Below, in pieces: positions 1 through 64,000 of a stretch of 64,000 bases of DNA. The translations under genes were made by a program, and so were the position numbers. The notes beneath the pieces are model-generated. The model saw nothing but the letters and a program-made list of their open reading frames with translations. It did no database searches and had not been told where the DNA came from. Position 1 is the first letter of the stretch, and every line of letters begins with the position of its first letter. The stretch is from Deltaproteobacteria bacterium (GTDB lineage Bacteria; Desulfobacterota; Binatia; UBA9968). The stretch is from positions 1-64,000 of the forward strand of contig VGTH01000008.1 in assembly GCA_016874755.1 (NCBI GenBank). The letters run 5' to 3'.

Positions 1-141
1 ACGAACAGCGGCGCTGACCAGTCGCCGGGTCACCCGCTCGATTATACCGCCCCAAACTGCCGCCCAGCATCCGCGTCTACGTATGTGCCGTTGACCGTCG
101 GTGCGGAACCTTAGAGCGGAGTTATGGAGCGACGCAAATCG

Positions 142-171
142 TTGAAACCAGCGCAGATATTTGGGTATATT
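142..171 (+). promoter_or_regulatory. Sigma70-type promoter for the peroxiredoxin gene
   Basis: TTGAAA at 142-147 and TATATT at 166-171 are separated by 18 bases and lie about 55 bases before the ATG at 225. Both hexamers are close to consensus. The prediction is from sequence only. The first 140 bases of the window hold no gene I can support. Confidence 0.5.
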
Positions 172-224
172 GATCGGGACGTCATCGTCAGACGGCAAAT
201 TCTACAAAAGGAGTAAAAGACGGC

Positions 225-695
225 ATGATTGAAGTTGGCAAACAAGCGCCTGACTTCGAGCTGGTGAGTCACTTGGCCGGAACCAAGTTCACCCTCAGCC
301 AGTTCAAAGGTCAGAAAAACGTCATGTTGGTGTTCTATCCCCTGGATTGGACTCCCACTTGAAGCAGGGAGGTGCCTGGACTCGAAGCTCTGAAGAGCGA
401 TTTCCAGGCCTGTGACACCCAAGTTTTGGGTGTGAGTATCGATAGCAGATTTTCCCACGACAACTGGGCGAAATCTTTGGGCGGTGTGTCGTTTCCGCTG
501 CTGCAGGATTTTCATCCGAAAGGGGCGATGGCGGAGAAATACGGTGCCTATATGGCTGACAAAGGCATCACCGATCGCGCCACCGTGATCGTCGACAAAC
601 AAGGCGCGGTGCGCTACTCGGTGTCGGTCACGCCGGCCGGCGAGCGCAATCCGAAGGATCTTTTGGCGGAATGCCAAAAAGTTAACAAAGGGTAA
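225..695 (+). CDS. Selenocysteine-containing peroxiredoxin (Sec at codon 46)
   Basis: Thiol peroxidase of the AhpC/Prx fold, reducing hydroperoxides in the cytoplasm. Reading from the ATG at 225 (AAGGAG about 10 bases upstream), the frame runs through one TGA at 360-362 and ends at TAA 693-695, giving 156 residues. The N-terminal half has the usual Prx start (EVGKQAPDFEL, FYPLDWTPT). The TGA sits exactly where the peroxidatic Cys belongs: DWTPT-U-SRE against the family's TPxC(T/S). After it, homology continues in the same frame (VLGVSIDS, TVIVDKQG). This is the arrangement known from bacterial PrxU selenoproteins. A standard caller would report only the part after the stop. A nonsense pseudogene is unlikely because the stop hits the one residue Sec can replace and no other lesion is seen. 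Further Cys residues lie in QACDTQ and LLAECQ. Confidence 0.88.
360..409 (+). promoter_or_regulatory. Candidate bacterial SECIS hairpin after the UGA of the peroxiredoxin
   Basis: GCCTGGA at 374-380 can pair with TCCAGGC at 403-409 (7 bp). Inside, GCTC 387-390 pairs with GAGC 395-398 around a TGAA loop. The apical loop lies about 28 bases after the UGA, within the range bacterial SECIS elements use. A smaller CAGG/CCTG stem at 365-378 competes. Folding was done by eye, so the exact element is uncertain. Confidence 0.5.
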
Positions 696-714
696 GCGCA
701 TCGAACAAAGAGTT

Positions 715-793
715 TCTCGCGCAAAGCTCGCAGAGGCCGCAAAGGAATTAAATCGATTCCGAGCATGGCGGCTTTTGCGTTCTTTGCGCGAGA
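715..793. repeat. Dispersed CGCAAAG-type imperfect palindrome
   Basis: TCTCGCGCAAAG (715-726) is repeated inverted as CTTTGCGCGAGA (782-793), with CGCAAAGG and TTTTGCGTT between them. Related half copies occur near 36845, 39066, 43717 and 51457. It fills the gap between the selenoperoxiredoxin and the glutaredoxin-like gene. Confidence 0.55.
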
Positions 794-811
794 CAATCGA
801 CGAGTAGCAAT

Positions 812-1051
812 ATGGCGATGGAACTTTTTTTCTACAACGAATGCGGATTTTCTCAGAGCGTGCTCAACTGCATGGTCAATCTTCATTGCGAAGATAAGAT
901 CGTCAAGAAAAATATCCGGGAGAACCCGGACAATGAAAAAGAGTTGATCGACTGGACCGGCGCTAAGACCGTTCCGGTTTTGGTTGTCGATGGCAAGCCG
1001 ATTAAAGGCTCGGAAGCGATCAATCAGTTTCTTGTGGGGAAGTTTCTGTAG
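812..1051 (+). CDS. Small glutaredoxin-like protein with a CGFS motif
   Basis: A 79-residue thioredoxin-fold protein of the glutaredoxin type. It opens with the first beta strand (MELFFYN), then has E-C-G-F-S-Q at about residues 9-14 where glutaredoxins have C-P-Y-C. Next comes the cis-proline segment TVPVLVVDGK and a GSEAI helix like the glutathione-binding end. A single active-site Cys followed by GFS matches monothiol glutaredoxins, but the protein is short and lacks a clear WP-TxPQ region, so a role in Fe-S transfer is not established. It lies 116 bases after the selenoperoxiredoxin on the same strand and could reduce it (inference). The start could also be the second Met at 818. Confidence 0.7.
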   Translation: MAMELFFYNECGFSQSVLNCMVNLHCEDKIVKKNIRENPDNEKELIDWTGAKTVPVLVVDGKPIKGSEAINQFLVGKFL

Positions 1052-1071
1052 TTGGTATTGGATCAGTGCGC

Positions 1072-1107
1072 AAAAAGGGGATGGATGACCTCCATCCCCT
1101 TTTTTTT
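1072..1107. terminator. Bidirectional rho-independent terminator
   Basis: A 14-bp perfect stem (1072-1085 with 1091-1104) around TGACC has an A-run on its left and a T-run on its right. It therefore works for the glutaredoxin-like gene (plus) and for lysJ (minus), which end on either side. Confidence 0.85.
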
Positions 1108-1122
1108 GAGATTTGCTTTTGC

Positions 1123-2286
1123 TTAACTCACTTTTGGCAAGACCGCAGCGACCTTGTCGGCGACGAAATCCAATTCTTCCTTTGATATCGTGAGCGGTGG
1201 CAAGAAGCGCAACACCGTCGCGCCCGCCGGCATGGCGAGCACGCCAAGCTCCATCAGCTTGACCAAATAGGGCTGGCCTTTTTCTTTCAAATCCATTCCC
1301 ACCATCAAACCCATGTGGCGGATCTCGCGGACATTGGCGAATTTTTGTTGGCCGAGTTTACCAATGAAATATTCGCCTTTTTCGCGCGCCTGATCGGCGA
1401 GTTTGTTTTCGGTCATAAAATCGATAGCGGCGCTGCCGGCAGCGCAAGCGAGCGGGTTACCGCCGAAGGTGCTGCCGTGTTTGCCCATCGGCGGTTGAAT
1501 TTTTTCCGAGCAGACAACGGCGCCCATGGGCACGCCGCCTGCGATGCCCTTAGCCAGGCAGAGAATGTCCGGCTGTAGATCGAAGTGCTCGCAGGCGAAC
1601 ATTTTACCGGTGCGGCAAAAGCCGGTTTGTACTTCGTCGATGATCAGAAGAATATTTTTCTCGTCGCAGAGCTGGCGCACCTTGGTGAAATAGTCGCCCG
1701 TGCCGGGATGGACGCCGCCTTCGCCTTGTACGATTTCGAGGATAATGCCTGCCGTGTCGTCGGTAATGTTTTCTGTGAGCTTGTCGAAATTGTTGAACGC
1801 GACGTATTTGAAGCCCGGCACCAACGGCTCGAACTCTTTGCGATATTCCGGATTGAACGTCGCGGTGGTCGAGCCCAGGGTGCGGCCATGGAACCCGCGC
1901 ATGGCGGTGATGAATTCTTTTTTCTTGGTGGTGAAGCGGGCGAACTTGATCGCCGCTTCGATGGCCTCCGTGCCCGAGTTGCAGAGAAAAGCACGCGTGA
2001 GATTCTTTGGCGTGACCGAAAGCAGCTTTTCCAGGAAACGCGCGCGGGTGTCATTGTAGAGCGTCATCGAGCAGCTGATGAGCAGGCGCGCTTGTGCGGC
2101 AATCGCGGCAGCGACGCTTTCGTTACAGTGGCCGACGTTGGCGACGCCGTGGCCGGCAATGCAGTCGATGTATTCCTTGCCGTTCGAGTCCCAGACCTTG
2201 GCGCCTTGGCCGCGCACCAAGACCAGATCGCGTTTGGGATAGACGTCGAACTCGTGGTTTTTTTCCAATTCAATGAAGTCAGTCAT
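1123..2286 (-). CDS. lysJ: LysW-gamma-lysine/ornithine aminotransferase (LysJ)
   Basis: PLP-dependent class III aminotransferase of 387 residues. In the LysW pathway it converts the LysW-bound semialdehyde to LysW-lysine or LysW-ornithine, using glutamate. Visible motifs are [12 protein letters not shown] (about 103-114, phosphate grip), the FHGRT segment, [10 protein letters not shown] (213-222, PLP ring Asp) and [10 protein letters not shown] with the Schiff-base Lys at about 246. It is the last gene of the lys operon and starts inside the lysZ stop (ATGA overlap), so translation is probably coupled. Sequence alone does not separate LysJ from ArgD; the assignment rests on lysW, lysX and the operon. 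Confidence 0.88.
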
Positions 2287-3074
2287 TGGATCGTCGTTCC
2301 CTTTCCCGCCAAAGCGTCTTGGATCGGATGGGCGACGCGGCCGTCGCTTATCAGAATTCTCTGCGCGCCCGATTCGGCGAGCTTCTTAAGAGCGAGCATT
2401 TTGCGTTTCATGCGACCTTCGACCTGGGCTTCGCGCGCGTCGAGCTCTAGCTTCGAAATCGTTCTTACCAGTGAGTTTTCGTCTTTGAGATCGTCCATAA
2501 AGCCCGGCGCTTCGATGAGCTGAATCACAGTCTCCGCGTGCAGTTCGTCTTGCAGCAGGGCGACAATGTCGTCGTTCTCGGAATTGATCGCGAAGTTGTT
2601 TTCGTCGATGATCGGGATGCAGATCACCGGCACGTAGCCGTTGTCCAACAAAAGTGTAATCAGACTTTTGTTGACGGCCTTGGGCTTGCCCGAGAAGTCG
2701 CGCATCATGAGGGTCTTTTCATTTTGCCGCACGCGGATGCCTTTGTTGCGCGCGCCTTGCACCAGCTTGCCGTCGAGGCCCGACAGTCCGACGGCGTTGA
2801 TGCCATGCTGCTGGCAGAGCTCGACGAGTCGCTTGTTCTGGATGCCGGCGTAGCCCATCATGATCGCGTCAATGGCATGCTCGTCGGACAAAACGCTGGA
2901 GTAGCCGGAAACCGAAGTGACGGTCTTGGTGGGAAAACCCATTTTCGCAGCGATCTCGTCGCGCACTGCGTTGGCGCCGTGGACGATGAGGAATTTTTCA
3001 TTCAATGCGGCGAGGTCTTCGACCACGCCTTTGAGATTGTTTTCTTTGCCGCCGCCGATTTTGACGATGATCAT
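2283..3074 (-). CDS. lysZ: LysW-aminoadipate/glutamate kinase (LysZ)
   Basis: Amino-acid kinase family protein (263 residues), phosphorylating the side-chain carboxylate of aminoadipate or glutamate held on LysW. It begins with VKIGGG (phosphate-binding loop, residues 4-9) and continues with the LIVHGAN strand, VNKSLI and the C-terminal LISDGR segment. It is close to ArgB in fold and length. It overlaps the upstream amidotransferase gene and the downstream lysJ by ATGA at both ends, forming a tightly coupled trio. Substrate chain length (lysine or arginine branch, or both) cannot be decided here. Confidence 0.88.
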   Translation of the reverse strand: MIIVKIGGGKENNLKGVVEDLAALNEKFLIVHGANAVRDEIAAKMGFPTKTVTSVSGYSSVLSDEHAIDAIMMGYAGIQNKRLVELCQQHGINAVGLSGLDGKLVQGARNKGIRVRQNEKTLMMRDFSGKPKAVNKSLITLLLDNGYVPVICIPIIDENNFAINSENDDIVALLQDELHAETVIQLIEAPGFMDDLKDENSLVRTISKLELDAREAQVEGRMKRKMLALKKLAESGAQRILISDGRVAHPIQDALAGKGTTIQ

Positions 3075-3709
3075 GTAACTGCCTGCACGGTGTTGTTTTC
3101 AATGGATTGCCAGGCCGCATCGCCCGGCAGCGGATCGGAAGCCACGATCAATGTGCCGTTCTCAGTGGCGCGCCGCATGGTGAAGTAGTCCGGGTCTTCG
3201 TTGAAGATGGACGCGACGTAGGCATTGTCCTTATCGGCCAGAATGATGTTCATGGCGCGGATGTATTTCGTGCGCTTGCGAATCAGCTCAGTGCCGCGCT
3301 TAAGCGCTTCGAGCATATCGCCATGATCGAAGCGCTTGATGAAATTGAAAATCTTCTCAGCGCCAATGCGCCCCTGCTCGGCGATTTTCACACCGCGCAG
3401 CTCGCCGTTAAAAATAAACACGTAGCGATCGTCGTAGAAGGGCATGTTGTTTTCGACGACGATGCCTTCGTCTTTAAAGGCGCTGCGCGCATGGGCGACT
3501 AGCAATCGACTGCTGCCAAAGGAGGGAAAATCATCTTCCCAGATTGGTTTAATGTTCTTGTAGTAGCGCCATGCGCCGTTGTCCAGATAGGCGCAGCCCC
3601 AGCCGTGGCCTTGGAACTCGCGGCTATTTTTCGCGATGTGGGCGAAGCGCCGCAATTGTTCGGCGATGTCGACGTCGCGGTCTGATTTGACGAGTAGGAG
3701 ACGGCACAT
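3071..3709 (-). CDS. Class II glutamine amidotransferase inside the LysW operon
   Basis: A 212-residue stand-alone N-terminal-nucleophile amidotransferase of the YafJ/EgtC type. Cys2 follows the initiator Met directly (MCRLL), as required for the catalytic nucleophile. The usual glutaminase landmarks follow: GHGWGCAY, LVAHARSA, NNMPFY with IFNGEL (Asn-Gly oxyanion segment) and LIVASDPL. It has no synthetase domain, so it would release ammonia for a partner or hydrolyse a gamma-glutamyl bond. It sits between lysY and lysZ and overlaps lysZ by four bases. None of the standard LysW steps needs glutaminase, so the function is unassigned. Hydrolysis of the isopeptide bond to LysW's C-terminal Glu (the missing LysK step) is one speculative option. 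Confidence 0.85.
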   Translation of the reverse strand: MCRLLLVKSDRDVDIAEQLRRFAHIAKNSREFQGHGWGCAYLDNGAWRYYKNIKPIWEDDFPSFGSSRLLVAHARSAFKDEGIVVENNMPFYDDRYVFIFNGELRGVKIAEQGRIGAEKIFNFIKRFDHGDMLEALKRGTELIRKRTKYIRAMNIILADKDNAYVASIFNEDPDYFTMRRATENGTLIVASDPLPGDAAWQSIENNTVQAVT

Positions 3710-3723
3710 GACTAAAAGATTTG

Positions 3724-3806
3724 TTCACCACGAAGCACACGAAGATCACGAAGTTCGGAAAACAATAGGCTGAGACCTTCGTGTTCTTCGTGACCTTCGC
3801 GGTGAA
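3724..3806. repeat. Dispersed CACGAAG-type inverted repeat, copy 1
   Basis: It begins TTCACCACGAAG and ends CTTCGCGGTGAA. The arms are built of repeated (CA)CGAAG units, with GTTCGG on the left and an AT-richer centre. It occupies the 131-base gap between lysY and the amidotransferase gene. Similar copies are at 17934, 18889, 39097, 47529 and 60893. Confidence 0.75.
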
Positions 3807-3840
3807 TCATTGCATTTTTGAACATGACGCGACTCTTCGA

Positions 3841-4890
3841 TCAGAGCGGATGAAGCCCAGTGAATTCTAAACCCATGGTTTCATCGAGGCCGTGCATCAA
3901 ATCAAACGCTTGCACGGCCTGGCCGGCGGCGCCTTTCATCAGGTTATCGATGGCGCTGATGATGACCAGGCGATTTGACTTTGGGTCGCGCTCGAAGCCG
4001 ATGTCGCAATAGTTAGTCCCGGCGAGCCATTTTGGCTCGGGGTAGCGATGCGTGCCGTCGGCTTCTTTGACGATACGAATGAAAGGCTCGTTGCCGTAGA
4101 ACTGGCGCAGCGCTTTCCAGATGTCTTTGTCTTCGAGCTTGTCTTTCAGAAATAGGTGCGACGTCGCCAGTGCGCCGCGGACCATTTCGATGGATGTAAC
4201 AGACATGTGTACTTGATTGGATTCAGCCAGGCCCAGTTCCTGCAGCACTTCGCCGGTGTGGCGATGGCCCGCCGGCATGAACGAACGCACGGCGCCGCTG
4301 CGCTCGGGGTGGTGCGACGAAGCGCTGGGTTGATTGCCGCCTTCGCTCGAGCCGACTTTGACTTCGACCACGGTGCGCCCAGGTTCGATCAGGCCAAGCT
4401 TGTAAAATGGATAGAGTCCCAAGATTGTCACGGTCGCGTTGCAGCCGGCGCTCGATACCCAGCTCGCTTTCTTCATTTCATCGCGATGGAGCTCGGGAAT
4501 ACCATAGACGAACTTGCCGAGCAGATCGGGGCGCGCGTGCGATTTACCGTACCACTCTTTGTAGGCGCTTTCGGAAGCGAGGCGAAAATCTGCGCTCAGG
4601 TCGATGAGTTTTGGCGCGAGCGCTTTGAAGGAATCTATCTTGCCCATGGATTCGCCGTGCGGCAGACAAAGAAACAGCAGGTCACAAGGTTTCAACTCCG
4701 CCATCTTGGTGAACTGCAGCGTCGTGCGCTTGCGCAGGTTCGGGTGAGATTTGAAGACCAGTTTGCCGGCGGAGCGTTCGGAGGTGATCTGGGTTACTTC
4801 GGCATTCGGATGTCCGAGCAACAGTCGGAGCAATTCGCCGCCGGTGTAGCCTGAGCCGCCGACGATGGCGACTTTAACTTTCTCGGCCAT
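3841..4890 (-). CDS. lysY: LysW-aminoadipyl/glutamyl-phosphate reductase (LysY)
   Basis: NADPH-dependent reductase of the ArgC/Asd fold, 349 residues. It reduces the LysW-bound acyl phosphate to the semialdehyde. A Rossmann start GGSGYTGGELLRLL (about 11-24) is followed by the catalytic Cys in SSAGCNATV (about 146-154), then HRHTGEV with the conserved His and a C-terminal NLMKGAAGQAVQ. It starts one base after the lysX stop. ArgC from a free-acetyl pathway would look similar, but the lysW-lysX context favours LysY. Confidence 0.88.
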   Translation of the reverse strand: MAEKVKVAIVGGSGYTGGELLRLLLGHPNAEVTQITSERSAGKLVFKSHPNLRKRTTLQFTKMAELKPCDLLFLCLPHGESMGKIDSFKALAPKLIDLSADFRLASESAYKEWYGKSHARPDLLGKFVYGIPELHRDEMKKASWVSSAGCNATVTILGLYPFYKLGLIEPGRTVVEVKVGSSEGGNQPSASSHHPERSGAVRSFMPAGHRHTGEVLQELGLAESNQVHMSVTSIEMVRGALATSHLFLKDKLEDKDIWKALRQFYGNEPFIRIVKEADGTHRYPEPKWLAGTNYCDIGFERDPKSNRLVIISAIDNLMKGAAGQAVQAFDLMHGLDETMGLEFTGLHPL

Positions 4891-4891
4891 C

Positions 4892-5734
4892 TTAGTTCTT
4901 AGCCGCCTTGAGCACGTAATCGACGATCAACGCCGGAATATTCACGCCGGTGGTGGCGATGCTGTTGCGAAATTCCATCGTGTAATTCACTTCGTTGACC
5001 TGTAGACCGTGCTCGGTTTCAAACACATCGATGGCGACGACACCGCCGCCAACGGCGCGTGCGGCGCGCACGGAGAGATCTTTCAATTCATCGGTCAGTG
5101 GGCAATTGGTTGCCTTGCCGCCCTGGGCGGTGTTGGTGATCCAGTGCTCGGAATTGCGATAGATTGCCGCGATGCATTCGTCGCCGACGACGAAGCTGCG
5201 AATGTCGCGGCCTTTTTTGTCGATATACTTTTGCGCGTAGAAAATCGAATGGTGATAGCTGCCGAGGGTCACTTTATGTTCGAGAATGGTCTCGGCGGCG
5301 TCGCGATCGTTTACTTTCGATAACAGTCTGCCCCAGGAGCCGACTGCCGGTTTCAGCACGACCGGATAACCCATCTCTTCCATGGCTTTGACGGTCGAGT
5401 CTTCGGTGAAGGCGATGCGCACTTCGGGCTGCGGCACTTTATTTTCCTCCAGCGCGATCGAGGTGAGGATCTTGTCGCCACAGATGGTCGCAACTTTGGA
5501 GGTGTTGACGCATTTGACGCCGGCGCATTCGAACAGCCTTAAAGCATGGAGCGCGCGGGAGTGATTGATCGAGCGCTCGATGACGACGTCGTAGTCGAAC
5601 TTGTCTTGGCCCAAATTGAAGGCGAGCTTGCGATCGTCGATCATCGCCAGCTCGACGCCGGGGCGGCTTTCGAACTCTTTGATCAGCAATTTCTCTTCGG
5701 GGCGGATCAGCGAATGGAGAAATCCAACGTTCAT
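4892..5734 (-). CDS. lysX: LysW-amino acid ligase (LysX), ATP-grasp
   Basis: RimK-type ATP-grasp ligase that joins the amino group of aminoadipate (or glutamate) to the C-terminal Glu of LysW. I take the start as ATG 5734 ([15 protein letters not shown]), one base past the lysW stop. A longer frame to 5806 would overlap lysW and has no homology, so the protein is 280 residues. ATP-grasp landmarks are [37 protein letters not shown] and, near the end, [12 protein letters not shown] with TTGVNIP. From memory the last block resembles Thermus LysX more than archaeal ArgX, which suggests the lysine branch or a bifunctional enzyme (inference). Confidence 0.9.
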
Positions 5735-5735
5735 G

Positions 5736-5900
5736 TCACTCGCCCCAATCTTCTTCTTCTTTGGGTGCTTCGGCGAGCACGAACGGATTGACTCCGGTGA
5801 CTTCAAGCTCGGAGCCGCACTCAGCGCAGGGAATCAATTCTCCTTCGACGGTGTCGTCACCAAGCGTTACTGTGGCGCCGCATACTGGGCACTCGGGCAT
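5736..5900 (-). CDS. lysW: Amino-group carrier protein LysW (54 aa)
   Basis: A short acidic zinc-ribbon protein, easily missed by size filters. Translation begins [11 protein letters not shown], then [12 protein letters not shown], giving two CxxC pairs (C4/C7 and C25/C28), and ends EEEDWGE. The C-terminal EDWGE is the LysW signature; its terminal Glu is the attachment site for the growing intermediate. AGGAGG lies 7-12 bases before the ATG. It is the first gene of the operon and is followed after one base by lysX. Confidence 0.95.
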
Positions 5901-5950
5901 GCCAAATTCCTCCTGAAAGTTACTCTCCCGTTGTAGTCCTCGAAAATAGC

Positions 5951-5974
5951 GAGCGCCCGAATCAACGGGCGCTC
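5951..5974. promoter_or_regulatory. Leader hairpin upstream of lysW
   Basis: GAGCGCCCG (5951-5959) pairs perfectly with CGGGCGCTC (5966-5974) across AATCAA. It lies between the predicted lys promoter and the lysW ribosome site. Read toward lysW it is followed by only a short TATTTTC, so it is a weak terminator at best. It could be a leader structure or RNA-stability element. Confidence 0.4.
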
Positions 5975-5999
5975 ATGTAGGACCTTCGGGCAGTGTCCG

Positions 6000-6028
6000 A
6001 GCATACATTTTCCGTCGAATCAGCTCAA
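6000..6028 (-). promoter_or_regulatory. Promoter for the lysW operon
   Basis: On the minus strand TTGAGC (6028-6023) and TATGCT (6005-6000) are 17 bases apart, about 100 bases before the lysW ATG. This is a fair sigma70 match. The leader hairpin lies between it and lysW. Confidence 0.45.
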
Positions 6029-6090
6029 GTTATGATTGGGCAGCGGCGCGGTTGCGAAGCCAGCAACTGACTATCATAATATTTCGCTAG

Positions 6091-6885
6091 ATGTCTTTCT
6101 TAGCCGCCTCTTACAACGTTCTTGCGACAGCCTATGTCGAGCGCGCCTGGTATCCACGCACGCCGGCGCTGCTGCTCAATCCTGCTGCTCGGGTTCCGGC
6201 GCTGGTTCAGCATATCGCCCGCCTCAATGCCGATCTTCTCTGCCTGCAAGAGGTCGAGCCGCCGGCGTTGGCGGCGCTGCGGGCGACGCTCATTGGCCGC
6301 GGCTACGACTTCCAATATGCGCGCAAACGCAACAACCGGCCCGACGGTTGCGCGATCTTCTATCGGCACAGCTCCTTCGAGCTGGTGGAGAGCCAGACCA
6401 TCGTTTTCGCCGACGGCGGCGGCAGGGCCGATTCCGGCTACGTGGCGCTAGCCGCGACGTTTCGTTTTGAGGATCGTTTGCTGCAAGTGATCAGCACGCA
6501 TCTCAGTTGGGATCCGCCCGGCGTGAACTCAGTCGAGCAGCAGCTGGGTTATCGACAGGTGCGCCAATTATTAGCAGAACAAGCGGCGACTGCCCCGCGG
6601 GCCGACGGTCTGATTCTCGCCGGTGATTTCAATGTGACCCCTGACAGCGCGCTGGTGCAATCGATCGAGCAGTCCGGCTTGCAGCGGGCGCACCGCGGTC
6701 TCGACCGAGCCTACACCTGCAACGTCAACCGCGACGCGCGGGTTATTGACTATATTTTCCACTCCGGTTCTCTAAGGGCCGAGGCGTTGGCGCCCATGTC
6801 CATCGACGATCACACGACTCTACCCAACGCCGATCAGCCTTCGGACCACATCGCCATTCTTGCGCGATTTCACTGGCAGAGTTAA
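6091..6885 (+). CDS. Endonuclease/exonuclease/phosphatase family protein
   Basis: A 264-residue metal-dependent phosphodiesterase of the EEP fold. Signatures in order are ASYNVLA (metal Asn), LLCLQEVE (metal Glu), THLSWD, LAGDFNVTPDS (GDFN) and a C-terminal PSDHIAI (catalytic Asp-His). No signal peptide or membrane segment is visible, so it is probably cytoplasmic. The family covers DNA repair nucleases, sphingomyelinases and CCR4-like enzymes; nothing here fixes the substrate. It is divergent from the lys operon with about 190 bases between. Confidence 0.8.
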   Translation: MSFLAASYNVLATAYVERAWYPRTPALLLNPAARVPALVQHIARLNADLLCLQEVEPPALAALRATLIGRGYDFQYARKRNNRPDGCAIFYRHSSFELVESQTIVFADGGGRADSGYVALAATFRFEDRLLQVISTHLSWDPPGVNSVEQQLGYRQVRQLLAEQAATAPRADGLILAGDFNVTPDSALVQSIEQSGLQRAHRGLDRAYTCNVNRDARVIDYIFHSGSLRAEALAPMSIDDHTTLPNADQPSDHIAILARFHWQS

Positions 6886-6962
6886 CCCCAAACCGACAAA
6901 TACTTCGCTTGTTGTTGCGTTCCGTTGCGGAGACAGCGTTGGGAACGGCATTCCGTAGGGTG

Positions 6963-7574
6963 TCATGCTGAGCGAAGCGAAGCATCTGCTTGGTCGCCCA
7001 ACGCAATCGGCAGATGCTTCGCCGTCGGCTCATAAAAGGTGATGCCGTTTTCCCCGGCGTTGAGCACGGTGAGGTTTTCCAGGACGATGTTGGTTCCGGA
7101 AGTCGCGCGCACGCCGTTGCGCGCGCTGTTCTGCACGATCAGTCCTTTGACTGTGACGTAGCTGCGGTTGTCGAGCTGCAGCAGCGCATCGGTCGAGCCC
7201 ATCGCGATGGCCGTGCCGTCAAGAATCGCTTTCTCGCCGGTAAAATTCTCGTAGGTGATTCTCGCATTGGCCGTGCCGCCGTTGGCGAGCCTGATGCGCT
7301 CGTTATAGGTGCCGCCGCGGATCAGCACATGATCGCCGGCAACAACCGTGTTTGCCGCCTTTTGGATAGTGCGCCAGGGTTGACTCTGTGTTCCAGCGTT
7401 CGCGTCATTGCCCGAGAGAGACACGTAGTACGTCGCAGCCAGGGCGTTGGCGCCGAGCTGCGCGCAGCATAGGAAAACCACAGCCATCAGCCGGACGAAG
7501 CGGTATTGGAGTCGGTGCGGCGGCGGACCGCTGTGTGTCGCCGGGTTCCTTTTTGTTAACTGCAAAACTTGCAT
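6963..7574 (-). CDS. Secreted right-handed beta-helix protein, apparently 3'-truncated
   Basis: 203 residues. An N-terminal hydrophobic stretch ending in ANALA gives a signal peptide, followed by TYYVSLSGNDANAG and QPWRTIQKAANTV, the usual start of a parallel beta-helix surface or polysaccharide-acting protein. Helix turns continue through VTVKGLIVQNSARNGV and IVLENLTVLNAGENGI, then stop abruptly. The last 20 or so residues are encoded by a repeat-like segment (the GCTGAGCGAAGCGAAGCAT type). Family members normally have several hundred residues, so the gene looks cut off by a repeat or deletion. Confidence 0.55.
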   Translation of the reverse strand: MQVLQLTKRNPATHSGPPPHRLQYRFVRLMAVVFLCCAQLGANALAATYYVSLSGNDANAGTQSQPWRTIQKAANTVVAGDHVLIRGGTYNERIRLANGGTANARITYENFTGEKAILDGTAIAMGSTDALLQLDNRSYVTVKGLIVQNSARNGVRATSGTNIVLENLTVLNAGENGITFYEPTAKHLPIALGDQADASLRSA

Positions 7575-7654
7575 GGCATAGCTGGTTTTCTGTCGATTCG
7601 CCCGCCGCCGGCGGCCGCGAGCGCCTTCAACCTGATATTGATTCCTTGCTCGGT

Positions 7655-8323
7655 CTAAGTCTTTTGCCCTTTGTGCCAGATGAGTTGGAAAGTGTTGGTA
7701 AAAGTATTCGACCCGCCTGGGCCGGTCACCGTAAGACTGGCGGTGTAGGTTCCCGGCGCTGTGTAGCGATGACTCGGATACCTGCTCGTGCTCGTGGCGC
7801 CGTCACCAAAGTTCCAGTTCCAGCGGTTAATTTTTCCCTTTGATATATCGGTGAACACGACCGTTAGAGTTTTTCTATTGTTCACGAGAGCGACTTTGAA
7901 CCGGGCCATGGGTGCCGGCACGGGCAAGGGGATGCTGGCGCGGACTTCCGGCGAAAAAGAACTCTCATTTTGCTTTGAGGGGTCGTAGGCGGTGACAGCG
8001 AAATAATAAGTCTCCCCGGGATTCAGGTCGGAGACAACATAGTTGGTTTGATTGCCTACGTCCACCACCTTGGCGTAGTTCCCAGATGTTTGCCCATAGT
8101 AAAGCATGTAACCGCCAACCTGCGCCTCGGAGTTGGCCTCCCACTCGAGTGTCACTTGCGCCGCGAAGGAGTTGACGGCACATGTTAACAGCAGAGAAAA
8201 CAGCGCCGCCAGCGAAATTGGCAGCCGGCATTTGAGGCAAACGAGGGTGGCGCCGTAGTTGGACCGGTTGCGCAAGCAATAGAGCGGTTTTGACCGCGAA
8301 GGACGGACGTCGATCATTGTCAT
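7655..8323 (-). CDS. Secreted fibronectin type III-PKD domain protein
   Basis: About 222 residues. After a hydrophobic signal (ISLAALFSLLL to NSFAA) comes a fibronectin type III domain (VTLEWEANSEAQVGGYMLYYG to the ETYYFAVTAYD strand). A PKD domain follows (FTDISKG, WNWNFGDG, SHRYTAPGTYTASLTV). Both are extracellular binding modules with no catalytic residues. The start is uncertain: Mets at 8323 and 8317 leave a long N-region before the signal, and the frame is open back to 8440. It lies 80 bases before the truncated beta-helix gene on the same strand; the two may be pieces of one surface locus. Confidence 0.6.
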   Translation of the reverse strand: MTMIDVRPSRSKPLYCLRNRSNYGATLVCLKCRLPISLAALFSLLLTCAVNSFAAQVTLEWEANSEAQVGGYMLYYGQTSGNYAKVVDVGNQTNYVVSDLNPGETYYFAVTAYDPSKQNESSFSPEVRASIPLPVPAPMARFKVALVNNRKTLTVVFTDISKGKINRWNWNFGDGATSTSRYPSHRYTAPGTYTASLTVTGPGGSNTFTNTFQLIWHKGQKT

Positions 8324-8905
8324 TATGTCACTTGTCGAGAATTCTGCGATGAAAGGCCTATCAGCCTTTAGGCCGAAACGCATTCGCCACTTGCACAAGC
8401 AACAATTATTCCGCGCGCGAGTGAAAAAAATGCGTCGCACGTTGCTGCCTCCACCGGGGCATTTTGGACTTCAAATGCCGAGTTGAGAAGAGCGAGCGTG
8501 GCGCCATGTAGTTTTATTCCATCACCTGATGCGAAGGTTTTTTCGACGCTAAACCGATATGAGGGCGCAGCGCCGCATCGGTCCAAATGAGTGGTTCAAC
8601 GAAACCGGAGCGATTGTTCCTGGACGTTTTCAGCACGGTCGCAGAGAGCCACAATCAACTTGACTGGCTGTGACGATTTGGTCTATAGCTTCCGCTGTTG
8701 GCATAAATTGTCGCGCAGGATATGAACGCATCGGGAGGAAGGAGATCGTTTATGCGAAAATCAGCGGCGGGGATGTTTGGTGGTTTTAGCTAGCAGCGAA
8801 TTTTGGCCGGCACCTGGGCTCGCGCTTTGCCTGCGGGTTCTCATACCCGCAGGCAAAGCGCGACGAACGATTGTAGCTGCACACGCCGACCCGGCGCCGT
8901 CACAG
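8324..8905. other. Gap of about 580 bases without a convincing gene
   Basis: Between the FnIII-PKD gene and rnr I see no ORF with recognisable homology. The only clear structure is the long hairpin at 8821-8862. Open frames here (for example minus 8586-8368) have no family features. Confidence 0.5.
8821..8862. repeat. 18-bp perfect hairpin downstream of rnr
   Basis: The left arm 8821-8838 (CGCGCTTTGCCTGCGGGT) and right arm 8845-8862 pair perfectly around TCTCAT. It sits 44 bases past the rnr stop in the direction of transcription. There is no T-run, so it resembles a REP-type palindrome or mRNA-stabilising hairpin rather than a classical terminator. Confidence 0.6.
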
Positions 8906-11050
8906 CTACAGCAACTCAAAATCGATCTCACTGCGAAACGCATTGATGCGCGCGACTTTGACCCGCACGTTGTCGCCGAGCCTAAACCTTCGGCCATGGC
9001 GCCGGCCTTTGATGAGATATTCTTTCTCGTAATAGTCGTAGTCGTCGTCGGTCAATGACGATAGTTTGACCAGCCCTTCGATGAAGTAATCGTCCAATTC
9101 GACGAAAAAACCAAAGTTCGCCAGACTGTTCACGAAGCCGCCGAACTCTTCGCCAAGCTTGCCCATCATGAACTGGGCTTTTTTCAAGTCGACCATTTCC
9201 CGTTCCGCGTCCATGGCGTTGCGCTCGCGCTCCGAGGTATGCTTGCCGGCTTCGACAAGATATCGCTCCAGATCGGCTTTCGCGTTCGGTTTCAGTTTCT
9301 CGCCGCGCAAGCTGTTGGCGAGCATGCGGTGGACGATGAGATCGGGATAGCGGCGGATCGGCGAGGTGAAGTGCAGGTAGCAGCTCGATGCCAAGCCAAA
9401 ATGGCCGATATTTTCCGGCTGATAGATCGCTTGTTTCATCGAGCGCAGCAGCACGCGATTCAACACGCGCTCCTCAGGTTTGCCTTTGCACGATTCCAGT
9501 AGCCGTTGGATCTCGCTCGGCTTGACCGTTTCCTTGCTGATCGGCAGGCGGTAGCCGAGGCTCAAGAGAAACGGCGCCAGCGCTTCAAGCGCTTCGCGAT
9601 CAGGTCCCTCGTGGACGCGATAGAGTGTCGGCAACTCTTTTTCAGTCAGATGGCGCGCCACCGCTTCGTTGGCGGCGATCATGAACTCTTCGATGATGCG
9701 GTGCGCGATGTTGCGCTCGGCGCGGACTATGTTTTCCGGCGCGCCCTGGAGATCGAGAACGATCTCCGCTTCGGGCAGATCGAAATCCAAGTTGCCGCGC
9801 GCCTTGCGCGTCTCATAGATCCGCAAGGCCAACTCTTCCATCAGTCTGAATTGATCGACCAAAGGGGCGTAGCGCTCCAGGCAGGCGGGATCGTTGTCGA
9901 CCAGAATGCGGCGCACATCGGTGTAGGTCATGCGCTCATGGCTGCGAATGACCGAGTTGAAAAAACGGCTGGCCGTGACTTCGCCTTTGGCGTTGAACTC
10001 GATCCAGGCGGTTTTCGTCAAGCGGTCTTCGCGCGGGTTCAAGCTGCAGATGCCGTTGGACAACGCTTCGGGTAGCATGGGAATCGCCCGGTCCGGGAAA
10101 TAGACGCTGGTGGCGCGGGCGTAGGCTTCTCGATCGATGGCGGTCTCGGGACCCACGTAGTAGGCGACGTCGGCGATGGAGACAAACAGCTCATAACGGT
10201 GGTCCGTCTTGCGCACGAAAACCGCGTCGTCAAAGTCGCGCGCGTGCTCGCCATCGATGGTCACGATCGGCAAGGCGCGCAAGTCTTCGCGGGCGGCGAG
10301 CTCCGCCGCATCGATCGCGAAGGACGCTTGCTTCACTTCGCGATCGACTTCCTCGGGAAAGCTCGCCGACAGGCCAAAACGAAAGACGATCGACTGGGTT
10401 TGCACTTCGGGATCGTCGGGATCGCCGATCACTTTGACGAGCGTCGCCTCCGGCGGCGACATCGCGGTGCCGTAGCGGGAAATCTCCACCGCAATGATCT
10501 TGCCTGAGTCCGGCTTGAGGGCGCCGGTTTTTAGCGGCATGGCACCGATGCGCGTGTCCATCGGCACCAGATAGCTTTTGCCGGCAATCTCTTCGTAGCT
10601 GCCGAGCAGGCGCTGCAGGCCGCGCTCGGTGATTTGCACGATATGGGCTTCGCTGGCGCCGCGTGCTTTGCGATCGAGGCGCACCATGACCCGGTCGCCG
10701 TGCATGACCCGGCGCATTTCCCGGCGGTTCAGGTAAACGTCATCGCTGTCTTTGTTATCGGGAATTAGAAAGCCATAGCCGTCCGGATGGGCGTGAACTC
10801 TACCGGTGAGCAGATTCTGGCTATCGGGCAGGCCATAGTGATTTTTCTTAAGCCGCACCATGCGGCCGGCGCGGCAGAGCTCGCGCAGGGCGTCTACGAT
10901 ATTCTGCAATTCATGATTGGCGAAACCGGCGCGCCGTTGGATTTCCGCCGGCGTCAACCGCGTGCGCGGTTTCTTGGCAAAGAGCGCAAGAATGCGCTCT
11001 TGCGCTCCTGCGGCGGGAGCGTTGGGTTGGGTGGATTTTTCGGTCATCAA
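8906..11050 (-). CDS. rnr: Ribonuclease R (RNB family exoribonuclease)
   Basis: A 3'-5' processive exoribonuclease (714 residues) degrading structured RNA in the cytoplasm. The N-terminus has a winged-helix domain (RILALFAKKP to LKKNHYG), then cold-shock domains (GRVHAHPDGYGFLIPD). The RNB catalytic core carries IDGEHARDFDDAVFV, whose Asp residues bind Mg2+, followed by MLPEALSNGICSLNP. HFTSPIRRYPDLIVHR is the RNB signature. A C-terminal S1 domain ends near the stop (FVELDDYFIEGLVKL). The length fits RNase R rather than RNase II. It lies 10 bases after the small DUF4911-like gene, probably the same transcript. Confidence 0.93.
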   Translation of the reverse strand: MMTEKSTQPNAPAAGAQERILALFAKKPRTRLTPAEIQRRAGFANHELQNIVDALRELCRAGRMVRLKKNHYGLPDSQNLLTGRVHAHPDGYGFLIPDNKDSDDVYLNRREMRRVMHGDRVMVRLDRKARGASEAHIVQITERGLQRLLGSYEEIAGKSYLVPMDTRIGAMPLKTGALKPDSGKIIAVEISRYGTAMSPPEATLVKVIGDPDDPEVQTQSIVFRFGLSASFPEEVDREVKQASFAIDAAELAAREDLRALPIVTIDGEHARDFDDAVFVRKTDHRYELFVSIADVAYYVGPETAIDREAYARATSVYFPDRAIPMLPEALSNGICSLNPREDRLTKTAWIEFNAKGEVTASRFFNSVIRSHERMTYTDVRRILVDNDPACLERYAPLVDQFRLMEELALRIYETRKARGNLDFDLPEAEIVLDLQGAPENIVRAERNIAHRIIEEFMIAANEAVARHLTEKELPTLYRVHEGPDREALEALAPFLLSLGYRLPISKETVKPSEIQRLLESCKGKPEERVLNRVLLRSMKQAIYQPENIGHFGLASSCYLHFTSPIRRYPDLIVHRMLANSLRGEKLKPNAKADLERYLVEAGKHTSERERNAMDAEREMVDLKKAQFMMGKLGEEFGGFVNSLANFGFFVELDDYFIEGLVKLSSLTDDDYDYYEKEYLIKGRRHGRRFRLGDNVRVKVARINAFRSEIDFELL

Positions 11051-11060
11051 AAAACGTCGC

Positions 11061-11357
11061 TCAGGCTGTGGATTCGGAATCGTCCGGGGTATTGTTGGCC
11101 GGTTCGAGCTCGAGCATCAACCAATCGTCGGTCTTTTCGGCGGGACGCGGAATGACCCGAATGGAGATTTCTTTCTCAAGTGAGCTAATGATCTGGCGCG
11201 CCACCTCGAGGTAGGCGGGCATGGTCAACAGGACGATCACGGCCTGCTTGCGATACACCGTGCGAATGATGCCCACCTCTTCGTAAGATTCGATCACGAA
11301 CTTCACGTAGGCGACATTTTTCGGGTCGGTTTCGAGGTAAATCTCGTGCAAATCCAT
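11061..11357 (-). CDS. Small conserved protein, probably DUF4911 family
   Basis: 98 residues, no signal or membrane segment. The pattern EIYLETDPKNVAYVKFVIES, then VGIIRT and a strand VIVLLTMPAYLE, matches what I recall of DUF4911, a ferredoxin-like alpha/beta domain of unknown function. It lies between the AsmA-like gene (8 bases upstream) and rnr (10 bases downstream), so the three are probably co-transcribed. No function can be assigned. Confidence 0.55.
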   Translation of the reverse strand: MDLHEIYLETDPKNVAYVKFVIESYEEVGIIRTVYRKQAVIVLLTMPAYLEVARQIISSLEKEISIRVIPRPAEKTDDWLMLELEPANNTPDDSESTA

Positions 11358-11365
11358 ATCCGGTC

Positions 11366-14077
11366 CTAGCGCAACATCTCTTCAAGCGAGCGTGGCAGCC
11401 ACTCGTCTTTCTTCTTTTCGGCGCCTTTTTTTTCCTCGCTGCCGCTTGAGCCGCCGCGGACTCCCGTGCCCCAACGCAAAGCCTGGGCTAAAGCGCGATT
11501 CTCCGGGCGAATACGGAGGTTGGGCAGCGTGCCGTCAACGCGGAACGCGATGGCGAGCCGGCCGCGCCGATCGACAAAATAACGCAGCATCTTGTATTCC
11601 CGCTGAAGCTCCTGGGTAAGACTCGGCGAAAGCACCAATAGTCCGTTCCAACGGGTGCTGCGATCGGTTGCCACCCAGCCGGCGCCGGTAATGGTGTAAT
11701 TGGGCGTCGCCAGTATCAAGTCGTCGCTCGACAGCCGTTGCGCGCGCCATTTGAAGCTGCCCTTGAAGGAGTCAAAAACCGTCTCGGGGCGTTCGACCAA
11801 AGCTTGTAGACCGGCAGGGAGCCGTGACGACGGCGTGCCACGGTTGCCGTGGCCAAACAGTTGGGCGACCAGGTTGAAGTTTTTAATCAGACCCTTGTTG
11901 ATGAGCACTTCGCCGTCGCCGGTGAAAGGGTGCTCAGCACTGGATTCCATCGGATAGCCGCCGGCCAGGCGGCCGCGAAAATCGAGCCGGCCGGCAACTC
12001 GGGTTTTGAGGCGGGGAAACTTCTGTTCGAGCAAAGCGGTTAGGTCGACGGACTCCAAGCGCGGCGACCACTCGACGATTTGGCTGCCGTCGCGGTTACT
12101 CGCCCAGGTGCCGACAGCTTGCACGGTGCCGCCAAGCGTGCGCAGCGAAAGCTGCCTGACCCGTGTGCCCTGCGGTGACCAAACCAATTCCGCGCGCAAA
12201 TCTTGAAAGGGTAAGTCCTCCAGAGTTCCCCCTGACGAGTTGACTGTTGCGCTTAGCGCTGGCGTGGCGTTTTGCCATTCAAAATTGCCATCGGCAACGA
12301 AGTTTCGGAGCAGATTTGCATGATTTGCAAACAGCGGCGCAAAGTCGGCGGCTTGGATGGCCTGGGCGCGCGCCCGAAAGGCCCCACGCAGTTCGGTTAA
12401 ATCGACCAGGGTCACATCGAGGGCCAAAGGCGAGGCGCCGTAGCGCAACGTGACATTGTCCGCGCGAGCTTGGTCGCCGGTGAAATGGACCGTGCCATTG
12501 ACGGCTTGCAAGGCTTGCCCCCTCTGCTTGGGGCGCAAGGCGGCGTCGTGTAATTGCAGTGTGCCGCGTAGGAGCCAAGGGTTGTCGCTGTTGGCCAAAT
12601 CTTTGTTGAAGCGTAAATCCCAACTTGCCGCGCCGCTTGCCGAATGGTCCGGCTGGGGTTCTAAGAAAGCAATCAGCGCGGCGATGTCGCTGCGGCTTTC
12701 ACTGGCGCGCAGCGCGACGGCGTCCGACGCAATGTGGCCGGTGAGCGTGGTCGCGAACCCGCCGACGTAGAGTCTTGAGTCGTGCACAACCACGTCATCT
12801 GCGCGCCGGGCAAATTGCCCTTGCCAAAGAGCGCGGGTTCCGGCGGGTTTTTTCAAGTGGTGCGCGTAGCTGAGCTCGGCGGCGCCAGCGTCGATGCGCG
12901 CGCCCACGCGCAAGAAACGCCAACTCCCGGCAAGGTTGCTACTGACGCCGATGGAACCGCTGGCTTGGAAGCGCTGTGAGAAAACATTCTTCAGATAGCT
13001 GAGGCGACGCAGCTGGGCGATATCGATGCCCGGCATTTTTACGGTGCCCGCAACCTCAGAGCCGGCCCAATCGCGATCGGCGGGAATCTTTACCGTTCCT
13101 TGAGCAATCGCATTGTACTCGGTGGCGCCGAAGAGCGGCACTTTCAGCAGCACCTCATTCAGGATCGGCGCTCGCAATGTCCCAGTCAGGCGCGCCCGCA
13201 GGGTGGACGGTGCCGTGATGCCGAGCTCCGAGAGCAGGTTGTCCTTGAGCCCGGGCAGGGCTGCTACCACGAGGGGCAAGTGCAAAGAATCGAAGCGCAG
13301 GTCGAGATCGAGCTGGCGCTCGGTCCAGAGTTCCGGTTTGGGCGGCGCACTTACGCTGCCCTGGATGGTGATGTCCTGAGTGAGGCCTCCGGTGAGGGCA
13401 CCGGTAATTTTTACGCGCATCGGGCTGGCGACGCCCAGGCCAGTGGCATGCATCTGCACGTTTCTAATTTGCAACGTCGCCGCCGAGCTACCGGAGCGGT
13501 CAACGCAATAGAGCTGTCCATCGACGATTTGCACGCTGCGGATGGTGAAATTGACGCGATCGCGGAGCTTTTCCGGCCCCGGCGCGGCGATGCGCGGGAA
13601 CGTGCTCAAGGCTTTCTTACGTTCCACCAGCGCAGTTACGTTCACAAGGCCGTTCTCGTCGGCGATAACTTGAAACTCCGGCCCGTCAAGCGCAAGGGAA
13701 TCGATGACCAACCGGCCTCGGGCCAGGTCGAGCAAGCTCAAACCCAGATGCAGCGCGCGGGCGCGCAAAAACGGCGTGGCGGCGAAGCGGCGGTCGTCGT
13801 CGATGCGAAATTCCTTGGCGACAAAGCCGAGCCCGCCCCACAGGGTTGCTTCCAAACTGTCGAAGTTGACGTCCTTGCCGAGAATGCGGTGCAATTCCTG
13901 TTGGACGGTGTCGCGGTGGCGCGCCGCCAGATTGTCAAAGACCTGCAGCAAAACAAAGCAAGCGCCAACCAATAGCAGCACCCCGAGCAAAAGATGTCTG
14001 CGATAACGGCCCACGGCGCGCAGCAGCAACGGCAAGGAAAATCTGCGTGTCGTAAATGGGGCCACGATCGGATTCAT
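11366..14077 (-). CDS. AsmA-like periplasmic/envelope protein
   Basis: 903 residues with one N-terminal membrane anchor (about 28-47, HLLLGVLLLVGACFVLLQVF) and a long periplasmic part of beta-rich repeats typical of the AsmA/TamB/YhdP superfamily. Near the start, GKDVNFDSLEATLWGGLGF and SLALDGPEFQVIADENGLVNV are the usual AsmA block. The C-terminal GDGEVLINKGLIKNFNLVAQ is the AsmA-2 element. Family members form bridge-like hydrophobic grooves for lipid transport between membranes, so a Gram-negative envelope is implied. It heads the AsmA-DUF4911-rnr run. Confidence 0.8.
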   Translation of the reverse strand: MNPIVAPFTTRRFSLPLLLRAVGRYRRHLLLGVLLLVGACFVLLQVFDNLAARHRDTVQQELHRILGKDVNFDSLEATLWGGLGFVAKEFRIDDDRRFAATPFLRARALHLGLSLLDLARGRLVIDSLALDGPEFQVIADENGLVNVTALVERKKALSTFPRIAAPGPEKLRDRVNFTIRSVQIVDGQLYCVDRSGSSAATLQIRNVQMHATGLGVASPMRVKITGALTGGLTQDITIQGSVSAPPKPELWTERQLDLDLRFDSLHLPLVVAALPGLKDNLLSELGITAPSTLRARLTGTLRAPILNEVLLKVPLFGATEYNAIAQGTVKIPADRDWAGSEVAGTVKMPGIDIAQLRRLSYLKNVFSQRFQASGSIGVSSNLAGSWRFLRVGARIDAGAAELSYAHHLKKPAGTRALWQGQFARRADDVVVHDSRLYVGGFATTLTGHIASDAVALRASESRSDIAALIAFLEPQPDHSASGAASWDLRFNKDLANSDNPWLLRGTLQLHDAALRPKQRGQALQAVNGTVHFTGDQARADNVTLRYGASPLALDVTLVDLTELRGAFRARAQAIQAADFAPLFANHANLLRNFVADGNFEWQNATPALSATVNSSGGTLEDLPFQDLRAELVWSPQGTRVRQLSLRTLGGTVQAVGTWASNRDGSQIVEWSPRLESVDLTALLEQKFPRLKTRVAGRLDFRGRLAGGYPMESSAEHPFTGDGEVLINKGLIKNFNLVAQLFGHGNRGTPSSRLPAGLQALVERPETVFDSFKGSFKWRAQRLSSDDLILATPNYTITGAGWVATDRSTRWNGLLVLSPSLTQELQREYKMLRYFVDRRGRLAIAFRVDGTLPNLRIRPENRALAQALRWGTGVRGGSSGSEEKKGAEKKKDEWLPRSLEEMLR

Positions 14078-14262
14078 AGGGGGTTAAAGGCGAGGCCAAG
14101 CACACCGTCCCAGGGGCGAACCAATGTCGCGCGCTGATGGTTTGGACCAGGAGAGCAGGCGGTTACGTCGGTCCTGTCGATGTCGGGACACAACGTCAGT
14201 GTACAGCGGAGCCTGAGAAGGGCAAGACCTTCAAGGTTTGGCGGATTTTCTGAAGCTATAGG

Positions 14263-15465
14263 CTAGTTCACGCGCTCGACGATCGTGGCGATCCCTTGGC
14301 CGACGCCGATGCACATGGTGGCCAGGCCATAGCGGCTGCCGCGCTTTTGCATCTCGTGCACCAACGTCGCCATCATGCGCGCGCCGCTGCAGCCGAGGGG
14401 GTGGCCCAAGGCGATGGCGCCGCCATTGACGTTCAACTTGTTCAGGTCGATGCCGAGCTCGCGGCAGCAGGCGAGGACTTGAGAGGCGAAGGCTTCGTTC
14501 AACTCGACGAGATCGATTTGATCGATGGTGAGGCCGGCGCGTTTGAGCGCTTTCTGGGTGGCCGGGATGGGGCCGATGCCCATGTAGTTTGGATGGACAC
14601 CGGCGGCGGCCGAGGCGACCACGCGGGCCAGCGGTTTGAGTTTCAACTGCTCGGCTCTTTGCGGCGAGGTGACCAACAACGCGGCGGCGCCGTCGGACAG
14701 CGGCGATGAATTTCCGGCGGTCACGCTGCCGCCTTTTTTGAAGGAGGCCGACAGCTTAGCGAGAACCTCCAATGACGTATCGGAGCGTGGGTTCTCGTCT
14801 TTGTCATGCACCAAAGTTTTGCCGTTGCGCTGCGGAATTTCAAACGGAATCATCTCTTCTTTGAAGCGCCCGGCTTGCTGTGCCGCAATGGCTTTTTGGT
14901 GACTCGCCAACGCGAGCTTGTCCTGGTCTTCGCGGCTGATGTTGTATTTCTCGGCGACGTTTTCGGCGGTCTCGCCGTTGTTGATCAGCGAATAGAGCTC
15001 GCCCATGCGTTTGTTGGGAAAGCGCCAGCCGAGCGAGCTGTCGAACATGTTGATATCGCCGCGCTGAAATGCATTGGCCGGTTTGCCCATGACCCATGGG
15101 CCACGGGTCATGCTCTCGACGCCGCCGGCGACGTACAAATCGCCATTCTCGGTTTCGATCGAGTGCGCCGCCTGATTGATCGCTTCGAGGCCGGAGCCGC
15201 ACAACCGATTCACCGTTGCGCCAGGAATCGTGTAGGGCAGCCCGGCGAGCAGCGAAGCATTACGCGCCACGTTGCGGGAGTCTTCGCCGGCCTGATTGGT
15301 GCAGCCGAAGTAAACGTCCTCGATCTGCTCTTTGTCGATGCCGGTCTTCTCGACCATTTTCGCGATCACGTAGGCAGCGAGATCATCGGTGCGAACGTCT
15401 TTTAAGATGCCGCCGTGGCGGCCCATGGGCGTGCGCACGGCTTCGACAATGACGGCTTCTTTCAT
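14263..15465 (-). CDS. Acetyl-CoA acyltransferase (thiolase)
   Basis: 400-residue degradative thiolase that cleaves 3-ketoacyl-CoA. The nucleophilic Cys is in VNRLCGSGLEAI (about residue 91), the conserved GGVESMTRGP follows, then NEAFASQ, GGAIALGHPLGCSGAR (His) and the second catalytic Cys in TMCIGVGQG. It is the last gene of the CoA operon; its ATG overlaps the stop of the preceding dehydrogenase gene by four bases. It is FadA/PcaF-like; chain-length preference is not readable. Confidence 0.9.
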   Translation of the reverse strand: MKEAVIVEAVRTPMGRHGGILKDVRTDDLAAYVIAKMVEKTGIDKEQIEDVYFGCTNQAGEDSRNVARNASLLAGLPYTIPGATVNRLCGSGLEAINQAAHSIETENGDLYVAGGVESMTRGPWVMGKPANAFQRGDINMFDSSLGWRFPNKRMGELYSLINNGETAENVAEKYNISREDQDKLALASHQKAIAAQQAGRFKEEMIPFEIPQRNGKTLVHDKDENPRSDTSLEVLAKLSASFKKGGSVTAGNSSPLSDGAAALLVTSPQRAEQLKLKPLARVVASAAAGVHPNYMGIGPIPATQKALKRAGLTIDQIDLVELNEAFASQVLACCRELGIDLNKLNVNGGAIALGHPLGCSGARMMATLVHEMQKRGSRYGLATMCIGVGQGIATIVERVN

Positions 15466-16208
15466 GGTTTCACCTGAGTTTCATTATAGCTGTAGAATCC
15501 GCGGCCGCTAGTCTCGCCCAAGAATCCGGCCGTGACCAGCCGTTTGAGCAGCGGCGCCGGGCGGTAGCGATCGTCGCCGGTTTCGCCGAGCAAGCCTTCT
15601 AAGACCGCCAACACTTCGTCGAGGCCGATCTGATCGGCCCACTTGAGCGGTCCCTGAGGGTAATTCACGCCGAGGCGCATGGCGACGTCGATTTCTTCGG
15701 CCGACGCCACGCCTTCTTCGAGGGCGCGCGCCGCTTCGTTGATGATCAAACTCAAAATGCGCGGGAAGGTTAAGCCGGCGGTGTCCTTGACCAGAACGGT
15801 TTCCTTGCCCAGAGATTTGAAAATTTCCGCGGCACTGCGCGCTGTGCTTTCGCTGGTGCGCAGGCCGCGCGCCAACTCGACGACCTTGCGATCTTTCAAT
15901 GGATAAAAAGTCGCGAAGCCGATAAGGCGCTCAGGCTTTTTGATCCACGATGCCAACTCGGTGACGCCGAACCCTAAGCAGGAACTGACGATGACCGCAT
16001 TGGCGGGTAGAAAGTCGTCAAGCTTTTGCAGCAAGGCCTTCTTACGATCTCGATCGCCGGCGCAGGTTTCGATGACCAAAGGGGTCGTCGGCTCTAAATC
16101 GGCTGCGTTGGCCGAGAAGGCAGCCTCGAGGTTCTTTTCTTTGCAGGCCGCGGCGAGATCCTGGGCCAACCGGCTGTTGCCGACGATGGCGAGATTACTT
16201 TTTGGCAT
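15462..16208 (-). CDS. Short 3-hydroxyacyl-CoA dehydrogenase-like protein with atypical nucleotide-binding loop
   Basis: 248 residues from ATG 16208 (MPKSNLAIVGN). This start overlaps the upstream dehydrogenase by 14 bases; the open frame back to 16301 lies wholly inside that gene. The C-terminal half is a standard 3HCDH domain (PRILSLIINEAARALEEGVA, GVNYPQGPLKWAD, GRGFYSY). The N-terminal Rossmann region is short and reads IVGNSRLAQDL instead of GxGxMG. The catalytic His of the usual LHFFNP motif is replaced (GFATFYPLKD). It may be a non-catalytic partner or have a different cofactor habit. Confidence 0.7.
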   Translation of the reverse strand: MPKSNLAIVGNSRLAQDLAAACKEKNLEAAFSANAADLEPTTPLVIETCAGDRDRKKALLQKLDDFLPANAVIVSSCLGFGVTELASWIKKPERLIGFATFYPLKDRKVVELARGLRTSESTARSAAEIFKSLGKETVLVKDTAGLTFPRILSLIINEAARALEEGVASAEEIDVAMRLGVNYPQGPLKWADQIGLDEVLAVLEGLLGETGDDRYRPAPLLKRLVTAGFLGETSGRGFYSYNETQVKP

Positions 16209-17061
16209 AGACGTAAAAACCGCGGCCGGTCTTTCTCCCCAGGTTGCCGCCGAGCACCATGCGCTGCTGGATCGGGCTCGGGCGAAAGCGCGGGTCCTCA
16301 AAAAACGAACGGTAGAGCGATTCCGTCGCGGCGAAATTAATATCGTTGCCGATGAGATCCATTAACTCAAACGGCCCCATGCGGAAATTGCCGGCCTCTT
16401 TCATAACCTTGTCGATGTTTTCGACCGAAGCGTCACCGTCGCCCAGGATGCGCAGCGCTTCATTATAAAAGGGCCGGGCGATGCGGTTGACGATGAAGCC
16501 AGCGGTGTCCTTGGCGCGCGCCGGGGTTTTGCCGATGGCTTTCATCAGCGCGGTGGCTTTCTCAATCGTTGCGCTGCTGGTGCGATCGCCTTGAATGACT
16601 TCCACGAGTGCCATCAGCGGCGGCGGGTTGAAAAAGTGCAGCCCCAGCACGCGTTCCGGGTGCTGCGTGCTGGCAGCGATGGCGGTGACGTTAAACGAAG
16701 AAGTATTGCTTGCTAGCAGTGTTTCCACACCGCAAACGGCATCGAGCTGCCGGAAAATATCGCGCTTGAGCTCGAGCTTTTCCGGCGCGGCTTCGATCAC
16801 CAACGCGCAGCCTTTGCAGTCGTCGAGGCTGGTGGTGAGTTGGAAGCGATCGAGGATTTCTTTCTCTTGTTCCGCGCTCAATTTGCCGCGCTCGCGGCTG
16901 CCGGCGAGGAAGGCTTTGATCTTGCCCATGCCGGCATCGATGAATTCCTGTTTGATATCGTAGAGCAGCGTCGGGAAGCCGGCCTGCGCGGCCACCTGCG
17001 CGATACCCGCGCCCATGGTGCCGGCGCCGAGGACGGCGATCTTTTCAGTTTTGTTGGCCAT
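16195..17061 (-). CDS. 3-hydroxyacyl-CoA dehydrogenase (HbdA/PaaH type)
   Basis: 288 residues from MANKTEKIAVLG; the open frame upstream to 17268 overlaps the enoyl-CoA hydratase gene and has no homology. GAGTMGAGIAQVAAQAG binds NAD, NTSSFNVTAIA and LHFFNPPPLMALVEV contain the catalytic Ser/His region, and GFIVNRIARPFYNEALRI begins the helical C-terminal domain. It oxidises 3-hydroxyacyl-CoA to 3-ketoacyl-CoA. Its neighbours supply the hydratase and thiolase steps. Confidence 0.9.
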   Translation of the reverse strand: MANKTEKIAVLGAGTMGAGIAQVAAQAGFPTLLYDIKQEFIDAGMGKIKAFLAGSRERGKLSAEQEKEILDRFQLTTSLDDCKGCALVIEAAPEKLELKRDIFRQLDAVCGVETLLASNTSSFNVTAIAASTQHPERVLGLHFFNPPPLMALVEVIQGDRTSSATIEKATALMKAIGKTPARAKDTAGFIVNRIARPFYNEALRILGDGDASVENIDKVMKEAGNFRMGPFELMDLIGNDINFAATESLYRSFFEDPRFRPSPIQQRMVLGGNLGRKTGRGFYVYAKK

Positions 17062-17131
17062 AAGATTCTGTTTCGAGTTTCGGGTTTTGGGTGCCGGGTT
17101 CAACTCGAAACCCGAAACTCGCAACGCAAAA

Positions 17132-17911
17132 CTATTTGCCGGTAAACACGGGTGTCCGTTTTTCCAAAAATGCTTTGACGCCTTCGTCGTAGTCGGCGCT
17201 GCGACCGGCGATCTCCTGCAAGTGTGCCTCGTATTCCAAATCGGAATCGACGTTGGGCAAATTCGCATGATTCACCGCGCGCTTGATCAAACCGATACCG
17301 CGCGGCGCCTTGGCGACTTGCTCGGCGATCTGTCTTGCCGACGCGGCGAATTCCACCGTGGGAAACACACGGGCGACCAGACCGATGCGCTGCGCCTCTT
17401 TGGCGTCGACGGTGTCGCCAAGCAGCAAAAGCTCCATCGCTTTGCTCAAGCCCACCAGGCGCGTCAGGATGAAACTGCCGCCCGAGTCGGGCGCGAGACC
17501 GACGCGCACGAAAGATTGGATAAACTTGGCGTCCTCCGAGGCAACCCGTAGATCGCAGGCCAGGGCAAAGTTGCAGCCGGCGCCGGCGGCGACGCCGTTG
17601 ACCGCGGCGATGACGATCTTTTCCATGGCGCGAATCTGTTTGATCATCGGGTTGTATTTTTCCCGCAGCGACGCACCGAGCGAGCCTTTTTGATCGGGGG
17701 TGCGACCTTTTAAGTCTTGGCCGGCGCAAAAAGCCCGGCCGGCACCGGTGATCATCATACAGCGTACTTCTTTGTCGCGCTCGCCGTCTCTTAGCACGTC
17801 GAGCACTTCCTTGTTCATCTGCGGAATGAACGCGTTGAGCGACTGCGGCCGGTTGAGCGTGATGGTGCCGACGCCGTTTTGTTTCTCGTAGAGAATCGTT
17901 TCGTAGGCCAT
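17132..17911 (-). CDS. Enoyl-CoA hydratase/isomerase family protein (PaaG-like)
   Basis: 259-residue crotonase. The oxyanion-hole segments are FCAGQDLKGR and NGVAAGAGCNFALACDLRVA, followed by FVRVGLAPDSGGSF. The first catalytic Glu position of classical hydratases reads as Gly/Asn (GAGCN), and an Asp lies in APDSGGS. That pattern is like PaaG-type isomerases, so isomerisation is as likely as hydration. Second gene of the CoA operon. Confidence 0.82.
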   Translation of the reverse strand: MAYETILYEKQNGVGTITLNRPQSLNAFIPQMNKEVLDVLRDGERDKEVRCMMITGAGRAFCAGQDLKGRTPDQKGSLGASLREKYNPMIKQIRAMEKIVIAAVNGVAAGAGCNFALACDLRVASEDAKFIQSFVRVGLAPDSGGSFILTRLVGLSKAMELLLLGDTVDAKEAQRIGLVARVFPTVEFAASARQIAEQVAKAPRGIGLIKRAVNHANLPNVDSDLEYEAHLQEIAGRSADYDEGVKAFLEKRTPVFTGK

Positions 17912-17933
17912 GATAGATTAGCTGGATTAACTA

Positions 17934-18022
17934 TTCACCACGAAGGCACGAAGGTCACGAAGTTTCGGGCTGAATATAAATACTTTTTTATCTTCGTGTT
18001 ATTTGTGTCTCCTTCGTGGTGA
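17934..18022. repeat. Dispersed CACGAAG-type inverted repeat, copy 2
   Basis: Arms TTCACCACGAAGGCACGAAG and CTCCTTCGTGGTGA flank an AT-rich centre. It fills the gap between the two crotonase genes. Confidence 0.75.
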
Positions 18023-18052
18023 GTCATTGTTGGCGCCCGTGAACACAGCGAG

Positions 18053-18826
18053 CTATCTTCCTTTGAATTCCGGTTTGCGTTTTTCGAGAAACGCTTTCAT
18101 GCCTTCGCTGCGGTCCTCGGAGGCAAACAGCAAATAGAAAGATTTGCGCTCGTATTCCAAGCCCTCGTCGAGGGGGGCGTTGGCCGACTTCAATACCGCT
18201 TCCTTCGCAGCCTTGATCGCCAGCGCCGGTTTGGCGGCGATTTTTTTGGCGATGGTTTTGGCTTCTTCGAAGACTAACTCGTTGGGGACGACCCGATTGA
18301 CCAAGCCCAAGCGCTCCGCGTCGGCGGCGCTGAGCATATCGCCGGTGAGCACTAACTCCATGGCGCGGTGTTTGCCAAGCACGTGGGTGAGCCGCTGGGT
18401 GCCGCCGCTGCCGGGAATGATGCCCAAATTGACCTCTGGTTGACCGAAGCGGGCATTTTCCGAGGCGACAATGATGTCGCAGCTCATCGCGAGTTCGCAG
18501 CCGCCGCCGAGGGCAAAGCCGTTGACGGCGGCGATGACCGGCTTGGTAATCTTGTTTATCTTGTCACGGTAAGCGAGGCGTTCGAGCACGGGCGCATCGA
18601 AGGGACCTTTGCCGGCCATTTCTTTAATGTCGGCGCCAGCAGCGAAAACTTTTTCGCCACCGGTGACGACGATGACGCGAATATCCGCGTCGGCATCCAG
18701 TTCCTGCATCGCCAACGACAAATCTTTGACCAATCCGTAGGAAAGCGCGTTCAATGCTTGCGGGCGATTGAGGGTGACAACGCCGATGGCGCCGTCTTTT
18801 TCAACGATGACGTTTTCGTAACTCAT
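18053..18826 (-). CDS. Enoyl-CoA hydratase (crotonase family)
   Basis: 257 residues with the complete crotonase signature: [12 protein letters not shown] (oxyanion hole), [18 protein letters not shown] (first catalytic Glu) and [20 protein letters not shown] (second catalytic Glu). It hydrates trans-2-enoyl-CoA. It is the first gene of the beta-oxidation-type operon and is divergent from the TetR gene at 19027, a layout typical of CoA-ester-responsive repression. Confidence 0.92.
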
Positions 18827-18888
18827 GGCGTAAGCGTTCTAAGACATACACCAAGGGTATGGGTGATTCAAGAAATGCTGGGAAGACT

Positions 18889-18974
18889 TTCACCACGAAG
18901 ACACGAAGGCCACGAAGGAAAAAAAGAAGATGATTTTTGTCCGAACTTCGTGTCCTTGGTGCCTTCGTGGTGAA
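18889..18974. repeat. Dispersed CACGAAG-type inverted repeat, copy 3
   Basis: It runs from TTCACCACGAAGACACGAAG to GCCTTCGTGGTGAA, in the divergent gap between the enoyl-CoA hydratase and tetR genes. It is not specific to this promoter region, since the same element occurs elsewhere, so it is probably not the TetR operator. Confidence 0.75.
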
Positions 18975-19026
18975 ATTAGAATTCGGCTCGTTGACAGCCC
19001 AACGCTTTGCCAATATCTTTTTTGCG

Positions 19027-19713
19027 ATGTCCAATCGGGTTGAACCGGCGACTCGTCATCACGACGAAAAGCTTCAAGACATTCTGAAAACCTCGGCGCG
19101 GATTTTCGCCGAGAAAGGCTTTCACCACACCTCGGTTCGCGATATCTCGCGTGCCACCAAGATGAGTCTGTCCGGGCTCTACTACTATTTTACGACCAAG
19201 GAAGACCTGCTCTATCTGATCCAAGAGCGGTGTTTTTTGACGCTGCTGCAGAGTTGGGAGCAGACGCCGCGCGGCGAGCTCGATGTGCGCGCGCGGATTC
19301 GTGCTTTTGCTGAGAATCATTTGAATTTCTTTCTGCACAACATGCATGAAATGAAAGTCATGGCCCATGAAGACGAGTCGTTGACCGGTGACTTCGACGA
19401 TAAGATTCTCGTGCTCAAGCGGCGCTACGTCAAAGTGATCATGGATTTGATCGGCGAGCTACAGGCGCAGGAAGGCGCGCAGGGGATCGATTTGCGCGTC
19501 GCGACCTTTGCGCTGTTTGGCATGATGAACTGGATCTACACCTGGTATCAGCCGCGGCGCGATTTGCCGTTTCCGCAGTTGATCGAGCAAATGCTGCGTA
19601 TCTATTTTTTTGGCGTGCTGCAGGGCGGCGCGGCGGATGCCCCCTGGTTCGCGGCGGGAGCGGCGATGGCGGACAAAGATGCGTTTTCGCTTTGGCAAAA
19701 TCATTCATCGTAA
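19027..19713 (+). CDS. TetR/AcrR family regulator, probably of the divergent CoA operon
   Basis: 228 residues from MSNRVEPATR; the frame is open upstream to 18937 but that part is encoded by repeat copy 3. The DNA-binding HTH is clear: ILKTSARIFAEKGFHHTSVR, then MSLSGLYYYFTTKEDLLY. The helical C-terminal domain would bind a ligand. Family members next to beta-oxidation genes (FadR/KstR2 kind) usually release DNA on binding acyl-CoA, which I infer here from the divergent layout only. Confidence 0.85.
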   Translation: MSNRVEPATRHHDEKLQDILKTSARIFAEKGFHHTSVRDISRATKMSLSGLYYYFTTKEDLLYLIQERCFLTLLQSWEQTPRGELDVRARIRAFAENHLNFFLHNMHEMKVMAHEDESLTGDFDDKILVLKRRYVKVIMDLIGELQAQEGAQGIDLRVATFALFGMMNWIYTWYQPRRDLPFPQLIEQMLRIYFFGVLQGGAADAPWFAAGAAMADKDAFSLWQNHSS

Positions 19714-19726
19714 GAGGTAGAGCCTA

Positions 19727-20254
19727 ATGTTGCGCATCGGCGAGAAAGCCCCTGAGTTGAATCTGCAAGGCGTTGCGAACGGCAAAGTCGCAAGCTATTC
19801 GCTGCGCGGGTTCCAAGGAAAATGGCTGGTGCTGTTTTTCTACCCCGCCGATTTCACATTCATTTGTCCGACCGAAGTGACGGGCTTTAGCCAATTGGCC
19901 AGAGAGTTTCGCGCCGAAGGCGCGGAAATTCTCGGTGTCAGCGTGGACTCGATCGAGAGCCACCGCAAATGGGCCGAGGAATTGGGTGGGTTGAACTATC
20001 CGCTCTTGAGCGACGAGACGCGAACCTTGAGCCGGTCCTACGACGTGCTCGACGAAAAAGAAGGTGTCAGCGCCCGCGCCACCTTCATCATCAGCCCCAG
20101 CGGCGAAGTAAGCTACGTGGTCGTCAGCCACACCAACGTCGGCCGCAGTGTCGAAGAAACCCTGCGCGTCGTCAAAGCGCTGCGCTCCGAGCGGCTGTGC
20201 CCGGCGGGATGGAAGCCGGGTGAGGCGACGGGCGACGTGAGCTTGAAATTCTGA
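19727..20254 (+). CDS. 2-Cys peroxiredoxin (AhpC/Prx1 type)
   Basis: 175 residues. The peroxidatic Cys is in DFTFICPTEVTGF and the resolving Cys in the C-terminal RLCPAGWKPGE, as in typical 2-Cys enzymes. Unlike the first peroxiredoxin of the window it uses ordinary Cys. It reduces hydroperoxides in the cytoplasm and starts 13 bases after tetR. Its physiological reductant is not apparent; an AhpD-like selenoprotein is encoded 6 kb further on. Confidence 0.92.
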   Translation: MLRIGEKAPELNLQGVANGKVASYSLRGFQGKWLVLFFYPADFTFICPTEVTGFSQLAREFRAEGAEILGVSVDSIESHRKWAEELGGLNYPLLSDETRTLSRSYDVLDEKEGVSARATFIISPSGEVSYVVVSHTNVGRSVEETLRVVKALRSERLCPAGWKPGEATGDVSLKF

Positions 20255-20261
20255 GACAAAC

Positions 20262-20340
20262 TCGATTCCAAATTCAAAATTCCAGATTCCCAATCCGAAA
20301 ATCTTGAATCTGGAATTTGTAATAATTTGTAATCTGTAAT
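20262..20340. repeat. AT-rich spacer with internal inverted repeats (AATCTGGAATTTG type)
   Basis: CAAATTCAAAATTCCAGATT is followed by its near inverse AATCTGGAATTTG. Similar text recurs at 25069-25098, 37860-37890 and 40407-40460. It looks like a dispersed non-coding repeat between genes. Confidence 0.5.
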
Positions 20341-20345
20341 TCACC

Positions 20346-21071
20346 ATGGCCGTTTCCCTCGAAGAAAAGAAAGCCGTCATCGAAAGCCGCTCACGCATTC
20401 GTGAGCTGGTGTTCGGCGTGCAGGATGGTTTGATCAGCACGGTGGGCTTGCTTGCCGGTGTGCAAGGCGCGACGGAAAGTACGGTGGTCGTTATCATTAC
20501 CGGCCTGACGGCGATGTTTTCCGGCGCCATTTCCATGGCGGCCGGGTCCTACCTTTCGTCCAACGCGCAGAAAGACATTTTCGACAAAGAGCTGCGCGAA
20601 GCGGAGCTCTTGGCCGCGCAGGAACCCTATGTCGCGGCTGAAGGGCTGCTCAAATCGCTCAGCGACGAAGGCCTCTCGCGCGAGCAAAGTTACGGCATCG
20701 TCAAGCAGCTCTTACAGCAGGAGCAGGTTTTTCTGAGAACGTTTCAGGAAAAAGTATTCGGTCTTGGCTCGGCCGACATCAACCAGCCGCTCAAAGGCGC
20801 GCTGGTCATGGCGGCGTCGTTTATCTCCGGTGCCGTGATTCCGATCCTGCCGTACTTGTTCATCAAGGGAAATCAGGCGCTCTATCTTTCCATCGCGCTG
20901 TCGGCGCTCACGCTCTTTGGCGTCGGCTATTTTAAAGGCGTGCTCGCCGCCAAGTCGCCGGTGGCTTCCGGCATGCAATTTTTTTGTATCGCCGTGAGCG
21001 CGGCCGGCTTGGGTTATCTAATTGGCTTGGTGGTGCAGTACTTCTTTCCCGGCGTGCAGATTGCCGCGTAG
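20346..21071 (+). CDS. VIT1/CCC1-like iron/manganese transporter
   Basis: 241-residue membrane protein. The N-terminal LVFGVQDGLISTVGLLAGV and AMFSGAISMAAGSYLSSNAQ are hallmark VIT1/CCC1 segments, followed by a charged cytoplasmic helical part (about 70-140) and three further membrane helices (ALVMAASFISGAVIPILPY, LSIALSALTLFGVGYF and the last 25 residues). Relatives move Fe2+ or Mn2+ out of the cytoplasm using protons. Neighbouring a peroxiredoxin it may limit iron-driven oxidative damage (inference). Confidence 0.85.
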   Translation: MAVSLEEKKAVIESRSRIRELVFGVQDGLISTVGLLAGVQGATESTVVVIITGLTAMFSGAISMAAGSYLSSNAQKDIFDKELREAELLAAQEPYVAAEGLLKSLSDEGLSREQSYGIVKQLLQQEQVFLRTFQEKVFGLGSADINQPLKGALVMAASFISGAVIPILPYLFIKGNQALYLSIALSALTLFGVGYFKGVLAAKSPVASGMQFFCIAVSAAGLGYLIGLVVQYFFPGVQIAA

Positions 21072-21077
21072 TTGGTC

Positions 21078-21959
21078 TCAGCCTTTAATCAAGCTTCTGA
21101 GCAGCGTCAGATTCTCGCGGTCTTCTGTTAGCTCTTTGTCCTTCGGTGTTTCTAGGCACATCGGCAAGCCCCAGAAGCGTGGGTCGTTCATCAGCAAGCG
21201 AAACGCTTCGACGCCGATGAAGCCTTTGCCGATATGTTCGTGGCGGTCGACCCGCGAGTGAAAGTCTTTTTTTGAATCGTTTAGGTGAAAGGCGGCGAGG
21301 CGATCGAGGCCGATGGCTTCGTCGAATTCGGCAAATGTCCGCTCATAGCCTTCTTTAGTGCGAATGTCATAACCGGCGGCGAAGGCATGTTCGGTGTCGA
21401 AGCAAATGCGTATGCGGTCGCCGGCTTTCGTCGCGTCGATGATCTTGCCCATGTGCTCGAAGCGGTAACCGACGTTGGAACCTTGGCCGGCGGTGATCTC
21501 CAAAGTGACCTTGACGTTGAAGCCTGGGCAGGCCTTGTGCACTTCGTCGAGCGACTGGGCGATGGTCTTGATCCCTTCCAACTCGCCGGCGCCGACGTGA
21601 GCGCCGGGGTGGGCGATGAGATTCGACACGTTCAAGGTCTCGCAGCGCTCCATCTCGTCGATGAACGCGCCGATCGAGCGCTTGCGCATGGCGCTGTCCG
21701 GCGAGCCTAGATTTAACAAATAGGAATCGTGCGCGACGATGGTATCGATGCCGGTTTCTTTGCGGTTGATTGTGAATTGATCGATTTCGTCTTTGCCCAG
21801 CGGCTTCGACGCCCACTGGCGCGACGATTTGGTAAAAATCTGGATGGCATTGCAGTCGACCTTCTTGCCGTCGAGCAGCGCATTGCCAACGCCGCCGGCG
21901 ATGGACATATGGGCACCGAGCAGCGGGCCTTTCTTCTTCGGTTTGGTGGAATTCGCCAT
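21078..21959 (-). CDS. nfo: Endonuclease IV (AP endonuclease)
   Basis: 293-residue TIM-barrel AP endonuclease of base-excision repair. Recognisable blocks are LGAHMSIAGGVGNAL, NLIAHPGAH (metal His), LEITAGQGSNVG (metal Glu), ICFDTEHAFAAGYD (metal Asp/His) and FHLNDSKKDFHSRVDRHEHIG with three metal ligands. The trinuclear zinc set looks complete. It is convergent with the VIT1-like gene, 6 bases apart. Confidence 0.93.
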   Translation of the reverse strand: MANSTKPKKKGPLLGAHMSIAGGVGNALLDGKKVDCNAIQIFTKSSRQWASKPLGKDEIDQFTINRKETGIDTIVAHDSYLLNLGSPDSAMRKRSIGAFIDEMERCETLNVSNLIAHPGAHVGAGELEGIKTIAQSLDEVHKACPGFNVKVTLEITAGQGSNVGYRFEHMGKIIDATKAGDRIRICFDTEHAFAAGYDIRTKEGYERTFAEFDEAIGLDRLAAFHLNDSKKDFHSRVDRHEHIGKGFIGVEAFRLLMNDPRFWGLPMCLETPKDKELTEDRENLTLLRSLIKG

Positions 21960-21981
21960 TGGTGAGCGGTCCCCTCGCGCC

Positions 21982-23601
21982 TCAAGCCACCTGCCGCGAA
22001 AAATGTCGTCTTTCGACGAGCGGCAACGAGATGCTGCCGGCGCTCAACAGCTTGTCGTGAAATTCGCACAAGTCGAATTTGCTGCCGAGGCGCTGACGTT
22101 CCTGTTCGCGCAGGCGATTGATAATCGACCAGCCGAGCGCGTAGCCCATCGGCACGGCCGGTGACTGGCTGTACCAGTTCAAATCGCCGCAGGCTTGGGC
22201 GCGGGGAAAATGCAGCTCGCGCGTCATCAAGTCGGCGGCTTCGTCGTAGCTAAGTCTGCCGGTTTGGGTTTTGACGTCGATGATGATGCGAAGGGCGCGC
22301 CAGAGCCGGTCTTTGAGCATGACGAAGCGGTGCTCTTTGGATTTTAGAAATCCTTGCTCTTGCATGAGCTGCTCGCAATAGAGCGCCCAGCCTTCGTAGA
22401 ACACCGACGACTCGTTCATTAGCCGCGGCAATGTCGCCGCTGCCGCTGTGCAGTTGGCGATGGAAAACTGCAGGTGATGGCCGGGGTAGCTCTCGTGCAC
22501 CGAAGTGTTCTCCAAGCCGACCCAGTTGTGCTCGCGCAGCAAATCGCCATCGGCGGCGGGCGTGACGTAGTAGTAGCCCACCTGGTTGGGATCTTTCGGC
22601 GACGGCGACATATAAGCCGCAAACGGAATCTCGTGGCGGCGAAACACCGGCGTGTTCACCACATGCAGCTCTTCTTTGGCGGGGAACGTGACCAGCTTGT
22701 TGGCGCGGACAAATTCCCGCGCGGCTTTCATCGCCTTGTCGTAGGCCGATAGAAGGTCGTCGCTGCTTGGATGGTGCTCCTGAATTTTTCGCGCTGCCTC
22801 TTCGATACCTCTGCCGGGCGCGAGCTCTTGCGCTAGCGCTTGGAGCTCGCGTTTGGTCTTGGCGAATAATTCTTCGCCGAGCGCAAGCAAGCTGTCGGCA
22901 TTGTAATCGAGAAAGTGTTTCTGTTTGAGCAGTAAATTGAAATGCTCGGTACCGACGGCGTAAATGCCGCTGCTGCGAGGTAGAAGGTCGCGTTCGATAA
23001 ACGCGACGTAATCCTGGATCGCACTTTTGGCCTTGTCGATGGCACTGTGCAGCGCGGCCTTGTCCGGCACCCCGGCGGCGACTTTGGGATGTTCAGGGAG
23101 GCTGTCGAGAAACGTGATGCCGCCGTTGGCGCCTTCGATGGCGTTCTCAGTCCAGAGTTTGGGCGGGTTGGCGTCCTTGCGGCCCAGGTTGGTGATGCCC
23201 TGCTCGATGACCGCGGGAATGCGATTCAACCGGCTCAATAAATTGCCCGGCAAATCATTGGTCTCGCGCACCGTCAGAATGTAGATCGCGTCAGTCGGCA
23301 CATAGGTGTCGGGCCATTTGAGACGATAGTCTTGCTTGTTGTGCTCGTAGTTCTGAATCGTCAATTTGCCTTGCAGCAGCGCATGATCGATGGTCTCGTC
23401 GGCGCTGAGATCGCCGGTTGGAATCTGCCGGAGCGTGTTGAGCGACTCCTCGACGAAGGCTTTCTCGGCGAGATAGGCCGCGTCGGAATAGTCGTTCAAC
23501 AGGTGGTCGTATCCTGCGATGCCGTAATAGATGGCATCGGTGGGATGGAGGTCGAAATAGCGCTTGAAGTACGAAGCGCAGAAATCACTGAATTGGGACA
23601 T
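21982..23601 (-). CDS. DUF885 family protein (putative metallopeptidase-like)
   Basis: 539 residues without signal peptide. The C-terminal half carries HESYPGHHLQ (about residues 369-378), the HExxxxH-like zinc-site motif of DUF885 proteins, with EGWALYCEQLM downstream as the likely third ligand helix. These proteins resemble carboxypeptidase-type gluzincins, but few have been assayed, so peptidase activity is inferred. It lies 22 bases upstream of nfo on the same strand. Confidence 0.85.
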   Translation of the reverse strand: MSQFSDFCASYFKRYFDLHPTDAIYYGIAGYDHLLNDYSDAAYLAEKAFVEESLNTLRQIPTGDLSADETIDHALLQGKLTIQNYEHNKQDYRLKWPDTYVPTDAIYILTVRETNDLPGNLLSRLNRIPAVIEQGITNLGRKDANPPKLWTENAIEGANGGITFLDSLPEHPKVAAGVPDKAALHSAIDKAKSAIQDYVAFIERDLLPRSSGIYAVGTEHFNLLLKQKHFLDYNADSLLALGEELFAKTKRELQALAQELAPGRGIEEAARKIQEHHPSSDDLLSAYDKAMKAAREFVRANKLVTFPAKEELHVVNTPVFRRHEIPFAAYMSPSPKDPNQVGYYYVTPAADGDLLREHNWVGLENTSVHESYPGHHLQFSIANCTAAAATLPRLMNESSVFYEGWALYCEQLMQEQGFLKSKEHRFVMLKDRLWRALRIIIDVKTQTGRLSYDEAADLMTRELHFPRAQACGDLNWYSQSPAVPMGYALGWSIINRLREQERQRLGSKFDLCEFHDKLLSAGSISLPLVERRHFSRQVA

Positions 23602-23637
23602 AGTATAGTTCCTAGCTTAGACTGTTCGCAGCATGAG

Positions 23638-23740
23638 CGCGATCGAGGCGAAACCCTTCCGGAGCAAAGGCAACAGGGCATTGCATCAACGCCGCGATGT
23701 AGGGGCGACCGGCGGTCGCCCTGCTCTGCGAATCGCAGTG
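23638..23740. repeat. REP-like palindromes between DUF885 gene and hypothetical gene
   Basis: GATCGAGGCGAAACCCTTCC near 23641 recurs almost exactly at 40351. GGGGCGACCGGCGGTCGCCC near 23703-23722 is a near-perfect palindrome of the same type as those at 43759 and 51497. No gene is visible in 23602-23870. Confidence 0.6.
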
Positions 23741-23870
23741 GAAAGGTCGAAGAGATCCCAAGCATCGGCGAATCAAACCGAACGATCTACGCTGATGCCT
23801 CCGCTCCTCCAGAGTTCCACTTCGATCGACACAGTGTCATGGGTTTTCCCCGTCGCATGAATAATTCGGG

Positions 23871-24230
23871 CTAGGGAGTCAGCTGCACCTTGTCGATGAA
23901 ATATTCGGTTTCGCCGAAGCAGGAGCTCGGCACGCCTTTGTGCTGCGCATAGCTGAGCGTAACGCGCTTGCCCATACTGTCCATCAGTCGTTTGGCCACT
24001 ATGTCGTCGCGCACGGAAAAAAGAAACTTCTCCGGAATGGCGCCGGGCACTGTGGTTAGCAAGAGCTCGCCCTCCCAGGTTTTGCAGATCCAGCCCTTCT
24101 TGGAAAATTTCTGAATGAACCCAGCTCGTTCGCCAGTGGAGTAGGACCAATTGAGCGTAACCCAAGTGTAAGCAGCGGCCAAGCCTACTACAATAGCAAA
24201 AAACGACAGCAAGCCGACGATGACTTTCAT
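23871..24230 (-). CDS. Hypothetical membrane-anchored protein
   Basis: 119 residues with an N-terminal transmembrane helix (VIVGLLSFFAIVVGLAAAYTWV). The soluble part has YSTGERAGFIQKFSKKGWICKTWEGEL, seen in small uncharacterised proteins of many Gram-negatives (occasionally mislabelled 6-phosphogluconate dehydrogenase), and ends with the strand-rich FGETEYFIDKVQL. It starts 7 bases after the NIPSNAP gene, so the two are likely co-transcribed. Function unknown. Confidence 0.7.
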   Translation of the reverse strand: MKVIVGLLSFFAIVVGLAAAYTWVTLNWSYSTGERAGFIQKFSKKGWICKTWEGELLLTTVPGAIPEKFLFSVRDDIVAKRLMDSMGKRVTLSYAQHKGVPSSCFGETEYFIDKVQLTP

Positions 24231-24237
24231 GATTTAT

Positions 24238-24537
24238 TTATTCCTCAGTCACGGACTCGACGAAATATTGCTCGACCCGCGCTATGAGGCGCGCCGGGTC
24301 CGGAGATAAACGGCGTCGTTCGTCGGACTGGTAGAAGGCCTGGTTGTTGGCCTGCCAGTTCGCCGCGTCGTCGTGGCTTAAGAACCAGACAAACTGATTG
24401 GTTGCCGCCACGGTCCAGCCGCCGTCGACGCGAAAGCCGAACTTTTGCCGCAGCGGCTTGATGTGATCGCGCCATTCGGTGGCGAACTCCTGCAAGGCGC
24501 CGCGATTGATCGTGTAGATATGCAGCTCAGTGGGCAT
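24238..24537 (-). CDS. NIPSNAP family protein
   Basis: 99 residues of the dimeric ferredoxin-like alpha/beta barrel. ELHIYTINRGALQEFATEW, GFRVDGGWTV and NQFVWFLSHDD follow the NIPSNAP plan (strand, helix, strand with aromatic core). Bacterial members are often found beside catabolic genes but have no defined reaction. Operon with the 119-residue membrane protein. Confidence 0.75.
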   Translation of the reverse strand: MPTELHIYTINRGALQEFATEWRDHIKPLRQKFGFRVDGGWTVAATNQFVWFLSHDDAANWQANNQAFYQSDERRRLSPDPARLIARVEQYFVESVTEE

Positions 24538-24656
24538 GATTGGCTCGGATCAGCTAAACGGTAGTCGCTGGATATATAGAATTGGCGTTATCGTCAAGGG
24601 ATTGTATTGCTAGGGCGTGTCGTTTTATAAACCGAATGCAGGAGGGGTTTGGTAAT

Positions 24657-25067
24657 ATGGCAACGCGTTGGTTATTTAAAAGTGAGCCATCGGTCTATTC
24701 CTATCAACAATTGGTCAAAGACAAGAAGACCGTGTGGGACGGGGTGGCCAATTTTCTGGCGCTCAAGCATGTCAAGGACATAAAAAAGGGCGAGCTGATT
24801 TTTATTTATCACACCGGCGACGAAAAAGCCGCAGTGGGCGTGGCGCGCGCGTTAAGCGGTGCCTATCCCGATCCTGAAAAAGACGACCCGCGGTTGTTGG
24901 TGGTCGACGTCGAGCCGGTGCGGGCGCTGGCCAAGCCGGTGACATTGGCGCAAGTCAAAGCCCATCCGAAGTTGAAGAACTTTGATCTGGTCAAGAACTC
25001 ACGGCTGTCGATGATGAAAGTCACCGACGAGCAGTGGGAGATCATGGAAGAGATGGCCAAGAAATAA
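24657..25067 (+). CDS. EVE domain protein
   Basis: 136 residues, PUA-like fold. It begins TRWLFKSEPSVYSYQQLVKD with VWDGVANF, the standard EVE start, and has FIYHTGDEKAAVGVARAL and SRLSMMKVTDEQWEIM, all typical. EVE domains bind modified bases in RNA or DNA. The start at 24657 is supported by AGGAGGGG about 10 bases upstream; the longer frame from 24582 lacks a site. Confidence 0.9.
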   Translation: MATRWLFKSEPSVYSYQQLVKDKKTVWDGVANFLALKHVKDIKKGELIFIYHTGDEKAAVGVARALSGAYPDPEKDDPRLLVVDVEPVRALAKPVTLAQVKAHPKLKNFDLVKNSRLSMMKVTDEQWEIMEEMAKK

Positions 25068-25109
25068 ATTCAAAATTACAAATTCAAAAATATAAAAGTA
25101 GGAAAAAAG

Positions 25110-26147
25110 ATGGCGGACGAACATAAGCACGGACACAAGGGCGAGCATGCACATGGGCATGACCATGGCCACGATCATGGACACTCCCAGTCCCATGGCG
25201 AGCATAAGCAGGATCACGAGCCTAAAGCGCATAGCCACGATCACGGCCATGAGCATGAGCATAGTCATGGCGAGCACTCGCATAGTCATGATGCGCATGG
25301 CCACGGCCATGGTCACGCGCATGGCCATTCGCACGATCACGGCCATGGACTCGATCATAAGTCGCGCTTTCACGATCCGGCGCACGCGCGAGACTTCGAT
25401 AGCCGCGGCTTGTCCGACATGCGCACCGACTTGACCGAGAAACTCATCGAAGCGTTGACGCTCAAGGGCGGCGAAGCGATTCTCGATTTGGCCACCGGCA
25501 CCGGCCGGGTGGCGCGGCCGCTGTCCAAGAAGCTCAAAGGCGGCCGCATTGTCGGCGTCGATGAAGCGATGGCGATGCTCGACGTCGGCCACCACCACAA
25601 AGATCCGATCGAGCATTATGAACAGTCCGCCGGCCAGGCGGACAAGCTGCCGTTCAAGACCGGCACCTTCGACCGTGCCTTTGTCTCGTTTAGCTTGCAC
25701 CATTTCGGCAATCCCGCCGGCGTAGTAGCCGAAGTGCTGCGGGTGTTGAAGCCGAGCGGGCGTTTCGTGGTCGTCGATCCGATCATCGAAGAAGCCAAGG
25801 ACGCGGTCGATAGCGCGTTGGAGGCCAAGATCAATCAGGTTTTCCGGCGCACCCATGGCGACGGTTTCAAATTTCACACCTCCAGCAGCATTCAACGCTT
25901 GCTCTCCAAGGCGGGCTACCGCGTGCCGCGGGTGAATGTGCTTTCCTATTCCTTCAATCAAGAAGGCATGGACGGCATCCCCACCGGGCGCCATTGGCTC
26001 GAGGCCGCGCTGGAATTAGAGAAGGAAGCGCCGGAGCTGGCCGAGCGCATGAAGAAAAACTATTTTACCTGGCATTCGCACGGCGATCATGCCCATGTGA
26101 AGGGCAGTTTTTCCTACGCCGTGATCACCGGAGTAAAGCCGGCGTAA
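25110..26147 (+). CDS. Class I methyltransferase with an extreme His-rich N-terminal region
   Basis: 345 residues. The first 83 residues contain 33 histidines in HGH, HDHGH and HSH units with Asp, Glu, Ser and Lys, a pattern typical of zinc, nickel or cobalt storage tails. From about residue 95 a Rossmann methyltransferase follows: AILDLATGTGRVARPL (SAM motif I, about 112-127), GGRIVGVDEAMAML (motif II), TFDRAFVSFSLHHFGN (motif IV) and VLRVLKPSGRFVVVDP. The end returns to His: YFTWHSHGDHAHVKG. The UbiE/ArsM-like core suggests a small-molecule substrate. Fusion of a metal buffer to a methyltransferase could mean metal-dependent activity or metalloid methylation (inference). The AhpD-like selenoprotein gene lies 92 bases downstream. 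Confidence 0.85.
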   Translation: MADEHKHGHKGEHAHGHDHGHDHGHSQSHGEHKQDHEPKAHSHDHGHEHEHSHGEHSHSHDAHGHGHGHAHGHSHDHGHGLDHKSRFHDPAHARDFDSRGLSDMRTDLTEKLIEALTLKGGEAILDLATGTGRVARPLSKKLKGGRIVGVDEAMAMLDVGHHHKDPIEHYEQSAGQADKLPFKTGTFDRAFVSFSLHHFGNPAGVVAEVLRVLKPSGRFVVVDPIIEEAKDAVDSALEAKINQVFRRTHGDGFKFHTSSSIQRLLSKAGYRVPRVNVLSYSFNQEGMDGIPTGRHWLEAALELEKEAPELAERMKKNYFTWHSHGDHAHVKGSFSYAVITGVKPA

Positions 26148-26239
26148 TTAGCCGTCTGGCGTTTAGCGTCTAGGGTTTCGCGTGCTTGGCCACAACGCTA
26201 GACCGCAGACGTCAAACGTAATCTGCCAACGGAGTAATT

Positions 26240-26500
26240 GTGAAGAAAGCCGACTTCCGAACCTTCTACAAAGATGCCCACGCGGTCGAGTGTCTAACTG
26301 AGCGGGAAAAAATGCTGATGGGGCTGGCCGTCGCAATCATGCGGTTGTGCGATCCCTGAGTGGAGCGCCGCCTTGCGGACGCAAGGAAAGCCGGCATGAC
26401 GGAGGAAGAATTGGACGCCGCCGTCGATGTCATCGCCGCCGTCGATGCCGGGGTGTTGCAGTCGCTCAACCAGCGCATCAAGGCGCGCGCCAAGGTCTGA
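26240..26500 (+). CDS. AhpD-like selenoprotein with CxxU motif (Sec at codon 40)
   Basis: Starts GTG at 26240 (GGAG 5 bases upstream), passes one TGA at 26357-26359 and ends at TGA 26498-26500, giving 86 residues. The translation fits the carboxymuconolactone decarboxylase/AhpD fold on both sides of the stop: LTEREKMLMGLAVAIMRLCDP before it, VERRLADARKAGMTEEEL and DAAVDVIAAVDAGVL after it. AhpD relatives have CxxC at this site (commonly CEPC); here it is C-D-P-U, so the TGA replaces the second catalytic Cys. CxxU versions of AhpD-like proteins are known from metagenomic selenoprotein surveys. A perfect SECIS-like hairpin follows. It probably acts as a thiol/selenol peroxidase or reductase partner. 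Standard callers see no gene here. Confidence 0.88.
26357..26386 (+). promoter_or_regulatory. SECIS hairpin after the UGA of the AhpD-like selenoprotein
   Basis: CCTTGC (26371-26376) pairs with GCAAGG (26381-26386) around the tetraloop GGAC. The loop starts 18 bases after the UGA and carries G at its first positions, matching the geometry expected for SelB recognition of bacterial SECIS elements such as fdhF. Confidence 0.75.
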
Positions 26501-26584
26501 CCATTTCTGGTATCGGTCCGGTGGAATTTTAAGGACGCGGTGGCGGCGCTGAACCTTCTGCCGGGCCCTGATGGCGCTTCGAGC

Positions 26585-26613
26585 TTGACAATACTTCGAA
26601 CGATCAGTTAGTG
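26585..26613 (+). promoter_or_regulatory. Promoter upstream of the iron-enzyme/bicupin operon
   Basis: A perfect TTGACA (26585-26590) is followed after 17 bases by TTAGTG, a weak -10. It lies 44 bases before the ATG at 26657, which has its own GGGAGGAG ribosome site. Confidence 0.4.
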
Positions 26614-26656
26614 CTAACAAATTGAAATTGAACGGCAAAATTCGGGAGGAGTTACT

Positions 26657-27364
26657 ATGAAACCGCAGGAATGGCGCCAAGCGCTGGGCGAATGCGTGCG
26701 CGATTTGTTTCGCTCGCCGGAGATGGAGCATTTCTATTCGATACCCATGAACATCAAACGGGCGCAGATTTACCTGTTGCAGCTGAGTCTCTACGTCCGG
26801 CAGCGGCGCAATTTTTGGCCGCAGGTCGCCGCCAATTGCAACGAGTTCGACGTGAAACAACGGATTATGGAACATGAGCATGAAGAGTTAGTCGAGGACG
26901 AGCATTCCAAACACGGTCATCTCGATTTGATTTTTCGCCAGGGCAAGGAGCTTGGATTGAGCGTCGACGACGTGCTCAACGCCGAGCCGCTGCCAACCAC
27001 CAAGGCGGCGATTTACGGTTGGTTCTGGATTGCGCGCAATCGCCCCTGGCAGGAAGCCATTGCGGCGTCGACCATCGCCGAGTGGACCAACGATGATCGC
27101 TTGCTTGGCGATTTGGGCGGCGCCAATTGTAGCCGGCTCTACAAGATCTGGTCGCGCGATCTGAAATTCACCGACAAGCAAATGCCCAACTTTACCGCGC
27201 ACAGCAAAGCCGATGTGAAGCACTCCGATATGTTCATCGACGTGTTGGAAAGATATGTCGAGCCGGGGCGGGAAAAAGACGTGCTCCATACGGCGAAGGA
27301 ATCGATGGATTTGCACCGCGCTTACTTTGGCGGCATGGCGCATGCGATGGAGAAAACTGCGTAA
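26657..27364 (+). CDS. Haem-oxygenase-like diiron/iron-containing redox enzyme
   Basis: 235-residue all-helical protein of the TENA/PqqC/HDO type. Candidate metal ligands lie in the central helix (MEHEHEELVEDEHSKHG) and in the later helix HSKADVKHSDMF. The N-terminal SIPMNIKRAQIYLLQ is also usual for the family. Members oxidise organic substrates with O2 or act as diiron desaturases, often in biosynthetic or catabolic clusters. It heads a run of four same-strand genes with short gaps (bicupin, decarboxylase-like protein, UbiD), suggesting a shared pathway on an aromatic acid. Confidence 0.75.
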   Translation: MKPQEWRQALGECVRDLFRSPEMEHFYSIPMNIKRAQIYLLQLSLYVRQRRNFWPQVAANCNEFDVKQRIMEHEHEELVEDEHSKHGHLDLIFRQGKELGLSVDDVLNAEPLPTTKAAIYGWFWIARNRPWQEAIAASTIAEWTNDDRLLGDLGGANCSRLYKIWSRDLKFTDKQMPNFTAHSKADVKHSDMFIDVLERYVEPGREKDVLHTAKESMDLHRAYFGGMAHAMEKTA

Positions 27365-27384
27365 GTTAATCAATCGGGGTTGCA

Positions 27385-28383
27385 ATGAAGCTTGAAGAGC
27401 TTGACAGCCAGCTTGAGAAGAATCAACTCTCGGGCTTTTGGCGCACGCGCGTGCCGGGGCACGCGTCCGAGGCGCCCTACCTATGGAAATGGGAGCCGCT
27501 GCTCGACGGTTTGCTCAAGGCGAGTGAGACCATCGGCATCGATCAAGCGGAGCGGCGCGCGATTCGCTTGGTGAGCCCGCATTTGCCGATCAAATCGACC
27601 TCGCACACGCTGCAAATTACGTTTTCCATCGTCAACCCCGGCGAAGTGGCCAAAGCGCACCGACACAACATGGCGGCGATTCGCTTCGTCGTCCAAGGCA
27701 AAGGCGCCTATACCGCGGTGGACGGCGAAAAGTTTTTCATGGAAGAGGGCGATCTGATCTTGACGCCCAATTGGACTTGGCACGACCATCACAACGAATC
27801 ACAAGATCCGATCATCTGGCTCGATGGCCTCGACGGACCGCTGATTCAGTCGTTGAACGTGTTGTTTTTCGAGGATGCGGAAAAGCCCGAGCAGGAGATT
27901 ACGCGCCAGACCGGCGAATCTTTGAGCCGCATGGGTTTTGCGCGCACGACTAAACCGAACGAATCGTTCAAGCGCGGCACGCCGTTTCGCTACTCATTCG
28001 TAGACACTTACAAGGCGCTGAAGGCGATGACCGAGGCCGATCGCGATCCCTACGACGGGATTTTGCTGCGCTACATCAATCCCGCGACCGGCGGCTATAC
28101 CTACCCGACCATGTCGTGCGAAATTCAAATGCTCAACGCGAAGGATGTCACCAAGCTCCATCGCCACACGAGCACGGCGCTTTATCACGTCAACAAAGGT
28201 CAGGGCCGCACCAGGGTCGGCGAGGGCTATCTTGAATGGAAAAAGGGCGATTCCTTCGTGGTCCCCCTTTGGCAGTGGCACGCTCATGAAAACTTGGGCA
28301 GCGACGAGGCCATTCTTTTTTCGATGAACGATCGCCCGGTGATGGAAGCGCTGCAGCTCTATCGCGAAGAATCGGCCAGCTGA
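27385..28383 (+). CDS. Gentisate 1,2-dioxygenase-like bicupin
   Basis: 332 residues with two cupin domains. The first carries the iron-site motif AHRHNMAAIRFVVQGKGAYT and a second-motif TPNWTWHDHHNES (about 131-143). The second has KLHRHTSTALYHVNKGQG and PLWQWHAHENL. Gentisate and 1-hydroxy-2-naphthoate dioxygenases share this layout and cleave the ring between C1 and C2 using Fe2+ and O2. Exact substrate unknown. It lies 20 bases after the iron-enzyme gene. Confidence 0.82.
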   Translation: MKLEELDSQLEKNQLSGFWRTRVPGHASEAPYLWKWEPLLDGLLKASETIGIDQAERRAIRLVSPHLPIKSTSHTLQITFSIVNPGEVAKAHRHNMAAIRFVVQGKGAYTAVDGEKFFMEEGDLILTPNWTWHDHHNESQDPIIWLDGLDGPLIQSLNVLFFEDAEKPEQEITRQTGESLSRMGFARTTKPNESFKRGTPFRYSFVDTYKALKAMTEADRDPYDGILLRYINPATGGYTYPTMSCEIQMLNAKDVTKLHRHTSTALYHVNKGQGRTRVGEGYLEWKKGDSFVVPLWQWHAHENLGSDEAILFSMNDRPVMEALQLYREESAS

Positions 28384-28425
28384 GAACTTTTCACCTCTCA
28401 CACGGAGAGGTCAGAGTAAACCCCT

Positions 28426-29430
28426 ATGGCTTCTCCCATTCACGTTCGGCTCGCGAGCCGCGCCTACGACGGTGTTTTGCCGATCCTGCGCGGCCAGATG
28501 AAAATTCCCGGGTTCGAATTTGACGTCACCGAAACCGAGGACGTGCCCGGCATGTTCGCCGGCATGTTCAAAGGACAGTACGATATTTCGGAGATGTCGC
28601 TCGGCGAATTGATTTATTATACCTCGCGCGGCAAGGCGGATTTTGTCGCGATCCCGGTCTTTCCCTCGCGCATGTTTCGCCACGGCTTTATCTTCACGCG
28701 CAAGGCTTCGAACATCAGAACCCCAAGCGATCTGAGCGGCAAGAAAATCGGCTTTCTTCGTTGGGTGCAAACCGCGGCGATCTGGATGCGCGGCATGTTG
28801 ATCGACGAGTACGGTGTGTCGGCGAAAAATTCCGAATGGTATGTCGCTTCGATTCATCACTGGGACGATCACGATCCCGGCGCGACGGTCGAGCCGCGCG
28901 ACGGTTCGGTGATCCGCATGATTGAAAACAGCGGCAAGAACACTTCCGAGCGCGCTTGCAAGGCTATTTTCGATGGCCAGGTCGATGCGCTGGGCGTGAC
29001 CGAGTCGCAATTTGCCACACTGCTCGCCAACGACACCGTCAAGAAGTTGTTTGAGAACTCTCGTGAAGTCGAAGCCAGCTATTTTCGCAAGACCAAGATC
29101 TTGCCGATCATGCACGTGCTGGCGATGCAAAAATCGCTGGCGGAAAAACATCCGGAGCTGCCGGCGCAGCTGTTTCGTCTCTACGTCGAAGCCAAAAGCT
29201 GGGGCCAGCGCTGGCGGCGGGCGGTTCCCAGCCTGGCCGAGGCTTGGCCCAATCCGTACATCGAGGCGGAACAAGAAATTTTTCAGTGCGATCCCTGGGC
29301 GTACGGCTTGGAAGCCAATCGCCACGTGTTGAATCGCTTTTTCGCCTATTGCGATGCCCAGGGCGTGACCGCGAGAACCACGGCCCCTGAAGAAATCTTT
29401 CATGGCAGCACAGTCAAGCTCAGCGAATAG
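28426..29430 (+). CDS. 4,5-dihydroxyphthalate decarboxylase-like / periplasmic-binding-fold protein
   Basis: 334 residues, no signal peptide. It starts HVRLASRAYDGVLPILRGQM and has FEFDVTETEDVPGMFAGMF, YDISEMSLGELI and LSGKKIGFLRWVQTAAIW. This is the family annotated as 4,5-dihydroxyphthalate decarboxylase (Pht5), which shares the type-2 periplasmic binding fold. Absence of a secretion signal favours a cytoplasmic enzyme over a transport receptor. It lies between the bicupin and UbiD genes. Confidence 0.72.
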   Translation: MASPIHVRLASRAYDGVLPILRGQMKIPGFEFDVTETEDVPGMFAGMFKGQYDISEMSLGELIYYTSRGKADFVAIPVFPSRMFRHGFIFTRKASNIRTPSDLSGKKIGFLRWVQTAAIWMRGMLIDEYGVSAKNSEWYVASIHHWDDHDPGATVEPRDGSVIRMIENSGKNTSERACKAIFDGQVDALGVTESQFATLLANDTVKKLFENSREVEASYFRKTKILPIMHVLAMQKSLAEKHPELPAQLFRLYVEAKSWGQRWRRAVPSLAEAWPNPYIEAEQEIFQCDPWAYGLEANRHVLNRFFAYCDAQGVTARTTAPEEIFHGSTVKLSE

Positions 29431-29446
29431 CAATAAGGAGTCCCCT

Positions 29447-30940
29447 ATGGCGACGGCAGCGGCGACCCAGGCCCCATCCAGCTCAGTGTGCGATCTGCGC
29501 GATTGGCTCAAAGACGTCAAGCGCCTCGAACAGTTGGAGCAAATTTCCGGCGCGCATTGGAATCTCGAGATCGGCGCGCTCACGGAAATTATTCTTGAAC
29601 GGCTGTCGACACCGCCAGCGGTGGTCTTTGACAACGTGCCGGGCTTCGATCCTGGCCGGCGCGTCCTGGTCAACATGCTGGAGACTCTGGAGCGCACGGC
29701 GCTGACGCTTAACTTGCCGCTCGATCTCAAAATCATTCCGCTGATCGACGCCCTGCGCGCCAAACTGCGCGCCATGCAGCCGGTCAAAGCCAACGTGGTC
29801 AAGACCGGGCCCATATTTGAAAATGTCGAGCGCGGCGATCAGATCGACCTAACCAAATTTCCCGTGCCGTTCTGGCACAAAGGCGACGGCGGCCGCTATC
29901 TCGGTACCGCTCACCTGGTGGTCACCCGCGATCCCGAAACCGATGTGGAAAACGTCGGCTGCTATCGCGTGATGCTGCAGGATAAGGACAAAGTCGGTTT
30001 GTACATATCGCCGGGCAAGCACGGCAAGATGCATTACGAAAAGGCCATGAAGGCGGGCAAGACTTTCCCAGTGGCGATGGCTTTCGGCCAGCATCCACTG
30101 CTTTATGTTGCGTCATCGCAGGCCGTGCCGTTTGGCGTCAACGAGTACGACTGGGCCGGCGGCTTGATTGGCCAACCCATTGACGTGATCGAAGGGCCTA
30201 TCACCGGGCTGCATTTTCCTGCCAACTCGGAGATTGTCATCGAGGGCGAGATCGTGCCGGGGGAAACGATGCAAGAAGGGCCCTTCGGTGAGTGGCCGGG
30301 CTATTACGCCAGCGCCAACCGGCCTGAGCCGTTTGTGCGCGTCAAGGCGCTCTACTATCGCAACGAGCCGATCATCTGCGGCGCTGCGCCGTTTAAGCCG
30401 ACGATACACGGCATGTACCGCTCCTGCTTGCGCGCGGCGACGGTTTGGAACGGCATGGAGCAAGCCGGCGTGCCCGACATCAAAGGCGTTTATCTGCCGC
30501 CGCCGGCGCAACGCTTCATGATCGTGGTGGCGATCAAGCAGCGCTACCCCGGGCACGCCAAACAGGCGGCGTTGGTGGCGTGCCAGTGTCATGCCGGGGC
30601 CTATCTCGGTCGCTATGTGGTTGTCGTCGACGACGATATCGACATCACCGATACCAACGAGGTCCTGTGGGCGATCTGCACCCGGACGGATCCGGCCCTT
30701 CACATGGACCTGCTGCGTCGCACCTGGAGCGGCCCGCTCGACCCCATTATCCCTCCAGGCCAAAAGGGCCTTAACTCGCGCATGATCATCGAAGCCGTGC
30801 GGCCTTGGGAATGGCGCGATAAGTTCCCGGCCACCAGCGCGATCACCGATGAGACCCGCCGGGAGTATTCGACCAAATGGGCCAAGCAGCTTGCGAATGT
30901 CCAGGCGCGCCAGGCCCAGGCTCGTTTCCGCCAAGACTAG
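29447..30940 (+). CDS. UbiD family (de)carboxylase
   Basis: 497 residues. The start at 29447 has AAGGAG 10 bases upstream; the frame opens earlier at 29402 inside the preceding gene. UbiD blocks seen are LTKFPVPFWHKGDGGRYLGT (prFMN phosphate region), YRVMLQDKDKVGLYISPGKH, then EIVIEGEIVPGETMQEGPFGEWPGYY holding the conserved Glu residues, and VVVVDDDIDITDTNEVLWAI. UbiD enzymes use prenylated FMN (made by UbiX, not in this window) to add or remove CO2 on aromatic or enoic acids. Together with the upstream ring dioxygenase it points to aromatic acid catabolism. Confidence 0.92.
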   Translation: MATAAATQAPSSSVCDLRDWLKDVKRLEQLEQISGAHWNLEIGALTEIILERLSTPPAVVFDNVPGFDPGRRVLVNMLETLERTALTLNLPLDLKIIPLIDALRAKLRAMQPVKANVVKTGPIFENVERGDQIDLTKFPVPFWHKGDGGRYLGTAHLVVTRDPETDVENVGCYRVMLQDKDKVGLYISPGKHGKMHYEKAMKAGKTFPVAMAFGQHPLLYVASSQAVPFGVNEYDWAGGLIGQPIDVIEGPITGLHFPANSEIVIEGEIVPGETMQEGPFGEWPGYYASANRPEPFVRVKALYYRNEPIICGAAPFKPTIHGMYRSCLRAATVWNGMEQAGVPDIKGVYLPPPAQRFMIVVAIKQRYPGHAKQAALVACQCHAGAYLGRYVVVVDDDIDITDTNEVLWAICTRTDPALHMDLLRRTWSGPLDPIIPPGQKGLNSRMIIEAVRPWEWRDKFPATSAITDETRREYSTKWAKQLANVQARQAQARFRQD

Positions 30941-31012
30941 ACGCGGCCCGGACATGGGTAGCCTCGGCCTTATCAAGGGAGCATCAAAACAATAATATGG
31001 ATTGTCATTCCA

Positions 31013-31783
31013 TTGGTTTTTGCGGTCCTCTGGCTAGTCACCATGATTAGAACGGGTAGGCAGAGAGCTGGCTTGTTCGCGTTCGTTCTCCTAGCGCTCT
31101 CTAGTCTCGTCATGTATGTGCTTGCGGACGGGTTCTTCCTTTGGTTGTGGCTACCATCACGCTACGTTCAATACACAGTCCCGATCGTTTGTGTGGCCAT
31201 CGTTAGTTTAGCCATTGATCGTTTAGTTGCCAAAATCCCGCTGGCGCGCGCCAGAGTCGCGGCGCAGACTTTTGTCGTCGCAATCCTACTTTTGCATTTT
31301 GACCTCAATCAGAGCGCTGCGTTGGATAATCAATCGGACAAGAAAGAGCTTTTCATGACCGTAGCTGCGCTGCCGAAAGGAGCGATGATAGCGGCACATC
31401 CAATGCTTGCCGATTACATTCCGACATTCTCCAGGCGCAAAGTGTTTCTAAATTACGAATTGTCTCAACCCTACAAAGACCGCTATTGGTTAGTTCTGAA
31501 AGAAAGAACATTTGAATTTTTTAATGCCTATTACTCCACTGACATTTCGAGCGTTGTGCAGTTCTGTCAGAAAAACAAGATCGATTACTTGATCGTTGAC
31601 AGGCGACATTTTACTTCAGAGTTTCTTCGTGCGAATCGCCTTTATTTCGAGCCCTTTAATTCTTACCTAAAAGAGTTGACACGAGATCGATCCCGATATG
31701 CATTGGCCTCGTACGCTGGAGAGCGTAGAGAAATCATGGACAATAGCATCTATATCGTAGACGTGCGTGCGCTCGGTCAATGA
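31013..31783 (+). pseudogene. 3' remnant of a multi-spanning membrane protein (glycosyltransferase-like)
   Basis: 256 codons from a TTG; the frame is open back to 30962 with no good start and no ribosome site. Two or three membrane helices (LIRT-flanked segments, FVLLALSSLVMYVL, YTVPIVCVAIVSLAI) precede a soluble part with NKIDYLIVDRRHF. This is the layout of the C-terminal end of large membrane glycosyltransferase-like proteins whose N-terminal helices are missing. Base composition is visibly more AT-rich than the flanking UbiD gene, marking the left edge of an imported polysaccharide island. Confidence 0.5.
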
Positions 31784-31814
31784 GCGGTGCGTCGAGCTTT
31801 GATTCCTTAGAACA

Positions 31815-32600
31815 ATGACAGCAATAACGTCAAACCAAGCCCGACGAAAGGTCGTCGTCGTGATGCCGGCTTACAATGCCGCTCGGACCCTCAGAATTAC
31901 CTATGACGCGATTCCGATGAGCAATGTCGACCAAGTCATTTTGGTGGATGATGGAAGCCGGGATGAAACTCTGAAGATCGCCAAAGAACTTAAGCTTGAA
32001 GTGTTCGTGCATGCTCGCAACATGGGATACGGCGCTAACCAGAAGACGTGTTACACCGAAGCGCTCAAAGCCGGTGCTGATATCATCGTCATGCTCCATC
32101 CGGATTATCAATATGATCCGACTCTGCTGCCGAACTTGATTGCCCCTATCAAGGCGGACGAGGCTGACATTGTGCTCGGTTCGAGATTGCTGGGTGGTGA
32201 CGTCGTTGCTCAGGGGATGCCGTGGTGGAAATTTTTAGGGAATCGGTTTTTGACTTGGGTGGAGAATAAGATTCTTGGGCTGGCATTATCCGAATATCAT
32301 ACCGGTTACCGGGCCTATAATCGCCGAGTGTTAGAACAAGTGCCGTTCTTGCTCAATTCGGATAATTTTGTTTTCGATCAAGAGATGATCGTTCAAGTCG
32401 CACATTTAGGATTTCGTGTTAAAGAGGTGCCAGTGCCAACGCGGTATTTTCCCGAAGCCTCAAGCGCGAGTCTCATCGCCAGCGTTAACTATGGGTGCAG
32501 CATTCTTGTGCTGATGGCGCGTTATGTGTTGCATCGGCTCTCTTGGTTCAATCAAAAGCAATTCGAGTGTTTTGCGGCGCGTTACAAGAGAGCCGATTAG
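31815..32600 (+). CDS. Glycosyltransferase family 2 (DPM1/UgtP-like)
   Basis: 261 residues, cytoplasmic GT-A fold. VVVVMPAYNAARTL, VILVDDGSRDET (nucleotide-binding Asp) and ADIIVMLHPDYQYDP (the D-x-D-like position reads HPDYQ) are followed by LGSRLLGG and YHTGYRAYNR. One hydrophobic stretch near the C-terminus (GCSILVLMARYVL) may touch the membrane. Donor and acceptor are unknown; dolichol/undecaprenyl phosphate transferases look similar. Part of the polysaccharide island. Confidence 0.82.
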   Translation: MTAITSNQARRKVVVVMPAYNAARTLRITYDAIPMSNVDQVILVDDGSRDETLKIAKELKLEVFVHARNMGYGANQKTCYTEALKAGADIIVMLHPDYQYDPTLLPNLIAPIKADEADIVLGSRLLGGDVVAQGMPWWKFLGNRFLTWVENKILGLALSEYHTGYRAYNRRVLEQVPFLLNSDNFVFDQEMIVQVAHLGFRVKEVPVPTRYFPEASSASLIASVNYGCSILVLMARYVLHRLSWFNQKQFECFAARYKRAD

Positions 32601-32644
32601 TTCTTTTTGAAAAACCTGCATTGAGCTCATAACAGACTGGCTTC

Positions 32645-32881
32645 ATGTCTACTTACGTGCTGGGAATATCAGCTTTCTATCACGACTCAGCAGCCGCGCT
32701 TGTGCGCGACGGTGAAATCGTCGCTGCTGCGCAAGAGGAGCGGTTTACCCGTGAGAAGGGAGACGCGCGATATCCCGCAGCTGCGATCGATTATTGTTTG
32801 ACAGAAGCCAGCATTGGCGTGCGCGATCTCGATTACGACAGCGCTACGGTGTGCCGGTGGGTTATTCCGGCCATGAAGTAG
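32645..32881 (+). pseudogene. N-terminal remnant of a NodU-type carbamoyltransferase
   Basis: VLGISAFYHDSAAALVRDGE and AAAQEERFTREKGDARYPA are the classic opening of NodU/CmcH carbamoyltransferases, normally near 580 residues. Homology ends around codon 67 (DLDYDS, about 32845), after which the frame runs into the NeuB-like remnant in another frame and stops at 32881. A deletion removed the rest of the gene. Confidence 0.75.
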
Positions 32882-33153
32882 GGTTGGCGCCTTCGTCGAT
32901 CGCGGCTGCGGCTTTGGGCTCGTGTATGATCGAACGGCATATCACGCTGGACCGAGCCATGTGGGGCAGTGACCAAGCCGCTTCGGTGGAATGGCAAGGG
33001 TTTTGGCGCCTGGTGAAAGATGTGCGCGCCATCGAGAAATCCATGGGCGATGGCATCAAACGCGTTTATGCGAGCGAAGTGCCGATCATAAAGAAGCTGC
33101 GACGCGTCGGTGGCAACCTCAACAACGGCTCTTCGGCCAGCGCAAGCAAATGA
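32851..33153 (+). pseudogene. C-terminal remnant of a NeuB-type nonulosonate synthase
   Basis: In the second frame, from 32851, the text reads VPVGYSGHEVGLAPS, GSCMIERHITLDRAMWGSDQ and GDGIKRVYASEVPI, which is the TIM-barrel end of N-acetylneuraminate/legionaminate synthases (about 345 residues when whole). No start or N-terminal domain is present. It is joined directly to the NodU remnant, so one deletion event appears to have fused the two. Confidence 0.75.
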
Positions 33154-33172
33154 TGGCGGGGTCCGGTGTCCT

Positions 33173-34021
33173 ATGAGCCTGGCATCATCTAGTGTGCGCG
33201 AGCGCTTTGAGCTGAAGGACCATGTCGCCATCATTACCGGTGGCGCCGGTCTACTGGGTACGCGCCATGCCGAAGCGATTGCGGAGATGGGCGGCACGCC
33301 GGTGCTTGTCGACGTGGACGAACGCTTGGCGCAGGAGCGAGCGCGCCAGCTCGCAGCGACTCACGGATGCAAGAGCCTGGGCATTGGTGCAAACATCTGC
33401 CAGCCCGACGAAGTTAAGGAAGCTTTGCGCACTGTGCTTGCTAATTTCCAAAGAGTCGATATCTTGATTAATAATGCAGCTAATAATCCCAAGGTGGACG
33501 CAGGAGCGCAGAGCGGCGGCCACTGGTCGCGTCTGGAAAATTTTCCTCTGGCCACGTGGGAACAGGCTGTTGCGGTGGGCTTAACCGGGGCTTTTCTCTG
33601 CAGCCAAATTATCGGTTCGGAGTTGGCGCGGCGCGGCTGCGGAGTCATTCTCAATATTGCGTCCGACTTGGGCATCATTGCACCCGACCAGAGAATCTAT
33701 CGCGACAGCAAGCTGCCGGCCGATCAACAACCAACCAAGCCGGTGAGCTATTCGGTGGTTAAGCATGGAATCGTCGGCCTGACGCGCTACTTGGCGACTT
33801 ACTGGGCGGACCGCGGGGTGCGCGTCAACTCGCTCTCTCCCGGCGGTGTATTTACTGGGCAGGACGAGGATTTCGTCGGGCGTTTGGTCAACCTGATCCC
33901 GCTCCAACGCATGGCTGATAAAGACGAGTACAAGGCTGCGATCGTGTTTCTCGTTTCCGATGCCTCGTCTTACATGACCGGGGCCAACTTGGTGATCGAC
34001 GGGGGCCGGACAGTATGGTGA
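33173..34021 (+). CDS. SDR-family oxidoreductase of the polysaccharide island
   Basis: 282 residues. The cofactor loop is TGGAGLLGTRHAEAIAEMG, then VDILINNAANNP, and the catalytic YSVVKHG (Tyr-x3-Lys) with ADRGVRVNSLSPGGV afterwards. The start at 33173 follows the NeuB remnant. SDRs next to NeuB genes in nonulosonate loci (PtmA type) look alike, so a role in sugar modification is plausible but inferred. Its stop overlaps the next gene by 7 bases. Confidence 0.82.
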   Translation: MSLASSSVRERFELKDHVAIITGGAGLLGTRHAEAIAEMGGTPVLVDVDERLAQERARQLAATHGCKSLGIGANICQPDEVKEALRTVLANFQRVDILINNAANNPKVDAGAQSGGHWSRLENFPLATWEQAVAVGLTGAFLCSQIIGSELARRGCGVILNIASDLGIIAPDQRIYRDSKLPADQQPTKPVSYSVVKHGIVGLTRYLATYWADRGVRVNSLSPGGVFTGQDEDFVGRLVNLIPLQRMADKDEYKAAIVFLVSDASSYMTGANLVIDGGRTVW

Positions 34022-35091
34022 AAGATATTTTGGTTCTTGCGTTGGATATTGACGGCGTTCTTACTGATGGCACTGGGGTGTTCCAGCAGAATGAATCATA
34101 CGAACCTCGCTTTGACTTCCATGATCTAGATGCGGTGACCACCGCACGCCGTTCTGGCCTGGTCCTCGCGTTGGTGACGGGCGAAGACACCGAGCTTGTC
34201 GATCGCATTGCCAAGCGCTTTGCTATCGAAAACGTGATGCGCGGCGCGAAAGACAAAGTCGCAGCGTTGCAGGAGCTTTCCAAGAAGCTTGGGGTGTCGT
34301 TGGAAAACTTCTGTTTCGTTGGTGACGGAGACCGCGATGCAATGGCGTTTCCAATCGTTGGATTTGCTCTGACGCCGCGCAACGCCACTGCCAAGGCCAA
34401 AGAAAACGCACACCATGTGTTAACGTCCGCTGGCGGCGCGGGCGCGGTGGCGGAGACGGTAACTTTGCTGCAACGTCTCAGAGCTGACAGCGCAAGCGGT
34501 GACAAGTTGGAAGAAGAATTGCGTATCATCGTTAGAGACAGCATAAATGCCCACCAAGAGCTACTTCGGCACTCTTTGCCGGTGCTTGTGGAGGTCACCC
34601 AGACGCTTATTCGAGCGATTCGGTCAGGGCATAAGATCCTGCTTTTTGGTAACGGTGGCAGCGCCGCCGACGCACAGCATGTGGCGGCTGAATTGATCGG
34701 ACGCTTCGCCCAAGAAAGTCAACCTTTTGCAGCGGTTGCACTAACGACCGACACCTCAGTTCTAACTTGCGTCGGCAACGATTGGGATTACAGCCAAATA
34801 TTCTCCCGGCAAGTTCGCGCGCTTGCAAAGCCTGGTGACGTGGTTGTCGGGATCAGTACCAGCGGTAAATCACCCAATGTCCTGCGTGGGTTAGACGCTG
34901 CACACCAATGCGGTGCGTTTAGGATCGGTTTTACTGGCGCTTCTGCGGGACCCATCGTGCAATCGAGCGATCTCTGTTTCATCGCGCCGGCAAGGTTCAC
35001 GCCGCGAATTCAGGAGCTCCATCTTCTGGCATGGCATGCCGTTTGTGAAATGGTGGAGCGACGGCTATTAGCGGCCTCTGACCCAAGCTAA
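34015..35091 (+). CDS. Fusion of a KdsC-like HAD phosphatase and a GmhA-like SIS isomerase
   Basis: 358 residues. Residues 1 to about 155 form a HAD-III phosphatase of the KdsC/NeuA-tail kind: LALDIDGVLTDGTG (nucleophile Asp), LVTGEDTELV, then CFVGDGDRDAMAF (metal Asp). After a helical linker, residues from about 175 form a SIS domain: KILLFGNGGSAADAQHVAAE, GDVVVGISTSGKSPNVLRG and IQELHLLAWHAVCEMVE, matching sedoheptulose-7-phosphate isomerases. Sugar-phosphate isomerisation and dephosphorylation in one chain would suit heptose or acidic-sugar synthesis. The specific pair KdsC plus GmhA is not one I know as standard. Start overlaps the SDR gene. Confidence 0.82.
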   Translation: MVKDILVLALDIDGVLTDGTGVFQQNESYEPRFDFHDLDAVTTARRSGLVLALVTGEDTELVDRIAKRFAIENVMRGAKDKVAALQELSKKLGVSLENFCFVGDGDRDAMAFPIVGFALTPRNATAKAKENAHHVLTSAGGAGAVAETVTLLQRLRADSASGDKLEEELRIIVRDSINAHQELLRHSLPVLVEVTQTLIRAIRSGHKILLFGNGGSAADAQHVAAELIGRFAQESQPFAAVALTTDTSVLTCVGNDWDYSQIFSRQVRALAKPGDVVVGISTSGKSPNVLRGLDAAHQCGAFRIGFTGASAGPIVQSSDLCFIAPARFTPRIQELHLLAWHAVCEMVERRLLAASDPS

Positions 35092-35092
35092 T

Positions 35093-35515
35093 CTATGACT
35101 TTGGCTTAAGGACGTTTTTGATGGCGACTACGGAAACGCATTCTCGGCGCACACTTCCCTGGCATAAGAAGGCGTTGTTTTCGCTGATTGTCGCTTGCGC
35201 CACAATAGTCGCCTTGGAAGGCGCCGCCACAATCACGGGAACGTCACTCCAGGTCTCGGCGATGCGTTGGCTCAGCTCCACGCCGCTTATACCCGGCAGG
35301 CGAACGTCGGTGATGACGAGATCGACGTCTCGGTTTTCGAGAATTTCCAGTGCTTCCTCGCCGCGGTGAGCGACGGTTACCTGAAAATTGTTGAGTGCAT
35401 AGAGGCGCTGCAGCTGCTCACAAATGACTGTGTCGTCATCGACGACGAGGATGTGCGGTGTCAGGGTGAGCGGCGCAGAAGTTGCCGGTCGCGTCGAGTT
35501 TGTATGGGGTTTCAT
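35093..35515 (-). CDS. Degenerate response-regulator receiver domain protein
   Basis: 140 residues. ILVVDDDTVICEQLQRLYAL and VDLVITDVRLPGISGVEL preserve the acidic pocket and the phospho-acceptor Asp. The second half is eroded: the switch Thr position reads VIVAAPS and the conserved Lys is missing (NAFLCQG). No output domain follows. It lies convergent to the HAD-SIS gene, one base apart, at the right edge of the polysaccharide island. Probably a decaying fragment of a larger regulator. Confidence 0.5.
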   Translation of the reverse strand: MKPHTNSTRPATSAPLTLTPHILVVDDDTVICEQLQRLYALNNFQVTVAHRGEEALEILENRDVDLVITDVRLPGISGVELSQRIAETWSDVPVIVAAPSKATIVAQATISENNAFLCQGSVRRECVSVVAIKNVLKPKS

Positions 35516-35730
35516 TTTTTACGTCTAGCCGGGTCGCCTGGCGATGTAAGGCATCATTATAGCCCGCTCCAGGCGCAGAGCAAGATTTTGGCCTTTCGCA
35601 CGACCTATTTCCCGCAAAACTTTTCCTACTCCCACCCTCCAAGTCCTCGTAACCTCCTTTCTTCCCGTCCGTTTCTCCTGTCGGGTTTCCAATGTTTGGC
35701 TGCTGAGCCGCGCGAAGCTTGGTCGGTAAG

Positions 35731-36816
35731 TCAGGCTTTCGCGTAATATTTCTCCATCATGTTTTTGACGCCGGCCTTGGTGCAGGCCTCGTCGAACCAT
35801 TTTCTTACGACCGGCGCTTCGTCTTCGTATTCGATCTGGTTGCCGCCGAGCTTGACGTCGATGTCGACCTTGCCGCGGCCTTCGCCCCAGAGCTCGTGAT
35901 ACTTTTGGCTGCCCCAGCGCAAGGCTAGGTAGCGCGCCGGTTCGCTGCCAGCGTTGAAATGCTGGTGGAACCAGCCGCCCGGCGGCACGACCAGGCTGCC
36001 TGGCTTCCAGTTGTAACGTTTGATCTCTTGGCCTTGCTGCCATAGCAGCGAGTAACCTTGGCCGCGCAAGATGATCACATGCGCACCGGGGCCGTGGAAG
36101 TGGGCTTTTTTGTAGGTGCCGACGGAAAACTGCGAGACGTGCCCGCACAAGGTGTTTTCCGACAATTCAAACCGGACTTGCGAGCCGCCGCCACCCCGCT
36201 CCTTCCATTCGAGCAATGGCAAATTCTTCACGTCGGCGACGAAATTCGTTAGCCAGGTCCGCCCAGAGTACCAGGTCCCCGGACTGCTGAAATAGTTTTC
36301 TTCCGAGTTGAAACGTTCGCGAAACACGTAGGGACAATTGAAAATAAAGTCGGTGCTGTGCATCAGGTTCATCATGATCGGCGCGCTGGTGACGGCAAGA
36401 AAACGCGCCGGCTCGGAGCCGTTGACGTTGAAAATCTGATGCCAGGAGTTGATCGGCGGGGAAAATAGCGAGCCTTCCTGCCATTCGAAAGTCCGCTTCG
36501 GTCCACCTTCGTTCCAGATCGTCGTCGCGCCGCGGCCGCTGATGACGTAGATCAGCTCTTCGTACATGTGCTTTTCCGGCTCCAGCGCTTTGCCTGCTGG
36601 AATCTCGCAAATGTAAGCATCGTTGGTTTCGCCCGTGCCTTCCAGGCAGAGCCGCACGCCCAGGCCGCCGGTGCGCTTCCACGGTTCCAGCGGCACGGTG
36701 GCGACGTCTTCGACGAAAAAGCTTTCGACGAGCGGAACGCCTTCGCTCTCCACCCATTTTTTATATGTGCCGCCGGTGCCGACGACGGACTCGGTGGATA
36801 TTATTGGTTCTGTCAT
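35731..36816 (-). CDS. Bicupin protein A (ring-cleavage-like cupin)
   Basis: 361 residues with two cupin barrels. The first has AYICEIPAGKALEPEKHMYE and EELIYVISGRGATTIWNEGG, then a second motif around SPPINSWHQIFNV. The second has AHFHGPGAHVIILRGQGYSL and VPPGGWFHQHFNAG. Each barrel keeps potential His/Glu metal ligands. It is clearly paralogous to the bicupin at 37945. The substrate is unknown; the cluster with an NMT1-type binding protein and a NahE-like aldolase suggests uptake and catabolism of a small aromatic or heterocyclic compound. Confidence 0.75.
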   Translation of the reverse strand: MTEPIISTESVVGTGGTYKKWVESEGVPLVESFFVEDVATVPLEPWKRTGGLGVRLCLEGTGETNDAYICEIPAGKALEPEKHMYEELIYVISGRGATTIWNEGGPKRTFEWQEGSLFSPPINSWHQIFNVNGSEPARFLAVTSAPIMMNLMHSTDFIFNCPYVFRERFNSEENYFSSPGTWYSGRTWLTNFVADVKNLPLLEWKERGGGGSQVRFELSENTLCGHVSQFSVGTYKKAHFHGPGAHVIILRGQGYSLLWQQGQEIKRYNWKPGSLVVPPGGWFHQHFNAGSEPARYLALRWGSQKYHELWGEGRGKVDIDVKLGGNQIEYEDEAPVVRKWFDEACTKAGVKNMMEKYYAKA

Positions 36817-36844
36817 GGACTAGTGCTCCACTGATTTTCGGATT

Positions 36845-36878
36845 GCCTCGCGCAAAGGCGCAAAGGGCGCCAAGAAAG
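36845..36878. repeat. CGCAAAG-type half repeat
   Basis: CCTCGCGCAAAGGCGCAAAG lies between bicupin A and the binding-protein gene and matches one arm of the 715-793 palindrome. Confidence 0.5.
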
Positions 36879-36892
36879 GAGTTAAGAGATTG

Positions 36893-37927
36893 TCATTTCT
36901 TTGAGCGTGCGTCGAAAAACTTCTTGTAGAATCCGTCTTTTTCCAATTCGTCGATAACGCTCTCGTCGACGAATCCGGCCAGATTTGGTTCTTTGACATC
37001 TGTTGTTTGCCTCACAAGTTCAAGAGTCGTCGTAATGCCGCTGCGATCCAGGCGCGGTGGAAAGGAAAATTTTGCGCCGTAGAAGTTGTGGGTTTCTTCG
37101 AGGATCGTCACATCCTTTTGCTTGAGCCGATTGCCGTAGACCTTAATCGCTTTTTCTTTGTTGGTTTTGAATTCAAAAATTCCTTCGCTATAGGCGCGCA
37201 AAAATCGTTTCACGGTATCTCGTCGACTTGTCAGGTAAGAGCGCCGTGTCATGACGAGAGTTTGGGGGAACGATGCGTTCAAGTCGCCCAGGTTGGCCAG
37301 AATACGCAGCCCGGCGCGCGTCGCGGCGATGGTCTCCGGCGGCGACAGAACCGTAGCGTCGATATTGCCGTTCATCAGGGCCGCGAGCCTTTCGGGTGCG
37401 CCGCCGGCAGCGAGAATTGTGACGGCGCTGCGCGGGATGTTCCATTCCTTAAGGGCCAGCGTCACGCCAAGATCATTGGAGCCGCCGAAATTGACGATGC
37501 CCATCTTCTTGCCGACGAGCTCGGCCGGCGCGCGTATCTCCTTGCGGACCACCACGCTCAACGGCAGTTTGTTGTAGGCGGCTGCGATAACGACGACGTC
37601 CGCGCCGCGCACGTAGGCGGCAAGTGGCGCCGTGGCGGAGCCTTGAATGAACGGCACGCTGCCCGAGAGCAGTGCCGCCATGCCGCGGGCGCTGCCGGGA
37701 ATCAAAATCAATTCGCCGTTAAGGCTGTGTTTTTCGAAAAGGCCAAGATCTTTGGTCGCCCAGATCGCGCCTTGGAAACCCGCGTGGCCGTCATAGCCGA
37801 CGAGGATTTGCTCTTGGGCGAAGAGGGGGGTGGAGAACGCGAACAGAACCGCGACGAGGATTGAAAATTGAAAATGGAAAATTGAAAACGTCGGAATTGC
37901 ATGATGGGAGGGGGAGCGGTGGGCCAT
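36893..37927 (-). CDS. NMT1/THI5-like ABC transporter substrate-binding protein
   Basis: 344 residues from ATG 37927 (MAHRSP). The longer frame to 38446 lies antisense-frame inside bicupin B and is rejected. A signal peptide (ILVAVLFAFSTPLFAQ) is followed by ILVGYDGHAGFQGAIWATKD, GMAALLSGSVPFIQGSATA and AELVGKKMGIVNFGGSNDLG, the standard NMT1/SsuA binding-protein blocks. It would capture a small organic ligand in the periplasm. No permease or ATPase gene is nearby. Confidence 0.82.
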   Translation of the reverse strand: MAHRSPSHHAIPTFSIFHFQFSILVAVLFAFSTPLFAQEQILVGYDGHAGFQGAIWATKDLGLFEKHSLNGELILIPGSARGMAALLSGSVPFIQGSATAPLAAYVRGADVVVIAAAYNKLPLSVVVRKEIRAPAELVGKKMGIVNFGGSNDLGVTLALKEWNIPRSAVTILAAGGAPERLAALMNGNIDATVLSPPETIAATRAGLRILANLGDLNASFPQTLVMTRRSYLTSRRDTVKRFLRAYSEGIFEFKTNKEKAIKVYGNRLKQKDVTILEETHNFYGAKFSFPPRLDRSGITTTLELVRQTTDVKEPNLAGFVDESVIDELEKDGFYKKFFDARSKK

Positions 37928-37944
37928 TTTCGATTTTCCATTTT

Positions 37945-39006
37945 TTAGAATTTCAGCCTGACTTCGACGCCGTTGTTGGCGCATTCTTTGATGAACGTCT
38001 CGTGCACTTCGGGGTCCTGGTCTTTGTAATCGATCTGGGTGCCACCGCTGGCTTCGACCTCCAGCGTCTTGACCAAATCTTCTACTTGATAGGTGAAGCC
38101 CCACGGTTTGAGCGCAAGGTAGCGCGCCGGCTCTTTGCCGGGATTGAAGTGCTGGTGAAACCATTTGGCCGGCGGCACGAACAGGCTGCCGGGCTTCCAG
38201 TCGATGCGCTCGCGCTTTTTTCCCGGCTCCCAAAGAAACGAGTAGCCTTCGCCGGAGAGGATCAAGATGTGCGCGCCGGGGCCATGCCAATGGGCGCGCG
38301 GGTACGTTCCTACTGGATACTCTTCGATGTGCGCCGACATCGTGTTGGCGGCGAAGTGCAGCAAAATGCCGCGCGCACCCTGGCCGCGGGCGTTGTGGTC
38401 CAATAGTTTGAAATTGGGAATGTCGGCAATGAAGTTGGAGTCCCAAGTCCGATGCGTTTCCACCGCTGTGCCCTTGCCGCTGAAATAACCGTCTTCGCCG
38501 CTGAAGCGATCGGTGAAGGCAAAACTGTTGTTCATGACGAAGTCGAGATTGCGAAAGCGGTTGATCATCACCGGCGCGTCGGTCAAAGCGACGAAGCGCG
38601 CCGGTTCATCGCCGGTGGCGTTGAAATGTTGCCGCCAAGTGTTCAACGGCGCCGAAAACATGCTGCCCTCGTGCCATTCAAAAGTCTGCTTGCGCCCGCC
38701 CTCCTGCCACACCGTCGTCGCACCCCGTCCTTTGACGACGTAGACCAGCTCTTCGAATAGATAGTGCTCTGCCGCTGTTTGGCTCTTGGGCGCGATCTCG
38801 CAGACGTAGGCGTCGCAGCTCCGCCCGGCACCGAGCATGTTGATAAACGCGCCGGAGGCGCCCTTGCGCTTCCACGGCCCGAGCTTCATCGCGCGCAGAT
38901 CGTCGATGCCGAGGCCGCGGTAAATCGGAATGTCTTCCTGCTCTTGCCAAATCTCGTAGGGCGTCTTGTCCGAGTAGGCGGCTTGTTTGGTCAGATCGAT
39001 GGCCAC
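37945..39006 (-). CDS. Bicupin protein B (paralogue of bicupin A)
   Basis: 353 residues. The same two-barrel plan as bicupin A: AYVCEIAPKSQTAAEHYLFE, ELVYVVKGRGATTVWQEGG, MFSAPLNTWRQHFNA, then AHWHGPGAHILILSGEGYSF and VPPAKWFHQHFNPG. It differs at the end of the first barrel (Arg for His in TWRQHF), so the metal sites may not be equivalent. It lies 17 bases upstream of the binding-protein gene; A and B flank that gene and may form a hetero-complex (inference). Confidence 0.75.
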   Translation of the reverse strand: MAIDLTKQAAYSDKTPYEIWQEQEDIPIYRGLGIDDLRAMKLGPWKRKGASGAFINMLGAGRSCDAYVCEIAPKSQTAAEHYLFEELVYVVKGRGATTVWQEGGRKQTFEWHEGSMFSAPLNTWRQHFNATGDEPARFVALTDAPVMINRFRNLDFVMNNSFAFTDRFSGEDGYFSGKGTAVETHRTWDSNFIADIPNFKLLDHNARGQGARGILLHFAANTMSAHIEEYPVGTYPRAHWHGPGAHILILSGEGYSFLWEPGKKRERIDWKPGSLFVPPAKWFHQHFNPGKEPARYLALKPWGFTYQVEDLVKTLEVEASGGTQIDYKDQDPEVHETFIKECANNGVEVRLKF

Positions 39007-39096
39007 GTGTTTCTCCGGATCGGAAATTTAACCGCAAAGCATGTCCTGAGCACCTTCGAAGGGAACGCAGAGAACGCAAAGTTCGGAATCGGAAAG

Positions 39097-39227
39097 AACC
39101 ACGAAACACACGAAAGACACGATAGTAAGACTTTGTAGAGTCGCGGTGCTCAAATTACGTATGTTTCGTGCTTTTCATGGTTATTCTTCTCTCCGAACCT
39201 TCGTGTCCTTCGTGCCTTCGTGGTGAG
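39097..39227. repeat. Dispersed CACGAAG-type inverted repeat, copy 4 (long)
   Basis: AACCACGAAACACACGAAAG on the left and CTTCGTGTCCTTCGTGCCTT on the right, with a secondary TTTCGTGCTTTTCATGGTT arm inside. It lies between the aldolase and bicupin B genes, beside a CGCAAAG-type half repeat at 39066-39085. Confidence 0.7.
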
Positions 39228-39230
39228 TGA

Positions 39231-40199
39231 CTATCCGAGCGCTTTCGAATATTTCTCACGCAGTTTGGCGTAGCGCTGGCCGCCTTCGGTGGCCGCCTTG
39301 CGATACTCCTCTGGCATATAGTTGTACGGCGGGCGGATCGGGCCGGTTTTGCAATAGCCCGAGGCGGCCATCAGGACTTTTTCCAATTGGATGTTGTACG
39401 CCGCGAAGATTTCCTGGGAACCCGTGATCGCGTGGTGCGGCTCGTTGGCCCAGGCGATGTCGTCGGCGACGGCTTTGGCGCCGGCGGCGTCCTTCGCTGC
39501 AAGAGCTTTCATCAGAGCGATGGCGACCTGCGGGCCGACTGAGGGTATCCAGCACGTTGTCTGCGACTCGGGCGAGATTTGCGCCATTTCATAAGCCAAG
39601 CCGACGGGTGGCACGAAGTTCACCCGGCCTTTGCTCGCCGCGACGCATTGTTTCAGGATCGCCTTGCTAGAAAACTTTGCCGACATGACCGTCGGCGCTT
39701 TCTCCGATACTGGACCCCAGAAATCGGCGCCAAAGTCGTAACGAAAAGCGCGCGGATTGGCGTAGACCATGATTGGAAAATCGGGGAAGGTCTCGGCGAC
39801 GTCGGCGTAGAATTTCACCGCCATGTCGGTGTTGGCCGGCTGCCACATGGGAATGCCAAGCAACGTACCCGTGGCGCCGATGCCCTTGACGAATTTGATG
39901 CGGCGCGCGATCTCGTGGCCGCCCAGCGCGGTGGTGCCGACAAACGTCGGGATACGGCCGCGCACGGTCTTCACCAGGCAATCGACGTAGGCCTCGTAGT
40001 CAGCCTGCGACGTGGTCGCGCATTCGCCCATGGTGCCGAGCGCCATGATGCCATTGGCGCCGTCGCGCACCAACGCTTCGGCGAGGCGAGCGGTTTCGTC
40101 AAGATCGACCGTGTTGGTGGTGTCCAAACGCTCGGCGCCGGGGTTCGCCGGCGTCGGCATGATCGCCAATGCACCTTTAATATCTTTTGCGGTTAGCAT
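39231..40199 (-). CDS. DapA-superfamily lyase, NahE/HBPHA-like
   Basis: 322-residue class I aldolase of the dihydrodipicolinate synthase superfamily. It starts LTAKDIKGALAIMPTPA with ALGTMGECATTSQADYEAYV, and has FVGTTALGGHEIARRI and FPIMVYANPRAFRYDFG (Tyr). The Schiff-base Lys is in TVMSAKFSSKAIL (about residue 184). The GTMGECAT variant and IPMWQP resemble trans-o-hydroxybenzylidenepyruvate hydratase-aldolases of naphthalene-type pathways more than DapA. This fits the aromatic theme of the neighbouring bicupins. Confidence 0.8.
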   Translation of the reverse strand: MLTAKDIKGALAIMPTPANPGAERLDTTNTVDLDETARLAEALVRDGANGIMALGTMGECATTSQADYEAYVDCLVKTVRGRIPTFVGTTALGGHEIARRIKFVKGIGATGTLLGIPMWQPANTDMAVKFYADVAETFPDFPIMVYANPRAFRYDFGADFWGPVSEKAPTVMSAKFSSKAILKQCVAASKGRVNFVPPVGLAYEMAQISPESQTTCWIPSVGPQVAIALMKALAAKDAAGAKAVADDIAWANEPHHAITGSQEIFAAYNIQLEKVLMAASGYCKTGPIRPPYNYMPEEYRKAATEGGQRYAKLREKYSKALG

Positions 40200-40705
40200 G
40201 TGAGCCTCCTTGAGTTAGTGGGTTGAGAAACTGAAAGATATCTATGTGTGCGTGTCTATCATTGATGCGGCGTGACAGGCAAGTTTGCGGATAGGCAAAG
40301 GTGTGTCATCCCGAACGTGCGAGACCGGATTATTTTCACGGTAGGGGAGCGATCGAGGTGAAACCCTTCCAGAGCGAACGCTAGTCTTCGCTCTCTCGCT
40401 CGGAATCTCAGATTACAAATTTCACATTGCAGAATCTGTACTCTGAGATTTGCCATTTGAGATGCCGAAGGCCGCGCTTTCGCTCCGGAAGGGTTTTACT
40501 TCGATCGCCGCGAGCAAGAAGGAGGGGCCCTTGCTTGGAATGATTGTGCGGAAAACACCCTCGGAGTTCTTCTATAAGCTCAGGACGAACGAAACGAAGT
40601 TGAATTCGTTCGACAAAAATCCGTTCATGCTGAGCCCGTCGAAGCATTCTTAGGTTTTTCAGCAGAGTCTTGAAATGCGCACGATGGTTCAGGATGACCG
40701 CTTGT
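40200..40705. repeat. 506-base non-coding gap filled by nested dispersed repeats
   Basis: No supportable gene. GATCGAGGTGAAACCCTTCC (40351-40370) recurs inverted at 40487-40506. Inside is a smaller AATCTCAGA/TCTGAGATT palindrome (40404-40449). Right of it, GAACGAAACGAAGTTGAATTCGTTCG is palindromic around 40591-40616, followed by TCATGCTGAGCCCGTCGAAGCAT, a type also seen at 6963. Several repeat families have inserted into one another here. Confidence 0.6.
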
Positions 40706-41401
40706 TCAGAGCCGGGTCTCGATCCGTTCAGTAAGAAATATTTCTTTCGGTGTGACTTTGGCGATGTAAGGCAGTGCTTCGACTCCAGCCTTCACGGCTT
40801 TGCGCAGCCAGCGGCCGTATTCCATATCGATCTCATCGGCTGGACGAAACGCGTGGCAGTCGGGACGTTGAATCACGAAAACGATCGCCGCTCGGTGCCC
40901 TTTACGGTGCAGCCGCATGAGCTCTCGCAAGTGCTTGGTACCGCGCTCGGTTATCGCATCCGGAAACGCCGCCACCCCCTCTGTTGCTAGCGTGACGTTT
41001 TTCACTTCGACGAAACAGTTCCCGTTCTGGCTCTCTAGGCACAAATCCAGGCGGGTGTGGGCACTGACTTTCACTTCTCTACGGATGCAGTCGTAGCCAG
41101 CGAGCTCTTGGATCGCACCGGATGCGACGGCTTCGGCGACTAACCGGTTCGGATGCATGGTATTGATGCCCACCCAGTTTCTATTAATTTCGATCAACTC
41201 CCAAGTGTAGGGCAGTTTCCGATTCGGGTTGTCGCTGCGCGAGAGATAAACGGCGCTGCCGGGCTCCTTGCAGCCCATCATGCTGCCGGTGTTGGTGCAG
41301 TGAGCGATAACGATTTCACCGCTCGGGAGTTCCACGTCAGCGAGAAAGCGCTTGTAGCGCTGGATCAACGTGCCGCGAATCAGGCGTGAGTTGAAACGCA
41401 T
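40706..41401 (-). CDS. sfsA: SfsA family DNA/RNA nuclease-like protein
   Basis: 231 residues from MRFNSRLIRGTLI; the frame extends upstream to 41443 but that start lacks family sequence. It has the OB-fold start IQRYKRFLADVEL, AHCTNTGSMMGC and the PD-(D/E)xK-like core RLDLCLESQNGNCFVEVKNVT plus FPDAITERGTKHLREL. SfsA was first described as a sugar-fermentation stimulation protein; structure indicates a nuclease fold. It is divergent from the molybdenum hydroxylase gene. Confidence 0.92.
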   Translation of the reverse strand: MRFNSRLIRGTLIQRYKRFLADVELPSGEIVIAHCTNTGSMMGCKEPGSAVYLSRSDNPNRKLPYTWELIEINRNWVGINTMHPNRLVAEAVASGAIQELAGYDCIRREVKVSAHTRLDLCLESQNGNCFVEVKNVTLATEGVAAFPDAITERGTKHLRELMRLHRKGHRAAIVFVIQRPDCHAFRPADEIDMEYGRWLRKAVKAGVEALPYIAKVTPKEIFLTERIETRL

Positions 41402-41493
41402 GCCGATGGTTATAGCGAAAGTGACGAACGCATTGAAGTCCAACTGGCGCTTTGTTAGGTATCGAAAAGGATATTTTTACTAACGGAGAATTC

Positions 41494-43716
41494 ATGGCCA
41501 AAGCGGAATTGAAATATGTCGGCAAAAACGTGGCGCGGGTCGATGGCGTCGAAAAAGTTACCGGTAAAGCGAAGTTTGTCGGCGATATCACCTTGCCGGG
41601 CATGTTGTACGGTAAGATTTTGCGCAGCACCTACCCGCATGCGCGCATTCGCTCGATCGACGCGTCGCAAGCCGAGGCGCTGCCGGGCGTTGTGGCGGTG
41701 CTGACCGCTGCCGACATTACGGATCTGACGCCGACTTACAATGGCCGGCCGGTGATCGCGCGCGAAAAAGTGCGCTACGTCGGCGAGCCGGTGGCGGCGG
41801 TGGCAGCGATCGATGTCGCGACGGCAGACGAAGCGTTGTCGTTGATAAACGTCGATTACGAGGAACTGCCAGTGGCGGCCAACATCGAAGCGGCGCGCAA
41901 GCCCGGCGCAGCGCTGGTGCACGACGACAAGCCCGGCAACATTGGCACCCATGAGAAGGTGAACCGCGGTAACGTTGATGATGGCTTTGCGCAGTCCGAC
42001 GTTATTTCGGAAGAGAACTTCACGTTCCCGATGGTCTATCACTACGCGATGGAGCCGCACTCGGTCATTGCGCACTACGCTGCCGACGATGAGATCACGG
42101 TATATTCTTCGGCGCAGCACCCGTTTCAGGTGCGCGGCGATATTTCCAAAGTCTTCAAAGTGCCGGCGGCGAAAGTCCGTATGATCATCAATTACTTGGG
42201 CGGCGGCTATGGCAGTAAGTCGTACACCAAATTTGAGCCGCTGGTGGTCGCGCTGGCACGCAAGGCAAAGCAGCCGGTGCGCATCTGCAATTCCGTCGGC
42301 GAGTCGATGGTGACGATTCGGCGCCACGGCGCGCGCGTGCGCATCAAGACCGGCGTTAAAAAAGACGGCACGATCATGGCGCGCGAGGCGGAAATTTATC
42401 TCGACACCGGCGGCTACGACGACAATGGGCCGCAGGTGACGGCGCGCGCAGCGACGCGCATTCTTGGGCCTTACTGGATTCCCAATATTCGCACCAACGC
42501 GTATCAGGTGTATACCAACACCGGCTCGGCGGGCTCGTACCGAGCCATCGGCGCGCCGCAAGTGATTTACGCTGGCGAGTCGCAGATCGAAATTCTCGCC
42601 GGCAAGCTCGGCATGGATCCAGCCGAGTTGCGCATGAAGAATCTGCTCAAGCCAGGGCAGGAACTGCGGCCTGGTTTGAAAGGCATCGACGCGAAATTAT
42701 CGGCGAGCTTGAAGGCGCTCGTCAGCGCGAGCCATTGGAAGCGATCGATCAAGAGGAAAAACGCGCCGGTGGGCATGGGCTGCGCCGTCACCAACGCTGG
42801 CGCCACGCCGGTCTCCGTGGCGATGATCCGCATGCAGTCCGACGGCATCATGAATATTGCCGCCGGCAGCACGGAGATGGGGCAGGGGGTGCGTACGACG
42901 CTGACGCAGATTGCGGCGGAAGAATTGACCGTGCCGATGGATCAATTTCGCGTCGCGGGTGCGGACACTAAAGTGACGCCCTATGACAGCTCGACCGGTT
43001 CGAGCCGTTCGACGACGTTGATGGGCACGGCGGTGCAAAAGGCGTCGCGGGATTTGAAACAACAATTCATCAAGCTCGCCGCGCAAAAAATGGGTGCAAA
43101 GCCCAACCAAATCAAAGTCGTCGATGGCGCGTTGATCTGCGGCGAGTCGCGCATGACGTTCAAGGAAGCCTTCGAAGTCCGCTTCGGCAAAGCCTCGGGC
43201 GGCGAAATGATCGGCCGCGGCGAAGCCGGGCCGGATATCACCGACAACCAATTGCCGGTGTTTTGGGAAGTGGGCATGGGCACCAGCGAAGTCGAGATCG
43301 ATCGCGAAACCGGCGAAGTGAAGTTGAAAAAATTTATTTCCGTAGCTGACGTCGGTAAAGCGATTCATCCCGAGCACTGCGTTGCCCAGGAAGAGGGTGC
43401 GGCGATGCAGGGAATAGGGCACACGTTTTTCGAGCAGCTCGTTTACGACAACGGCCAGCTGCTCAATCCCAACTTGGTTGACTATCGCGTACCTTCCTTC
43501 AATGAAGTCCCGGAGGAGTTTCATACGGTTTTGGTTGAGAACGGCGACGGTCCCGGCCCTTTCGGCGTGCGCGGCATGGCCGAGGGCGGCATTCTTTCCG
43601 TGGCGCCGTCGGTGTGCAACGCGATTGACCGGGCGACCGGCGTGCGCATTCGCGATTTGCCGCTGACGCCGGAGCGCGTCTGGCGCGCTTTGAGAGACGC
43701 GAAGCGGAAAGAATAA
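41494..43716 (+). CDS. Molybdenum hydroxylase large subunit (xanthine dehydrogenase/CoxL family), orphan
   Basis: 740 residues from ATG 41494 (GGAG 7 bases upstream). Domain order is the XDH/CO-dehydrogenase large subunit: AKFVGDITLPGMLYGKILRS, the first Mo-binding domain with GGGYGSKSYTKFEPL and GSAGSYRAIGAPQ, then the second with STEMGQGVRTTLTQIAAEEL. The active-site Glu is in VRGMAEGGILSVAP near the end. It hydroxylates aldehydes, heterocycles or aromatic CoA esters with water as oxygen donor. No FAD or 2Fe-2S subunit gene lies next to it, so its partners must be encoded elsewhere. Confidence 0.88.
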   Translation: MAKAELKYVGKNVARVDGVEKVTGKAKFVGDITLPGMLYGKILRSTYPHARIRSIDASQAEALPGVVAVLTAADITDLTPTYNGRPVIAREKVRYVGEPVAAVAAIDVATADEALSLINVDYEELPVAANIEAARKPGAALVHDDKPGNIGTHEKVNRGNVDDGFAQSDVISEENFTFPMVYHYAMEPHSVIAHYAADDEITVYSSAQHPFQVRGDISKVFKVPAAKVRMIINYLGGGYGSKSYTKFEPLVVALARKAKQPVRICNSVGESMVTIRRHGARVRIKTGVKKDGTIMAREAEIYLDTGGYDDNGPQVTARAATRILGPYWIPNIRTNAYQVYTNTGSAGSYRAIGAPQVIYAGESQIEILAGKLGMDPAELRMKNLLKPGQELRPGLKGIDAKLSASLKALVSASHWKRSIKRKNAPVGMGCAVTNAGATPVSVAMIRMQSDGIMNIAAGSTEMGQGVRTTLTQIAAEELTVPMDQFRVAGADTKVTPYDSSTGSSRSTTLMGTAVQKASRDLKQQFIKLAAQKMGAKPNQIKVVDGALICGESRMTFKEAFEVRFGKASGGEMIGRGEAGPDITDNQLPVFWEVGMGTSEVEIDRETGEVKLKKFISVADVGKAIHPEHCVAQEEGAAMQGIGHTFFEQLVYDNGQLLNPNLVDYRVPSFNEVPEEFHTVLVENGDGPGPFGVRGMAEGGILSVAPSVCNAIDRATGVRIRDLPLTPERVWRALRDAKRKE

Positions 43717-43782
43717 TCTCGCGCAGGGACGCAGAGGACGCAGAGTTCGGAACCGTAGGGGCGGGTTTGAAACCCGCCCTCT
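43717..43782. repeat. CGCAGAG half repeat plus GGGCGGGTTT palindrome
   Basis: ATCTCGCGCAGGGACGCAGA at 43717 belongs to the CGCAAAG family. GGGCGGGTTT-G-AAACCCGCCC at 43759-43779 is a perfect palindrome of the type also seen, with different arm bases, at 51497 and 23703. It is non-coding, just before the GNAT gene. Confidence 0.6.
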
Positions 43783-43811
43783 TTTTTGAATCGATCGACA
43801 GGAGTCCAACC

Positions 43812-44303
43812 ATGCCCAACATCCCCGCCTACGAAATTCGCGTTGCGACAGAATCAGAGATACCGACGATTTTTTCTTTCATCAAAAAACTCGCCGAGTA
43901 CGAAAAACTTTCCCATGAAGTCGTCGCGTCCGAGGCCTTGTTGAAGGAAACACTCTTCGGCGCGCGGCGTACCGCCGAGGTCGCCATCGGCTATTTCGAG
44001 GGAACGCCGGTGGGCTTCGTTTTGTTCTTGCACAATTTCTCGACGTTCTTGGGACGGCCCGGACTCTACATCGAGGACCTGTTCGTTGAAGAGCCATACC
44101 GCCGCCGCGGCTTCGGCGGTGCGCTTTTGCGCTACGTTGCGAAGTTGGCGGTCGAGAGAAAATGCGGCCGGCTCGAATGGTCGGTGCTCGATTGGAACCA
44201 GCCGGCGATTAACTTTTACAAAAAGCTCGGGGCTTTTCCGATGGACGAGTGGACGGGTTTTCGGGTAACTGGGGAGAATTTGAAAAAGCTCGGAGCAGCC
44301 TGA
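43812..44303 (+). CDS. GNAT acetyltransferase (spermidine/thialysine acetyltransferase-like)
   Basis: 163 residues from MPNIPAYEIRVATESE; the frame open from 43767 is in repeat sequence. The acetyl-CoA loop is EEPYRRRGFGGALL, preceded by strand GLYIEDLFV, followed by RLEWSVLDWNQPAINFYKKLGA. DWNxPAIxFYxxxGA is typical of the SAT1/SSAT2 branch, which acetylates polyamines or thialysine. Substrate unproven. Confidence 0.85.
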   Translation: MPNIPAYEIRVATESEIPTIFSFIKKLAEYEKLSHEVVASEALLKETLFGARRTAEVAIGYFEGTPVGFVLFLHNFSTFLGRPGLYIEDLFVEEPYRRRGFGGALLRYVAKLAVERKCGRLEWSVLDWNQPAINFYKKLGAFPMDEWTGFRVTGENLKKLGAA

Positions 44304-44312
44304 GTCCGAGCT
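44283..44312 (-). terminator. Rho-independent terminator of the dienelactone hydrolase gene
   Basis: On the minus strand an 8-bp stem AGCTCGGA/TCCGAGCT (44312-44305 with 44294-44287) is followed by TTTTTC. It lies 22 bases past the hydrolase stop and overlaps the 3' end of the convergent GNAT gene. Confidence 0.6.
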
Positions 44313-44333
44313 CTCCTACTGTTGCCTTTGTTC

Positions 44334-45044
44334 CTATCCCAAGTGCCGCTTTAAAAATTCCAGCGCGCGCGGCCAAGCTTGTTCGGCCGCGGCGGCGCGG
44401 TAGCTCTCCTTTGTGTTGTCCAAGAACGCATGGCCGGCGTTCGGGTAAGAAAAGAATTCGTGCGGCTTATTTTGCTTCTTTAGTTCAGCGTCGAGCTTTT
44501 GCATATCTTCGGGCGACGGGTTCTTGTCGTCTTCACCGAAATGCCCCTGCACCGGGCAGTGAATTTCGCCGCTGCGCTCGAACGGCGATGGGATATCGCG
44601 GCCCCAGGCGCGACCGGTGTTGCCGGGGTAGAAGGTTACAGCGGCTTTGAATTCTGGAATCGCTGCGGCCATCAAGTAAACCACTCGGCCGCCCATGCAG
44701 AAACCGATGATGCCGATCCTGTCGCGGTTGACTGCTGGGTTCGCTTGCAGCAGCTTCACCGCCGCGGCGACGTCGTTGGAGACGCGCCGGTCGCCCAGGC
44801 GCGTGCTGCGCGTGCGCATGTCGTCTTGGCAATTGGGACCGTCGCGATGGTACAAATCCGGGGCGGCGGCGACGTAGCCTTGTTCGGCCAGGCGCTTGGT
44901 CATGCTTTGAATAAATTCATCGACGCCGCTTTGGTGCTGGATGACAATCATCGCTGGGAAAGGGCCGCCGCCGTCGGGCGTGCTGATGTGAACTGGCATT
45001 TTGTTGCCATCGGATTCGGTCTCTTGCCAGTTTGATGTGGTCAT
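44334..45044 (-). CDS. Dienelactone hydrolase family protein
   Basis: 236-residue alpha/beta hydrolase. The nucleophile is Cys in IGIIGFCMGGRVVYL (G-x-C-x-G), with Asp in GHFGEDDKNPS and His in YPNAGHAFLD. Other DLH landmarks are AMIVIQHQSGVDEFI and APDLYHRDGP. I choose MTTSNWQE (45044), which has GGAGAG 6 bases upstream, over the frame's first Met at 45068. It opens the lactone ring in chlorocatechol-type pathways or acts as a general esterase. Confidence 0.88.
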   Translation of the reverse strand: MTTSNWQETESDGNKMPVHISTPDGGGPFPAMIVIQHQSGVDEFIQSMTKRLAEQGYVAAAPDLYHRDGPNCQDDMRTRSTRLGDRRVSNDVAAAVKLLQANPAVNRDRIGIIGFCMGGRVVYLMAAAIPEFKAAVTFYPGNTGRAWGRDIPSPFERSGEIHCPVQGHFGEDDKNPSPEDMQKLDAELKKQNKPHEFFSYPNAGHAFLDNTKESYRAAAAEQAWPRALEFLKRHLG

Positions 45045-45064
45045 GAACTCTCCTTGGATTCTGT

Positions 45065-45760
45065 TCAATCTAAGTGCTCTAAGATTTGCTGTAAGTCACT
45101 AATGCGGCCTTCGGCGCGGGAGGGATTTTGGCTCCGATCCACCAATAGGCCTTTCAATCCTGCGGCATTGGCGCCGCGCCAGTCGTTTTCTTCGCTGTCG
45201 CCAACATGGGCGGCGTTCTCCGCATTGAGTCCATGGTTGCGCAGTGCCAATTCAAAAATGCGCCGATCTGGTTTTGCATAGCCAACCCGACTCGACACGT
45301 AGATTTCTTCAAACCATTCGGTTGTGTCCAGGCCGTGTAGAATTTTGATCAGGCGCGAGTCGAAGTTGGAAATCACCGCCAGCGTCATGCCGCGCCGTTT
45401 CAGCGCACTGAGAGTTTCCAATACCTCGGGAAACAAGGTCCATGCTTGCGGTTGGGAAAAGTAATCGAACAGGTCATCGAAAAAGTCATCGAAGCGCTCG
45501 AACGGTTCCCAGGGCTCGAAGACTTGGCGCACTAAGGTTTTCCACCAGTCGCGTTCGAGTTGGTCGATTGTGGAATGATCTGCATTAGGGAAAGCGAGGG
45601 GCGCGGCGCGCCCGAAGGTAACTTGAAAGCGTCCGTTTAACTCCGCCGGCGCAACTTGGACGCCGTACTTGGCCGCGGTGACGGCGTAGCTCTCGCCGAC
45701 TTTTCTGACCGGCTTAATTAACGTGCCCGCGGCGTCGAAGAAAACGACTTTGATTGCCAT
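45065..45760 (-). CDS. HAD-IA family hydrolase (HDHD3-like)
   Basis: 231 residues. Motif I is VVFFDAAGTLI (nucleophile Asp; the usual second Asp is Ala, as in HDHD3 and some dehalogenases). Motif II is LAVISNFDSRL, Lys lies in GYAKPDRRIFELAL, and motif IV is HVGDSEENDWRGANAAGL. The helical cap between motifs I and II carries the FDDFFDDLFDYF run. It is probably a small-molecule phosphatase. The stop lies 20 bases before the dienelactone hydrolase start on the same strand. Confidence 0.85.
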   Translation of the reverse strand: MAIKVVFFDAAGTLIKPVRKVGESYAVTAAKYGVQVAPAELNGRFQVTFGRAAPLAFPNADHSTIDQLERDWWKTLVRQVFEPWEPFERFDDFFDDLFDYFSQPQAWTLFPEVLETLSALKRRGMTLAVISNFDSRLIKILHGLDTTEWFEEIYVSSRVGYAKPDRRIFELALRNHGLNAENAAHVGDSEENDWRGANAAGLKGLLVDRSQNPSRAEGRISDLQQILEHLD

Positions 45761-45812
45761 GAACGTGACCGTTTGATTGCATGGACCGTAGCATCCTTTA
45801 TAATGAAAATCG

Positions 45813-46400
45813 ATGGAACGTGACGCTGCGCTGATTCTCGTCGACGTGCAGAACGACTTCTGTCCCGGCGGCGCGCTGGCCGTCGCAGAGGGCGACCAGA
45901 TCGTGGCGGTGTTGAACCGCTACATCGAGAAGTTTGCTGCCGCCGGTTTGCCGATCGTCGCCACGCGCGATTGGCATCCGGAAAAAACTCGCCACTTCAA
46001 ATCAGGCGGCGGTATTTGGCCGTCGCATTGTGTGCAAGGCAGCGAAGGCGGCAAGTTCCATCCGCAGTTGGCGCTTGACGATCGCGTGATCGTCATGTCC
46101 AAGGGCGAAAGCCCCGACGCCGATAGCTACTCAGGATTCGATGCGGTGACCAGCGACGGCGTGCGTCTAGGCGAATGGCTGCGCGCGCGTGGTATTCGCC
46201 GCCTCTACGTCGGCGGTCTGGCCACCGATTACTGTGTCAAGCACACGGTGCTCGACGGCTTGAAAGAAGGATTCAAGGTTGTGCTTTTGGAAGACGCGAT
46301 TCGTGGCGTAAATCTGCAGCCGAGCGATTCTGAGCTTGCGATCGCAGAGATGGTACGCGCCGGTGCACAACGAGGTGCGGAAAGTTCGGTAATCTCATGA
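45813..46400 (+). CDS. pncA: Nicotinamidase/pyrazinamidase
   Basis: 195 residues. It hydrolyses nicotinamide to nicotinate in NAD salvage. LILVDVQNDFCPGGALAV contains the catalytic Asp; the metal site is RDWHPEKTRHF and the Lys lies in VIVMSKGESPDADSYSGF. The nucleophile Cys is in GGLATDYCVKHTVLDG, and EDAIRGVNLQ closes the fold. All catalytic residues are present. The stop overlaps the cysQ start by four bases. Confidence 0.94.
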   Translation: MERDAALILVDVQNDFCPGGALAVAEGDQIVAVLNRYIEKFAAAGLPIVATRDWHPEKTRHFKSGGGIWPSHCVQGSEGGKFHPQLALDDRVIVMSKGESPDADSYSGFDAVTSDGVRLGEWLRARGIRRLYVGGLATDYCVKHTVLDGLKEGFKVVLLEDAIRGVNLQPSDSELAIAEMVRAGAQRGAESSVIS

Positions 46401-47197
46401 GTGAAGGATATAATTATCGTCAAGAGCTTGCCGTCGCAGAGACGGCTGCGCGCGCTGCCGGCACACTAATCATGGGCTTGTTCAAGGGCAAGTACGACGT
46501 CCAGGAGAAGTCGAAGAATAATCCCGTGACAACGGCCGACCTCGAAGCCAATCGGGTGATCCGCGAGACGATCCACAGAAATTATCCGGGCGACGGTTGG
46601 CTCTCCGAAGAAGACGCCGACAACACGCAACGGTTGAGCGCGTCGCGGGTGTGGGTGATCGATCCCATCGACGGCACGAAAGAGTTCATCGAAGGGGTGC
46701 CGCAATTCGCCGTCTCCATCGGTTTTGTTGTCGATGGCCGCGCCAAAGTGGCGGTGGTGTACAATCCGGCCAAGCAGCGCTTTTACAAAGCGTCGGCAGG
46801 ACAGGGCGCGTATCTAAATAGTCAACCGATCCAAGTGACCACGCGCAGTGACGTCAACGGCGCAAAACTTTTAGTCAGCCGTTCCGAGCCGCAAAAAAAA
46901 TTCCAAGTTTTCGTCGATCGCTGCGAGATCAAACCCGTTGGCAGCATCGCTTATCGTTTGGCCAAAGTCGCCGGCGGCGCCGGCGACGCGACGCTGACGT
47001 TTCGAAACATTCACGAATGGGACATCTGCGCCGGCGTGCTGATGGTCGAGGAGGCCGGCGGCAAAGTCGTCGACGGCGACGGCAACCCGATGTTGTTTAA
47101 CCGCGAGACGCCTAAGCATCGCGGCGTGGTCGCTACCAGTAAAAATCTTTTGTCGGGTTTGCAGGGGCTCTGGGCCCAGGCGATGGCGCAGAAGTAA
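46397..47197 (+). CDS. cysQ: 3'(2'),5'-bisphosphate nucleotidase (CysQ)
   Basis: 266-residue member of the inositol-phosphatase superfamily that hydrolyses PAP to AMP and protects sulfur metabolism. Metal-binding blocks are WLSEEDADN, VWVIDPIDGTKEFI (DPxDGT) and IHEWDICAGVLMVEEAGG. TTADLEANRVI is also typical. The KEFI continuation after DPIDGT marks CysQ rather than inositol monophosphatase. It is translationally coupled to pncA. Confidence 0.92.
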   Translation: MSEGYNYRQELAVAETAARAAGTLIMGLFKGKYDVQEKSKNNPVTTADLEANRVIRETIHRNYPGDGWLSEEDADNTQRLSASRVWVIDPIDGTKEFIEGVPQFAVSIGFVVDGRAKVAVVYNPAKQRFYKASAGQGAYLNSQPIQVTTRSDVNGAKLLVSRSEPQKKFQVFVDRCEIKPVGSIAYRLAKVAGGAGDATLTFRNIHEWDICAGVLMVEEAGGKVVDGDGNPMLFNRETPKHRGVVATSKNLLSGLQGLWAQAMAQK

Positions 47198-47201
47198 TCC
47201 T

Positions 47202-47525
47202 ATGCGACAATGCATCTACTGCGGCCAGGGAGCCGGGTTGTTGGCGCGCATCTGCGCTGACTGCAAAAAATTGCTTGCGTGCGTGGAACAGCTGCGTGGC
47301 AAAGTCGGCTACGGCGAGTTTCTCGATGGCTTGGAGCGCACCGGCGTCGCCAAAGAGAAGATCATGGTTTTTTTGAAAGCCGACCCCGAGGGCAAAGGCA
47401 GCGTGCAAGATCAAGTGACCGCCGAGATGACCACCGACCTGATGAAGGTGATGGGAATCGCCGGCAAGCAGACGCCGCAGGGGGTCAAACAGATCCGTCA
47501 GTTCGTCGATAAGGAATCGAAGTAA
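47202..47525 (+). CDS. Hypothetical zinc-ribbon protein
   Basis: 107 residues. Four Cys in two CxxC pairs (C4/C7 in MRQCIYCGQG and C18/C21 in ICADCKKL) form a small zinc ribbon. The remaining 85 residues are helical and unrecognised (VGYGEFLDGLERTGV, TAEMTTDLMKVMGI). It starts 4 bases after cysQ and belongs to that operon. Function unknown; nucleic-acid or protein binding is possible. Confidence 0.65.
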   Translation: MRQCIYCGQGAGLLARICADCKKLLACVEQLRGKVGYGEFLDGLERTGVAKEKIMVFLKADPEGKGSVQDQVTAEMTTDLMKVMGIAGKQTPQGVKQIRQFVDKESK

Positions 47526-47528
47526 AAC

Positions 47529-47561
47529 TCTCACCACGAAGCCGCCAAGGACGCGAAGTTC
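47529..47561. repeat. CACGAAG-type half repeat
   Basis: CTCACCACGAAGCCGCCAAG followed by ACGCGAAGTTCGG matches the left arm of the CACGAAG family; no right arm is found before the Rieske gene. Confidence 0.6.
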
Positions 47562-47638
47562 GGATTTGGGAGGAGAAGCCGAGCTGCAGTCTTGAGCTCA
47601 AAACCCGAAACGCGGAACCCGAAACAAATCCCTTCCCG

Positions 47639-48118
47639 ATGGCCCTCACGATTTATCTCTCCCTGTTTTTTCTGGCGGCCTATCTTATCGGCCTCGCCAT
47701 CCATCGCTTCGTTTTCGTGCGCGACAAAAAACGGATGGCGGCCGAGAGCCGGCTCGGCGGGCGGGCGATCGCAAACGTAGAAGAAGTGGCGCCAGGGACG
47801 GTGAAAAAATTTTGGCTGATCTGCCAGCAGTACCGGCTCGACGCTTTTCTCGTCAACGATGGCGGCAACTTTCATGCGTACGTCAATCGCTGCCGGCACA
47901 TGCCGACGCCGCTCGATTTCGTGCGCGACGAATTCCTCACCGAGGACCGCAAGCACCTGCGCTGTTACACGCACGGCGCGGTTTATGAATTTGGCACAGG
48001 GTTGTGCATCGACGGGCCCTGCAAAGGAGAGTCGCTTTACAGACTGCCGGTTCAGGTGGACGATGGGGAAGTGTTGGTCGGCTGCCCCGAGGGGGACTTG
48101 AGGCCGCTCGCTGAGTGA
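47639..48118 (+). CDS. Membrane-anchored Rieske 2Fe-2S protein
   Basis: 159 residues. An N-terminal helix (LTIYLSLFFLAAYLIGLAI) anchors a Rieske fold whose ligands are Cys-x-His in VNRCRHMPTPLDF and Cys-x2-His in LRCYTHGAVYEFGTGLC. A further Cys pair in CIDGPCKGE matches the variable disulfide or loop region. The ligand spacing resembles Rieske ferredoxins of oxygenases more than the bc1 protein. No oxygenase or cytochrome b gene adjoins it. A second, soluble Rieske gene follows 15 bases later. Confidence 0.82.
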   Translation: MALTIYLSLFFLAAYLIGLAIHRFVFVRDKKRMAAESRLGGRAIANVEEVAPGTVKKFWLICQQYRLDAFLVNDGGNFHAYVNRCRHMPTPLDFVRDEFLTEDRKHLRCYTHGAVYEFGTGLCIDGPCKGESLYRLPVQVDDGEVLVGCPEGDLRPLAE

Positions 48119-48133
48119 GTGTAGAAAGAGGCT

Positions 48134-48499
48134 ATGACAGTAGACAAGAAACCTTCTGGGACCCTAGTGGCGGCCATTGGCGAGATCGAGCCGGGCAAGA
48201 GTCGAAAATTTCGGATGAAACGGGGCAACCGGGAGTTGGAAGCATTCCTGGTCAACTATCAAGGTAACCATTTCGCGTTTATCAATCGCTGCCCGCATAC
48301 CGGCATCGCCCTCGATTTTGTCGATAATTTGTTCTTCAGCTCCGACGAGCGCTACGTCATGTGCGCCACCCATGGCGCTGTGTTCGAGCCGCCGACGGGC
48401 GAATGTATTTGGGGCCCCTGTGTCGGTCTCTCGCTGCAAAGCTGCCCCGTCGAAATTGCCGACGGGCAGATCTACGCGCGCCTGCCGGGCTCGGACTGA
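48134..48499 (+). CDS. Soluble Rieske 2Fe-2S protein
   Basis: 121 residues, no membrane segment. Ligands are INRCPHTGIALDF (Cys-x-His) and VMCATHGAVFEPPTGEC (Cys-x2-His), again followed by GPC. It is homologous to the preceding Rieske protein along its length, so the pair looks like a duplication in which one copy gained or lost a membrane anchor. Likely a small electron carrier; partner unknown. Confidence 0.85.
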   Translation: MTVDKKPSGTLVAAIGEIEPGKSRKFRMKRGNRELEAFLVNYQGNHFAFINRCPHTGIALDFVDNLFFSSDERYVMCATHGAVFEPPTGECIWGPCVGLSLQSCPVEIADGQIYARLPGSD

Positions 48500-48518
48500 T
48501 TGAAAATTGGAGAGCGCT

Positions 48519-48863
48519 ATGGCGGATTGTCTTTTTTGCAGTATTGCCGAGGGCAAGATCAAGGGACAGATCGTTTACCAAGACGAATCGGTCGTGGCGT
48601 TCAGAGACATCAGCCCAAAAGCACCGGTGCATATCTTGATTATTCCGCGCAAACACATTGCCGGCGTGTTGGACCTGAAGCCGGAGGACGGATCTTTGGT
48701 CGGTCATATCTACCAAGTCGCGGCAAAGTTGGCGCGCGAAGAGGGCATCGCGGAGAGCGGCTTTCGTGTCGTGGTCAACTCCGGCGCCGATGCCGGGCAG
48801 TCGGTTTTTCATATTCACTATCATCTCCTCGGCGGCCGTCAAATGAGTTGGCCGCCCGGATAA
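48519..48863 (+). CDS. HIT family protein (HINT-type)
   Basis: 114 residues. CLFCSIAEGKIKGQIVYQDE opens the fold with a CxxC, APVHILIIPRKHIAGVLDL follows, and the catalytic His triad is VFHIHYHLLGGRQMSWPPG. Length and ends match HinT, a purine nucleoside phosphoramidase. It follows the Rieske pair by 19 bases. Confidence 0.93.
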   Translation: MADCLFCSIAEGKIKGQIVYQDESVVAFRDISPKAPVHILIIPRKHIAGVLDLKPEDGSLVGHIYQVAAKLAREEGIAESGFRVVVNSGADAGQSVFHIHYHLLGGRQMSWPPG

Positions 48864-48900
48864 TTGTTCCCAACCAGTATTACTTTTGCACGGAGACATC

Positions 48901-50160
48901 ATGGCGATTACCGAATCGACCAACGCGACCCAGGCGATGGCGGTGCAGCAGTTCGAAACCGCTGCGGCGCGGTTGAACCTCGATCCAAACGTCGCAACTC
49001 GGCTGTGTCGGCCCGATCGTGCCATGATCGTCAGCGTGCCGACGCGCATGGACGACGGCCACGTGCATGTTTTTACCGGCTACCGCGTGCAGCACAACGA
49101 TGTCTTGGGTCCGTTCAAGGGCGGTATCCGTTACCATCCAGAGGTAAATCTGGGTGAAGTATCGGCGTTGGCGATGTGGATGACGTGGAAATGTTCGCTG
49201 GTGGGCCTGCCGCTGGGCGGCGCCAAGGGCGGCATCACCTGCGATCCGGCGCTGCTCTCGCGCCACGAGCTGCAGTCGATGACGCGCCGCTACACCGCCG
49301 AAATACTCAACTTTATCGGCCCCGAGGTCGACGTGCCGGCGCCGGACATGGGCACCAACGAGCAGGTGATGGCCTGGATCATGGACACCTACTCGCAGCA
49401 CAAAGGCCACGCCGTGCCGGAGATCGTGACCGGCAAACCGGTGGCGATCGGCGGCACGCTAGGGCGGCGTGAAGCAACCGGACGCGGCGTTGTTTATACG
49501 ATTATTGAGGCGGCGAATCATTTGAAGATTGATTTGCAGAAATGCACGGCGGTTGTGCAAGGTTTCGGCAACGTCGGCTCGGTGGCGTGCAAGGAGCTCG
49601 CCGCCGCCGGCGTGAAAATAGTCGGGGTGGCTGACCGCACCGGCGGATTTTACGATGCCAAAGGATTGCCGATCGACAAACTGTTGGAAGTGGCCGATAA
49701 AAATCACAGCTTGGAAAGTTGCCCGTACGGCGAGAAAATCACCAACGCGCAGTTGCTTGAATTGAAATGTGACATTCTCGTGCCGGCGGCTTTGGAAATG
49801 CAGATCACCCAGGAGAACGTGGGCAGATTGCAGTGCCGCATCCTTGCCGAAGGCGCAAACGGTCCGACCACTCCTGAAGCCGATGAAGTGCTCCGAGATA
49901 AGGACGTGTTTTTGATTCCCGATATTCTCGCCAACGCCGGCGGAGTTGTGGTCTCGTACTTTGAGTGGGTGCAAGATCTGCAAAATTTCTTTTGGACCGA
50001 AGACGAAGTCAACAAAAAGCTCAGAGATATTTTAGTCAAGGCGTTTCACGACGTGCTGGCGATGAGCCACAAGCACAAAGTCGATATGCGCCAGGCGGCG
50101 CTGATGATCGGCATCGAGCGCGTCTCTAAGGCGATGTTGTGGCGCGGGCTGTACGCTTAA
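48901..50160 (+). CDS. Glutamate dehydrogenase (Glu/Leu/Phe/Val family)
   Basis: 419 residues from MAITESTNAT. VHVFTGYRVQHNDVLGPFKG and ALAMWMTWKCSLVGLPLGGA carry the substrate Lys residues, then VDVPAPDMGTNEQVMAWIMD (catalytic Asp), and the NAD(P) domain starts AVVQGFGNVGSVACKELAAA. It links 2-oxoglutarate and ammonia with glutamate. Length is that of NAD-type hexameric enzymes. The start is 37 bases after the HIT gene. Confidence 0.93.
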   Translation: MAITESTNATQAMAVQQFETAAARLNLDPNVATRLCRPDRAMIVSVPTRMDDGHVHVFTGYRVQHNDVLGPFKGGIRYHPEVNLGEVSALAMWMTWKCSLVGLPLGGAKGGITCDPALLSRHELQSMTRRYTAEILNFIGPEVDVPAPDMGTNEQVMAWIMDTYSQHKGHAVPEIVTGKPVAIGGTLGRREATGRGVVYTIIEAANHLKIDLQKCTAVVQGFGNVGSVACKELAAAGVKIVGVADRTGGFYDAKGLPIDKLLEVADKNHSLESCPYGEKITNAQLLELKCDILVPAALEMQITQENVGRLQCRILAEGANGPTTPEADEVLRDKDVFLIPDILANAGGVVVSYFEWVQDLQNFFWTEDEVNKKLRDILVKAFHDVLAMSHKHKVDMRQAALMIGIERVSKAMLWRGLYA

Positions 50161-50275
50161 TCGTTGTTCAAACCGTTGGGACAACGATCGCGCGCAGGTG
50201 AGCGTTCCGGCGAATTGAAGGTAATGCCCTAAACTGCTAGAAATCTACGATTCCGCTTAGGAAGGATTGCGTTTT

Positions 50276-50836
50276 ATGGTTCAAGCGACCCAACTACGGC
50301 CGGGGATGATTATCGTGCACGAAAAGGATTTGTATCGCGTTACTGCGGTGCATCATTTAACGCCCGGCAACAAGCGCGGCTTCATGCAGACGAAAATGAA
50401 AAACCTGAAGACCGGCATCGGCACCGAGTACAAGTTCCGCTCGGAAGACCGCGTCGATCAGGCGATCTTGGACACGCGCCGGATGCAGTATCTCTACGCC
50501 GAGGGCGACATGTACACGTTCATGGACACCGAGAACTATGAGCAGATCGCTCTGACGGCCGACGATATCGGCGATTTGCTCAAGTTCCTGCTGCCTAATT
50601 CGGTCGTGAGTATCGAATTCTACGAAGAGAAACCGGTCGGTATCAACCCGCCGTCGACAGTCGACTTGGAAGTGATCGATACCGAGCCGCCGATGAAAGG
50701 CGCGACCGCGAGCGCGTCTTATAAGCCGGCGAAGTTAGAGACCGGTGTCACTGTGCAGGTGCCGCCGTTTATTACCGTGGGCGACAAGGTGAGAGTCGAT
50801 CCGACCGACGGCAGCTATCAGGAGCGGGTCAAGTAG
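50276..50836 (+). CDS. efp: Elongation factor P
   Basis: 186 residues in three OB-type domains. It relieves ribosome stalling at polyproline. Domain I has VQATQLRPGMIIVHEKDLYRV; the tip loop that enters the peptidyl-transferase centre reads HLTPGNKRGFMQTKMKN. Domain III ends with the EF-P signature around VPPFITVGDKVRVDPTDGSY. The tip residue lies in PGNKRG rather than the PGKG of E. coli-type EF-P, so the modification system (EpmA, DHS or EarP) cannot be predicted. No modification gene is nearby. ATG at 50276 has GGAAGGA upstream. Confidence 0.93.
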   Translation: MVQATQLRPGMIIVHEKDLYRVTAVHHLTPGNKRGFMQTKMKNLKTGIGTEYKFRSEDRVDQAILDTRRMQYLYAEGDMYTFMDTENYEQIALTADDIGDLLKFLLPNSVVSIEFYEEKPVGINPPSTVDLEVIDTEPPMKGATASASYKPAKLETGVTVQVPPFITVGDKVRVDPTDGSYQERVK

Positions 50837-51425
50837 CTTTGATTCTATCGATGACTTCGTGCACTTGACGCTCGAGCTCGGCCAGACTGCCGTTGTTTTC
50901 AATCGTATAGTCGGCGAGTTTCCGTTTTTCATCCAGACTCATTTGCGCATCGATAATTTTTTGCGCAGCCTCGGAGCTGACGTTGTCGCGCTGCTCCACG
51001 CGGCGCCGCTGGGTTTCTAGGTCGCAAGCCACCAAGATGACCGGACGCAGCCATTCATGAATTTTGCCCTCAAAAAGCAGAGGGACTTCGTAGACGATCA
51101 GCTCGAAGCCGGTGGCTCGATGCTCGGCAATGCGCTGCTCTGCCAAGGCGCGAACGCGTGGATGAATAATCACTTCGAGCTGTTTGCGCGCGCCGGGATT
51201 GTCGAAGATAATCTTGCGCAATTTTTGCCGGTCGAGCTTTCGGTCGGCTTGCAGGACATCGGCACCGAAGGTGTTGACGATCTCTTGCCAGGCTTGCTGG
51301 CCAGGCTCAACAACTTCGCGCGACAAAACGTCGGCATCGACGATGGCAGCACCCATGCGCCGAAGGATGTCTGCGACTGTGCTTTTGCCTGAAGCGATGC
51401 CGCCGGTGAGGCCGATCAATTTCAT
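50829..51425 (-). CDS. coaE: Dephospho-CoA kinase
   Basis: 198 residues, last step of CoA synthesis. The P-loop is LIGLTGGIASGKSTVADIL, followed by GAAIVDADVLSREVVEPG (substrate Asp) and IVYEVPLLFEGKIHEWLRPVI (PLLFE motif), all characteristic. The lid helix has LETQRRRVEQRDN. Its stop overlaps the convergent efp gene by 8 bases. I start at MKLIGLTGG (51425). Confidence 0.94.
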   Translation of the reverse strand: MKLIGLTGGIASGKSTVADILRRMGAAIVDADVLSREVVEPGQQAWQEIVNTFGADVLQADRKLDRQKLRKIIFDNPGARKQLEVIIHPRVRALAEQRIAEHRATGFELIVYEVPLLFEGKIHEWLRPVILVACDLETQRRRVEQRDNVSSEAAQKIIDAQMSLDEKRKLADYTIENNGSLAELERQVHEVIDRIKAT

Positions 51426-51456
51426 TCGCACAGTAATTACAAATGGTCGCTAAAAA

Positions 51457-51520
51457 CGCAAAGGACGCAAATAGAAAAAGCGCAAAGTGAATCCGAATGC
51501 GGGGCGAGTTTGAAACTCGC
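51457..51520. repeat. CGCAAAG half repeat plus GGCGAGTTT palindrome
   Basis: ACGCAAAGGACGCAAATAG and AGCGCAAAGTG belong to the CGCAAAG family. GGCGAGTTT-G-AAACTCGCC (about 51500-51518) is the same palindrome type as at 43759 with compensating changes in both arms. Confidence 0.55.
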
Positions 51521-51581
51521 CGGCCGATTGGACGGATGTCGGGTATGCGCATTGCTGGTTACGCAAGGGGAGCAAGCAAAC

Positions 51582-51842
51582 ATGGCAACAGTTGTGATCT
51601 ACACGACCGATTGGTGTCCCTATTGTAAGGGCGCAAAGCAATTGCTACAGGCGAAAAAAGTAGATTTTGAAGAGATCGACGTAACCGACGACCCCGCGCG
51701 CCGCGCCGAGATGGAGCGGCTATCGCAACGCCGCACCGTGCCGCAAATCTTTATCGATGGCCGGCCGATCGGCGGCTACGACGACGCGCGCTATCTGGAC
51801 TCGACAGGGGAGCTGGACAGGTTGCTCGCCGCCGCGAGCTGA
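51582..51842 (+). CDS. grxC: Glutaredoxin 3 type (GrxC)
   Basis: 86 residues from MATVVIYTTDWCPYCKGAKQ. The dithiol active site CPYC is at 12-15, TVPQIFIDGRPIGGYDDA holds the cis-Pro and the glutathione-binding GG-D. Complete and typical in length. It reduces disulfides with glutathione and may serve the peroxiredoxins of the window (inference). Confidence 0.93.
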   Translation: MATVVIYTTDWCPYCKGAKQLLQAKKVDFEEIDVTDDPARRAEMERLSQRRTVPQIFIDGRPIGGYDDARYLDSTGELDRLLAAAS

Positions 51843-51886
51843 AACTCTGAAACTGCTTCTCGATCCGGGATGTGGAGAAGAGAATT

Positions 51887-51962
51887 TGGAGGCGGCGAGC
51901 GGATTCGAACCGCTGCATCGAGGTTTTGCAGACCTCTCCCTTAACCACTTGGGTACGCCGCC
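51887..51962 (-). tRNA. tRNA-Cys (GCA), CCA encoded
   Basis: On the minus strand the acceptor stem GGCGGCG pairs with CGCCGCC. The D arm is CCCAAGTGGTTAAGGG, the anticodon arm GAGGT-CTGCAAA-ACCTC gives anticodon GCA, and the T arm is AGCGG-TTCGAAT-CCGCT. The discriminator is U73, as expected for cysteine, and the 3' CCA is in the DNA. It lies between grxC and the ferredoxin-fusion gene, opposite strand. Confidence 0.97.
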
Positions 51963-52073
51963 CCGAAGTGATTAGGTAACATGAACGTTCCGGCACTTGC
52001 AACAAACCCGCAAATGATTGACTTCGCAGCCCGGACCGAGTAATAAAAATCAATAAAAACCGGGGGTTTCTGA

Positions 52074-53432
52074 ATGGCCACGATGATAGCGGCCGATTGT
52101 ATTAATTGCGGCGCATGCGAACCGGAATGCCCCAATAATGCGATCAGTCAGGGCGATCCGATCTTCAAGATCGACCCGTTACTGTGCACGGAATGCGTCG
52201 GATTTCACGACTACGAAGCTTGTGCGGCGGTTTGCCCGGTCGACGTCTGCATCACGGACCCGAACAATATTGAAACCGAAGAAGTCCTGCTCGCGAGGGT
52301 AAAGCAGCTTCACCCCGAAACCGACTTCAGCCAAAATTTACAATCGCGTTTTCGCAAGGGCGAGGGAGCAGCTGCTGCAAAACCCGCTGCCAGCGAGGCC
52401 AAGCCTGCAGCGCCGGCCGCTGCCGCAGCGCCCGCAGCTGCGCCGCTGGCGAAAGCCGCGGCGCCGGTTGCGCGCCCTGCGGTACAAGCCGCCGCACCCA
52501 AACCGGCTCCTGTCAAAGCGCCGCCGCGGCCGAAGAAGACCTTTCCGAATGAGCTGCCGGGCAGCTTTGAAGAGGTATCGACCCAGTATCAAAGTGGTGG
52601 ATCGCTCAGCCATGGCTTGGGCAAAGCGATAGTGATTCTGGCGCAGCCAATCTTGGGTGCGCTGCCACACAACGTTAAGAAGCGTCTAGAGTTGGCGGTG
52701 GCCAGCCCGCTTTTTACTTCGGCAGGTAGCACTGCGGCGAACATATTACACAACTTCGTGCTCTATCCGCTTATTTGCATGGTCGTGGCTACCATGGTTA
52801 AAGGCCCGCAGATTATTTTTAGCAACGCGATCAATAGCTGGGTGCTGATCGGCATTCTTGTCGCGGTGGTCGAAGGTCTGTGGCGTATGCGCAAGGGCAT
52901 TTTCGGTGTGAAGCCGGCCGATGAAATCGAATTCCCGGCTTCGGTCTACGGCGCGCCGCTTGGCGGCATCGTCGCGCCGTTGGTCGCGAAGTACGGCGGT
53001 CTATTGCGCGATTTGCCGATACCGGTCGATGGTTTTTATTCGAAAGGATTTGTCGACAAGCTCGAGCGCGAGCGCCGCTACGGCAACGTCTATACGCTCG
53101 AGGATCGCGGCGGGGCGTTTCTCCTCAAGATGGAATTTCCGCGCTGGATGCCCGACATCGGTGTGGCGAAAAAGCCGCAGTTGCCCGAGGAGCTGCCAGA
53201 CTACGACTATGATTTGGCGCTGCAGGACGGTCAACTGATCGTCAAAGCCAAATGCACAGACGAACAGGTGCGTAAGATTTCTTCCAGTGTCGGCGCCTTT
53301 CCGCCCGAGTTTACTACGGCGATTCCCTTGCGCGATCGGGTCATCGGTTTCGCGCACCATTTTGGAAACAAGCTGCTGCAAGTGATCTTACTGAAGGATA
53401 AAGGCAGCCACTGGGGAAGAAGCTATCGCTAG
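52074..53432 (+). CDS. Two-cluster ferredoxin fused to a membrane segment and a C-terminal beta domain
   Basis: 452 residues in a layout I do not recognise as one family. Residues 1-62 are an Allochromatium/YfhL-type 2[4Fe-4S] ferredoxin: CINCGACEPECPNNAI, then the second set with an insert, CTECVGFHDYEACAAVCPVD. Residues about 95-155 are an Ala/Pro-rich flexible linker. Two hydrophobic helices follow (LHNFVLYPLICMVVATMV and SWVLIGILVAVVEGLW, about 225-275). The last 110 residues are beta-rich (VYTLEDRGGAFLLKMEFPRW, YDLALQDGQLIVKAKCTDE) and weakly recall an Hsp20/ArsA-type sandwich. The ferredoxin would face the cytoplasm. A terminator follows inside the next reading frame. Confidence 0.75.
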   Translation: MATMIAADCINCGACEPECPNNAISQGDPIFKIDPLLCTECVGFHDYEACAAVCPVDVCITDPNNIETEEVLLARVKQLHPETDFSQNLQSRFRKGEGAAAAKPAASEAKPAAPAAAAAPAAAPLAKAAAPVARPAVQAAAPKPAPVKAPPRPKKTFPNELPGSFEEVSTQYQSGGSLSHGLGKAIVILAQPILGALPHNVKKRLELAVASPLFTSAGSTAANILHNFVLYPLICMVVATMVKGPQIIFSNAINSWVLIGILVAVVEGLWRMRKGIFGVKPADEIEFPASVYGAPLGGIVAPLVAKYGGLLRDLPIPVDGFYSKGFVDKLERERRYGNVYTLEDRGGAFLLKMEFPRWMPDIGVAKKPQLPEELPDYDYDLALQDGQLIVKAKCTDEQVRKISSSVGAFPPEFTTAIPLRDRVIGFAHHFGNKLLQVILLKDKGSHWGRSYR

Positions 53433-53461
53433 CGAAAAAATATTGGAGATCGAGTCTTTTG

Positions 53462-53499
53462 AAAAGCCACAGGGAGAGGAGTCTTCCCGTGGCTTTTTT
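53462..53499 (+). terminator. Rho-independent terminator after the ferredoxin-fusion gene
   Basis: AAAAGCCAC (53462-53470) pairs with GTGGCTTTT (53489-53497), extended inside by GGGA with TTCCC, and is followed by further T. It lies 30 bases past the stop and inside the longest possible rimI frame, arguing for a later rimI start. Confidence 0.75.
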
Positions 53500-53514
53500 G
53501 TCTACGCTAACGGT

Positions 53515-53955
53515 GTGTCGTTTCGGCCCATGGACCCGACCGACATCAATGAGGTCATGGCGATCGAACGCACGGCGTATCGTTATCCGTGGAGTGAAAA
53601 GTTTTTTCTGCAGGAAATCGGCGTGCAGTGTGCCCGTTCAGTGTTAGCAGAAATCAACGGTAAGATCGTCGGCTATGTTCTTTATTGGGTCCTACCTGAC
53701 GAAGTCGATATTCATAACATCGCGGTTCATCGGGAGTTTCGCTGTGTCGGGATCGGCCGCAGGCTGCTCGATCACGCCGTGCGCGCGGCACGGGAACGAG
53801 ATTCCCTGCGGGTCACATTAGAGGTCCGTAAATCGAATTCAGTGGCGCAAAAGCTCTATCTTTCGCAGGGATTTGTCTTTACGGGGGAGCGCCGGGGCTA
53901 TTATTCCGACGATGGCGAAGATGCCCTCCTGATGTCGCTAAATCTCAACTTTTAG
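53515..53955 (+). CDS. rimI: Ribosomal protein bS18-alanine N-acetyltransferase-like GNAT (RimI)
   Basis: 146 residues from GTG 53515 (VSFRPMDPTDINEVMAIE); the frame is open to a TTG at 53443, but that part overlaps a terminator. The GNAT core has YPWSEKFFLQEI (RimI substrate helix), IHNIAVHREFRCVGIGRRLL (acetyl-CoA loop) and LEVRKSNSVAQKLYLSQGF, ending GYYSDDGEDALLM. The LEVRxSN block and GYY are the RimI signature. RimI acetylates bS18 and other N-termini. Confidence 0.88.
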   Translation: MSFRPMDPTDINEVMAIERTAYRYPWSEKFFLQEIGVQCARSVLAEINGKIVGYVLYWVLPDEVDIHNIAVHREFRCVGIGRRLLDHAVRAARERDSLRVTLEVRKSNSVAQKLYLSQGFVFTGERRGYYSDDGEDALLMSLNLNF

Positions 53956-54062
53956 GTCCGTTTTTGGGCGCAAGTTGCTGGATTTCTGGGTTCTTGCTCC
54001 AAGTTTGCCTTTGCGCTGTAAGTGCTTGAAAAAATTATTATTTCGGGAAAAAAGAAGCTCTC

Positions 54063-54092
54063 TTGACGGCTCTGTTACGCCTGTTGTATAAG
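54063..54092 (+). promoter_or_regulatory. Promoter of carD
   Basis: TTGACG (54063-54068) and TATAAG (54087-54092) are 18 bases apart, preceded by an A/T-rich upstream stretch (about 54028-54055) that could act as an UP element. Transcription would begin about 250 bases before the carD ATG. Confidence 0.6.
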
Positions 54093-54117
54093 TATTTTGT
54101 TTGAAGTGAATGACATG

Positions 54118-54155
54118 GCGGTCTCGTGTGTCGGACCGCTAGTTTTTTTAGCGGT
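54118..54155 (+). promoter_or_regulatory. Possible transcription attenuator in the carD leader
   Basis: Hairpin 1: GCGGTC (54118-54123) with GACCGC (54134-54139), followed by TAG and seven T (54143-54149), like an intrinsic terminator. Hairpin 2: ACCGCTA (54135-54141) with TAGCGGT (54149-54155), which uses the right arm of hairpin 1 and loops out the T-run. The two cannot form together, as in terminator/antiterminator switches. Found by eye; no ligand or leader peptide is evident. Confidence 0.5.
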
Positions 54156-54350
54156 TATTCACAACAAAAGACGTAATGGAAAGCTGCAAATTTAACACTC
54201 TCGACCAGAACGCGCAGCTAAGACAACAACTCTCCATTTCACCTCTGCTCTCCCCTTTGTCAATCCTTAGTCTCAGTCACCGTTCAGTCTTCTACCTTCG
54301 GTCTCAGTTTGAACTAACGCAGCAAAGCGATCGGTCACTAGGAGGTCACT

Positions 54351-54833
54351 ATGTTCAAGGTCGGTGAGAAAGTCGTCTACCCAGCGCATGGGGTCGGGGA
54401 AATCGAAGCAATCCGAAGTCACGTGATTTCGGGCACAGAAAAAAAGTTCTACATGTTACGGATCCTAGAGACCGACATGAAAATCATGATCCCGATCGAC
54501 AACGTCGACTCCGTGGGGCTCAGAAAAGTCATTGATCGCGCCATGGTGACCAAGGTCTATAAGATTTTGCGCCAGAAAAAAATCGAAACCGACCAACAAA
54601 CCTGGAACCGGCGCTATCGCGAGTACACCGAAAAGATCAAGACCGGCTCAATCCTGGAAATCGCGAAAGTTCTTCGTGACCTTTTTGTGTTGAAGGGTGA
54701 CAAGGAGCTTTCCTTTGGCGAGCGCAAGATGCTCGATACGGCGCGCAATCTGCTGGTGAAGGAGCTTTCCATCGCACGCTCCCACTCCGAAGAGAAGATC
54801 ATGGAGGAGCTGCGCCACATTTTTACGCACTGA
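54351..54833 (+). CDS. carD: CarD/CdnL family transcription regulator
   Basis: 160 residues. The N-terminal RNA-polymerase-interaction domain is VGEKVVYPAHGVGEIEAI, followed by FYMLRILETDMKIMIP. The C-terminal helical DNA-contact domain holds QTWNRRYREYTEKI, LRDLFVLKGDKELSFGERKM and ARNLLVKELSIA. CdnL proteins stabilise the open complex at rRNA and other promoters. The start has AGGAGG 10 bases upstream. A strong terminator separates it from ispD, although the two genes are commonly neighbours. Confidence 0.94.
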   Translation: MFKVGEKVVYPAHGVGEIEAIRSHVISGTEKKFYMLRILETDMKIMIPIDNVDSVGLRKVIDRAMVTKVYKILRQKKIETDQQTWNRRYREYTEKIKTGSILEIAKVLRDLFVLKGDKELSFGERKMLDTARNLLVKELSIARSHSEEKIMEELRHIFTH

Positions 54834-54851
54834 TTGTTCCATCAGAATTCG

Positions 54852-54892
54852 AACACAAAAGCCGAGAGATATCTCTCGGCTTTTGTGTTTTT
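54852..54892 (+). terminator. Strong terminator after carD (38-bp perfect palindrome)
   Basis: A 19-bp stem with no unpaired loop base in the DNA (54852-54870 with 54871-54889, core GCCGAGAGATATCTCTCGGC), flanked by A-run and T-run. It lies 19 bases past the carD stop and 21 before ispD. Confidence 0.92.
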
Positions 54893-54912
54893 AGCAGTTA
54901 AACTGCCAACCG

Positions 54913-55608
54913 ATGAACGTAAGCGCGATCGTGGTGGCCGCCGGCTCGGGGAGCCGCGTCGGCGGCGAGTTGCCGAAAGTCTATCTGCCGCTCTGTGGCC
55001 GAGAGCTGTTGCGGCGCACGCTCGATCGCGTGTTCGCAGTGAAGAGAATCACCCGAGCGATCGTGGTCGTTGCGGCCGGCGAACTCTCCCGCGCGGAATC
55101 GATGCTGCGGCAAGATGCCAACCTGGCGGCCCGGCCCTGGGTGTTGCAAACCGGCGGCACGCTGCGCCAAGATTCGGTGCGAAACGGGTTGGCGAAACTC
55201 GACGGCGACGTCGACATCGTCGCGATCCACGACGGCGCGCGGCCGTTTGTCAGCCCGGCGCTGTTCGAGCGCTGCATCGACGCAGCGCAGAAACACGGCG
55301 CTGTGGTGCCGGGCTCGGTGCCGCGCGACACGATTAAGTTTGTGAATGCCGAAGGCCGCGTGCAGTCTACACCGCCTAGAAATACGCTGCGCGAAGTGCA
55401 AACCCCGCAGGTGTTTCGCCGGGAATTAATCGATGAAGCGCATAGCCGCGCGGCTCGCGCGGGCTTTCAGGCGACCGATGACGCGATGCTCGTCGAGTGG
55501 ATGGGCCAGCCCGTCTACGTGATCGAAGGCGAGCGGCTCAATTTCAAAGTCACCCTGCCGGAAGATGTTTGGCTTGCCGAAACCTTGATTCGCGATGGCA
55601 AAGTCTAG
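54913..55608 (+). CDS. ispD: 2-C-methyl-D-erythritol 4-phosphate cytidylyltransferase
   Basis: 231 residues, third step of the MEP isoprenoid pathway. The CTP-binding start is AIVVAAGSGSRVGGELPKVY, followed by GGTLRQDSVRNGL and IVAIHDGARPFVSP (metal Asp). Then come PGSVPRDTIKFV, LREVQTPQVFRRELI and TDDAMLVEWMG. The C-terminal GERLNFKVTLPEDVWLAE completes the family. IspF, often next, is absent; the downstream gene is convergent. Confidence 0.94.
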   Translation: MNVSAIVVAAGSGSRVGGELPKVYLPLCGRELLRRTLDRVFAVKRITRAIVVVAAGELSRAESMLRQDANLAARPWVLQTGGTLRQDSVRNGLAKLDGDVDIVAIHDGARPFVSPALFERCIDAAQKHGAVVPGSVPRDTIKFVNAEGRVQSTPPRNTLREVQTPQVFRRELIDEAHSRAARAGFQATDDAMLVEWMGQPVYVIEGERLNFKVTLPEDVWLAETLIRDGKV

Positions 55609-55626
55609 CGTGTCGTATGCACTGAC

Positions 55627-56511
55627 CTAGCCAACCACCAACTTCTGCGCTGCCAAACAACGCTGTAACAAACGCTGATCGCCCGATTGTTCTACCCAGG
55701 CCGTGAACTCGGCAGTGGGGCCGCGCCAGTGGAGCTCACCGATGTCGTCGACCAGCGCCGCGTCGGTTCTGAGCGTGGCGAGATTTTTGAATAGCAGTGC
55801 CAGTGCGCGGTTCTCGCCCAGGAGTGCTGCCGGAAAATCTTCGATCTTGCCGTGGGTGTTCAGGAGGCGCGCTGCTGAGACTGCGCCGATGCCAGGTATG
55901 CCTGGGTAGCCGTCGGCCGAATCGCCGACCAGTGCGAGAAAATCGGCAATCAATGCAGGCTCGACGCCAAACTTGTCGCGCACACCCGCCGCATTGCGAA
56001 TCGTTTGGCTTTTGCGGTCGACTTGCACGACGCGATCGCCGCTCACGCACTGGGCCAAGTCTTTGTCGGGCGTCCAGATGCAAACTTTCTGCACTGCCGT
56101 GTTGGCCGCGGCAATGCGCGCCGCCGAGGCCAGGCCATCGTCGGCTTCCAATTCCGTCATCGGCCAAACCGCAACGCCCATGGCGTCAAGCGCGTCTTCG
56201 ACCGGGTGAAACTGCGCGAGCAGCGCCGGCTCCATGCCTTGGCTGGTTTTGTAGCCCGGCCAGAGCCCGTTGCGAAAGGACTCGATGACATGATCGGTGG
56301 CCACGCCGATATGGGTGGCGCCGCCCTCGATCATTTCCAAAACCGTGTGAAGCACGCCGATCACCGCGCCGTAGCGGGAGTCTTTCCCTTTGTTGAAACG
56401 GCGCATGCCGTAGAAATGGCGGAACAACTCATAGGTGCCATCGACCAGATGAACCATCAAGCCGTTGCCCGCAGTCGTGTTGCTGATCGGTAGTTTCTTC
56501 GCTTTTGCCAT
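55627..56511 (-). CDS. 5'-3' exonuclease (FEN/PolI N-terminal type)
   Basis: 294 residues from MAKAKKLP (56511); the frame is open to 56568 and a shorter start exists at 56457 (MVHLVDGTYELFRHFYG). LVDGTYELFRHFYGM carries the first metal Asp, THIGVATDHVIESFRN the second and ELEADDGLASAARIA the third. The helix-three-turn-helix is FLALVGDSADGYPGIPGIG. Stand-alone homologues process Okazaki or repair flaps. The usual DNA polymerase domain is absent. Confidence 0.88.
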   Translation of the reverse strand: MAKAKKLPISNTTAGNGLMVHLVDGTYELFRHFYGMRRFNKGKDSRYGAVIGVLHTVLEMIEGGATHIGVATDHVIESFRNGLWPGYKTSQGMEPALLAQFHPVEDALDAMGVAVWPMTELEADDGLASAARIAAANTAVQKVCIWTPDKDLAQCVSGDRVVQVDRKSQTIRNAAGVRDKFGVEPALIADFLALVGDSADGYPGIPGIGAVSAARLLNTHGKIEDFPAALLGENRALALLFKNLATLRTDAALVDDIGELHWRGPTAEFTAWVEQSGDQRLLQRCLAAQKLVVG

Positions 56512-56616
56512 TGGCGTGCAAACAGGCATGCCCGATCGCCGGGCGCTGTGCAAGCGATGGGCGCGCACCTCTGGCTTGACTCGGCGCGGCGAGCGGCTGC
56601 GATAGCGCCCGTAAAC

Positions 56617-58341
56617 CTAGCCGTGGGCGGCCGAGCCGGAAAAAAGTTGTCCTGCCGCCGTGCTTGCTTTGTGCGTTTCCGTCGGTTCTCCGTCCGTTGG
56701 CAGCGTAAAGTAAAAAGTCGCCCCTTGGCCAATCTGGGATTCGACCCAAATCTTGCCGCCGTGGCGTTCGACGATCCGCTTGCACAAGGCCAGGCCAATG
56801 CCGGTGCCGGCATATTCTTCTTTATTGTGCAGACGTTGAAAAATGACGAAGATGTGCTCGGCAAACTTGGGGTCGATGCCGATGCCGTTGTCGCGCACGG
56901 AAAAGCGCCAGTAGTTCTCCTGGCGCTCGCAAGCGATATGGATCGAAGGACTCTGTTTGCCGCGGTATTTGATCGAGTTGCCGATCAGGTTCTGCAGCAG
57001 TTGACCCATCTGCACGTCATCTCCGGACACCGCGGGTAGCGGGTCATGGGTCACCGTTGCGCCGCTCTCGGCGATCGCGATCTGCAGCACGGCTAGCGTG
57101 CGCATGAGCTCCGACTCCATGTCCACCGGTGCAAACGCTTTACCCTTGGTGCCCACTCTTGAATAGGCCAGTAGATCGTTGATCAAGATCTGCATCCGTT
57201 TGGCGCCGTCGGTGATGTAGCCCATAAATTCTTTGGCGTCATCGTCGAAGTTAGCGGCGTACCGCTTGGCGAGGAGATTCGTGTAGCTGGTAATCATGCG
57301 CAGCGGCTCCTGCAAGTCGTGCGAAGCGACGTAGGCGAACTGTTCGAGCTCGGCATTGGAGCGATTGAGATCGTGCAGTTTCTTGCGTTGGCTGATGTCG
57401 CGGAAGCTGACCACGACGCCGGTGACGTGGCCGCGCTCGACAATGGGAGAGCTCTCGTAGTCGACCGGAATGCTTGTGCCGTCAGCCCGCCAAAACAGCC
57501 CGTCGTTGGTGCTTTGCGCCCGGCCGTGGGTGAACGGTGAAAGCAGCGTGCAGCCCGCGCCGCCGGGAACCAGCCTTTGGGCGCCGAGGCCGGGTAAGAT
57601 CGCAACAATCTGCTTGCCCATGACGCGGTTTTCGGTTAGGCCCAACAATTTGCAGGCGGCGGGATTGACAAACGTCACCTGCCCGTCGCCGTCGAGGCCA
57701 AAGATCCCATTACTCGCCGCATCCAAAATCTGCCGAGTCCAAGCATAGGCGGTTTCGTTGAAGCGCCAAGCGATGACGCTGCCGAGCGCCGCCGAAAGCA
57801 CAAAGGCGGCGTGGATGCCGGCCCAAGTCCAGGGCGAAGCGATCGCCGCGGCATGGTTATAGACGTCCTCCGGCCAGAGGATGCCGACCACGCCGTGGTG
57901 CAGCGCGACGAAGACGATCGCCAGACCGAAAGGAATCCAGTCTTGGTAGAGGGCGAGAAACACGATCATGACAAAGAAGTGAAAGTGAAATTCGATGTAG
58001 CCGCCGGATAGATGGACCATGATGGCCGAAGAGCTCATCAGCCCGAAGCCCACGCAGGTGGCGCGGGCGCTGCGCCCAAGGCGCTGCCAGCTTGCAAAAG
58101 CGGCGCAGACAAAGACAATCCAGCACTCAACGAAGGCGTGGAGCACGGACTCGTTGTCGAACAAGGATGCGATACTCAGTTCCCAACGCGACTGAAAGAT
58201 CATGCCGGAAAGAGAGATCACTACGGCATGAAGCCAGGTGAAGCCAACGAGAAAGCGATGGCGGCTCAGCCAAACCGCCTCGGGCAGGGAGCCGCCCATC
58301 GGCAGGTAGCTGTTGAATCGTGTCAACCAGTTTTGCGCCAT
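56617..58341 (-). CDS. Membrane sensor histidine kinase with PAS domain
   Basis: 574 residues. About six membrane helices in the first 195 residues include HLSGGYIEFHFHFFVMIVFL with clustered His, an integral-membrane sensor seen in several hybrid kinases. A PAS domain follows (about 200-325: ILDAASNGIFGLDGDGQVTF to VVVSFRDISQRKKL). The phospho-acceptor helix is EQFAYVASHDLQEPLRMITS, and the ATPase has the N box NLIGNSIKYRG, DNGIGIDPKF and GTGIGLALCKRIVERHGG. The kinase part is of the phytochrome/HWE-adjacent BaeS type. No response-regulator gene adjoins it, so it is an orphan. Confidence 0.9.
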   Translation of the reverse strand: MAQNWLTRFNSYLPMGGSLPEAVWLSRHRFLVGFTWLHAVVISLSGMIFQSRWELSIASLFDNESVLHAFVECWIVFVCAAFASWQRLGRSARATCVGFGLMSSSAIMVHLSGGYIEFHFHFFVMIVFLALYQDWIPFGLAIVFVALHHGVVGILWPEDVYNHAAAIASPWTWAGIHAAFVLSAALGSVIAWRFNETAYAWTRQILDAASNGIFGLDGDGQVTFVNPAACKLLGLTENRVMGKQIVAILPGLGAQRLVPGGAGCTLLSPFTHGRAQSTNDGLFWRADGTSIPVDYESSPIVERGHVTGVVVSFRDISQRKKLHDLNRSNAELEQFAYVASHDLQEPLRMITSYTNLLAKRYAANFDDDAKEFMGYITDGAKRMQILINDLLAYSRVGTKGKAFAPVDMESELMRTLAVLQIAIAESGATVTHDPLPAVSGDDVQMGQLLQNLIGNSIKYRGKQSPSIHIACERQENYWRFSVRDNGIGIDPKFAEHIFVIFQRLHNKEEYAGTGIGLALCKRIVERHGGKIWVESQIGQGATFYFTLPTDGEPTETHKASTAAGQLFSGSAAHG

Positions 58342-58546
58342 CGCGGACCTTTTTGATGCCTAGCAATTTGAAGCGCCATTGCTTTCCCAAAACATCATGC
58401 AGCGCTCCAATAGTGATCATCGGCATTTCCAAATTTCGCTAAATCCGACTAGTCCGCCAAGGCTCTGACGCTCAAACGGCTTGCCTGCTAAACGGAGAGC
58501 CATTAAGTTAGCGTCAAAATCTCAACACCGAGAAAAAAGAGGGAAC

Positions 58547-59211
58547 ATGAACCGAGGCCACCGAGTTGCAATGATAATATTCGCCATCGCCATGCTGATT
58601 TTTGGCGCCCGACCAGGCCTTGCGCAGCAGAAACTGAAACTCGCCTACGCCTCTGTCGACACCACCAACGCGGTTTGGTACGTCGCCAAGGAGAGAGAGT
58701 GTTATCAAAAGCACGGCCTCGAGGTTGATTTGATCTTTATTCCCAGCTCGACCACCAACATCGCGGCGCTGATTGCCGGCGACGTGCAGATCGCCAATGG
58801 CGTGGCGAGCAACGTCGCGAGCATGGCTGTTGGCGGCGTGACGCTGGTGATGCCGGCCTGTTTGCTCAGCACGTTGGCCTACGACTTTGTCGTCAACGAC
58901 TCGATCAAGACCGCCGCGGATCTGCGCGGCAAAAACGTCGGCATCAGCCGCGTCGGCAGCGCCTCCGATGTCGCGGCCCAGGTTTTTCTCCGGGCGCTTG
59001 GTCTTGAGCCCAACAAGGAGAGTTCCTACCTAGGCCACTTGAAGCTGTTCGAGCGTGTGCCGCTGGTCAACCGCCAAGGAGTGGAAACGCAAATAAAAGA
59101 GCCGTGGCGCGCACGACTGGTGCGACGCTCAAACCGGTGGACATTGCCGACAACAGTATCGTTGTCGAACTGCAGAAGAATGGCTTTATCGAGCGGCTCT
59201 ACCGGAACTGA
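58547..59211 (+). pseudogene. Broken NMT1-type ABC substrate-binding protein gene
   Basis: A good start at 58547 (GAGGG upstream) gives a signal peptide (AMIIFAIAMLIFGARPGLAQ) and KLKLAYASVDTTNAVWYVAK, NIAALIAGDVQIANGVASN and TAADLRGKNVGISRVGSASD, up to about codon 170. The frame then degenerates. The true family ending, TLKPVDIADNSIVVELQKNG, appears in another frame and stops at 59211. About 100 internal codons are missing compared with intact relatives, so a deletion with frameshift has killed the gene. The original frame runs on to 59305 without homology. Confidence 0.8.
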
Positions 59212-59228
59212 GGAGTGCGTGGAGGGGT

Positions 59229-59258
59229 CGTGGGGACAGGTCGCGACCTGTCCCCACG
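59229..59258. repeat. 30-bp perfect palindrome (GGGGACAGGTCG type)
   Basis: CGTGGGGACAGGTCG is immediately followed by its exact inverse CGACCTGTCCCCACG. It lies between the broken binding-protein gene and the convergent DUF35 gene. It lacks a T-run and belongs to the GGGGCG-palindrome type seen elsewhere in the window. Confidence 0.7.
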
Positions 59259-59273
59259 GGTTATCGCGTTTTG

Positions 59274-59705
59274 CTACTTCACCGGGCGAAACTTGGGAAT
59301 TGTAAATTCCGGGCCGTCTTCAAAGACGACTTCCACGGCCATGCCGCATTTGACGTCTTCCGGTTTGCAGTCGACGACGTTGCTGACCATGCGGCCGCCT
59401 TCGGCTAAATCGATCAACGAAACATTGTAGGGAATCTTGTCCTGATACGCTGGATGCCATGAGCGATGGTAGGCGATGTGTGAGTAGACCGTGCCCTTGC
59501 CGCTCAGCGTCTCCCACTCATGATCCATCGACAGACAATGGGGGCAGTGCGACTGCGGCGGAAATCCGTAGATCTTCTTGCACGACTTGCAGCGCTGCGC
59601 CGCCAACTGGTGCTCCTTGCAAGCGGCCCAAAACGGCTTGGCTTCCGGTTCTTCTAAAAAAGGTTGCCCTCGGCGCGTCGGGCGCCCGCGTTCATCTTTG
59701 CTCAT
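59274..59705 (-). CDS. DUF35 zinc-ribbon/OB-fold protein (ChsH2-DUF35-like)
   Basis: 143 residues. The N-terminal rubredoxin-like zinc ribbon is QRCKSCKKIYGFPP with SHCPHCLSMDHEWE, then an OB fold (GTVYSHIAYHRSW, YNVSLIDLAEGGRMVSNV, GMAVEVVFEDG). Such proteins are obligate partners of thiolase-fold enzymes, channelling acyl-CoA. The gene overlaps the thiolase-like gene by four bases, so the two are made together. Confidence 0.9.
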   Translation of the reverse strand: MSKDERGRPTRRGQPFLEEPEAKPFWAACKEHQLAAQRCKSCKKIYGFPPQSHCPHCLSMDHEWETLSGKGTVYSHIAYHRSWHPAYQDKIPYNVSLIDLAEGGRMVSNVVDCKPEDVKCGMAVEVVFEDGPEFTIPKFRPVK

Positions 59706-60856
59706 TGTACCCCCAAGATCATGGTTGCATGCATGGCTAAACTGCCGCCGTGGCCGCTGACAATGCCGACCTTGGCGTCCTTTACTTGGCGCTCGGGTTC
59801 GACTTCGTTGCCGCGCAACTGCTTCACGGCTTCGGTGATGTGCAATTGCCCTTCGAGATGGGCCTGGGATAGTAAACCGCCGTGCGTGTTCAGTGGAATC
59901 TCACCGCCGATGGTGATGCGGCCATTTTTGACAAAATCTTTGCCTTCGCCCTTTTTGCAGAAGCCGTAGTCTTCCAGCGTGATCATCGACGTGATGGTGA
60001 AGCAATCGTAAAGCTGGGCGAAGTGCATGTCCTTCGGTTTGAGTCCGGCCATTTTATAGGCCAACTCGGAAGATTTTTTCCCGCCAAGCGTGGTCAACGT
60101 TGCCGCGTTCATCAGACTAGAATGCGGATGGTGCTGCCCCAAGCCGAGGATCAGGACCGGCTTCTTAGGAAAATCTTTGGCGTGCTCGGCGCTGGTGACG
60201 ACCACGGCGCCGCCGCCGTCGGATTCCAGCGAGCAATCGAGCAGGCGCAGCGGCGCGCAGATCATGCGCGAGTTCTGGTGATCTTCCAGGGTGATCGGTT
60301 TGCGCATGGTGGCGTTTTTGTTCAAGCTCGCGTGTTTGCGCGTCGAGATGGCGATCTCGGCCAAGTCTTCGCTTTTGGTACCGAACTCGTACATGTGGCG
60401 CGACGCCGCGAAGGCGTGGCCACCGGCGGCCGAGAAGTGACCCCAGGGCTCTTCCCAATGCTCGTCGCCGCGCCGGATCGGGTGGCCGGGCGTTGGATCG
60501 GCGGTGGAGCGTTTGCGCGCGTGCACGCAGACGACTGTGGTCGCCATGCCCGCTTCGATGGCGAGGACGGCGTGCTGCACCATGGCGATGGGCGTCGCGC
60601 CGCCGAGCGCGAGGTCGGTGGCAAACAGCGGATCGATGCCCGCCATTGATGCCAGTTTGACCGCGTAGCTCCGGTGCGAGTCGTTGAGAGGTTGATTGGT
60701 CAACAGGCCGTCGACTTGCGAGGCCTTGATGCCGGCGTCGTCGAGACTAGCCTTGATCGCTTCAAGGTGAAGCGAGTTGGTCGTCGCGTCGGGCCGTTTG
60801 CCGACGACGGTCTCGCCCATGCCGACGATGGCGCATTTGCCGCTAGGGTTTCCCAT
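59702..60856 (-). CDS. Thiolase-fold protein of the SCP2/Ltp2 type
   Basis: 384 residues. CAIVGMGETVVGKR and LHLEAIKASLDDAGIKASQ open a thiolase fold, but the nucleophile Cys position of true thiolases reads ATDLALGGATPIAM with no Cys. FAQLYDCFTITSMITLEDYG and GGEIPLNTHGGLLSQAHLEG are the C-terminal signatures of non-decarboxylating lipid-transfer-type thiolases. With an overlapping DUF35 partner this is the set-up of Ltp2-ChsH2 retro-aldolases, which cleave steroid side chains using Tyr residues. A substrate of this sort is inferred only. Confidence 0.82.
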   Translation of the reverse strand: MGNPSGKCAIVGMGETVVGKRPDATTNSLHLEAIKASLDDAGIKASQVDGLLTNQPLNDSHRSYAVKLASMAGIDPLFATDLALGGATPIAMVQHAVLAIEAGMATTVVCVHARKRSTADPTPGHPIRRGDEHWEEPWGHFSAAGGHAFAASRHMYEFGTKSEDLAEIAISTRKHASLNKNATMRKPITLEDHQNSRMICAPLRLLDCSLESDGGGAVVVTSAEHAKDFPKKPVLILGLGQHHPHSSLMNAATLTTLGGKKSSELAYKMAGLKPKDMHFAQLYDCFTITSMITLEDYGFCKKGEGKDFVKNGRITIGGEIPLNTHGGLLSQAHLEGQLHITEAVKQLRGNEVEPERQVKDAKVGIVSGHGGSLAMHATMILGVQ

Positions 60857-60892
60857 GGTTAACTCCTGTTGGTGTGTACTCCGTAATTAACA

Positions 60893-60966
60893 AACCACGA
60901 AACAAAGGAAAATCACGAAAAAAGATTGACATAAAAATTTTTGCGTGTTGCGTGTTTTTCTTGGTT
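60893..60966. repeat. Divergent CACGAAA-type inverted repeat, copy 6
   Basis: AACCACGAAACAAAGGAAAA on the left and TTGCGTGTTTTTCTTGGTT on the right, more AT-rich than the other copies. It lies between the thiolase-like and VOC genes. Confidence 0.6.
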
Positions 60967-61018
60967 GATTCTTCTTCCAAACTCCAGATACTTTGCGTCT
61001 CAGAGGAATTCTTCCAAA

Positions 61019-62095
61019 TCAAACGTTAAACGGATTCTCGTTGCCTAAACCTTTCATCAGGTCGGGCTGTTTGCTTTTGCCGATCGACTCAGCGAGGGCC
61101 AGCAAATACTCTTCCTGTTCGATCGCTTCGTAGCGCGCCAGCGAATTGTTGGGGCTCAGCGGCTTGCCGCCGATGAAATGAAAAGAGTGACAGTCCCAGT
61201 CGTAAAACTCGTCGCCGCGGCTGCAGATCTCTTTCCAGCGCAGGCCAACCGGGCTGCGGTGCAGTCCCGTGCGCGCGGGCAGCGCTTCTTGTTCTTGCAG
61301 CGTCAGATTGATGTCGGCCTTGTAGGCTTTCTCTTCCGGTATGCCGTTCCACATCCGGTGGTAGTTGGGAAGAAACTCCTCATCGCGCACGGTGAGCGCC
61401 GTGTGCATGTCCCACCAGGTGCCGTGGCCGGAGACGCGCTCGTCGACTTTGTCGACCAGCTTGTAAACTAAGCGCGCGCCCGCGCGCAGACGTAAAACCA
61501 GCGTGCCCTCCGCAGTCTTGGAATTTTGCTCTGCTTCGAGGCCGCAGTATTTTTCAAAGAACGCCTGGTTACGTTTGAGGTCGCGCGCGCCGTAGACACA
61601 ATGGCTAATGCGGCCGACTTTTTCGTCGGTACAAATTTCCATGGCGCCTTCCGGCATCTGCGTCGGCGCCCAAAACTCCCACTGGTTGCCGTCCGGGTCG
61701 GCGAAAACAATCATGGTCCCTTCTTCGCCATCGGCTGCGGTCTTGATCGCGTTGGTATGGGGAATCTTATGCTTGTCGAGGCGGCGCAGGTGCATGTCGA
61801 TGTCTTCCGGCCGGATATAAAAGCCGCAGCGCGGCAGCTCTTTGCCAAGCTCCTGCGCCGGCGGATAGATTTCCGGCTGCAAAAAAGCGCCGATGCGGCA
61901 GGAGCCGCCTTCCCACCAGAGGAAAGATGTAATTTTAATGTTGCGTTTGCGCGCTTCGGTGGTCAATCCGATAATCGGCCGGCGCGTAATCCCGGTGGCG
62001 TTTACCGCCCAATCGACCCAAGCCCCCATATTGTTGGTGCCGACGACAAAATGATCGATCCAATGCGCGGCGCCGCGTGGTTCAGGTTGACTCAT
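61019..62095 (-). CDS. VOC superfamily protein (two-domain, extradiol dioxygenase/glyoxalase-like)
   Basis: 358 residues with at least two vicinal-oxygen-chelate modules. The first begins WIDHFVVGTNNMGAWVDWAV and ends TMIVFADPDGNQWEFWAP, the classic VOC closing strand with a metal Glu. The second begins GRISHCVYGARDLKRNQAFF. A C-terminal tail has YDWDCHSFHFIGGKPLSPNN. The metal ligands are plausible (His16 or so, Glu near 137). Members range from ring-cleaving dioxygenases to lyases; the reaction is not determined. Confidence 0.75.
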   Translation of the reverse strand: MSQPEPRGAAHWIDHFVVGTNNMGAWVDWAVNATGITRRPIIGLTTEARKRNIKITSFLWWEGGSCRIGAFLQPEIYPPAQELGKELPRCGFYIRPEDIDMHLRRLDKHKIPHTNAIKTAADGEEGTMIVFADPDGNQWEFWAPTQMPEGAMEICTDEKVGRISHCVYGARDLKRNQAFFEKYCGLEAEQNSKTAEGTLVLRLRAGARLVYKLVDKVDERVSGHGTWWDMHTALTVRDEEFLPNYHRMWNGIPEEKAYKADINLTLQEQEALPARTGLHRSPVGLRWKEICSRGDEFYDWDCHSFHFIGGKPLSPNNSLARYEAIEQEEYLLALAESIGKSKQPDLMKGLGNENPFNV

Positions 62096-62297
62096 AGCGT
62101 TTCTCCTGCGAGCAAACCTTTCGATTAAGCTTTCACCCCGGACACTATCTGCGATGGCGCCTTGCTGTCAACTTCGGATTGGCCCGGCAATCCAAATCGG
62201 ATGACGAACGTTTACCCGCCTAAGAATGGCTAAGCCGGACTCTTTGCCGCAAGATTCTTGCGCCAGTCGGCCTGCTAGTGCACCGTGGTGGCGATTT

Positions 62298-63425
62298 CTA
62301 TTTCTTATCGCCGAGCACTTCGTCCAACAGTTTCATCAGCGGGCCGAGATCCTTCGTGTTCGGGTCTTCGGTGTCGAAGTAGTTCAGCTTGTCGCGCCGC
62401 TGCTCGTTCGGCGGGACGTGGTCTTTCGGCACATCGATGCGGCGCGAGTTGCGCGCGTCGCCCGGCGTGGTGATGGTTTTTTGAAACAGCGTCTGGCCTT
62501 CGCGCGACAGCAGCCAATTGACAAAGACCTTCGCCGCATTGGGATGCGGTGCGCGGTTAAGAATCGACAATGAACCGAAGGCGGAAGAAAGGTTGACGCC
62601 TTCTTTGAAGTGAAACGGTTCAAACTGATCCACCGGTAGGCCTTGGTTCTTGGCTTTGAAAATCTGTCCGCCTTGGATCGGCAAGCAGAGCAGGTATTTC
62701 CCCGCGCCGAGCCAATCGACGGCTTGACGAAAGTCGGCAGTCATCGTCACGTCCATCTCGCCGAACAAACGGCGCAGATATTTGGGCCCGAGCTCGGGAT
62801 GGTAATAGAGAAACTGCCAGGGAATGCCCGCGCCGCGCACTCTGCGGATGTCGCTGGAGATGATCTTGCCTTTGAGTTTGGGATTCAAAAAATCCCAGTA
62901 GGTTTTGTAGTCACGCGGGTCGACGAGCTGTGTGTTGTAGCCGGCGCCGGCACCCGCGGCGACATTGCCCTCGTAAACGAAAATGTGCTCGCCCTCTTTG
63001 TCGGCGTACTTGTGCTTGGCTTCCCACCATTTGGTCATGTCGGTCACTTCCGGGAGGATCAGTGCCGACTTGATCGAGTCGAGCGTCTTGGTTTGGTACA
63101 GCATGGTGTAGAGTGAGATACCTCCGCCGTTGTAGACATCGACCAAATACTTGCCGGCTCTTCGTTCGGCGGTGATGCGCTGGGTCAGATCGGTGCCGGC
63201 GCCGGACATGTAATTGACTTTGATCTTGGGGAAGGCTTTCTGAAACACGCCGGCATCGATGATCGGACCGTAGTTGCCGATGGAGACCGTCACCTGACCC
63301 TCTTGTTCGGCCGCGCGCACGGTGCGGTCCCATTCGGCTTTCCAATCCGGCTTGGTTTCTGCGGCGCTGACTAACGTCGCAGCGAGCAAACCGGCCAACG
63401 CACTGAAGAATGATATGAATCTCAT
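62298..63425 (-). CDS. Extracellular solute-binding protein, family 1 (FutA/AfuA-like)
   Basis: 375 residues. A signal peptide (FISFFSALAGLLAATLVSAAE) precedes EGQVTVSIGNYGPIIDAGVF, KVNYMSGAGTDLTQRITAER and YLVDVYNGGGISLYTM. Later FLNPKLKGKIISSDIRRVRG and HPNAAKVFVNWLLSREGQ are the usual class D/F (iron or polyamine) binding-protein blocks. The FutA iron Tyr pair is not obvious, so the ligand may be organic. No permease genes follow. It lies 28 bases after the PPK2 stop. Confidence 0.82.
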   Translation of the reverse strand: MRFISFFSALAGLLAATLVSAAETKPDWKAEWDRTVRAAEQEGQVTVSIGNYGPIIDAGVFQKAFPKIKVNYMSGAGTDLTQRITAERRAGKYLVDVYNGGGISLYTMLYQTKTLDSIKSALILPEVTDMTKWWEAKHKYADKEGEHIFVYEGNVAAGAGAGYNTQLVDPRDYKTYWDFLNPKLKGKIISSDIRRVRGAGIPWQFLYYHPELGPKYLRRLFGEMDVTMTADFRQAVDWLGAGKYLLCLPIQGGQIFKAKNQGLPVDQFEPFHFKEGVNLSSAFGSLSILNRAPHPNAAKVFVNWLLSREGQTLFQKTITTPGDARNSRRIDVPKDHVPPNEQRRDKLNYFDTEDPNTKDLGPLMKLLDEVLGDKK

Positions 63426-63453
63426 GGAACTCCTTTAATTTGGCTAAGTGCTA

Positions 63454-64000
63454 TTACTCGATGACGATCCCCTTTAGCGGCTGCTTGGGTTTGGGATGTT
63501 TTAGATCCAGTTTCTGCAGAGTTCGCACCAGCACTTGGGAGATCAAGAGATTGCGATTGATCTCGGAGTTGGCCGGCACGACGTACCAGGGCGCCCAATC
63601 GGTGGAGGTGGCGCTGAGCGCGGCTTCGTAGGCGCTCCGATAATCGCGCCAGAGCTTGCGCTCGGCCAGGTCGCCGACGTTGAACTTCCACTGCTTCTTG
63701 GGGTTGTCGAGCCGCTCCTGAAGGCGCTTTTTCTGCTCGTCTTTGCTGATGTGCAGGTAAAACTTGACGATGGTCGTGCCGCTGCGTGCGAGCAGCCGCT
63801 CGAATTGGTTGATCTGCTTGTAGCGCTGCTGGCAGACTTTTTCATCGATCCAATTATGCACACGGACGATCAGCACGTCTTCGTAGTGGCTGCGGTTGAA
63901 AATCGAGATCTCGCCTTTGCCGGGGACTTGGCGATGCACGCGCCAGAGAAAATCGTGATCCTTTTCTTCCTCGCTGGGCGCTTTGAAACAAACCACGCGG
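63454..64000 (-). CDS. Polyphosphate kinase 2 family protein (5' end beyond the window)
   Basis: The last 182 codons of a PPK2-type kinase; the frame is open through 64000, so the Walker A part is outside. Seen here: VVCFKAPSEEEKDHDFLWRV, GEISIFNRSHYEDVLIVRVH (Walker B-like, catalytic Asp and Arg region), FYLHISKDEQKKRLQERLDN (lid) and WKFNVGDLAERKLW. These enzymes transfer phosphate between polyphosphate and nucleotides (class I-III not resolvable). A GTG inside could be mistaken for the start. Confidence 0.9.
   Translation of the reverse strand, partial: RVVCFKAPSEEEKDHDFLWRVHRQVPGKGEISIFNRSHYEDVLIVRVHNWIDEKVCQQRYKQINQFERLLARSGTTIVKFYLHISKDEQKKRLQERLDNPKKQWKFNVGDLAERKLWRDYRSAYEAALSATSTDWAPWYVVPANSEINRNLLISQVLVRTLQKLDLKHPKPKQPLKGIVIE

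Follow-up and report, generated by a model that had tools for sequence, protein, structure and literature searches.

An easily missed gene for a CMD/AhpD-fold selenoprotein conserved within one order of Binatia

We identified an easily missed selenoprotein gene, and not a gene disrupted by a nonsense mutation, in a 64,000-nucleotide stretch of DNA from a Binatia genome (the whole stretch analysed, hereafter the window). Judged by its sequence and the gene content of its genome, the gene product is very probably a bacterial selenoprotein with the CMD/AhpD fold, its selenocysteine (Sec) being encoded by an in-frame TGA (Table 1). The finding adds a well-supported selenoprotein subfamily to an uncultured bacterial lineage, and provides an example of a gene that is lost by plain ORF calling.

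Table 1. Coordinates of the selenoprotein gene, its elements and its upstream neighbours in the window.
Feature	Position	Strand	Remarks
EVE-domain gene, neighbour	24657..25067	+	Pfam EVE E 3.2e-39 on the longer ORF 24582-25067
SAM methyltransferase gene (UbiE-like), neighbour	25110..26147	+	His-rich N-terminus, Cys-free; Pfam Methyltransf_11 E 1.3e-17
CMD/AhpD-fold selenoprotein gene (very probable)	26240..26500	+	86 codons plus stop, GTG start, Sec codon 40
Sec codon TGA	26357..26359	+	Codon 40, last position of the C37-D-P-U40 redox motif
Invariant 20-nt block with SECIS-like hairpin	26369..26388	+	Identical in 20/20 orthologous genes

Reading the internal TGA as Sec makes the gene one continuous frame, with GGAG preceding its start in the window sequence and a terminal TGA as codon 87 (26498-26500); a table 11 reading cuts it into 39 and 46 codons. 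The Sec-read protein belongs to the Pfam CMD family (PF02627; E 3.4e-10, 40.2 bits against a cut-off of 23), in agreement with the sequence-only reading of this DNA, which had described a CMD/AhpD frame whose sole interruption is a TGA in place of the second CxxC cysteine. The same reading had stated that ORF calling loses the gene, and this was also the case. Among ORFs of at least 60 aa, none lies in the gene's own frame across its length; another plus-strand frame holds an overlapping ORF of 61 aa (26347-26532), and two ORFs run antisense across the gene (26294-26881, 195 aa; 26266-26493, 75 aa). Plain ORF calling therefore misses the gene or calls it wrongly.

We found 20 orthologous genes in 19 of the 35 genomes of the order (E<=1e-10). 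All 20 have a single in-frame TGA at codon 40, and none has Cys there; C-x-P precedes the TGA in every gene, and Cys37, Pro39, Arg43 and Arg44 are invariant. Two of the genes are from one genome (G403, assembled as one contig; L084 and L085), where they lie ~20 kb apart with nfo-like and EVE genes before each. Across the class, the gene was present in 19 of 148 genomes (E<=1e-6), all from this one order, and the search returned one further weak match, in G419, with 37% identity and no in-frame stop. In a sample of the phylum, 99 of 395 genomes had a CMD match (E<=0.001); by hand count, 24 rows of this table have one internal TGA, two have an internal TAA (G215:C292:9694-9903 and G140:C177:12261-12461), and the rest are stop-free. 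We collected 30 of these phylum loci, 2 from this order and 28 distant. Conservation of Cys or Sec at the TGA column, which the sequence-only reading had put forward as a check, extended beyond the order: 19 of the 28 distant relatives could be read in frame, and the second position of their motif is TGA in 8 and Cys in 11. A tree of 40 Sec/Cys CMD proteins, in which branches are long, would require three Sec-Cys changes, a single origin also being possible, and its Binatia clade includes, at weak support, a Cys row with 3.71 changes per column.

Codons on both sides of the TGA have the pattern of coding sequence. Mean difference rates at codon positions 1, 2 and 3 were 0.121, 0.091 and 0.496 before the TGA, and 0.168, 0.052 and 0.518 after it (hairpin codons excluded); the far greater difference at third positions indicates that the part after the TGA is translated and under selection. 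A CxxC gene hit by a nonsense mutation or a sequencing error, or a pseudogene in decay, would by itself account for a single stop in an otherwise open frame, and could appeal to a genome of the order that has the TGA form without detected Sec machinery (G198, described below) and to the two distant matches with TAA, from which it follows that internal stops in CMD matches are not always Sec; however, the TGA is common to 20/20 orthologous genes in 19 genomes, the coding pattern is kept in the codons past it and even the synonymous sites of the hairpin block do not vary, and we rejected this explanation as extremely improbable on the basis of TGA conservation and coding pattern.

The sequence-only reading had reported a 6-bp hairpin with a GGAC loop 12 bases past the TGA, and we found it as described. 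The hairpin, CCTTGC-GGAC-GCAAGG at 26371-26386, pairs 26371-26376 with 26381-26386 around the loop at 26377-26380; its six pairs start at the 12th base past the TGA, and 17 nt separate the TGA from the loop. The bSECIS model given in a review (PMC13188914) specifies a loop of 3-9 nt, an upper stem of 4-16 bp, a G within the first two loop positions and a UGA-loop spacing of 16-37 nt, together with an MFE of -7.5 or lower. The window hairpin lies within all four constraints, with a 4-nt loop, a 6-bp stem, GG and 17 nt, and likewise within the MFE limit. Folded alone, the 20-nt block had a free energy of -9.0 kcal/mol (z -2.84), and 1 of 200 shuffles was equally stable. Wider folds around the TGA were not unusually stable, with z-scores of -1.28 for a 44-nt segment (MFE -15.1 kcal/mol), -0.70 for 39 nt and +0.29 for 71 nt; it is the conservation of the hairpin block, not the stability of a wide segment, that exceeds chance. 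Across the 20 Binatia orthologues, the hairpin shows no variation at all, synonymous sites included. Of the 7 degenerate codons with an invariant amino acid at codons 44-50, 6 are spelled identically throughout the 20 genes; outside this stretch the proportion is 1 of 36 (Fisher p 7.9e-6, which is indicative only, the sequences being related). The 20-nt block occurs in 45 of the 109 collected loci, which are repeat copies of the same 20 genes.

A hairpin is also present at the same place in eight distant TGA-bearing CMD genes (L024, L029, L030, L032, L035, L036, L048 and L049), the only distant TGA rows with locus sequence; the pairing scheme was named after inspecting them. In these eight genes, 91.1% of 56 cells pair and both sides change in four of seven pairs, with a covariation score of 0.372. 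None of 500 shuffles reached the pairing, both-sides or covariation values, and 119 of 500 reached the "further pair types" measure; these counts are not probabilities, because the eight genes share ancestry. When the partner was slid by 1-3 columns, at most 64.3% of cells paired and at most two pairs changed on both sides, and a slide of -1 gave four both-sides cells, as many as the structure itself. The poorest fit to the hairpin is L030, whose open frame scores 231 bits against the C-terminal portion of the ArsM/AhpD selenoprotein model (the cut-off of 510 applies to the whole protein).

The search for selA, selB, selC and selD that had been proposed from the sequence alone found all four, at scores that exceed their curated cut-offs, in the window's genome (G000; 5,560,410 bases in 101 contigs, 99.55% complete). 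The sequence-only reading had named two observations as refuting, a genome lacking this machinery and a TGA column with no Cys/Sec conservation in relatives, and neither was borne out. Profile matches were 600.3 bits for selA, 411.4 bits for selB and 381.7 bits for selD, which are clustered at C16:6375-10684, and tRNA-Sec scored 75.9 bits and was called as tRNA-SeC with anticodon tca by ARAGORN. The selD gene (G000:C16:6375-7301, L018) has one in-frame TGA of its own, at what we take to be the usual Sec/Cys site of SelD, suggesting that SelD is probably a second selenoprotein of this genome. For formate dehydrogenase alpha (TIGR01591), the sole over-cut-off match in G000 is without an in-frame stop.

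Across the order, selA was over its cut-off in 32 of 35 genomes and selB was found in 29 of 35 (E<=1e-70). Among the 19 carriers of the CMD gene, selA is found in 18 and selB in 17; selB is also present in 12 of the 16 genomes without the gene, indicating that the CMD gene and the Sec system are not tightly coupled. One genome that is listed as 100% complete, G198, has the TGA gene and an intact hairpin, but neither selA nor selB was found over its cut-off, and tRNA-Sec was not found among the 150 of 473 candidates scored; the best tRNA-Sec match, at 45.8 bits (cut-off 47), is a tRNA-Ser according to ARAGORN. The gene copy in this genome (L022, L088) is near a contig end, with 21 bases upstream, and the exception possibly reflects an assembly gap or a mis-binned contig. 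In G395, selA and tRNA-Sec are present, and selB was not found at E<=1e-70.

An AlphaFold2 model built from seven orthologues is all-helical (mean pLDDT 83.6, pTM 0.62), and the predicted fold is one domain spanning the TGA position. All five Foldseek matches at E<=0.001 were chains of 3bey (36% identity), with 1vke, 7y4r (RclX) and 1p8c at E 0.0037 or worse, and a profile search of structures gave two matches, 3bey (4.2e-10) and 7y4r (2.6e-4). The closest solved structure by both profile and fold is therefore 3bey, the protein O27018 of Methanobacterium thermoautotrophicum, which has Cys where the window protein has Sec, and His where the window protein has Arg. Classical AhpD has a catalytic His four residues after the motif Cys. 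At the fourth residue past Sec, 20/20 orthologues have Arg, and AhpD-type chemistry may differ in this group. The window protein scored below the cut-offs of the models for classical AhpD (TIGR00777; 16.3 bits against 191.95) and the AhpD core domain (TIGR00778; 24.1 bits against 27.8), and below that of TIGR04169 (36.7 bits against 120).

We also considered whether the UGA is suppressed to another amino acid, or each half is translated as a peptide of its own. This is scarcely credible, given that the TGA takes the place of the second cysteine in a CxxC motif, a position at which 11 of 19 distant relatives have Cys, that the genome has the Sec machinery, that hairpin pairs change on both sides in distant relatives, and that one predicted domain extends across the TGA. 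For the selenoprotein reading, SelB with Sec-tRNA(Sec) would bind the hairpin 12 bases past the UGA, and Sec would be inserted at codon 40; the parts for this were found here, and from their known biology we infer that insertion takes place in vivo.

Upstream DNA is available for 19 of the 20 loci, in which neighbours were identified by tblastn, with some absences due to contig ends. A homologue of the EVE gene is upstream of the CMD gene in 18 of the 19 loci, and was not found in G411. Homologues of the window's nfo-like gene, presumably nfo, endonuclease IV, are present in 11 of 19 loci, and DUF885 in 6 of 19. The methyltransferase has an upstream homologue in 10 of 19 loci, none of which belongs to family f109; it was found in 0 of the 9 f109 loci within the DNA examined, indicating that it is not an obligate neighbour. 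In the window, the methyltransferase and CMD genes possibly share a transcription unit; in G418, ~1 kb separates the end of the methyltransferase gene from the CMD gene. The gap between the two genes in the window (26148-26232) folds into a long, imperfectly paired hairpin (-31.7 kcal/mol, z -2.65; 1 of 200 shuffles was as stable), a 17-base piece of which has a single occurrence in the window when up to 3 mismatches are allowed. Scans for promoters and terminators, which covered the sigma-70 type of promoter alone, found no more than in shuffles.

The N-terminus of the window methyltransferase has 33 His in 86 residues, and those of G419, G424 and G395 have 0-3 His in 19-21 residues; the window enzyme has no Cys, and the others have 0-4. 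These figures cover nine of the ten methyltransferases (G410 was excluded for a wrong ORF call), with starts taken from a simple ORF finder. We rejected a reading of the neighbour as an ArsM-type arsenite methyltransferase, as it scored far under the cut-offs of the ArsM models and lacks Cys; ArsM is Cys-dependent, unlike the Cys-free window enzyme. The position of the selenoprotein gene after a His-rich methyltransferase had been called unusual in the sequence-only reading. This did not hold up, since a methyltransferase is upstream in 10 of 19 loci and methyltransferase-AhpD fusion selenoproteins have been catalogued (PMC13188914).

The four genes downstream of the CMD gene in the window were not found beside it in the other 19 loci, several of whose contigs end soon; the exception is a 31% match to the substrate-binding protein, placed upstream in L080. 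Downstream genes at 27385-30940 show similarity to a UbiD decarboxylase, a substrate-binding protein and, at a score under the cut-off, a gentisate-type dioxygenase, and by these resemblances may act in aromatic compound metabolism. The window's only Rfam match at gathering thresholds is a tRNA gene (51890-51962, minus strand).

The C37-x-x-U40 pair of the predicted 86-residue protein would cycle between selenol/thiol and selenenylsulfide forms, and the protein would most likely act as a small selenol-based disulfide or peroxide reductase. It might reduce a substrate, product or metal site of a neighbouring enzyme, or shield that enzyme from oxidation. A role of this kind appears likeliest because the gene adjoins methyltransferase and EVE genes, and because selenoproteins in which a methyltransferase is fused to an AhpD-like domain exist; by analogy with these fusions, the protein perhaps serves the neighbouring methyltransferase. 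We hold this functional account as a whole tentatively, at somewhat less than an even chance. The EVE protein might instead be the true partner, in a nucleic-acid or stress-response setting, an alternative that bears on the functional part only. EVE is upstream in 18/19 loci, against 10/19 for the methyltransferase, an nfo-like homologue is present in 11/19, and EVE is a modified-base-binding domain (PMC7641849), all of which favour it; however, gene order inside one bacterial order can persist without a functional link, and the main text of PMC7641849 has no occurrence of "seleno" or "AhpD". We consider an EVE partnership unlikely, albeit a serious contender. The occurrence of methyltransferase and AhpD-like proteins as separate genes offers a testable handle on the role of the fused selenoproteins. 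We further suggest, as a speculation that is more probably wrong than right, that this order-specific, Sec-only CMD subfamily works together with its methyltransferase and EVE neighbours as the separate-gene counterpart of MduS-type fusions, in an undescribed redox pathway that handles metals or metalloids or is related to nucleic acids.

In the open-licence literature, nothing on this Binatia CMD subfamily was among the matches listed, and a search on Binatota and selenocysteine listed one paper, about sponge methane cycling. The best NCBIfam matches of the window protein were to the AhpD-like parts of MduS (NF045649; 38.0 bits) and ArsM_AhpD_UU (NF041537; 37.3 bits), which likewise have an AhpD-like domain with a CxxU motif (PMC13188914). 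In both, the domain is fused to a SAM methyltransferase, whereas in the window the two are separate genes. The scores are far under the cut-offs of these models (380 and 510, respectively), and point to domain relatedness and not to membership. The GSU3128 family (seleno)protein (NF041047), a distant AhpD homologue, also has CxxU (PMC13188914), and the window protein scored 27.7 bits against its cut-off of 110, outside that family too.

CxxU selenoproteins of the CMD/AhpD-like kind are already known, having been in print since 2005: the Sargasso Sea survey includes four CMD domain-containing sequences (PMC1088965), the GOS survey 70 sequences of AhpD-like 2 selenoproteins (PMC2398784), and CMD-domain CxxU selenoproteins also appear in PMC13188914. 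The sequence-only reading had likewise described such proteins as known from metagenomes. As described in these surveys, the proteins resemble that of the window in having PF02627, a CxxU motif and a SECIS directly past the UGA. The clade of the window gene, which we compared with the survey entries by description, differs from them in having been found in one order of one class only, in having Sec in 20/20 genes, and in its EVE and methyltransferase neighbours; it forms a branch specific to this lineage, in a gene neighbourhood that is conserved.
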